From a virus, in the IMG/VR virus record IMGVR_UViG_3300035162_001411, positions 1 to 24,032 of that record: DNA of 24,032 bases; one strand, given 5' to 3'. This document shows, one piece after another, positions 1 to 24,032 of this stretch. The notes below the pieces were generated by a model, which was given only the letters and a program-made list of their open reading frames with translations, had not been told where the DNA came from and made no database searches. Positions within the stretch are counted from its first letter, which is position 1. Each line of letters begins with the position of its first letter. The position numbers and the translations under genes were made by a program.

Positions 1-54
1 GGTCTCTTCGCTAGCCCACGCAGTGTGCTTGATGTTCTTTAGTTCTAGTTTCAT
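1..54 (-). CDS. N-terminal fragment of a small phage protein, cut by window edge
   Basis: The first 18 codons of a minus-strand gene are present, starting MKLELKNIKHTAWASEET, and the rest lies off the left edge. An AAGGAG ribosome-binding site sits just before the ATG, so the start is convincing. The 18-nt leader covering the start and this site (52-69) is repeated exactly in front of the gene at 2713-3402, which suggests a shared translation signal. The opening residues resemble small phage proteins of unknown function. No function can be assigned. Confidence 0.6.
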   Translation of the reverse strand, partial: MKLELKNIKHTAWASEET

Positions 55-71
55 GATAGTAGTCTCCTTGA

Positions 72-302
72 TTAAAATGCAGTCGCTTGGATTTCCTTGC
101 GGAGGTCGTCATAGTGCTTCGCAACCTTACCAACAGCCTTGATGGCCTTGGACACCGTCACAGCGGCCTCCTCGTTGAGTATTACAGCAATCTCCTCGTC
201 ACCATAGCACTCAACAACATAGTCCCACCCATCAGCCTCATAATGCTTGAGGGCGTGGGTCTTTACAGCTTGAATTAATTTCGCTTGGATCATTTCAGTC
301 AT
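72..302 (-). CDS. Conserved small phage protein, unknown function (76 aa)
   Basis: This small soluble protein has a core with KHYEADGWDYVVECYGDEE followed by an Ala/Val-rich helix. I recognise this pattern from short hypothetical proteins of phages and proteobacteria, but no role is known to me. I chose the ATG at 302 because GGAGGGG lies five bases before it. An in-frame ATG at 317 would add five residues, but that ATG sits inside the ribosome-binding region of a tandem duplication. The gene follows the 74-aa gene with almost no gap and is probably in the same minus-strand transcript. No membrane segment or signal peptide is visible. Confidence 0.7.
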   Translation of the reverse strand: MTEMIQAKLIQAVKTHALKHYEADGWDYVVECYGDEEIAVILNEEAAVTVSKAIKAVGKVAKHYDDLRKEIQATAF

Positions 303-343
303 CTTTACCCCTCCCATTCATCATCATCTTTACCCCTCCCATT
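299..343 (-). repeat. 25-bp-period tandem duplication carrying a ribosome-binding site and start codon
   Basis: A 20-nt unit occurs at 299-318 and again at 324-343. On the minus strand each copy reads AATGGGAGGGGTAAAGATGA and so holds a GGGAGGGG Shine-Dalgarno sequence and an ATG. The copy nearer the gene serves the gene at 72-302. The other copy lies inside the end of the gene at 305-529. Because the period (25) is not a multiple of three, the second copy is read in another frame there and supplies that gene's stop codon. Confidence 0.85.
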
Positions 344-529
344 ATCTTTCCATGTCTCATGGGCGCGGACACCCATCTGGTAAACAAGCTCACCCCGTAG
401 GTCCTCGACACCCACATCGCAGAACACATCGACATCAGGGTTCATTTTGATGTCCTCCTCAATCCTCTTTGAGATCTCGTCCAGCCTCTCCACGACCCAA
501 TGCATGCATACAAGATTATACCTCATCAC
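305..529 (-). CDS. Small hypothetical protein with duplicated C-terminus (74 aa)
   Basis: I do not recognise this protein. It is acidic and mostly helical in appearance (HWVVERLDEISKRIEEDIK near the N-terminus), and ends in a charged tail with NGRGKDDDEWEG. That tail is made by a 25-bp tandem duplication that shifts frame and creates the stop codon. The start ATG overlaps the TGA stop of the upstream gene at 526-975 (TGATG), which implies coupled translation. A second in-frame ATG follows immediately, so the first residue is uncertain by one. It is probably an early gene of the minus-strand group. Confidence 0.6.
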   Translation of the reverse strand: MMRYNLVCMHWVVERLDEISKRIEEDIKMNPDVDVFCDVGVEDLRGELVYQMGVRAHETWKDNGRGKDDDEWEG

Positions 530-975
530 ACTGCCTCCTCTTTATCGAGGTAAGTCCAGTTTGATTCCTCGCCATCTCTGTACGCACCCGCAAACATTTC
601 ACCCTCGTCCTCGAAATCAGCCTCGACCTCAATGCCCATCGCATGAAGGCGATCCCATACAGGGACAGGAGGAGCCCACGCCGTCCAACACTTGAACGAG
701 AACCACGCAACCTTCTGGTCATCTGAATACTCAATCCCATCCTCGTCGATCTCAGCCTCGCAGACATCCCACTTCGTACCCCAGTGAGTGTTGCGCCACT
801 CATACCAATCAGGCATAACCTGATCCGGCTGCGTCTCCTTGGCCCACAACTCAAACGGCATGGGCGCAATCGTGCTGCAAAACTCTGGCTCCGACTTCGA
901 TAGCGCCAGATATAAATGATGAATCAAATGGCTCGGGCCTTTGATGTAAACTGATTGATAGCAATGATTAGGCAT
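526..975 (-). CDS. Api92/YubB-like ferredoxin-fold protein
   Basis: The N-terminus MPNHCYQSVYIKGP is the hallmark of the DUF1281/YubB-like (Api92-like) family found on phages and plasmids. Members begin MPNWCxN followed by a beta strand and have a ferredoxin-like domain. The middle holds the family-typical W-rich stretch with WYEWRNTHWGTKWD (about residues 77-90) and WFSFKCWTAWAPP (about 111-123), then an acidic C-terminal part. Length (149 aa) suits the family. The molecular role is not known. The ATG has AAAGGAG upstream. This is the first gene of the minus-strand group that leaves the 976-1552 control region, so its promoter should lie there. Confidence 0.75.
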   Translation of the reverse strand: MPNHCYQSVYIKGPSHLIHHLYLALSKSEPEFCSTIAPMPFELWAKETQPDQVMPDWYEWRNTHWGTKWDVCEAEIDEDGIEYSDDQKVAWFSFKCWTAWAPPVPVWDRLHAMGIEVEADFEDEGEMFAGAYRDGEESNWTYLDKEEAV

Positions 976-1016
976 TGTTTTCTTGCTCCTTTGTAAGTGA
1001 AAGACAGAGAATAACC

Positions 1017-1050
1017 CCCGTCTACTTGTGGTCTATCAACAATAGACGGG
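1017..1050. repeat. 8-bp inverted repeat with 18-nt spacer
   Basis: CCCGTCTA (1017-1024) and TAGACGGG (1043-1050) are perfect inverted copies. The element lies between the minus-strand gene start at 975 and the GTAACG array, so it would be in the leader of the minus-strand transcript or act as an operator. Its left arm overlaps the 16-nt motif shared with 5335-5350. Confidence 0.6.
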
Positions 1051-1110
1051 CTCGTCAAATATTATTTTGGGGGTAATGGTAAAAATGCTTGGACCTCGGT
1101 CCTTGGTCCT
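1020..1110. repeat. Shared control-region motifs, copy A
   Basis: Two motifs here recur in inverted orientation in the other divergent control region. GTCTACTTGTGGTCTA (1020-1035) is the exact reverse complement of 5335-5350. The stretch 1094-1110 (CCTCGGTCCTTGGTCCT) matches the reverse complement of 5376-5392 at 16 of 17 positions. AAAATGCTTGGACCT just before it also resembles 5303-5315 in direct orientation. The order of the motifs differs between the two regions, so this is not a simple segmental inversion. They could be operators for a common regulator. Confidence 0.65.
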
Positions 1111-1117
1111 GTATACA
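1089..1117 (+). promoter_or_regulatory. Weak candidate promoter ahead of an orphan terminator
   Basis: TTGGAC (1089-1094), a 17-nt spacer and TATACA (1112-1117) have promoter-like spacing, although both boxes match the sigma-70 consensus poorly. If active, transcription would start near 1124 and stop at the terminator ending at 1199, giving an RNA of about 75 nt with no open reading frame. The GGACC TC GGTCC palindrome overlaps the -35 box. Confidence 0.2.
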
Positions 1118-1144
1118 AATGAGGTGCTCTTTACATAATTGATA

Positions 1145-1199
1145 GTGTGATTCGTCACACTCGTTACAGCCCGTTACACCTGTGTGTAACGGGTTTTTT
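1145..1199 (+). terminator. Strong intrinsic terminator with a preceding UUCG hairpin
   Basis: CCCGTTACAC (1170-1179), loop CTGT and GTGTAACGGG (1184-1193) form a perfect 10-bp stem followed directly by six T residues. Just before it, GTGTGA TTCG TCACAC (1145-1160) is a second perfect hairpin with a UUCG loop. No plus-strand gene lies upstream in this window, since the genes to the left run the other way. It may end a small RNA, or block read-through into the small terminase gene. The terminator arms contain two copies of the GTAACG repeat. Confidence 0.8.
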
Positions 1200-1409
1200 C
1201 TGTTTAGGGGCAGCGGTTTAGGGGTCCAATTCTGAGTTTTCTATAGGGTTCTGGCTGGGTCGCTCAGTTCAAAACGAACTGGGATTTCAAATATGGTGTA
1301 ACGAGTGTAACGAGTTGTTTTGGAGTGGTGTACTGTGTTGTATTCACTCAGTATTTGCACCCTAAACTCGTTACACTTGGTTTGTAACGAACTGTAACGA
1401 ACTGTAACG
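1162..1409. repeat. Array of nine GTAACG repeats upstream of the small terminase gene
   Basis: The hexamer GTAACG, or its complement CGTTAC, occurs at 1162, 1172, 1186, 1298, 1307, 1369, 1384, 1394 and 1404. The last three lie in tandem 10-bp units (ACTGTAACGA), one helical turn apart. GTGTAACGAG occurs twice with a 9-bp step at 1296-1314, and its inverse CTCGTTACAC is at 1367-1376. AACGAACTG also occurs at 1273-1281 within a small hairpin. Such phased repeats next to a small terminase gene suggest a packaging (pac/cos-type) recognition site. A repressor operator or replication iterons are alternatives. Confidence 0.8.
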
Positions 1410-1493
1410 AGTTCAATAATGGATCTTGTTCTGGCGTCTTTGCTTTCGGATTTAGGAAACCTATCTGGAAACCCCCTATAGGAAACTCAGCTC

Positions 1494-1523
1494 TTGAAGA
1501 GGCGGCGCCCTCTGTTGTATAGT
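1494..1523 (+). promoter_or_regulatory. Candidate promoter for the small terminase gene
   Basis: TTGAAG (1494-1499), an 18-nt spacer and TATAGT (1518-1523) resemble a bacterial sigma-70 promoter. The predicted start near 1530 leaves a leader of about 20 nt containing GGAGG at 1543-1547 before the GTG start at 1553. The position fits the downstream operon well. Confidence 0.5.
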
Positions 1524-1552
1524 GCCAACAAGTAATCGTTCTGGAGGACGCA

Positions 1553-2164
1553 GTGGGAAAGTATGTCAAGAAAGTGTACCCCGAGGGGACATCCATCCGC
1601 TCCAATGGTAGGCCCGACCCTCGCAAGGGAAAGATGACACCCAGACAGGAAACCTTTTGTAAGTTGGTCACCGAAGGCATCTACTCGAATGCAGAGTGTG
1701 CTCGTCGCGCTGGGTTTGCCGCAGCCACATCTCATGTGTACGCAGCAAAGATGCTGAACGGGGAAGACTTCCCTCACGTTTTGGAGCGCATCCAAGAGAT
1801 GAGAGAAGAGCGGGAGCGTAAGTATGGTGTGAGCACCATAGGGCAACTCAAACGGCTGCACGATCTGTCTCGCGGCGCCGAAGAGGCCGGTCAATACTCC
1901 AGCGCCATCAACGCAGAAAAAATTCGCTCCGCTCTGGGCGGCCTTACCATCGACCGGAGAGAGAACATCAACACGATGGATCAGATGAGCCGAGATGAGA
2001 TCACCGCTCGATTGGCTGCCTTGCAACAACAGTACCCCCAAGCTTTTCAGATTGAAGGGGCGCCCATGAAGGATGTGACACCAGATGAGCAAGGGACCAG
2101 AGGCGAGATTTTGGAATATATTGAAGGGCAGCATGCCCCCAAAAGGGTACGCCCAGAGGATTGA
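1553..2164 (+). CDS. terS: Terminase small subunit
   Basis: The small terminase recognises phage DNA and guides the large subunit during packaging into the prohead. Residues 28-70 hold the family pattern: MTPRQETFCKLVTEG, then NAECARRAGF and a second helix, a helix-turn-helix of the Terminase_2 type. A helical middle (RIQEMREERERKYG) and an acidic C-terminus follow, and 203 aa is a normal length. The GTG start at 1553 is chosen for GGAGG five bases upstream. The GTAACG array just upstream is a plausible binding target. The large subunit gene is unusually far away (11011), with a minus-strand cassette between. The end overlaps the next gene by 80 bp. Confidence 0.8.
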   Translation: MGKYVKKVYPEGTSIRSNGRPDPRKGKMTPRQETFCKLVTEGIYSNAECARRAGFAAATSHVYAAKMLNGEDFPHVLERIQEMREERERKYGVSTIGQLKRLHDLSRGAEEAGQYSSAINAEKIRSALGGLTIDRRENINTMDQMSRDEITARLAALQQQYPQAFQIEGAPMKDVTPDEQGTRGEILEYIEGQHAPKRVRPED

Positions 2165-2504
2165 GAACAGGGCCGGAGGCGGTGTGCCTGATGTGCATTG
2201 TATGCTGAACGGGTTCCCGTTTTGGCTAGAATTGAAGGTAGCAAATAGGTTAATCGTAAAACACTCCCCTCATCAGATTGCTTGGCATACATCGTACGCC
2301 GCTCGTGGCGGCCTCTCATTCTTCTTAATAAACTCCCTCTCTTCGAAGCAAATACACTTAATCGAGGGCCGAGAAGCGATGTCCGTGGCCCAGGCGCCTA
2401 GTTTTGAGGGCCTTGGTCGGTCTTTTTCGGGCAAAGGTGAGGTTTGGGCTGCGTTGGAGGAGTTATCGGCTTGTCATTACGCTTGCGCGGTTGCAGATTT
2501 GTGA
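2085..2504 (+). CDS. PD-(D/E)XK nuclease-like phage protein
   Basis: The sequence RIENRAGGGVPDV (25-37) followed by WLELK (47-51) is the PD-(D/E)XK signature as seen in VRR-NUC and related phage nucleases. D36, E49 and K51 would be the metal and catalytic residues, and Q64 in HSPHQIAWH fits the usual downstream glutamine. Such enzymes cut branched or free DNA ends during recombination or maturation. The exact substrate is unknown. The start at 2085 keeps the conserved N-terminal helix (PEARFWNILK) but overlaps the small terminase gene by 80 bp in another frame. A position right after terS suggests a role in packaging or DNA processing. Triple repeats begin at its stop codon. Confidence 0.7.
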   Translation: MSKGPEARFWNILKGSMPPKGYAQRIENRAGGGVPDVHCMLNGFPFWLELKVANRLIVKHSPHQIAWHTSYAARGGLSFFLINSLSSKQIHLIEGREAMSVAQAPSFEGLGRSFSGKGEVWAALEELSACHYACAVADL

Positions 2505-2574
2505 GCCCTGCGGCTCTGTCGGCGAGCCCTGCGGCTCTGTCGCCGGCTTTTTGTTGAGCTCTGCGGCTCTGTCG
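2503..2574 (+). repeat. Three copies of a 19-bp hairpin repeat
   Basis: GAGCCCTGCGGCTCTGTCG occurs at 2503-2521 and 2524-2542, and once more with a single change at 2556-2574. In the first two copies GAGCC and GGCTC can form a stem with a CTGC loop. The array starts at the last codon of the nuclease gene and continues into the noncoding gap. Copy two is part of the likely terminator. Confidence 0.9.
2518..2552 (+). terminator. Intrinsic terminator after the terS-nuclease pair
   Basis: GTCGGC (2518-2523) pairs with GCCGGC (2542-2547), and inside it GAGCC pairs with GGCTC, leaving a 4-nt bulge. TTTTT follows at 2548-2552. This would end the short plus-strand transcript before the convergent minus-strand cassette. 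A second weaker possibility is the T-run at 2631-2637, preceded by a small GTGC/GCAC stem. Confidence 0.55.
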
Positions 2575-2646
2575 CGCTTTTCCGCGTCCGAGGAACGAGG
2601 ACAAGAAACAGTGTGTGCGTCAGCACTCAATTTTTTTCTTTAAATA

Positions 2647-2668
2647 TTGTCGCCGACTAGGCGACTCC
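2647..2668. repeat. 22-bp direct repeat, left copy
   Basis: This stretch contains the hairpin GTCGCC gacta GGCGAC (2649-2665), flanked by TT and TCC. The same 22 nt recur in the same orientation at 5144-5165 with one difference, in the loop. The two copies bracket the minus-strand cassette and part of the structured region, about 2.5 kb in all. This may mark insertion or recombination. Confidence 0.85.
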
Positions 2669-2685
2669 TTATTTGACGTAGGTAA

Positions 2686-2705
2686 GGGAGAGCCGAAGCT
2701 CCCCC
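2686..2705 (-). terminator. UUCG hairpin after the minus-strand cassette
   Basis: Read on the minus strand, GGGGGAGC, loop TTCG and GCTCTCCC form a GC-rich stem with a small mismatch or bulge, just after the stop of the gene at 2713-3402. No clear T-run follows, so it may be a weak terminator or an RNA-stabilising 3-prime hairpin. Confidence 0.45.
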
Positions 2706-2712
2706 TCTGGTG

Positions 2713-3402
2713 TTAGTGCTCCACTATTGCGATTGATTTAGCTTTAGACGATCCGTTGCAGAGTTTGCAGTCTGTGCATTGGACCCGACGACCTGCCTCT
2801 TTGGACGCGGGGCAGAGGATCTCTTTAGTAGGGTCGATACCGAGGATGTTATTAATCACCCTGAATGTGCGTCGGCCCATTGCCCAGTGCCATTGAGCGT
2901 CGTGGTAGTTGTCCGCTGACTGCATAGCGATGTCAGGTCTCCATCCTGGTTGGTGTGTGTACGCTGTGTGGTTGGACGCTTCGTCTATCAGGTCCTCCCA
3001 TACCTCGTCAGGTACAGCCGCTGGGTCACCGTATGTGCCTATCCGGACGAACCGACCAGAGCCGAGGGTGGTTCTGTCTTCTGGATCGTCGGCCATTGGG
3101 TAGACGCCGCGCTCGAATGCCTTGAAGACAATCAGGACACCTTGGCCGAGGTTGACGTAGCACCTTCGACCGACAGCGATCTTACGCTTGGGGTCTTCGG
3201 TTGTCATACCTCGCATGACGCAGCTGCCGCAGATGGTTGAGTCTCGGCCTGTCTTGCTGGCTTCGAGAGGATTCTCAAGGGTCAGGATGTACGTCTGAAC
3301 GACGGCTCCTGTCTTGCGGTTACGGTTAGAGTATGTGGCGATAACCACAATAGGCTTGCCGTCGAGCAGGCTTGGCCCCTTGTAAATGATTCCGCTTTTC
3401 AT
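2713..3402 (-). CDS. Cysteine-rich phage protein, DUF7227/Gp88-like
   Basis: The opening IIYKGPSLLDGKPIVVIATY, the ICGSCVMRG motif and the end with CPASKEAGRR and CTDCKLCNG match a family of phage and plasmid proteins that I associate with DUF7227, with some likeness to Gp88. The function is unknown. Seven cysteines (58, 61, 81, 197, 209, 212, 215) form two CxxC-type clusters, so a metal or iron-sulfur site is likely. The middle holds the family pattern RIGTYGDPAAVP. Length (229 aa) looks complete. The start has AAGGAG upstream, within the same 18-nt leader as the gene at the left edge. It is the last gene of the minus-strand cassette. Confidence 0.65.
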   Translation of the reverse strand: MKSGIIYKGPSLLDGKPIVVIATYSNRNRKTGAVVQTYILTLENPLEASKTGRDSTICGSCVMRGMTTEDPKRKIAVGRRCYVNLGQGVLIVFKAFERGVYPMADDPEDRTTLGSGRFVRIGTYGDPAAVPDEVWEDLIDEASNHTAYTHQPGWRPDIAMQSADNYHDAQWHWAMGRRTFRVINNILGIDPTKEILCPASKEAGRRVQCTDCKLCNGSSKAKSIAIVEH

Positions 3403-3430
3403 GATAGTAGTCTCCTTAGTTGAGGGTGGT

Positions 3431-3450
3431 GCGGGGACCGAAGCCCCCGC
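3431..3450 (-). other. Intercistronic UUCG hairpin
   Basis: Read on the minus strand, GCGGGGGC, loop TTCG and GTCCCCGC form an 8-bp stem with one G-U pair. It lies between the stop of the gene at 3458-3700 and the ribosome-binding site of the gene at 2713-3402. No T-run follows, so an attenuator, processing or mRNA-stabilising role is more likely than termination. Confidence 0.6.
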
Positions 3451-3457
3451 GGTTTGG

Positions 3458-3700
3458 TTAGTCGAGAGTGACTGTGAGGGTCTTGACGCTGAGTAGTTGG
3501 GTTAAATTGTCGTCGAGATCGATATCTTCCTCGACCATAGCGACGATGTCCTCACGATGGTCGTTGATGTCGAATGATGCTACGGCGTCGATACCGTCTT
3601 GCAGGTCAGCGATCCTCTGCTCGATACGCGCGTCGACCGAATCTTGTATGATCGCTAAGATGATGTCGGTGAGTTGCTCTGTAAGATGTGCGTTACTCAT
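3458..3700 (-). CDS. Small acidic helical phage protein (80 aa)
   Basis: I can assign no function. The sequence is strongly acidic and helical, with repeated I/D patterns (LTDIILAIIQDSVDARIEQ, then DIVAMVEEDIDLDD) that suggest a coiled coil or oligomer. Proteins of this style are common among phage early genes. GGAG lies eight bases before the ATG. The first codons overlap the end of the gene at 3693-3956 by 8 bp, so the two are probably translated together. It is followed by a GC-rich hairpin. Confidence 0.6.
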   Translation of the reverse strand: MSNAHLTEQLTDIILAIIQDSVDARIEQRIADLQDGIDAVASFDINDHREDIVAMVEEDIDLDDNLTQLLSVKTLTVTLD

Positions 3701-3956
3701 AGTGTGTGCTCCATTCTTCGGTTGAGGATAGAAGGCGCCCGTAGCGGGTCACCTCTTGCTTGTATGTGTCACCCATCTCCCAACGTCCGTCGGTGAGCGG
3801 TGATCGTGCTGCCACGAACCATCGCGCGTAGGGATCTTTGGCCTCGCTTGATGGTTGCTTGTAGGTTTTGAGGATACGCCACTCCCAACCTTGAGGATTG
3901 ACGTAGGTGGCATATGGCGTATCGATGTCGGTTCCTTTACGGAATGGGTTAGGCAT
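3693..3956 (-). CDS. Conserved small phage protein (87 aa)
   Basis: The protein has an aromatic-rich core with GWEWRILKTYKQP, DPYARWFVAARSP and GDTYKQEV. It looks like a single small beta-rich domain and resembles phage hypothetical proteins I have seen, but with no known role. It overlaps the gene before it (3949-4122) by 8 bp and the gene after it by 8 bp, which supports one translationally coupled minus-strand operon. Confidence 0.6.
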   Translation of the reverse strand: MPNPFRKGTDIDTPYATYVNPQGWEWRILKTYKQPSSEAKDPYARWFVAARSPLTDGRWEMGDTYKQEVTRYGRLLSSTEEWSTHYE

Positions 3957-4122
3957 CTTCAGTTACTCCTGTGTTGACGATTGAGGCTGCGTAGTTCCAG
4001 GTCATCATGGCCGCAGTCCATAAGTGTAGTCTGTCCTCCTTGCTGTGAGAGTTGATCCAAGCCTCGATGGTCTCGAAGCTATCGGGCGTGTTGAAGAGCC
4101 CGTGTGGTTTAAGGTTAGTCAT
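3949..4122 (-). CDS. Short phage protein (57 aa)
   Basis: The frame reads from MTNLKPHGLFNTPDSF to an end at VNTGVTEDA. AGGAG lies before the ATG (CACAGGAGACTAACC). The middle, with FETIEAWINSHSKED and LWTAAMMTWNYAA, looks like two amphipathic helices and resembles short phage proteins with the same TAAMMTWN pattern. Its stop overlaps the start of the next gene by 8 bp, and it fills an otherwise empty gap in the operon, so it is very likely a real gene. The function is unknown. Confidence 0.65.
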   Translation of the reverse strand: MTNLKPHGLFNTPDSFETIEAWINSHSKEDRLHLWTAAMMTWNYAASIVNTGVTEDA

Positions 4123-4142
4123 GGTTAGTCTCCTGTGTAGGT

Positions 4143-4162
4143 GGGGCGACCTGAGCCGCCCC
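4143..4162 (-). other. Intercistronic GC-rich hairpin
   Basis: GGGGCG (4143-4148) and CGCCCC (4157-4162) form a 6-bp stem with an 8-nt loop between the stop of the gene at 4170-4478 and the start of the gene at 3949-4122. With the hairpins at 3431-3450 and 2686-2705, it makes three hairpins that follow stop codons in this cassette. Confidence 0.5.
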
Positions 4163-4169
4163 GGTTGGG

Positions 4170-4478
4170 TTAAACTTTCGCCAACTCAGCGTCGGCTCCG
4201 GTGACCTTTTTGTCACGTTCTGACAGTACGAGCTTGGACGTTCCTGTGTTGACGTCGTACTTGATGCTGTAATCGCAATCTCCCTTCAGTCGTTCGTAGG
4301 TTGAGTTGAGCATTTCGTTGAACTCATCGTACAGTCGCGCCTCTAACGACCAAGAGTGCAACTGCGGGTCGGTCTTGAGGCTGTGCTTGAGCGAGTTGAA
4401 AATAGTCTTCATCTCCTTCGGTGTTAGGACTGTACGGATTGGTGTTTCATCGATGGTCGCGTATTCAGTATTAGCCAT
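4170..4478 (-). CDS. First gene of the minus-strand cassette, hypothetical (102 aa)
   Basis: I do not recognise the function. The protein starts MANTEYATIDETPIRTVLT and has a helical middle (PKEMKTIFNSLKHSLK, then EARLYDEFNEMLNSTYERLK) and a charged C-terminus. The ATG at 4478 is chosen because AAGGAGG lies five bases upstream. An in-frame ATG at 4511 lacks such a site. The leader CAACTAAGGAG matches the one before the gene at 2713-3402. As the most upstream gene of the cassette it should be transcribed from the structured region to its right, though I see no convincing promoter. Confidence 0.6.
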   Translation of the reverse strand: MANTEYATIDETPIRTVLTPKEMKTIFNSLKHSLKTDPQLHSWSLEARLYDEFNEMLNSTYERLKGDCDYSIKYDVNTGTSKLVLSERDKKVTGADAELAKV

Positions 4479-4650
4479 GATGGCCTCCTTAGTTGGGATA
4501 ATGCCAAGCACTCATAACGACCGTCTGGCCGTTACCAACTTGGCGGAGAAGGGGTGTAATGAGAAGGAGGCGTGGCCCCTTGGTCCGCCGACGTAAAAGG
4601 TTGCAGTCAATGCCCCGACGACGAAGGAGGAGCCCGCAGGGTCGCCATTA
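4479..4650. other. Noncoding leader side of the second divergent region
   Basis: I see no convincing gene here. The stretch holds an imperfect hairpin (TAACG at 4515 pairing with CGTTA near 4533) and several GGAGG runs. GCCGACGT (4587-4594) has an inverse copy at 4749-4756. Promoters for the minus-strand cassette should lie here but are not clear by eye. Confidence 0.4.
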
Positions 4651-4786
4651 TTTTAGCGCGATCTAGTCATAGGCGTTGACACAAATAGTGATCGGCATGG
4701 ACTCAATGTCATCCAATCGTGTGTTCATGTTGATCACTATTTGTTTCGACGTCGGCGATGCAAACGCGAGGCCCGACGCGCTAAAA
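4651..4786. repeat. Nested inverted repeats (possible large cruciform)
   Basis: The inner arms ACAAATAGTGATC (4681-4693) and GATCACTATTTGT (4732-4744) are a perfect 13-bp inverted repeat, and the pairing extends outward with two mismatches. The outer arms TTTTAGCGCG (4651-4660) and CGCGCTAAAA (4777-4786) are a perfect 10-bp inverted repeat enclosing it. The start codon of the possible gene at 4697 lies in the central loop. The outer pair alone could be chance, but the inner pair is unlikely to be. Confidence 0.8.
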
Positions 4787-4924
4787 AAATTGCAGGGCTT
4801 TATGGAAACTCTTTTTCGAAATTACACTATCGCGAGCAAGATTGGTCATCGTCCGGATGTCGTTGTGTGTGTGTTAGTTGAGCCCGAGCGTCAGTTCTCG
4901 TCCCTCTTCAAGGACGAGAACTGA
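4697..4924 (+). CDS. Possible small protein inside a structured region (75 aa)
   Basis: The frame encodes MDSMSSNRVFMLITICFDVG, then helices with ALKKLQGFMETLFRNY and a strand with PDVVVCVLVEPE. The mix of residues looks protein-like, but I recognise no family. Against it, no clear Shine-Dalgarno precedes the ATG at 4697 or the next one at 4706, the start lies in the loop of a 13-bp inverted repeat, and the stop is the last base triplet of a 13-bp hairpin. Either a tightly regulated small gene or a chance frame across structured RNA would explain this. Confidence 0.4.
   Translation: MDSMSSNRVFMLITICFDVGDANARPDALKKLQGFMETLFRNYTIASKIGHRPDVVVCVLVEPERQFSSLFKDEN
4891..4924. other. Perfect 13-bp hairpin ending at a stop codon
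   Basis: TCAGTTCTCGTCC (4891-4903) and GGACGAGAACTGA (4912-4924) pair without mismatch around an 8-nt loop. The final TGA is the stop of the possible gene at 4697. No T-run follows on either strand, so it is not a classical intrinsic terminator. It could protect the 3-prime end of an RNA. Confidence 0.8.
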
Positions 4925-4938
4925 GGGAGGGCGAGGGA

Positions 4939-5162
4939 CATAAAGCCTAGGGCATAGGCATGACCTTGGCTTTATGGGTCGGCTCCGGCATTCTTGGATG
5001 CAGGCCGACAGTCGGGCCTTGGACCGACTCGCGCTGAGGTTGCCATCCAATCCGCATGAGCCCGATCCAACGGGGCATACCGTTGGCCGACTCCCGGTTC
5101 GGAGACCGGCACGATCCGTCAAGGATCGTAGCTCTTGGAACTCTTGTCGCCGACCAGGCGAC
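4939..5162 (+). ncRNA. Candidate structured noncoding RNA: chain of stem-loops
   Basis: Consecutive hairpins fill this stretch: 4939-4976 (12 of 13 pairs), GTCGGC/GCCGAC at 4978-5009, AGTCGG/CCGACT at 5010-5029, CCAACGG/CCGTTGG at 5067-5086, CCGGT/ACCGG at 5094-5109, ACGATCC/GGATCGT at 5111-5129 and GTCGCC/GGCGAC at 5146-5162. No convincing protein frame crosses it. The only long one, on the minus strand, is a low-complexity Arg/Ser/Gly-rich stretch. The strand is assumed, since stems read on both strands. An origin or recombination zone is the main alternative to an RNA. Confidence 0.45.
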
Positions 5163-5165
5163 TCC
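5144..5165. repeat. 22-bp direct repeat, right copy
   Basis: This is the second copy of the element at 2647-2668, in the same orientation and with one loop change (gacca for gacta). It forms the last stem of the stem-loop chain and abuts the pyrimidine mirror tract. Confidence 0.85.
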
Positions 5166-5168
5166 GAT

Positions 5169-5190
5169 CTTCCTTCTCTTCTCTTCCTTC
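5169..5190. repeat. 22-nt homopyrimidine mirror repeat (H-DNA-type)
   Basis: All 22 bases are C or T, and the second half (TCTCTTCCTTC) is the exact mirror of the first (CTTCCTTCTCT). Homopurine-homopyrimidine mirror repeats are the classical sequence requirement for intramolecular triplex (H-DNA). It lies between the last stem-loop and a G5/C5 tract pair. Confidence 0.85.
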
Positions 5191-5467
5191 GGGGGTAACT
5201 GGAGCCAAACGATCTCGATCTGTGGCACGATGCTCGACCCCCTAACCCCCCTTTTTGGGCCCCCGGTCTGTCCCCGCCGCCCTTTATTGTTAGTACCTTA
5301 GAAAATGCTGGACCTAATTCCATTGGGCAACAAGTAGACCACAAGTAGACTAGGCCCCCCCTTTGTATCTAGCCCAGGACCAAGGACCGCGGAAAAATTA
5401 CCGTGTATGTATTTTCATTTGGGTTTGTTGTATGATGTTATTGTGTGGTTTTCTGGAGGGTTTAGGA
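5191..5467. other. Noncoding region with G/C tracts upstream of the lysis block
   Basis: No gene is supported here. GGGGGT (5191-5196) and ACCCCC (5237-5242) are inverted, and C6-T5-GGGCCCCC at 5246-5264 makes another GC-rich stem. A further C-run lies at 5354-5361. TATGAT at 5431-5436 could be a -10 box for the rightward genes, but I see no matching -35 box. Shared control motifs fall at 5331-5392. Confidence 0.5.
5331..5392. repeat. Shared control-region motifs, copy B
   Basis: CAAGTAGAC occurs twice (5331-5339 and 5342-5350). TAGACCACAAGTAGAC (5335-5350) is the exact inverse of 1020-1035. AGGACCAAGGACCGCGG (5376-5392) is the inverse of 1094-1110 with one change. TTTGTAT precedes this motif here and, on the other strand, precedes copy A too. 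Both places are divergent intergenic regions. Confidence 0.65.
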
Positions 5468-5584
5468 ATGTTAACGCGGGATGACATAGGCGATATTTTT
5501 TATCCTCGGACCGTGGTCCGTGCACCTTGGCCCAAGGGTTATGTTTGGGTTCCCTTGGCTTTATTTTTGCGATTAGGTGGGTGA
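5468..5584 (+). CDS. Very small hypothetical protein (38 aa)
   Basis: The frame reads MLTRDDIGDIFYPRTVVRAP, then WPKGYVWVPLALFLRLGG. GGAGGG lies seven bases before the ATG, an excellent ribosome-binding site, which is the main reason to accept it. It contains GYVWVP, repeated as GHVWVP in the next gene, and the DNA palindrome CGGACC GT GGTCCG (5507-5520). Its stop overlaps the start of the next frame. I know no family for it. Confidence 0.45.
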   Translation: MLTRDDIGDIFYPRTVVRAPWPKGYVWVPLALFLRLGG

Positions 5585-5762
5585 CGTGGTTTGTGTTTTA
5601 GTTTTTGTTTCTTTTGGCCATGTTTGGGTTCCGGGTGCGGGAAATCTTTTGGTTCAGGGGTGTTATTATGATTGTGGTAACACGACGAAGGCTAGGTGGT
5701 ATGACCGTGTGTACGCGATTCCGTACGACTCGGTTTGTGTTGGAAGGTTTGTTGAGTCATGA
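5577..5762 (+). CDS. Small hypothetical protein, non-ATG start (61 aa)
   Basis: The frame begins at GTG 5577, or at GTG 5586, which has AGGTGGG five bases upstream and is perhaps better. The N-terminus is hydrophobic (VVCVLVFVSFGHVWVP) and could be a membrane or signal segment. The rest holds GCYYDCGN and RVYAIPYDSVCVG. Three to four cysteines suggest an exported or membrane-anchored protein, but I know no family. Its TGA overlaps the ATG of the next gene (ATGA), so it is coupled to the lysis block. Confidence 0.45.
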   Translation: MGDVVCVLVFVSFGHVWVPGAGNLLVQGCYYDCGNTTKARWYDRVYAIPYDSVCVGRFVES

Positions 5763-6226
5763 TTGATCCGATTTCTGCGATAGCCATAGCGGCGAGTGCT
5801 GTAAACAATGCGAAGTCATTGATTGCTGCTGGCCGGGATGCGTCGAGTGCGTTGAGCAAGTTTGCTGGTGCGGTTAGTGATGTTAATTACGCGGCTGAGA
5901 AGGCGCGTAATCCTGGTGTATTTGCGTCTTTGACTGGCTCGGCGGAGCAAGCTGCTATTGATGCGTTTTCTGCTCAGAAGAAGATCCAGGCGATGCGCAA
6001 GGAAATTGAGACGATCATCATGTTTCAGCACGGCCTGAAAGGTTTGGAGGAGTACAAGGACACGCTCCGCAAGATCAGGGCGCAGCGTAGGAAGACTGCG
6101 TATCGGAAGGCCGAGATCAAGGAGGCTTTGATAATGTGGACTTTTGGTAGTATAATTGTTATGTCTGGAATCGCTGGGCTTGCAGCGGTTTTGTATTTCA
6201 TAGGCAAGCAACAGGGGAAGTGGTGA
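5759..6226 (+). CDS. Membrane-anchored phage protein in the lysis block (155 aa)
   Basis: The N-terminal half is Ala/Ser-rich and helical (DPISAIAIAASAVNNAKSLI onward). A charged coiled-coil stretch follows at about 75-122 (KKIQAMRKEIETI, EYKDTLRKIRAQRRK), then one clear membrane helix at about 125-149 (IIVMSGIAGLAAVLYFIG). Proteins of this design occur in marine phages without a defined role. Its place directly before two holin-like genes suggests a part in lysis, for example as a holin partner, but that is inference. Start and stop overlap both neighbours (ATGA, TGATG). Confidence 0.6.
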   Translation: MIDPISAIAIAASAVNNAKSLIAAGRDASSALSKFAGAVSDVNYAAEKARNPGVFASLTGSAEQAAIDAFSAQKKIQAMRKEIETIIMFQHGLKGLEEYKDTLRKIRAQRRKTAYRKAEIKEALIMWTFGSIIVMSGIAGLAAVLYFIGKQQGKW

Positions 6227-6471
6227 TGGCACAGACGGTACTTGATGACTGGAAGATTCTTCCACGTTTGATGATGTTGGTTACGACGATCATGTACATA
6301 CGTTGTTTAGAGTGGGCGATGTCGCAACCGGATTTGTCTGTTAGCCAGGCTGGATTGATTTCAGTTGTAACAGGGGCTTTCACGGGAGCGTTCGGCATTT
6401 GGATGGGGAAAGAGTCTACGACCACTGTGACTCCAAACAAGATTGTTCACAAAGAGAGCTATGACAAATGA
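6226..6471 (+). CDS. Putative holin, two membrane helices (81 aa)
   Basis: Holins make holes in the inner membrane so that endolysin can reach the wall. This protein has the size and shape of a class II holin: a short charged start (MAQTVLDDWK), a membrane helix at about 11-31 and another at about 39-60 (GLISVVTGAFTGAFGIWMG), then a polar tail. The ATG at 6226 shares a base with the upstream stop (TGATG). An in-frame GTG at 6220 would add only two residues. The endolysin lies two genes downstream. The call rests on topology and context, not on a sequence signature. Confidence 0.55.
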   Translation: MAQTVLDDWKILPRLMMLVTTIMYIRCLEWAMSQPDLSVSQAGLISVVTGAFTGAFGIWMGKESTTTVTPNKIVHKESYDK

Positions 6472-6929
6472 TTACATTACTTGGAAGTTTGCTTGGTTTT
6501 GGTACTTCTTTTCTGCCGGAGGTTCTTAATTTCTTTCGAGCGGGTCAGGAGCACAAGCACAGTCTTGAGCGCATGAAGCTAGAGATGGACATGATGGCTC
6601 GGAGCAATGAGCTGAAGCTGGACCTTTTGGACAAGCAGGCTGAGATCAAAGAGACGGAGGGGTTGTATAGACATGATAGCATGGATGCTGGAGGTTTTAT
6701 CAACGCATTACGAGGTAGCGTCCGGCCTGTCATCACTTATGTTTTTTTTGGCCTTTTCGTTGCCATCAAGGTGACGGCCACAATTGCGCTGATGGGTCAA
6801 GGATATGATCTTGGAAGGTCTCTTTCTTTGATTTGGGATGATGCTACCTCTGGTTTGTTTGCTGCCATAATATCGTTTTGGTTTGGTGGCCGCGCTGTAT
6901 CGAAGTACATGAAAGGTGGTATGAAATGA
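6468..6929 (+). CDS. 3TM-type holin, GTA-release holin family
   Basis: The pattern RGSVRPVITYVFFGLFVAIK (82-101) and IISFWFGGRAVSK (134-146) fits the 'holin of 3TMs, for gene-transfer release' family (PF11351), known from alphaproteobacterial gene transfer agents and phages. Hydrophobic stretches lie at about 1-22, 88-109 and 127-141, with a charged coiled coil at 25-65. Length (153 aa) is typical. It is presumably a second holin or a regulator acting with the gene at 6226. Start (ATGA) and stop overlap the neighbours. The family is mostly alphaproteobacterial, which supports the host guess. Confidence 0.7.
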   Translation: MITLLGSLLGFGTSFLPEVLNFFRAGQEHKHSLERMKLEMDMMARSNELKLDLLDKQAEIKETEGLYRHDSMDAGGFINALRGSVRPVITYVFFGLFVAIKVTATIALMGQGYDLGRSLSLIWDDATSGLFAAIISFWFGGRAVSKYMKGGMK

Positions 6930-7381
6930 CTTTTAAACTATCACAACGGAGCCTTGACCGAATGGAAGGCGTAGACAAGCGTTTAGTTGCCGTTGCAAAA
7001 GCAGCTATAGGCCATACAAAAACAGATTTTGGTGTGATCTGTGGGCTAAGAACCATTGGAGAACAGCGTGAACTCGTAGCCAAAGGTGCCTCGAAGACGA
7101 TGAAGTCCAAGCATATCGAGGGTCGCGCTCTTGACCTCATGGCCTTCATTGGTTCGCGTGGATCGTGGGAGTTGAATCTGTACGATGACCTTGCGGACGC
7201 TATGAAGCAGGGAGCTATCGATGTAGGGGTTGCTGTACGGTGGGGTGCCGCTTGGCATATTGACGATATCCGAGGCTGGGATGGCACGATGGAAGAGGCC
7301 ATGAATGCTTATGTTGACTTGCGCCGAAGCCAAGGAAAACGGCCATTTATTGATGGTCCGCACTTTGAAATTATGGAGTAG
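6926..7381 (+). CDS. Endolysin, M15 peptidase (L-alanyl-D-glutamate type)
   Basis: This is a zinc peptidase that cleaves peptidoglycan stem peptides at lysis. The M15/VanY signatures are clear: SKHIEGRALDL (61-71) gives H63 and D70 as zinc ligands, and GPHFE (144-148) gives H146. FGVICGLRTIGEQ (35-47) matches the substrate-binding part of T5-type endolysins. Length (151 aa) is usual. The ATG at 6926 overlaps the holin stop (ATGA). An earlier in-frame start at 6878 would run inside the holin gene and add non-conserved residues. No signal peptide is present, so export depends on the holins. Confidence 0.85.
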   Translation: MTFKLSQRSLDRMEGVDKRLVAVAKAAIGHTKTDFGVICGLRTIGEQRELVAKGASKTMKSKHIEGRALDLMAFIGSRGSWELNLYDDLADAMKQGAIDVGVAVRWGAAWHIDDIRGWDGTMEEAMNAYVDLRRSQGKRPFIDGPHFEIME

Positions 7382-7384
7382 ACT

Positions 7385-8737
7385 ATGGCCGAAAAATCGT
7401 ATCTTAATTTCGTCCCTCCGGGCGCTTTGCGCGATGTTGCTCAGACAGGCTATCAACTGCTGGATAACATCATTGGGTTTGACGATGATTATGATACGAC
7501 GGGCGAGTTGCTGGGTCAGTCCTTGGCCCGAGATCCGTTGGGCACGACTAAGGCTATTGGTGCAGGCGTGGTTGACGCGGTTAAGGCGGCCTATGATGAC
7601 CCGATGGGGACGCTAGTTAATCTAAAGGATGAGTTTGTCGACGCCTTTACTTTGTTGAACACTCCGCTGCCGGAGGATGCAACTCGCGAGCAGATGGGCC
7701 AGCATCTTGAAGCTGCGAGCGTTTTGGCGACGGTAATCCCTGGATATAAGGGGGTGCAGTCGGGCGGACGGGCTGCCGTAGGCGGTGTAGATAACGCTCT
7801 CCAAGCGCAGGCTAACAGGTTTTATTACCCTGAGGGCTACATCCCCGCTCCGAATGTAGCTCCTGGCTCTCGTATGATTGTTCCGAGTCAGACAGAGTAC
7901 GACATGTTGCCGTCGGAGGTCTTAGCTGATCAGTTTGAGTTGCCTATTCGCGACTTCGTCGGGGAGCGTCTTGGCGCTCGTATTGTTACGCCGATGGGCG
8001 AAGAAGCACGGGAGATGATTCGTCCTTATGGAGACGCTGATTTAGAGGTTGTAAACAACTATGATCTTCCAGACCGTATTCAGGGCCAGTATATACCGGG
8101 CGAAAGCAGAATAGAAATGGAGCCTTTCTTATCACCAGAAGATTATGCCAGTACACGTCAACATGAGATCGCTCATTTCGACCAGGATCAATCTAATCTT
8201 CCCTATCAGGAGGGTGGGGCCAACACAGATCAGATGGCTGTGGTAAGAGATGAGCAAATTGCTGCGTTAAACGATCTCGTAAAAGACCCTAGTATTTCCA
8301 AGGACGAGCGCAAAAGGTATAAAGTCTTACTCCAAGAGTATAAGAATCTTACCCCTACGGAGATGTATGAACAAAACCCAGGTGAGATGTTGGCTCGTCT
8401 TGCGGAGGGCAATCCTACCACAGCCCGTAGAGTCAGTGCCTTTCAGATGCTGAACCCATACATTGGGTCCGCCGATAATAGCTATCTTAATCGAATTAAC
8501 TCGGCTCTTAACACTGGGTTTAAAGGCTACCAGTACTTTGATCAGGTTCCAATGGATCTTAATCAAGCAAGGGTTTTCGATGATATTTTGTATGATACCT
8601 TTGACCCCATTCGGCCTGAAACAAGCCTAGACCCATCTCGGCCTGCGTTTGCCCAAGGTCCGAGGCGCAATCAGACAGGCCCTGTACCGCCTGACTTGCA
8701 GGCGATTTTTGATGACATAGACAACTTAGGAGATTAA
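7385..8737 (+). CDS. Zincin-motif phage protein, possible virion or effector peptidase
   Basis: The protein (450 aa) carries TRQHEIAHFDQ (258-267), an HExxH zinc-peptidase motif with H260, E261 and H264, and further on YEQNPGEMLARLAEGN (328-343), where E334 could be the third ligand. This HExxH plus GE.xAR arrangement resembles peptidase-like domains in large polyvalent phage proteins, which may be delivered with DNA. The N-terminal 140 residues are helical and Gly/Ala-rich, and the C-terminus is proline-rich and disordered. It sits right after the endolysin gene but need not act in lysis. The substrate is unknown and the family assignment is tentative. Confidence 0.5.
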   Translation: MAEKSYLNFVPPGALRDVAQTGYQLLDNIIGFDDDYDTTGELLGQSLARDPLGTTKAIGAGVVDAVKAAYDDPMGTLVNLKDEFVDAFTLLNTPLPEDATREQMGQHLEAASVLATVIPGYKGVQSGGRAAVGGVDNALQAQANRFYYPEGYIPAPNVAPGSRMIVPSQTEYDMLPSEVLADQFELPIRDFVGERLGARIVTPMGEEAREMIRPYGDADLEVVNNYDLPDRIQGQYIPGESRIEMEPFLSPEDYASTRQHEIAHFDQDQSNLPYQEGGANTDQMAVVRDEQIAALNDLVKDPSISKDERKRYKVLLQEYKNLTPTEMYEQNPGEMLARLAEGNPTTARRVSAFQMLNPYIGSADNSYLNRINSALNTGFKGYQYFDQVPMDLNQARVFDDILYDTFDPIRPETSLDPSRPAFAQGPRRNQTGPVPPDLQAIFDDIDNLGD

Positions 8738-8739
8738 TT

Positions 8740-9024
8740 ATGGGTGTAGTACCTTTAAAGGATGACGACGATTTCAAGAAGCACAACATGAAGGCTGTTG
8801 ACACTGCGGCTGAGGAGTTGCGTGTGTTTGTTGGCGACGTTGAGGCCATAGATGCTCAGGTCTCTGATTTGAACCGTGACCGCCAGGACTTGTTTACACT
8901 TGCGAAGTCCAAGGGCTATGATGTTAAGGCGTTGCGTCGATTGATTGCGGAGCGCAAGCGTGATGCTGCGGAGTTAGAGGAAGAGCGGTTGGCGGTTCAG
9001 CACTACCGCGAGCTTTTGCTATAG
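8740..9024 (+). CDS. GapR/DUF2312-like DNA-binding protein
   Basis: GapR proteins are alphaproteobacterial chromosome-associated proteins that clamp overtwisted DNA and help gyrase and topoisomerase. The core here fits the family: VEAIDAQVSDLNRDRQDLF, then AKSKGYDVKALRRLIAERKR (55-74) and an acidic helix ending HYRELLL. Length (94 aa) is close to the host protein. AGGAG precedes the ATG by eight bases. A phage copy may keep phage DNA organised during rapid replication or compete with the host protein (inference). It supports an alphaproteobacterial host. Confidence 0.75.
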   Translation: MGVVPLKDDDDFKKHNMKAVDTAAEELRVFVGDVEAIDAQVSDLNRDRQDLFTLAKSKGYDVKALRRLIAERKRDAAELEEERLAVQHYRELLL

Positions 9025-9086
9025 TCTTTACTTTGACCTGGGTTCTGTTAGCGTCCCGCTCACAGGGGCAGTTTGGCAGATAAAGC

Positions 9087-9467
9087 TTGAGGCGATCAGA
9101 ATCATCCACGGGTCGATCGGGTGAGTACTTTGCAGCGTACGTCTTGGAGACGTACGGGGTAGAGGCGCATCGGGTGGACACTCAGTACTCGGACCTTTGG
9201 TGCCGGGTTGGTGACGACGTTCGTGCGGTTGAGGTCAAGAGCTGCTCGCATCCTTCTGCGTATAGCCATAACGGACGTCTTACTTATAGATTCAATGTGA
9301 AGTCCAAGAAGCATGGTTGGTATTGCTTTGTTGCATTAGACCGCCAGCTTGTTTTCTTCCGCGCTGTTGAGGACATTACTGCTTCTCACTCCTGCACTAT
9401 TCGCGCTGATGAGTTCACGGAAGAGAACCAGCGCATATCTATTGAGAAGTTTTTGGAAAGCTGTTAA
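9087..9467 (+). CDS. PD-(D/E)XK nuclease-like protein with TTG start
   Basis: The pattern STGRSGEYFAAYVLE (7-21), YSDLW (34-38) and VEVKS (48-52) is a PD-(D/E)XK fold: E13, D36, E49 and K51 would form the active site. Holliday-junction resolvase-like and restriction-like proteins share it. The only start that keeps the first conserved helix is TTG at 9087, which follows an in-frame stop and lacks a good Shine-Dalgarno, so expression may be low. The protein is 126 aa. It lies among lysis and head genes, not with replication genes. It may process DNA before packaging (inference). Confidence 0.6.
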   Translation: MRRSESSTGRSGEYFAAYVLETYGVEAHRVDTQYSDLWCRVGDDVRAVEVKSCSHPSAYSHNGRLTYRFNVKSKKHGWYCFVALDRQLVFFRAVEDITASHSCTIRADEFTEENQRISIEKFLESC

Positions 9468-9470
9468 GAT

Positions 9471-9498
9471 TCCGAGGACCGTGAACCTCGGACCTTGG
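9471..9498. repeat. 7-bp inverted repeat of the GGACC family
   Basis: TCCGAGG (9471-9477) and CCTCGGA (9486-9492) pair around an 8-nt loop, and ACCTTGG follows. The element fills the short gap before the gene at 9507, whose GGAG site lies at 9497-9500. CCTCGGACC also occurs at 5504-5512 and the related CCTCGGTCC at 1094-1102. Confidence 0.6.
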
Positions 9499-9506
9499 AG
9501 ATTGTA

Positions 9507-9776
9507 ATGCCTGGACCTATGAAATCGAAGCGCCCTAAGGCGCGTTCCTCAGCCCCTATGAAGTCTTTGCGCCCTAAGATGCGCCCGTCGGACATTGGCG
9601 CCAGTCCCAGCGGTGGCACTCGCGGCATTGATCCTATGGAGAATTATAGCCCCGAGGATTATGATCGTCTTATGGACAGCTACGAAGGCAAGACTCAGAA
9701 GTTCCGTGACGGCGGCTCTGTTCGCGGCTGCAAGTCTATGCAGTCTTCCGGCAAAGGCTTTTCTGGGAGCTATTAA
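9507..9776 (+). CDS. Small basic phage protein with GG-V-R C-terminal tag (89 aa)
   Basis: The N-terminus is a tandem repeat of PMKSKRPKAR and PMKSLRPKMR, strongly basic and likely to touch nucleic acid. The middle is acidic (NYSPEDYDRLMDSYEG). The end, RDGGSVRGCKSMQSSGKGF followed by SGSY, is a glycine-rich tag of a sort common on small marine-phage proteins and echoed by the gene ending at 15187. The ATG at 9507 has GGAG six bases upstream. A TTG at 9495 is less likely. I know no function, but the head-gene context suggests a virion-associated protein. Confidence 0.6.
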   Translation: MPGPMKSKRPKARSSAPMKSLRPKMRPSDIGASPSGGTRGIDPMENYSPEDYDRLMDSYEGKTQKFRDGGSVRGCKSMQSSGKGFSGSY

Positions 9777-9777
9777 T

Positions 9778-10557
9778 ATGGCTGATCCGAACTATAGCCG
9801 CGCACAGGCGCCGCGCACGAGCTTTGAAGATCTGGGCACTCAGCAGATTGCGACGGATGTTTACACAGCATTCCGCAACTCTGGGTTTTCGGACTCACAG
9901 GCACAGGCGTTGACGGCGGAGGTCTATCGAGAGAATAACCTTCGCCCTGAGTATATGTTCGGAACTCACAAAGACGACGCCAACGAGGCTTTGAACGTAG
10001 GCATGCTTAGTTTTCAGAAGGACCGCGCTCCTGCGGTAATGAACTATCTGAAGGGTAAAGGCGTAGTTGCGGAAGACGGGACGATAACACCTGGTTTTGA
10101 TGCGATTCAGGCTCAAACAGATTTTATCTTTAACGAGATGCAGACGGACCCCTCATACAAGAGGACCCGTGAAGAGTTCTTGGACAACCCTGAAATCGAA
10201 CGCAGCGCGGCGGCAAACATTCTTGGCAGTGATTACATTCGTTATAGCCAAGACCCTAAGTACCAGGCTGGTAATCTTGAACGGATCAACGAGGGGTATA
10301 ACTTGCTGACCGGCGAGGTGGGCGAGATCACTCCGAGAAGTGTTCTGGGATCTAACCGTCCCAAGCCAAGACCAGCTGATCTACAAGCGATCAACAAGTC
10401 TTCGCTTGACCCTATGGACGCCCTGTCGTACTTAGAGTTAGCAGGACTTTCAGGAGGGGCGCCAAAAGCCGCGGACCTTGGAGCGAGGATCACCCCCGGT
10501 CGTGCGGGAAGTGGTGGTCGTGCTTTGAAGCGGTTAGGAATCGCTAGTTTAGTGTAA
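9778..10557 (+). CDS. Lysozyme-like (transglycosylase-type) phage protein
   Basis: Residues 20-130 resemble lysozyme-like domains of phage tail lysozymes: a helix (IATDVYTAFRNSGFSDSQAQ), then ALTAEVYRENNLRPEYMFG with E48 or E52 as catalytic candidate, then NVGMLSFQKDRAPAVMNYL, which corresponds to the G-x-x-Q segment of that fold. The C-terminal third is proline- and glycine-rich without clear structure. The ATG at 9778 follows GGGAG and comes right after the previous stop. A longer in-frame version from 9595 would overlap the gene at 9507 and is rejected. It could be virion-borne for wall penetration at infection. The call is moderate. Confidence 0.5.
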   Translation: MADPNYSRAQAPRTSFEDLGTQQIATDVYTAFRNSGFSDSQAQALTAEVYRENNLRPEYMFGTHKDDANEALNVGMLSFQKDRAPAVMNYLKGKGVVAEDGTITPGFDAIQAQTDFIFNEMQTDPSYKRTREEFLDNPEIERSAAANILGSDYIRYSQDPKYQAGNLERINEGYNLLTGEVGEITPRSVLGSNRPKPRPADLQAINKSSLDPMDALSYLELAGLSGGAPKAADLGARITPGRAGSGGRALKRLGIASLV

Positions 10558-11018
10558 TGAAATATAAACCATTCGCCATTGAGCGTTTGCAGGACATCTT
10601 GAGGATTGGTTTCGAGATGCATAAAGAGACTGATTTTCAGGTAGTTCCTTTGGACATTGAGACATCAGCAAACTCTATTTTGAACATGGTTATTAACAAC
10701 CCGCGCGGTTTTGGTGTGGTTGCGTACACGGATGACAACGTCCCTGTTGGCATTTTGTGTGGCGGCATTTCTAACTATGTGTTCAGCAAGGGCTCTGTTG
10801 CAAACGACTATGCTTGGTATGTGCTGCCTGAGTACCGAGGTTCGCGGGCCGCTATTAAGATGCTCAAGATGTTTAGGACCTGGGCCAAAGACAACGGGGC
10901 CACGGAGCTTTACATGGGTATTTCGACGGGTTTGTTTGCGGAGCGCACGGGCCAGTTGCTAGAGCGCGTTGGTTTTGACCATGTTGGCGGCAACTATCGG
11001 GTACGTTTGAATGGCTAA
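10557..11018 (+). CDS. GNAT-family N-acetyltransferase
   Basis: GNAT enzymes move an acetyl group from acetyl-CoA to an amine. The fold is recognisable: strand-rich VGILCGGISNYVF (64-76), then WYVLPEYRGSRAAIKML (87-103), where R94-G95-S96-R97-A98 is the acetyl-CoA loop, and a final ERTGQLLERVGFDHVGGNYR (129-148). Length (153 aa) is normal. Its ATG shares a base with the upstream stop (TAATG), and its end overlaps the large terminase gene by 8 bp, so it is translated with the packaging genes. The target could be a phage or host protein and is unknown. Confidence 0.8.
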   Translation: MKYKPFAIERLQDILRIGFEMHKETDFQVVPLDIETSANSILNMVINNPRGFGVVAYTDDNVPVGILCGGISNYVFSKGSVANDYAWYVLPEYRGSRAAIKMLKMFRTWAKDNGATELYMGISTGLFAERTGQLLERVGFDHVGGNYRVRLNG

Positions 11019-12498
11019 CTTAGAGGCTTTACCTGACGACGTATTGCGGGAGATTCTTTCTCTTACGCAGGCTAACTCTAAGTTGGCGCTTCGGGAATCG
11101 GCGACGAACAACTTCATGCCGTTTGCTCACCATGTGTATGAGAACTTTATTGAGGGCGCTCATCACAGGATAATTGCTGAAAAGTTGGAGCAGGTGGCTC
11201 AGGGCAAGTTGAAGCGGTTGATTATCAACATGCCGCCACGTCATTCTAAGTCTGAGTTTGCTTCGTTTTTGATGCCGGCATGGTTCTTGGGCCGGAACCC
11301 TAAGCTCAAGATTATTCAGGCTACGCACAACACCGAGCTTGCTGTTCGGTTTGGCCGCAAGGTGCGGGATATGATTGACGATCCTGCGTACAAAGAGATT
11401 TTTCCTGACACCAATTTGAAAGAAGACAACAAGGGTGCTGGTAAGTGGGGCACTGAAAAGGGCGGCGAGTACTTTGCGGCTGGTGTTGGCGCTGCGGTCA
11501 CGGGCCGCGGTGCGGATTTGTTTATTATTGATGACCCTCACTCGGAGCAGGACGCGATGAGTGAGACTGCGTTTGACCATGCGTATGAGTGGTACACTTC
11601 TGGTCCTCGGCAGCGTTTGCAACCTGGCGGTGCTATTATTCTTGTTATGACCCGTTGGGGTAAGAAGGATTTGACTGGTCGGTTGATTGCGAACCAGTCG
11701 GCTGATCCCATGTCTGATCAGTGGGAGGTTGTTGAGTTCCCTGCGTTACTACCTTCTGGTACTCCTCTATGGCCGGAGTTCTGGGACAAGGACTCGTTGC
11801 TTTCGATCAAGGCTTCTTTGCCTGCCCAGAAGTGGTCGGCTCAGTGGCAGCAGCAGCCTACGTCTGCGGGGGGTGCTATTGTTCGCAAGGAGTGGTGGAG
11901 AGTTTGGGATAAGGACGACATCCCGCCTTTGAAGTATATTATTCAGGCGTACGATACGGCGTTTTCTAAGAAAGAGAGTGCTGACTACTCTGCTATCACA
12001 ACGTGGGGTGTTTTTGAGCATGACGACGATGGCAAGGACCACCTGATACTTCTGGATGGCCAGCGCGGCAGGTGGAGTTTTCCTGAGCTAAAAGAGGTTG
12101 CGTTTGAGGAGCACCAGTACTGGGAGCCTGACATGGTAATTGTTGAGGCGAAAGCCACTGGGCGCCCGTTGATTGACGAGATGCGATCCAGGGGTATTCC
12201 TGCACTTGGATTCTCCCCCGGTAGACGAGCGGGCGGAGGTGGTGTAGACAAGACTACAAGAATGCACATGGTATCACCCCTTTTTGAGGCGGGGTTAGTA
12301 TGGGCGCCACAGGATAAACGCTTCGCGGAAGAAGTAATTGAAGAGGTATCTTCTTTTCCGAATGGTGACCATGACGACTTTTGTGATAGCATGACCTTAG
12401 CTTTGATACGTTTCCGCCAAGGCGGGTTCGTTATGATACATGATGAAGAGAACTTGGACTTTAGGGATCAAGTGCCTCGCAAACGGGAGTACTATTAA
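11011..12498 (+). CDS. terL: Terminase large subunit (ATPase and nuclease)
   Basis: The packaging motor pumps DNA into the prohead and cuts it. Domains in order: ATPase with Walker A-like PPRHSKS (75-81, K80), Walker B DLFIIDD (169-175) and motif III LVMTRW (211-216), then the RNase H-like nuclease with D315 (QAYDTAF), E379 (VIVEAKATG) and D456 (HDDFCD). Length 495 aa is full. It overlaps the GNAT gene at its start and shares one base with the portal gene at its end (TAATG). It is separated from terS by about 9 kb, including a minus-strand cassette, whereas these genes are usually adjacent. Confidence 0.95.
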   Translation: MANLEALPDDVLREILSLTQANSKLALRESATNNFMPFAHHVYENFIEGAHHRIIAEKLEQVAQGKLKRLIINMPPRHSKSEFASFLMPAWFLGRNPKLKIIQATHNTELAVRFGRKVRDMIDDPAYKEIFPDTNLKEDNKGAGKWGTEKGGEYFAAGVGAAVTGRGADLFIIDDPHSEQDAMSETAFDHAYEWYTSGPRQRLQPGGAIILVMTRWGKKDLTGRLIANQSADPMSDQWEVVEFPALLPSGTPLWPEFWDKDSLLSIKASLPAQKWSAQWQQQPTSAGGAIVRKEWWRVWDKDDIPPLKYIIQAYDTAFSKKESADYSAITTWGVFEHDDDGKDHLILLDGQRGRWSFPELKEVAFEEHQYWEPDMVIVEAKATGRPLIDEMRSRGIPALGFSPGRRAGGGGVDKTTRMHMVSPLFEAGLVWAPQDKRFAEEVIEEVSSFPNGDHDDFCDSMTLALIRFRQGGFVMIHDEENLDFRDQVPRKREYY

Positions 12499-14996
12499 TG
12501 GCCCTACCTCCTCAGCCCTTCGGGAACATGATGGATCGCAACAATTTTGCGCCTGACATGCAGCAGATGGACACCAGTGTTGAGATACCTCTAAATTTTC
12601 CTGAGGAGTTCGAAGGTGGTGCTCAGGTTACTGAGACCCCGGACGGTGCTTTAATCGAGGCTCTTATGGGCATGGAAGAGGTGCCCCAGGAAGAGTTGAT
12701 TCCGTTTGACGCTAACCTTTCAGAGTTCTTAGAAGACAATGTACTGGGTGATATTGCCTCTGATCTGGTGGGTGCGTTTGAGGATGACTTGTCATCCCGT
12801 GAAGATTGGGAAGAAACTTACGTTAAGGGGCTTGAGCTTCTTGGTGTAAAGACGGAAGAGCGCAGCAGCCCGTTTGAAGGTGCCTCTAACGTGACGCATC
12901 CTCTTGTAGCTGAGAGCGTCACTCAGTTTCAGGCACAGGCCTACAAAGAGTTACTGCCTTCAGGCGGCCCAGTTAAAACCAAGGTTCTAGGTCTGGAGAA
13001 CGCGGATACGGAACAGCAGGCCAAGCGGGTGAAGGATTACCTGAACTATTTGATTCTGGACCGCATGGACGAATACGATTCTGACACTGATCAGATGCTG
13101 TTTTATCTCCCGTTGTCTGGGATGACGTTCAAGAAGCTTTACTTTGACCAGGCGAAGCAGCGCCCGGTTGCTCGGTTCGTCCCAGCTCAAGACGTTGTTG
13201 TACCGTACAGCGCCACGGATTTGCGCAGCGCCCCTCGTATTACGCACGTTCTGAAGATGACGGACAACGAAGTCCGCAAGATGCAGGTCTCTGGTTTCTA
13301 TCGTGATGTCGACCTGACAGATGACGGAGACGAAGAAGTTAACGAGGTCCGCAGCAAGGTTGACGAGCTGCAGGGAACATCACGCACGTCTTACACTGAC
13401 GACACACGTACTATCCTTGAGATGCACGTTGAGCTAGACCTTGATGGCTTTGAAGACATGGGTATGGACGGAGAACCTACTGGCATCAAACTACCGTACA
13501 TTGTCTCGCTAGACCGTAGCAGCAACACAGTTTTGGCTATTCGCCGCAACTATGCTGAGGAGGATCCGACTCGTGAAGCTATTCCGTACTTCGTTCCGTA
13601 CAAGTTCCTTCCAGGTTTGGGGTTCTATGGCTTTGGTCTGACGCACATGATTGGTGGGCTAGGACGCGCCGCTACTAGCATCTTGCGCCAGTTGATCGAT
13701 GCGGGGACGTTGTCAAACCTGCCGGCGGGTTTCAAGGCTCGTGGCATGCGGGTGGCGAACAGTGACGAGCCGTTACAGCCCGGAGAGTTCCGTGACATCG
13801 ATGCCCCTGGCGGCAACATTCGAGACGCTATTATACCTCTCCCATACAAGGAACCGTCAGCTGCTTTGGCTCAATTGCTGGGCGCGTTGGTAGAGGGTGG
13901 GCGCCGCTTTGTTTCTGTTGCGGATCAACAGGCGCAGAACATGGGCCAGGAACAGCCTGTAGGCACAACTGTCGCTCTTCTTGAGCGCGGGATGAAAGTG
14001 CTGTCGGCAATTCACAAGCGCCTGCACCACGGCCAGAAACAAGAGTTTAAAATCCTTGCACGGATTGTTTCAGAAAACCTACCTACAACTTACCCGTACC
14101 AACTCGAGGGTAATAACCAGCAGCTTAAAGAGCAGGACTTTGACGGACGCGTAGACATCCTACCTGTTAGCGATCCGAACATCTTCTCTATGGCGCAGCG
14201 CGTTGCGCTTGCTCAGGAGCAGCTGAAGTTAGCTCAGTCGAACCCTCAGATGCACAACCTGCATGCTGCGTACCGCCGGATGTACCAAGCCTTGGAGGTG
14301 CAGAACATTGACGAGATACTTCCGCCCGCTCCGAAGCCGCAGCCGATGGACCCAGCAATGGAAAACGGTCGTGCCATCGTCGGTACACCCCTGCAGGCGT
14401 TCCCAGATCAGAACCACGAGGCGCATATCCAAGCGCACGTTTCGTTTTTCAAGTTGCCTTTGGTTCAGGCCTCGCCTCCTGCTGTTGCTGGTTTACTCGC
14501 CCACATTATGGAGCATATTGCCTTGTTGGCTCGCCAACAGATGATAGAGCAGTCTCAAGAGTTGATTCAACAGGTGCAGATAGCCGCTCAGACAGGGGCT
14601 ATTGATCCGCAGCAGGCGCAGCAGCAGATCGCTCAAACACAAGCCGCTCTGCAAGACCCTAAGCATTCCGCAGATTACGCGGCTCTTTTGCAGCAGCAGA
14701 TCCTCGATAAAATGCTTCCTGAGATTATGCCGCCGGCGCCAGACCCTATGGCGGACCCACTGGTGCAGATTCGTAACACCGAGCTTCAGCTCAAGCAGCA
14801 GCAGATTATGCAGGACGGCCAGATTGACCAAGCTAAACTGCAGATTGACCAAGCCAAGCTGGAGCAGAAGGCCGCTTCGGAAGCTGCTCGCTTAGAGCTA
14901 CAAGAAGACGTGGCAGATGAGCGTAATGATGTGAACCGCGAGCGCATTGCTGCACAAATGCAGATGGCGGCCCAGCGAAACCAAGGAGGCAGCTGA
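12498..14996 (+). CDS. Portal protein, P22-like large type
   Basis: The portal ring is the DNA gate at one head vertex and the docking site for terminase and tail. The family is shown by EERSSPFEGASNVTHPLVAE (near 119-138), the wing and stem region with VPYKFLPGLGFYGFGLTHMI, and the following IDAGTLSNLPAGF. The last 170 residues are Gln-rich and helical, ending in a coiled coil, comparable to the C-terminal barrel of P22-like portals. At 832 aa it is long, as expected for that type, and supports a podovirus. A 7-residue repeat (QIDQAKL twice) lies near 775-788. Start and stop overlap both neighbours. Confidence 0.85.
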   Translation: MALPPQPFGNMMDRNNFAPDMQQMDTSVEIPLNFPEEFEGGAQVTETPDGALIEALMGMEEVPQEELIPFDANLSEFLEDNVLGDIASDLVGAFEDDLSSREDWEETYVKGLELLGVKTEERSSPFEGASNVTHPLVAESVTQFQAQAYKELLPSGGPVKTKVLGLENADTEQQAKRVKDYLNYLILDRMDEYDSDTDQMLFYLPLSGMTFKKLYFDQAKQRPVARFVPAQDVVVPYSATDLRSAPRITHVLKMTDNEVRKMQVSGFYRDVDLTDDGDEEVNEVRSKVDELQGTSRTSYTDDTRTILEMHVELDLDGFEDMGMDGEPTGIKLPYIVSLDRSSNTVLAIRRNYAEEDPTREAIPYFVPYKFLPGLGFYGFGLTHMIGGLGRAATSILRQLIDAGTLSNLPAGFKARGMRVANSDEPLQPGEFRDIDAPGGNIRDAIIPLPYKEPSAALAQLLGALVEGGRRFVSVADQQAQNMGQEQPVGTTVALLERGMKVLSAIHKRLHHGQKQEFKILARIVSENLPTTYPYQLEGNNQQLKEQDFDGRVDILPVSDPNIFSMAQRVALAQEQLKLAQSNPQMHNLHAAYRRMYQALEVQNIDEILPPAPKPQPMDPAMENGRAIVGTPLQAFPDQNHEAHIQAHVSFFKLPLVQASPPAVAGLLAHIMEHIALLARQQMIEQSQELIQQVQIAAQTGAIDPQQAQQQIAQTQAALQDPKHSADYAALLQQQILDKMLPEIMPPAPDPMADPLVQIRNTELQLKQQQIMQDGQIDQAKLQIDQAKLEQKAASEAARLELQEDVADERNDVNRERIAAQMQMAAQRNQGGS
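14820..14861 (+). repeat. 21-bp in-frame tandem repeat in the portal gene
   Basis: Two tandem 21-nt units, at 14820-14840 and 14841-14861, differ at two positions and encode QIDQAKL twice. This lengthens the predicted C-terminal coiled coil by exactly one heptad. Confidence 0.85.
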
Positions 14997-15187
14997 TGCC
15001 TTTGAAGAAGGGTGAGTCTAAGAAGACCGTATCTTCCAACATCTCGAAGCTTCGGGACGAGGGCTACCCACAGAAACAAGCCGTAGCTATTGCGTTGGAC
15101 ACAGCTACGCAGAAAAAGGCAGAGGGTGGGGTGGTAAAAGCCTTTAGCCCGATTGTTCGTTCCCAAACTTTCAGAGGAGTATTCTGA
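14996..15187 (+). CDS. Small phage protein with QAVAIAL motif (63 aa)
   Basis: The N-terminal part SKKTVSSNISKLRDEGYPQK, then QAVAIALDTA, is a motif found in many small phage proteins next to portal and capsid genes. I do not know its function. The C-terminus EGGVVKAFSPIVRSQTFRG ending VF is glycine-led and resembles the tag of the gene ending at 9776. The start shares one base with the portal stop (TGATG), and the stop is shared the same way with the next gene. It is probably virion-associated or involved in head assembly. Confidence 0.65.
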   Translation: MPLKKGESKKTVSSNISKLRDEGYPQKQAVAIALDTATQKKAEGGVVKAFSPIVRSQTFRGVF

Positions 15188-15561
15188 TGCCGTCTATTAC
15201 GATTACCTTTGGGGAGATGACCCCTGTCGACAAGTACGAAGAGACCGAGGACGGACTGAGCTGTCCTCTTGCTACGAAGGACTCTGACCTGAACAACAAG
15301 AACCGGGAGGAGGCGATCGAGGTTGCTGAGTACCGAGATCCATCGGAGAGCGGCGCGTTCCGGTTGAGTGACGTTTGTGGAAACTGTGCTGCCTACAACC
15401 AGAGCGAAGAAATCCTGGAATGCATCGGAGATGACTCTGGTCAAGTGGGCTACTGCCAGCTTTTGAAATTTTGTTGCTCCGCGGAGTATACATGTGATAA
15501 GTGGGTAGAAGGTGGTCCAATCACCTCTGACTTGGAAAATGATTATGGTGAGTACCTATAA
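15187..15561 (+). CDS. Cysteine-rich phage protein, possible metal binding (124 aa)
   Basis: Eight cysteines stand at 26, 64, 67, 79, 90, 96, 97 and 103, in VCGNCAAYNQ, VGYCQLLKFCCSAEYTC and DKWVEGGP. The order CxxC, C, C, CC, C before a tryptophan recalls small iron-sulfur (HiPIP-like) or zinc proteins annotated in marine phages. I cannot tell which. The N-terminal 60 residues are acidic and lack known motifs. It lies between portal and scaffold genes with overlapping start (TGATG) and stop (TAATG), so it is expressed with head genes. Confidence 0.6.
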   Translation: MPSITITFGEMTPVDKYEETEDGLSCPLATKDSDLNNKNREEAIEVAEYRDPSESGAFRLSDVCGNCAAYNQSEEILECIGDDSGQVGYCQLLKFCCSAEYTCDKWVEGGPITSDLENDYGEYL

Positions 15562-15773
15562 TGGATGTTGTAGACTTCGCATCACGTGTGTATAAGTTGT
15601 TGCGTGAGCGGGAGCAGTACATCAAGGATGTTATGGCGTCCGACGGCCTTCCAAATTGGGAGGAGTATAAAAAGCTGGTAGGAGAGTTACGGGGGCTATC
15701 CTACGCTTCGGCTGAAATGAAGTCCCTGCTGGAGAAAAACGCAGATTATGACGAAGAAACTTTATCTTCCTGA
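15561..15773 (+). CDS. Small helical phage protein (70 aa)
   Basis: The protein is two or three helices with VYKLLREREQYIKDVM, WEEYKKLVGELRGLSYA and MKSLLEKN. The E-Y-x-x-L-x-G-x-x-x-GL pattern is familiar from small phage proteins between portal and capsid genes, with no known activity. It may be an assembly or chaperone factor. The start shares a base with the previous stop, and its last 26 bases overlap the GroES-like gene. Confidence 0.6.
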   Translation: MDVVDFASRVYKLLREREQYIKDVMASDGLPNWEEYKKLVGELRGLSYASAEMKSLLEKNADYDEETLSS

Positions 15774-16254
15774 CCATGTTGCGCAGAAAATCAACGCTGA
15801 AAAAGCAGTTAAGACTGCTGCTCCTACTGGAGATAGCGCGGAACCTTCTCTCGACAGTTCGTACGTGGACCCTAAGGACCGCGTACTAGACCCCTCCCTT
15901 GTGGAAAAGCCCTTACTAGATCGCCTTCCTCAGCCGACAGGCTGGCGGGTTTTAGTCATGCCTTATCAGGTAGAGACTCAAACTAAGGGCGGCCTGTATA
16001 TACCGGATGAGATCCGGGACCGTGAAAGCGTGGCGACAGTTGTTGCCTATGTCTTGAGCGTTGGGCCTCTTGCATACAAGGACGCCGACAAGTTTGGGCC
16101 CGACTCTGAGCCGTGGTGCAAAAAAGGCGACTGGGTCTGCATTGGCCGGTACGCCGGTTCCCGGTTCAAGATCGAAGGTGGAGAGATCCGTATCATTAAT
16201 GATGATGAAGTGATCGCCACTGTTCTTGAACCTACTGATATCAAATCTGTTTGA
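15748..16254 (+). CDS. GroES-like co-chaperonin
   Basis: The C-terminal two thirds (about 63-163) match Cpn10/GroES: TGWRVLVMPYQ, then VETQTKGGLYIPDEIRDRES as the mobile loop that docks to GroEL, then VLSVGPLAY, WCKKGDWVCIGRYAGSRF and DDEVIATV. The N-terminal 60 residues are an extra, poorly ordered extension. Phage GroES-like proteins replace host GroES to help fold the capsid protein, as gp31 of T4 does. No GroEL gene is in view, so the host chaperonin is probably used. The Shine-Dalgarno is weak and distant. The position just before the scaffold and capsid genes fits the role. Confidence 0.85.
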   Translation: MTKKLYLPDHVAQKINAEKAVKTAAPTGDSAEPSLDSSYVDPKDRVLDPSLVEKPLLDRLPQPTGWRVLVMPYQVETQTKGGLYIPDEIRDRESVATVVAYVLSVGPLAYKDADKFGPDSEPWCKKGDWVCIGRYAGSRFKIEGGEIRIINDDEVIATVLEPTDIKSV

Positions 16255-16264
16255 GGAGACGAAC

Positions 16265-17161
16265 ATGTCTGCAGAAGCACAAAAGCCCATTGAAGATGAT
16301 GATCAAGAGATCATCATCGAGCAAGAAGAGGAGGTTTCTGAATACGTAGAAGAGGCCGCTTCCAGTGCGCCGGAGACGGGGCCTGATGATAACGCTGAGG
16401 AGTTGGAGTCTTACAGTAAGGGTGTGCAAAAACGCATCTCTCGCTTGACTGAGAAGTTCCGCAAGGAGGAGCGTGACCGCCAAGAGGCTGTTCGCGTGGC
16501 CCAACAGCTGCTGCAAGAGAAACAAAACCTAGAAGGCCGTTTACAACAGCTGGATAGTGGTTATCTTAACGAGTACGGTGCACGAATCCAGGCTCAAGTT
16601 ACCTCTGCCCGTCGCAACTATAAAGATGCGTATGACTCTGGGGACACTGATAAGATGATCGAAGCGCAGGAGGCTTTGGCCCGTGCGACTTCTGACAATG
16701 ATCGTTACGAGCTAGCCAAGCGACGCGCGGACCAGCGTTTGCAGGCCCCTGCTCCACAACAGCAAGCGCAGCAGTACGCGCAGCAGCCTCAGCAGCAAGC
16801 GCCTGCCCCGGTTGACGCAAAGGCGCAGAGCTGGGCTGAGACAAATACGTGGTTTGGTCAAGACGAAGTCATGACATACGCCGCGTTTGGAGTTCACCGT
16901 AAACTTGTCGAGGAAGAGGGGTTTGACCCACAGAGCGATGAGTACTATAGTGAGATTGACCGCAGAATGCGTTCGGAGTTCCCGAACAAGTTTAATGTGG
17001 ACAAGAAACCGGGGAGGAACCAGGTCGCACCTGCTGGCTCTTCTGCATCCCGCAGCACTAAATCAGGGCGTAGGACCGTGAAGCTTTCACCGTCGCAGAT
17101 CGCAATTGCGAAACGGCTGAACGTCCCTTTGGAAGAATATGCCAAGTACGTGAAGGATTGA
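16265..17161 (+). CDS. Putative scaffolding protein
   Basis: Scaffold proteins guide capsid assembly and then leave the prohead. This one has the usual design: acidic N-terminus (1-50), long coiled coil (51-98, 129-160), Gln/Pro-rich linker (161-185), a compact part with WFGQDEVMTYAAFGVHRKL, and a basic C-terminus (RRTVKLSPSQIAIAKRLN, then VPLEEYAKYVK). It lies three genes before the capsid gene. GAGGAG is six bases before the ATG at 16265. An upstream in-frame ATG at 16226 overlaps the GroES-like gene and lacks such a site. The call rests on architecture and position. Confidence 0.65.
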   Translation: MSAEAQKPIEDDDQEIIIEQEEEVSEYVEEAASSAPETGPDDNAEELESYSKGVQKRISRLTEKFRKEERDRQEAVRVAQQLLQEKQNLEGRLQQLDSGYLNEYGARIQAQVTSARRNYKDAYDSGDTDKMIEAQEALARATSDNDRYELAKRRADQRLQAPAPQQQAQQYAQQPQQQAPAPVDAKAQSWAETNTWFGQDEVMTYAAFGVHRKLVEEEGFDPQSDEYYSEIDRRMRSEFPNKFNVDKKPGRNQVAPAGSSASRSTKSGRRTVKLSPSQIAIAKRLNVPLEEYAKYVKD

Positions 17162-17165
17162 TCTG

Positions 17166-17627
17166 ATGGCTGATAACAAACGAGCTCCACGAGCAACTGA
17201 GACCCGCGAACAAGAGTCGCGCAGAAAACCATGGGCTCCGCCCAGTCACCTTGAAGCACCTGCTGCCCCTGAGGGCTATGTGCATCGTTGGATAAGAACA
17301 GCTATGCGAGGCGAGGAGGACAAAATGAATGTCAACGCCAAGCTCCGTGAAGGATGGGAACCTGTCCGCGCTGATGAATATCCAAACTATCACGTTCCTG
17401 TGATTGACTCTGGTAGTCACGCAGGTGTGATTGGCCAAGGTGGTCTGATGCTGTGCCGCATCCCTATCGAAACTGCCCAAGAAAGATCCGCGTATTACGG
17501 GACCCGGACCCGCGAACAGATGCAGGCTGTCGATCAGGACCTAATGAAGGAGTCACATCCTTCAATGCCGATTCAAAACAATCGGCAAAGTCGTGTATCC
17601 TTCGGAGGACGTGGGTCTTCCGATTAA
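17166..17627 (+). CDS. Conserved head-region protein (153 aa)
   Basis: The protein is soluble, with a basic N-terminus, KPWAPPSHLEAPAAPEGYVH, then RWIRTAMRGEEDKMNV and REGWEPVRADEYP. This W-pp-L.P..P.Gy-RW-R pattern is familiar from phage proteins encoded beside the capsid gene, of unknown function. The C-terminal third is polar and Gln/Arg-rich. It may be a capsid assembly or internal protein. AGGA precedes the ATG by about eight bases. Confidence 0.6.
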   Translation: MADNKRAPRATETREQESRRKPWAPPSHLEAPAAPEGYVHRWIRTAMRGEEDKMNVNAKLREGWEPVRADEYPNYHVPVIDSGSHAGVIGQGGLMLCRIPIETAQERSAYYGTRTREQMQAVDQDLMKESHPSMPIQNNRQSRVSFGGRGSSD

Positions 17628-17650
17628 TTGAAAGCTAAAGGAGCTGTCAA

Positions 17651-18295
17651 ATGGCCAATACAAATGGCGCATTCGGTCTTCGTCCCATTGGAAAAGTGGG
17701 TCAGAATACCAACAGCACTGGTGCAACTGAGTATCGTATTGCTGCAGGCAACACGAACGCAATCTATCAGGGTTCTCCTGTCATCCCTCTTGCTGCAGGT
17801 GTCATTGACATCGTTGGCTCCGCTGAGGGTGGTACAGTAGGTCTGTTGGGTGTGTTCGCGGGCTGCGAATATGTTTCCTCTACCACTGGTGAAACAATCT
17901 TTTCTAACAGCTGGCCCGGTTCGGGCGCAGACACAAACTTTCCTGTAAAGGCGTTCGTCTATGACGACCCAATGCAGCAGTTTGTGGTCGCGACGTCTAA
18001 CGTCGTTGCTGCGGCTAACACCGAAGCAGAAGTACGTGCTGCAATCTTTGCAAACGCAGACATGGCGCTTGCTACTGGCGGCACAACTGCAACTGGTATG
18101 TCCACTGCTACGTTAGATCTGGACACTATCGCCGCCACCAACACATTGAACCTGCGCATCATGGGTATCCAAGAGGACCCCGACAACGCAGACTTCACTG
18201 TAGCTGGTATCCCTGTAATCGTTCGTCTGAACAACCACTTCAATTCCGCTAACGGCGCGATTGCTGGTGGAACTGTTTCGACGACAGGCGTATAA
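17651..18295 (+). CDS. Head decoration or minor capsid protein
   Basis: The sequence is rich in small residues, Gly, Thr and Val, and beta strands (GLRPIGKVGQNTNSTGATEY, then IAAGNTNAIYQGSPVIPL). Such proteins stand directly before major capsid genes in many marine phages and are found as virion structural or decoration proteins. At 214 aa it is larger than lambda gpD. AAAGGAG lies before the ATG. No cysteine-rich or enzymatic motif is present. The role is inferred from context and composition. Confidence 0.6.
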   Translation: MANTNGAFGLRPIGKVGQNTNSTGATEYRIAAGNTNAIYQGSPVIPLAAGVIDIVGSAEGGTVGLLGVFAGCEYVSSTTGETIFSNSWPGSGADTNFPVKAFVYDDPMQQFVVATSNVVAAANTEAEVRAAIFANADMALATGGTTATGMSTATLDLDTIAATNTLNLRIMGIQEDPDNADFTVAGIPVIVRLNNHFNSANGAIAGGTVSTTGV

Positions 18296-18309
18296 AGGAG
18301 GGCTGAAAC

Positions 18310-19224
18310 ATGGCTATTTCACGCGCACAACTCGCGAAAGAGCTGGAGCCGGGTCTTAACGCCCTCTTTGGCATGGAGTATGGTCGGTATGAAAACCAGC
18401 ACTCCGAAATCTACACCACTGAGTCTTCTGATCGTGCATTCGAAGAGGAGGTCATGCTGACCGGTTTTGGGGCAGCACCGACTAAATCTGAGGGTTCTGG
18501 CATCAACTTTGATGAAGCTGGTGAAGCATACACTGCTCGGTACAACCATGAGACTGTTGCGCTGGCCTTCTCTCTTACAGAGGAAGCTGTCGAGGACAAT
18601 CTCTACGACCGTCTGGGTTCGCGTTACACACGCGCTCTCGCACGTTCAATGGCTCACTCCAAGCAGGTTAAAGCTGCAGCCGTTCTGAACAACGCCTTTA
18701 CTGGCGGTGCTTCAGCGGGTGGTGACGGTAAGGCGCTTTGTGCGACTGACCACCCACTCTCCAACGGCGGTTCGTTTGCTAACGAACCATCAACTGCTGC
18801 CGATTTGAACGAAACATCTCTTGAAGATGCTTTGATCAACATCGCTGGTTTTGTTGATGAGCGTGGCATGAAGATTGCTCTTCGCGGTTTGAAGCTTATT
18901 ATCCCACGTCAGCTGCAATTTATTGCAGAGCGTCTGATGGTGTCCAACCTCCGCGTTGGTACAGCAGACAACGATGTGAACGCGATCCGTTCTATGGGTA
19001 TGTTGCCTGATGGTTATACCGTCAACGACTTCCTCACAGACCCTGATGCGTTCTTCATCAAGACTGACGCACCTCGTGGCTTTGTACACTTCGAGCGTAC
19101 GCCTCTGTCGACCGGCATGGAAGCCGATTTCGACACAGGCAACATGCGCTTTAAGGCACGTGAGCGTTACAGCTTTGGTTTCTCCGATCCGCGCGCGGTA
19201 TTCGGTTCACCAGGCGCTGCATAA
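18310..19224 (+). CDS. Major capsid protein
   Basis: The main shell protein, probably HK97-fold. The N-terminus (AQLAKELEPGLNALFGMEY) is followed by the extended region with TARYNHETVALAFSLTEEAV and by DRLGSRYTRALARSMAHSK, a helix like the capsid spine helix. The C-terminus ARERYSFGFSDPRAVFGSPG is characteristic of Mu gpT-like marine phage capsids. At 304 aa it is compact and complete. AAAGGAGGG before the ATG is the strongest ribosome-binding site in the block, and a strong terminator follows at once, consistent with very high expression. Confidence 0.85.
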   Translation: MAISRAQLAKELEPGLNALFGMEYGRYENQHSEIYTTESSDRAFEEEVMLTGFGAAPTKSEGSGINFDEAGEAYTARYNHETVALAFSLTEEAVEDNLYDRLGSRYTRALARSMAHSKQVKAAAVLNNAFTGGASAGGDGKALCATDHPLSNGGSFANEPSTAADLNETSLEDALINIAGFVDERGMKIALRGLKLIIPRQLQFIAERLMVSNLRVGTADNDVNAIRSMGMLPDGYTVNDFLTDPDAFFIKTDAPRGFVHFERTPLSTGMEADFDTGNMRFKARERYSFGFSDPRAVFGSPGAA

Positions 19225-19225
19225 G

Positions 19226-19288
19226 CCTAATCCTCCCATTAGGTTTTGCGACTGGGGCGGTCTTCGGATCGCCCCTTTCTTTTTGTTT
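19226..19288 (+). terminator. Double hairpin terminator after the capsid gene
   Basis: CCTAAT and ATTAGG (19226-19243) form a first stem followed by TTTT. GGGGCGGTC, loop TTCG and GATCGCCCC (19254-19275) form a second 9-bp stem with one G-U pair, followed by TTTCTTTTTGTTT. The second is a textbook intrinsic terminator. The noncoding gap continues to 19400. I see no clear new promoter in it, so later genes may depend on read-through. Confidence 0.85.
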
Positions 19289-19400
19289 ATTGCTGGTGTA
19301 TTCTGCTGGCACTAGGGCAAACATCAGCTTTGTAGACAGGTTTCCGCCCTCCTGACGTTGCATAGACTACAGAGCGAATCCTTATGCAAAGGGTACTATA

Positions 19401-19625
19401 ATGGCTTCGACTACATTTTCAGGTCCAGTGACCTCAACCGCTGGTTTTATCGGCGACATCAAAGTTCCAACATACACAGTTGCAACCGCCCCCTCCGCTT
19501 CTGATGCTGGGGCTGGTACGCTTGTGTACGTTTCCAACGGCGCAGCAGGCGCAGCTATCTTGGCCTTCTCTAATGGCACAGACTGGAAGCGTTCTGATAC
19601 AGGTGCCACAATCGCTGCAGCATAA
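19401..19625 (+). CDS. Small beta-rich structural protein, head or tail fibre-like (74 aa)
   Basis: The sequence STTFSGPVTSTAGFIGD, then TAPSASDAGAGTLVYVSNG and FSNGTDWKRSDTGATIAA, is a repetitive beta motif found in phage fibre and head-fibre proteins. Here it stands alone as a short protein, so it may trimerise on the virion surface. It is the first gene after the capsid terminator. AAAGGG precedes the ATG by about eight bases. Confidence 0.6.
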   Translation: MASTTFSGPVTSTAGFIGDIKVPTYTVATAPSASDAGAGTLVYVSNGAAGAAILAFSNGTDWKRSDTGATIAAA

Positions 19626-19636
19626 GGGGTTAGCTT

Positions 19637-19846
19637 ATGAGTAGATTTAAAGCACCTTCCGCTGAAGAACTTGCACGGCGCGGACTAAGCCCTGATGGTT
19701 CCCCCATCGAGACAACTAAGGTTCGTGCGCGTAACGAGAACGGCACACTTAAAGCAGATGATCCATCCACTCCGAATGTAAATGAGGCGTGGACGGATGC
19801 ACCTGTTAAGAAGAAACGTGGCCGTCCTCCAAAGAAAAAGGAATAA
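19637..19846 (+). CDS. Small protein with C-terminal AT-hook-like motif (69 aa)
   Basis: The C-terminus VKKKRGRPPKKKE contains RGRP (61-64) flanked by lysines, the core of an AT-hook that binds the minor groove of AT-rich DNA. The rest is polar and probably disordered (FKAPSAEELARRGLSPDG onward). It is encoded among virion genes, so it may bind packaged DNA or just be a basic tail. AGGGG lies before the ATG. No larger family is recognised. Confidence 0.6.
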   Translation: MSRFKAPSAEELARRGLSPDGSPIETTKVRARNENGTLKADDPSTPNVNEAWTDAPVKKKRGRPPKKKE

Positions 19847-19849
19847 ACC

Positions 19850-20131
19850 ATGGCAGGTCCAGTAACCGCCTATAATTGGGTTCAAGGCACAACGGCTGCG
19901 GTTGTTGGGCCTAGTCGCTCTCGTCTCCGGCAAGTTGTGATTTACGCTGCCGCAGCTGGCGCGTTCACGATCAAGAACGGAGACACTAACGGCACAGTTT
20001 TGCTGACGCAGACGTTTCCTACGGGGCATCACGTTATGAACATTCCTGACGACGGCATTATTGCCACCGCCGGGGTGTACATCGATGCCTTTACGGGTGC
20101 AGCGAACCAGCTTACGATCATCTTGTCGTAG
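19850..20131 (+). CDS. Small beta-rich virion-region protein (93 aa)
   Basis: The protein alternates hydrophobic strands and turns (LRQVVIYAAAAGAFTIKNGD, then LLTQTFPTGHHVMNIPDDGI and VYIDAFTGAANQLTIILS), which suggests a jelly-roll or beta-sandwich of a virion protein. I recognise the style from marine phage structural regions but no defined family. AAGGA lies seven bases before the ATG. It is followed closely by the larger structural gene at 20141. Confidence 0.55.
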   Translation: MAGPVTAYNWVQGTTAAVVGPSRSRLRQVVIYAAAAGAFTIKNGDTNGTVLLTQTFPTGHHVMNIPDDGIIATAGVYIDAFTGAANQLTIILS

Positions 20132-20140
20132 GAGATTCCA

Positions 20141-20932
20141 GTGGCTTATACTCTTCGGTCCATATCACAGGTCGGAACGTCTGAGCCGTTTGAGCTACAG
20201 GTGTCTAGGGGTCAAATCCCTGGACACTCGCCCTTAAACAAGTTTGGCACGAACCCTTCTGTTAGTGCGGATGAAGAGACCATCTGGCATCAGGGGGGCA
20301 TCTACTCGTATTTAACGGTGCCTACTACACTGTACGTCAGCAGTTCCAGCGCGGCAGATACCGCAGGCGGCACTGGTTCCAACTCGGTGGAAGTCCAAGG
20401 TCTAGATACGGACTATAATGTAAAAACCGAAACGGTAGACTTAAACGGGCAGACCCAAGTGGCCTTACCGGGCACTTGGCTTCGTGTGTTCAGAGCGTTT
20501 ATCACACTGGCTGGTTCGGGCGGCACATCTGCAGGAGAGGTCTATGTTGGCTCTTTGGGTGCGACTGCTGGAGTTCCTAACGTCATCTACGCTAATCTAA
20601 ACGTCAGCAATCAAACGCAGTTGGCTCTATACACTGTGCCCGCAGGACATACTCTTTACGTCAACACTGTCACTTGGACAGCGGCCCTGTCTTCGTCGAA
20701 TGCGTATATCACCACCAACTTCAATGTGCGTCTCTTTGGTTCTAATGTGTTCAGAACAAGGATGGATGACACGTTGCAATCGGGTGAGATATTTTACGAC
20801 TTTCAGTACCCCCTAGAGATACCCGAGAAGGCAGATATAGAGTGCCGCGCACAGACGAGTTCCAACTCCGCTACTGCGGAAGTTAGCGCGACGTTCGAGG
20901 GCATCTTGATCCAGAACGAGGGCCCACTCTGA
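20141..20932 (+). CDS. Virion structural protein (263 aa)
   Basis: The N-terminus with KFGTNPSVSADEETIWHQGG and YSYLTVPTTLYVSSSS is like structural proteins of pelagiphages and cyanophages. The repeated Thr/Gly/Val strands (VEVQGLDTDYNVKTETVDLN) indicate a beta-rich fold. The position after the capsid genes suggests a tail, fibre or head-surface part. The GTG start at 20141 is supported by AGGAG eight bases before it. The end shares one base with the next gene (TGATG). Confidence 0.65.
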   Translation: MAYTLRSISQVGTSEPFELQVSRGQIPGHSPLNKFGTNPSVSADEETIWHQGGIYSYLTVPTTLYVSSSSAADTAGGTGSNSVEVQGLDTDYNVKTETVDLNGQTQVALPGTWLRVFRAFITLAGSGGTSAGEVYVGSLGATAGVPNVIYANLNVSNQTQLALYTVPAGHTLYVNTVTWTAALSSSNAYITTNFNVRLFGSNVFRTRMDDTLQSGEIFYDFQYPLEIPEKADIECRAQTSSNSATAEVSATFEGILIQNEGPL

Positions 20933-21177
20933 TGGCTAAGATCGACAAGTCAAAGATGAAGTGCAACGTGCCGAAACGCCAGATCTCTGGCGGGAAGAAG
21001 TCTGTTGTGAAGGCCTGCGACAAAGGCAAAGAAAAGATTGTCCGGTTTGGCGATGCCAACATGACTATTAAGAAATCCAATCCAGAGCGTCGTAAGTCTT
21101 TCCGTGCGCGGCATGGTTGTGATAAAGGTACATTAGATAAATTAAAGGCCAAGTACTGGTCTTGTAAGGCGTGGTGA
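20932..21177 (+). CDS. Basic Cys-containing phage protein (81 aa)
   Basis: The sequence VVKACDKGKEKIVRFGDANM, then KSNPERRKSFRARHGCDKG and AKYWSCKAW, is a well-conserved short phage signature in marine phages. It is strongly basic with four cysteines (11, 29, 63, 77) and looks like a small zinc-ribbon-like or nucleic-acid-binding domain, but no role is known to me. It may sit in the virion neck or bind DNA. The start shares a base with the upstream stop. Confidence 0.65.
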   Translation: MAKIDKSKMKCNVPKRQISGGKKSVVKACDKGKEKIVRFGDANMTIKKSNPERRKSFRARHGCDKGTLDKLKAKYWSCKAW

Positions 21178-21181
21178 CGAA

Positions 21182-21421
21182 ATGAAACTTGACTTTCAGC
21201 AAATTATTTCTGTGGTTTCTCTTGGGGTGTTAAGCTGGGGTGCGCTACAGGTTTCTGAAATGAAAGCTGAAGTTGCTGTTGTTTCGTATAGGGTTGAAGA
21301 GAACTACGAGATGATCAAGCCTATGTGGCAAGATTTTTTAGTTAGAAGGGCCAACCACTATGACGATATCAAGGGGACAAACAGCGTTCCAAGTTTCCAA
21401 GCCTCCAGAAAAGGACAGTAA
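21182..21421 (+). CDS. Small membrane-anchored protein (79 aa)
   Basis: A single hydrophobic helix at about 8-25 (IISVVSLGVLSWGALQV) is followed by a helical part with VAVVSYRVEENYEMIKPMWQ and a polar tail. The design (anchor plus short coiled coil) could be a spanin-like or other membrane factor, but it has no lipobox and no clear family. It lies in the structural block, not the lysis block. A weak Shine-Dalgarno precedes the ATG. Confidence 0.55.
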   Translation: MKLDFQQIISVVSLGVLSWGALQVSEMKAEVAVVSYRVEENYEMIKPMWQDFLVRRANHYDDIKGTNSVPSFQASRKGQ

Positions 21422-21422
21422 G

Positions 21423-21638
21423 ATGGGTAAGCCGGGACTATGGGACAACATCCAAAAGAAGAGAGAACGCATTGAGGGCGGCAGCGGAGAACGCATGCGT
21501 AGCCCCGGCGATAGAGGTGCCCCTACTGCTAAAGCGATAAAGGATTCGCAAGGCAAGAAGAATGGTGGTATGGTGCGATACAAGAACGGCGGCTGTGTAA
21601 TGGCTGGGCGCGGTGTTCGCGACACAAAGATGGGCTGA
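21423..21638 (+). CDS. Small basic phage protein with GGCVMAGRG end (71 aa)
   Basis: The pattern KPGLWDNIQKKRERIEGGSG, then ERMRSPGDRGAPTAKAIKDSQ, is very common in small proteins of marine phages, with no known function. The C-terminus NGGMVRYKNGGCVMAGRG ending VRDTKMG is a glycine-rich tail like those of other tiny proteins of the window. The ATG at 21423 follows AAAGGA. An earlier in-frame start at 21360 would overlap the previous gene. It is probably virion-associated. Confidence 0.6.
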   Translation: MGKPGLWDNIQKKRERIEGGSGERMRSPGDRGAPTAKAIKDSQGKKNGGMVRYKNGGCVMAGRGVRDTKMG

Positions 21639-21642
21639 TAGA

Positions 21643-22308
21643 ATGACAACATCAGGATCAAGAGACTTTAACCTCGACGTCGGTGAGATCATCGAGGAAG
21701 CGTATGAGCGGTGTGGGCTAGAAGTCCGCACGGGCTACGACGCTAAGACGGCACGTCGGTCTATGAACTTGATGTTCGCTGACTGGGCTAACCGCGGGTT
21801 AAATCTGTGGACTGTGAAGCAGGCGACGATCACCTTGACGCAGGGGCAAGCACAAGAGACTTTGCAGTCTGATGTCGTCGATTTGCTGGACGTAGTTCTT
21901 CGCCGCAACAACACTGACTACGAGGTTGAGCGCATTAGTCGTGGGGACTATGCAACGCTCCCGAACAAAACAACTCAGGGCCGCACAAGCCAGTACTGGT
22001 TAGACAGGCAGATTGATCCTGTCATCAACCTGTGGGCTGTCCCAGAGAACTCCACGGATCAACTGATCTATTACTACGTTCGCAGAATCCAAGACGCGGA
22101 CTCCATGGTGAACACAACGGACCTGCCGTTCCGGTTTTACCCGTGTATGGCAGCAGGTTTAGCTTACTACCTTGCTGTGAAGCGGGCTCCCGAGCGCATT
22201 CAGATCCTGAAGTCCATCTACGAAGAAGAGTTCCAACGTGCGGCGGACGAAGACGAAGGTCGAACTCCTTTGAAACTTCAGCCTAGCATTCGTTACTTGA
22301 GGGTCTAA
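21643..22308 (+). CDS. Head completion or adaptor protein, P22 gp4-like
   Basis: The sequence VGEIIEEAYERCGLEVRTGY, then ARRSMNLMFADWANRGLNLW, resembles the helical start of adaptor proteins such as P22 gp4, which sit under the portal and start the tail. A beta-rich middle follows (VKQATITLTQGQAQETL) and helices at the end. At 221 aa it is somewhat longer than P22 gp4. The call is moderate, and a T7 gp11-like tail tubular protein is the alternative. The start at 21643 is chosen as the first conserved methionine. The stop shares one base with the next gene (TAATG). Confidence 0.55.
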   Translation: MTTSGSRDFNLDVGEIIEEAYERCGLEVRTGYDAKTARRSMNLMFADWANRGLNLWTVKQATITLTQGQAQETLQSDVVDLLDVVLRRNNTDYEVERISRGDYATLPNKTTQGRTSQYWLDRQIDPVINLWAVPENSTDQLIYYYVRRIQDADSMVNTTDLPFRFYPCMAAGLAYYLAVKRAPERIQILKSIYEEEFQRAADEDEGRTPLKLQPSIRYLRV

Positions 22309-22634
22309 TGTCATACGCTAGTGGAAAACATGCTTGGGGAATATCAGATCGCTCTGGACGGCGTTACCGTCTGCGTGAGATGAAGGTCGAGTGGACAGGA
22401 GCCAAGGTTGGCCCTGACGAGTATGAGCCGAAACATCCCCAACTGTATCCCCCCAAGGTAGGGCCTGATCCGCAGGCCCTTCGAAACCCTCGGCCCGAAT
22501 CTGGTCTTGCAGAGCAGCGGGCTATTCAATGGGGCTGGAACCCCGTCGGTTTTAATGCGCAACCTGGCCTGTCCCCTGCGGACAATCTTGTTGCGACAGG
22601 TTCCGTGGGAACAGTAGTGGTGGTGACGACATGA
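22308..22634 (+). CDS. Conserved marine phage neck-region protein (108 aa)
   Basis: The N-terminus YASGKHAWGISDRSGRRYRL, then EMKVEWTGAKVGPDEYEPKH and PQLYPPK, is a very recognisable short protein present in cyanophages and pelagiphages, usually beside tail or neck genes. No activity is known. The C-terminus is hydrophobic (NLVATGSVGTVVVVTT). Start and stop overlap the neighbours (TAATG, ATGA), so it is co-translated with the adaptor gene. Confidence 0.65.
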   Translation: MSYASGKHAWGISDRSGRRYRLREMKVEWTGAKVGPDEYEPKHPQLYPPKVGPDPQALRNPRPESGLAEQRAIQWGWNPVGFNAQPGLSPADNLVATGSVGTVVVVTT

Positions 22635-23278
22635 GTTTTACATACGATCAGCTAAAGCAGGCTATCCAAGACTACACTGAGAACACAGAGACCACGTTTG
22701 TGAACAACCTGCCTTTGTTCATCCGTGCTTCTGAAGAGCGCATTCTGAAGAATGTGCAGCTGGACCTGTTCCGTAGAAACCAGACGGCTACGCTGACAGC
22801 GGCTAATCCGTACTTGAACTGCCCAAGCGACTTCTTGGCTCCGTTCTCTTTAAGCTACACTTTGAACGGATCTCGAGAGTTCATCGAGTACAAAGACGTT
22901 TCTTTCGTACAGATGTACAACCCGAACACTGCAACACAAGGTGTTCCGAAGTACTACTCTCAGTTTGACGTATCCAACTTCCTTGTTGGTCCCACGCCAG
23001 ATGTTAACTACGTTGTGGAGTTACACTATCTGTACCGCCCGGCTAGTATCACGGCAGGGGCCGCTAACGGAACCACTTGGATTAGTCAGAACGGTGAGTT
23101 AGCATTGCTGTACGGCGCATTGGTTGAGGCCTACATCTTTATGAAGGGCGAACCTGATGTGATGCAGCAGTACAATCAACGGTTTAACGAGTCGATGATA
23201 GGCTTGAAGATGTTGGGCGAAGCTAAAGAGACCACCCAAGAGTATCGGGTTGGCAAAGTTATAAGGCCAAAGCAGTAA
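22631..23278 (+). CDS. Virion structural protein, neck or tail-completion type (215 aa)
   Basis: The start with YDQLKQAIQDYTENTETTFV, then NNLPLFIRASEERILKNVQL, matches a family encoded next to adaptor proteins in marine phages, where it is annotated as virion or tail structural protein. The middle is beta-rich (YLNCPSDFLAPFSLSY) and the end helical. The order portal, capsid, adaptor and this gene suggests a connector part. Overlaps at both ends (ATGA, TAATG) imply coupled translation. Confidence 0.65.
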   Translation: MSFTYDQLKQAIQDYTENTETTFVNNLPLFIRASEERILKNVQLDLFRRNQTATLTAANPYLNCPSDFLAPFSLSYTLNGSREFIEYKDVSFVQMYNPNTATQGVPKYYSQFDVSNFLVGPTPDVNYVVELHYLYRPASITAGAANGTTWISQNGELALLYGALVEAYIFMKGEPDVMQQYNQRFNESMIGLKMLGEAKETTQEYRVGKVIRPKQ

Positions 23279-23571
23279 TGTTTAAGTTAGATGTAAGTGT
23301 CCCTGAGACCCCTTTCATGGTTGTGAAGACCACTGAGAACAGAGGGTTTACTCCGGACGAAGTTGCGGAACGCTGTGTTGAAAAACTGATCAGCGTTTCT
23401 GACAAAGCGCACCCTGCGATACGAGATCAGGCGAAGGCGTTTCAAAAGCACATGGAGAAGGTCGTCGCTTTTTATATGCGAGAAGCTATTCGCAGCGACC
23501 GCACAACTGTGTATAATGCCCTCAATGATGCAGGGCACCCTGAACTAGCTGACGCGATAAGGAGACTTTAA
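23278..23571 (+). CDS. Conserved small helical phage protein (97 aa)
   Basis: The sequence NRGFTPDEVAERCVEKLISV, then PAIRDQAKAFQKHMEKVVAF and EAIRSDRTTVYNAL, with AGHPELADAIRRL at the end, is a compact helical protein familiar from marine phage structural modules, of unknown role. It may be an assembly chaperone. The start shares a base with the previous stop and the end directly abuts the next ATG. Confidence 0.65.
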   Translation: MFKLDVSVPETPFMVVKTTENRGFTPDEVAERCVEKLISVSDKAHPAIRDQAKAFQKHMEKVVAFYMREAIRSDRTTVYNALNDAGHPELADAIRRL

Positions 23572-24012
23572 ATGGCGATCACACAAGCAATGTGTACGTC
23601 CTTCAAGACAGAACTACTTGAAGGCAAGCACGATTTTACTAACGGAGCCGACGCTTACAAGCTGGCTTTGTTCACAAGCAGCGCAACTTTGAGTGCGGCC
23701 ACAACGGATTACTCGACCACAAACGAGGTGTCTGGCACTGGCTACACTGCTGGCGGCGGTACGTTGGTTAACGTCACTCCGACGTCTTCCGGCACAACGG
23801 CGTTCACTGATTTCAACGACCTTACGTTTTCGTCGTCTACAATCACTGCGAACGGCGCGATGATCTACAACACCCAGACGGGTGGCGGCACAGGCACAAC
23901 GGATTCTGTTGTTCTCTTGGCGTTTGGTTCGGACAAAACTTCGACCAACGGTGATTTCACTATTCAGTTCCCAACAGCCGACGCAACAAACGCTATCATC
24001 CGTATTGCCTAA
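23572..24012 (+). CDS. Virion or tail structural protein (146 aa)
   Basis: The opening AITQAMCTSFKTELLEGKHD, then YKLALFTSSATLSAATTDYS and TNEVSGTGYTAGG, is a very widespread phage structural domain, rich in Thr, Ser and Gly, and found near tail genes. The C-terminus (DFTIQFPTADATNAIIRIA) is equally typical. It is probably a surface-exposed virion protein. The exact role (tail tube, fibre or decoration) is not settled by sequence. The ATG directly follows the previous stop. Confidence 0.7.
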   Translation: MAITQAMCTSFKTELLEGKHDFTNGADAYKLALFTSSATLSAATTDYSTTNEVSGTGYTAGGGTLVNVTPTSSGTTAFTDFNDLTFSSSTITANGAMIYNTQTGGGTGTTDSVVLLAFGSDKTSTNGDFTIQFPTADATNAIIRIA

Positions 24013-24025
24013 GAGGTAACTCCTT

Positions 24026-24032
24026 ATGGCCG
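24026..24032 (+). CDS. Start of the next structural gene, cut by window edge
   Basis: GAGG at 24013-24016 is followed by ATGGCCG at the window end. It is in keeping with the tight gene spacing here, but too short to identify. Confidence 0.4.

Follow-up and report, generated by a model that had tools for sequence, protein, structure and literature searches.

A phased repeat array beside the small terminase gene of an uncultured tailed phage is a probable replication origin, likely to be read by the phage's own primase

The window analyzed here is the complete IMG/VR record IMGVR_UViG_3300035162_001411, a stretch of 24,032 bases that represents a fragment of a marine tailed phage. Near its left end a divergent intergenic region separates a leftward arm of genes, starting at 975, from the rightward gene for the small terminase subunit, terS (Table 1). 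Directly upstream of terS, between 1162 and 1409, there are nine exact copies of the hexamer GTAACG or its complement CGTTAC, at 1162 (-), 1172 (-), 1186 (+), 1298 (+), 1307 (+), 1369 (-), 1384 (+), 1394 (+) and 1404 (+). The initial annotation had described nine copies within 250 bp beside a small terminase gene, three of them in tandem at a 10-bp step, and each part of this description holds: the gene is assigned by its match to PHROG 51, the tandem copies start at 1384, 1394 and 1404, and in 60 dinucleotide shuffles of the window no hexamer of any sequence exceeded seven copies per 250 bp, so the nine copies are above chance and the repeat observation is real. Across the whole window GTAACG occurs 19 times where 8.5 copies are expected, a count that was reached in no shuffle. 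Two further copies, at 1298 and 1307, are spaced by 9 bp. The true repeat unit is longer than the hexamer, about TGTAACGRGT or TGTAACGAAC, and a degenerate tenth copy, CGTCACA, lies at 1153. The array is made up of several phased copies of a short word at a single locus, which is the arrangement expected of an origin built from iterons. A search against Rfam gave no match.

Table 1. Features of the intergenic region and of the two genes that border it
Feature	Coordinates	Strand	Description
Api92-like hypervariable protein gene	526..975	-	first gene of the leftward arm
Word cluster A	1162..1191		inverted words at 1162 and 1172, direct word at 1186
Intrinsic terminator	1168..1199	+	CCCGTTACAC-ctgt-GTGTAACGGG-TTTTTT; stem is an inverted word pair
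Left flanking box	1232..1248	-	CCCTATAGAAAACTCAG on the - strand; inverted copy of the 1474-1490 box
Word cluster B	1297..1315	+	two direct words, 9-bp step
Word cluster C	1366..1412		one inverted and three direct words, 10-bp step
Right flanking box	1474..1490	+	CCCTATAGGAAACTCAG
Sigma-70-like promoter candidate, towards terS	1494..1523	+	TTGAAG-18-TATAGT, consensus match only
terS, small terminase subunit	1553..2164	+	PHROG 51, E = 2e-13

The words are interwoven with other signals. Those at 1172 and 1186 in cluster A pair up to make the stem of an intrinsic terminator, the RNA fold of which has a z of -3.8, and which would stop rightward transcripts begun to the left of the array. Equivalent hairpins bearing words lie upstream of terS in three relatives (L005, L006 and L016), and a connection between the word-bearing terminator and priming or autoregulation is possible. 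Among relatives of the window's group the sequence of the terminator hairpin was seen to change along with the word. Clusters B and C are enclosed by a pair of inverted boxes with arms that are 94% complementary, the left one, which may also be written as CCCTATAGaAAACTCAG, pairing with the right one. Of 95 relatives, 48 have a similar CTGG...CTATA box to the right of their array and 28 have one on each side; one shuffle gave 4 and 0. The number of sigma-70-like promoter matches is not above that in shuffled sequence.

The gene at the start of the leftward arm encodes an Api92-like protein that, together with its homologues in 66 contigs, has a hypervariable mosaic center between conserved ends. 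Since this hypervariability is not linked to the array word, we rejected the protein as a reader of the word. On the other side of the region, after the VRR-nuclease gene, a perfect 21-bp tandem repeat of about two copies, GAGCCCTGCGGCTCTGTCGGC, occupies positions 2503-2542 of the window.

We then compared 80 loci that encode relatives of TerS, a set that was enlarged by later scans. A comparison of the array with relatives had been proposed at the outset, and its outcome is that the place is kept, in the divergent intergenic region, while the word is not: it is switched in all copies together, and copies inside one array are nearly identical. The words found include GTAACGA, GTCACGA, GTTACGA, GGTACGA, GTAATCA, GTATCCA, GTAAACA, GTCCTCA, GTCATCA, GTTCTCA, GTACTCA and GTAATAG, and the usual layout is a run of direct words, a short spacer and then inverted words. 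In the longer records there is one array per genome. On its left is a leftward replication operon, with genes for a primase, helicases and a DNA polymerase as well as small genes, and on its other side terS and the structural genes run rightward. Between L031 and G005 there is about 98-100% identity on both sides over several kilobases, the exceptions being the array itself and a handful of spots already known to vary. The array was not seen in the stretch read upstream of the terS match in L434 (G037), no comparable array was recognized near terS in HTVC023P/HTVC027P and DSL-LC04, and the terS region had no match among cultured phages at the DNA level.

Two further observations were made in these relatives. 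L090 and related loci carry a second array, of GACCGCC type, about 4 kb to the left of the word array (about 18,600-19,200 in G005); it has five to seven copies in 360 bp, occurs in many relatives, and lies in a stretch that differs strongly between near-identical phages. The Maricaulis metagenome-assembled genome IN14 includes four contigs of this phage group (L511, L512, L513 and L514) with different AEP primases, reflecting either binning contamination or an infected host.

The position of the array next to terS, and the phasing of its repeats, are what a pac or cos packaging initiation site bound by the product of the adjacent gene would show, and this was the reading favored by the initial annotation over operators and replication iterons. 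The contig ends in IMG/VR also give weak support, being about three times commoner in the 250 bp upstream of terS than in neighboring bins (13 left ends as against about 4 per 250-bp bin), but an excess of this kind is equally expected from strain-variable, repeat-rich DNA and probably reflects assembly breaks at such repeats, with packaging ends a less likely source. TerS binding is contradicted by a direct comparison of helices with words. The identical TerS recognition segment, AARKAGYSAEVANTSASK, occurs beside arrays of GTCCTCA, GTTCTCA, GTCATCA and GTATCCA, and conversely the single word GTAATCA is paired with at least nine different TerS helices, while no column of the TerS alignment sorts the word. 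As phages with the same recognition helix have at least four different words, TerS is not the word reader; the word does not follow TerS DNA-binding specificity in the way that a TerS-bound site should. In cultured relatives, moreover, the array is found upstream of the primase gene. We therefore regard a packaging site as very unlikely. As a separate matter, the recognition-helix segment of TerS is hypervariable among otherwise near-identical phages (L026, L032, L050 and L078) in a manner unlinked to the array, and this helix may read a packaging site elsewhere.

The protein that does follow the word is a primase. In the relatives a gene about 5-10 kb from the array encodes an archaeo-eukaryotic-type primase of the AEP-TOTE family, the N-terminal part of which matches Pfam PF22548 (E = 6e-16, with scores of 59.2 and 58.1 bits in two relatives against a gathering cutoff of 27). 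G005 and G009, whose words are GTCATCA and GTATCCA, share about 97% identity across 13 kb, and the primase is among the few spots at which they differ; the differences are concentrated in a short C-terminal stretch that is common to phages of different lineages sharing the same word. For a per-base comparison we used 23 primase/array pairs from six lineages (plus L445, from the first prediction set), found by primase scans and a DNA pattern scan, with a primase alignment of 519 columns and residues numbered as in the G005 primase. Within every lineage exactly one primase column, residue 471, sorts base 5 of the word, and exactly one, residue 481, sorts base 3 as A or not A. For words of the form GTNNNCA, Ala or Ser at 471 goes with A at base 5, Asn with T and His with C, while most phages with GTNACGA, the type of the window, have Arg. 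At 481, Thr or Ser goes with A at base 3; where base 3 is C or T, the residue is Asn, Lys or Ile. Base 4 is sorted by no primase column. In the relatives, which lie outside the window's own record, the word covaries with the predicted DNA-binding domain of a replication protein, as iterons should, and we propose from these alignments that two hairpin residues, 471 and 481, set much of the word specificity.

The strength of this association was assessed by shuffling words within lineages after removal of near-duplicates. Columns of both kinds appeared together in 5 of 2000 shuffles, a base-5 column alone in 26 and a base-3 column alone in 175, so the base-3 association by itself is not rare. 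The informative test is this within-lineage sorting of columns for each base; a ranking of all primase columns by global partial correlation gave a noisy result and placed the two in the hairpin 4th and 6th. Because the lineages are few and related, we treat the covariation as supporting evidence and not as proof. There are also exceptions: L433 has Asn at 471 together with GTAACGA, and residue 471 is not a universal reader, while the word of L455, TGACTCA, obeys the rule at bases 3 and 5 and departs from it at the first two bases.

The genes of these phages are mosaic, and an AlpA-like DNA-binding gene directly follows the primase C-terminus, so the true reader of the word could in principle be a different phage protein, one that moves with that C-terminus in recombination. 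The AlpA-like proteins of G005 and G009 are, however, identical while their words differ, and the same is true of their RHH proteins. An 83-aa wHTH protein is identical in G005 and in L024/L106, again with different words, and the alleles of a 115-aa HTH protein do not follow the word; all four were rejected as readers. The latter protein (in L090, at 17,345-17,692 in G005, and in relatives) has strongly diverged alleles that are shuffled between close phages. When the same column test was applied to ten other proteins, nine of them (AlpA, UvrD, SNF2, RHH, wHTH, TerS, VRR-nuclease and two more) gave no consistent column, and only DNA polymerase PolA, represented by a smaller set of 15 partial sequences, gave any, with three columns for base 5 and zero for base 3. 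Hitchhiking would also not be expected to produce sorting of single bases by single residues within one hairpin, and of the explanations considered here we find it the most improbable.

Reading of the word by the primase was further examined by prediction. Five words were written down from primase sequences before the arrays were read, and all five were correct. For L445 position 3 was predicted to be C or T rather than A, and the array word is GTTACGA; for L469 and L159 the predicted GTAAACA and GTATCCA were confirmed, as was GTTACGA for both L510 and L511. L469 and L159 are closely related to pairs already known, which leaves three informative predictions, and all three probe the same residue.

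An AlphaFold2 model built from 32 aligned primase C-termini places the helices of a helix-turn-helix at model residues 57-66 and 74-83, followed by a two-stranded beta-hairpin at 87-94 and 100-109, with a pLDDT of about 93 in this part. Residues 471 and 481 correspond to model residues 92 and 102, one on each strand, and this numbering suggests that they lie opposite one another in the hairpin. A Foldseek comparison of the C-terminal model with the PDB gave no significant match, so we use the term "winged-helix-like" on the basis of the order of secondary structure elements.

Cultured phages with related primases, at about 28-31% identity, have words of 7-8 bp in direct and inverted copies immediately upstream of the primase gene. 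The word is GAGCAACC in the Acinetobacter phages SH-Ab 15497, 2AB-P, AbaSI_2 and DMU1, GAGGAACC in Bhz9, TGGAACG in VLCpiS6a, K21lambda1, PMBT28 and PSA28, and TGGAACC in the Providencia phage Kokobel2. The word counts in SH-Ab 15497, Bhz9, VLCpiS6a, PMBT28 and Kokobel2 were reached in 0 of 300 shuffles; the array of JeffCo is weak, its count being reached in 36 of 300. Acinetobacter primases with about 95-97% identity to the SH-Ab 15497 enzyme vary in the hairpin along with the word, the position equivalent to 481 being Ser with GAGCAACC and Ala with GAG[GAT]AACC. The residue rule is incomplete in these phages, as Bhz9 and Bhz20 have a common hairpin and different words.

Base composition was compared as well. 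The minimum of the raw cumulative GC skew lies inside the array both in G005 (22,696) and in the rotated G006 (48,388); detrending shifts the G006 minimum to 52,074, and a minimum at the array also marks the divergent switch in transcription. The 40 bp to the left of the G005 array are 85% AT, and an AT-rich tract of this kind is not evident in the window.

It could be argued that the array is an operator and nothing else, through which the primase or a linked protein represses or activates the divergent operons, with the origin elsewhere. The divergent intergenic location, the overlap of the outer words with terminator and promoter-like sequences and the inverted flanking boxes are all compatible with regulation, and repressor sites in Cluster A mycobacteriophages also diversify with their repressor (PMC6550527). 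The covarying protein is, however, a primase and no known regulator, none of the other DNA-binding genes that were tested varies in step with the word, the raw GC-skew minimum falls within the array, and cultured relatives have the array directly before primase and helicase genes. We consider a purely regulatory array unlikely, and an additional autoregulatory operator role for the same sites possible.

The alternative of replication iterons is strongly supported through sequence covariation with the phage primase, and the array is most likely a set of iterons in a phage replication origin, to which the phage's own AEP-TOTE primase would bind through its C-terminal winged-helix-like domain. 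The left arm of the window is cut at base 1 and the primase is absent from the record, and the reading for this particular phage comes from four relatives (L353, L326, L345 and L433) that have the window's word beside terS and whose AEP-TOTE-related primases are of the type that matches it. The missing primase, which would be encoded in the leftward operon beyond the truncated end, is predicted to have Ser or Thr at 481 and, most likely, Arg at 471. With the array lying between the leftward early/replication operon and the rightward terS/late operon, the repeated word would be the binding site of the primase C-terminal domain, and several primase molecules could bind the helically phased, inverted half-arrays. 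The bound primase would recruit itself and the helicases encoded beside it, and DNA synthesis would start. Occupancy of the outer words, among them the pair that makes up the terminator stem, may in addition control the divergent operons.

Phased direct repeats are the initiator sites at the origins of iteron plasmids. The array shares this phasing, and differs from plasmid iterons in that a plasmid-type Rep protein was not found here. In the SaPI Rep and SCCmec Cch2 systems the origin likewise consists of multiple short words, and the replication protein that the element itself encodes reads them with its C-terminal domain (PMC7581432, which cites Ubeda 2007). The initiator described there is a helicase with the origin beside its gene, whereas the presumed initiator here is an AEP-TOTE primase and the array adjoins terS at a distance of 5-10 kb. 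A closer parallel in protein type is offered by PolpTN2 and PrimQH, AEP primases with a C-terminal WH domain that has been proposed to recognize the origin through its recognition helix and wing (PMC5862659, Kazlauskas et al. 2018). That was a structural suggestion; the present case concerns the AEP-TOTE family and adds covariation between residues and bases in the predicted wing. The stoperators of Cluster A mycobacteriophages are also short sites in many copies that diversify with the phage's own DNA-binding protein (PMC6550527, PMC9283540), but they are dispersed throughout the genome and serve an immunity repressor, whereas the sites described here form one cluster per genome. We found no earlier description of origin recognition by AEP-TOTE phage primases in the open-access literature searched.

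More generally, and with confidence that falls a little short of even, we suggest that in a large, mainly marine phage family AEP-TOTE primases read their own origin by a two-residue beta-hairpin code, and that primase and origin switch together, giving many mutually orthogonal pairs. Specificity would switch by small amino-acid changes and by cassette swaps, perhaps driven by competition between co-infecting phages or by parasites of the replication machinery. The replication origins of uncultured phages are rarely known, and here a sequence rule locates the probable origin and, given the primase, largely predicts its word; the rule extends to cultured phages of Acinetobacter, Klebsiella, Salmonella and Providencia, in which it is amenable to testing. 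It has long been asked how initiators and the several copies of their sites change specificity jointly, and for this question these phages offer a natural series with nearly identical backgrounds and differences of a few residues. If the proposal is true, they would provide a set of orthogonal primase/origin pairs.
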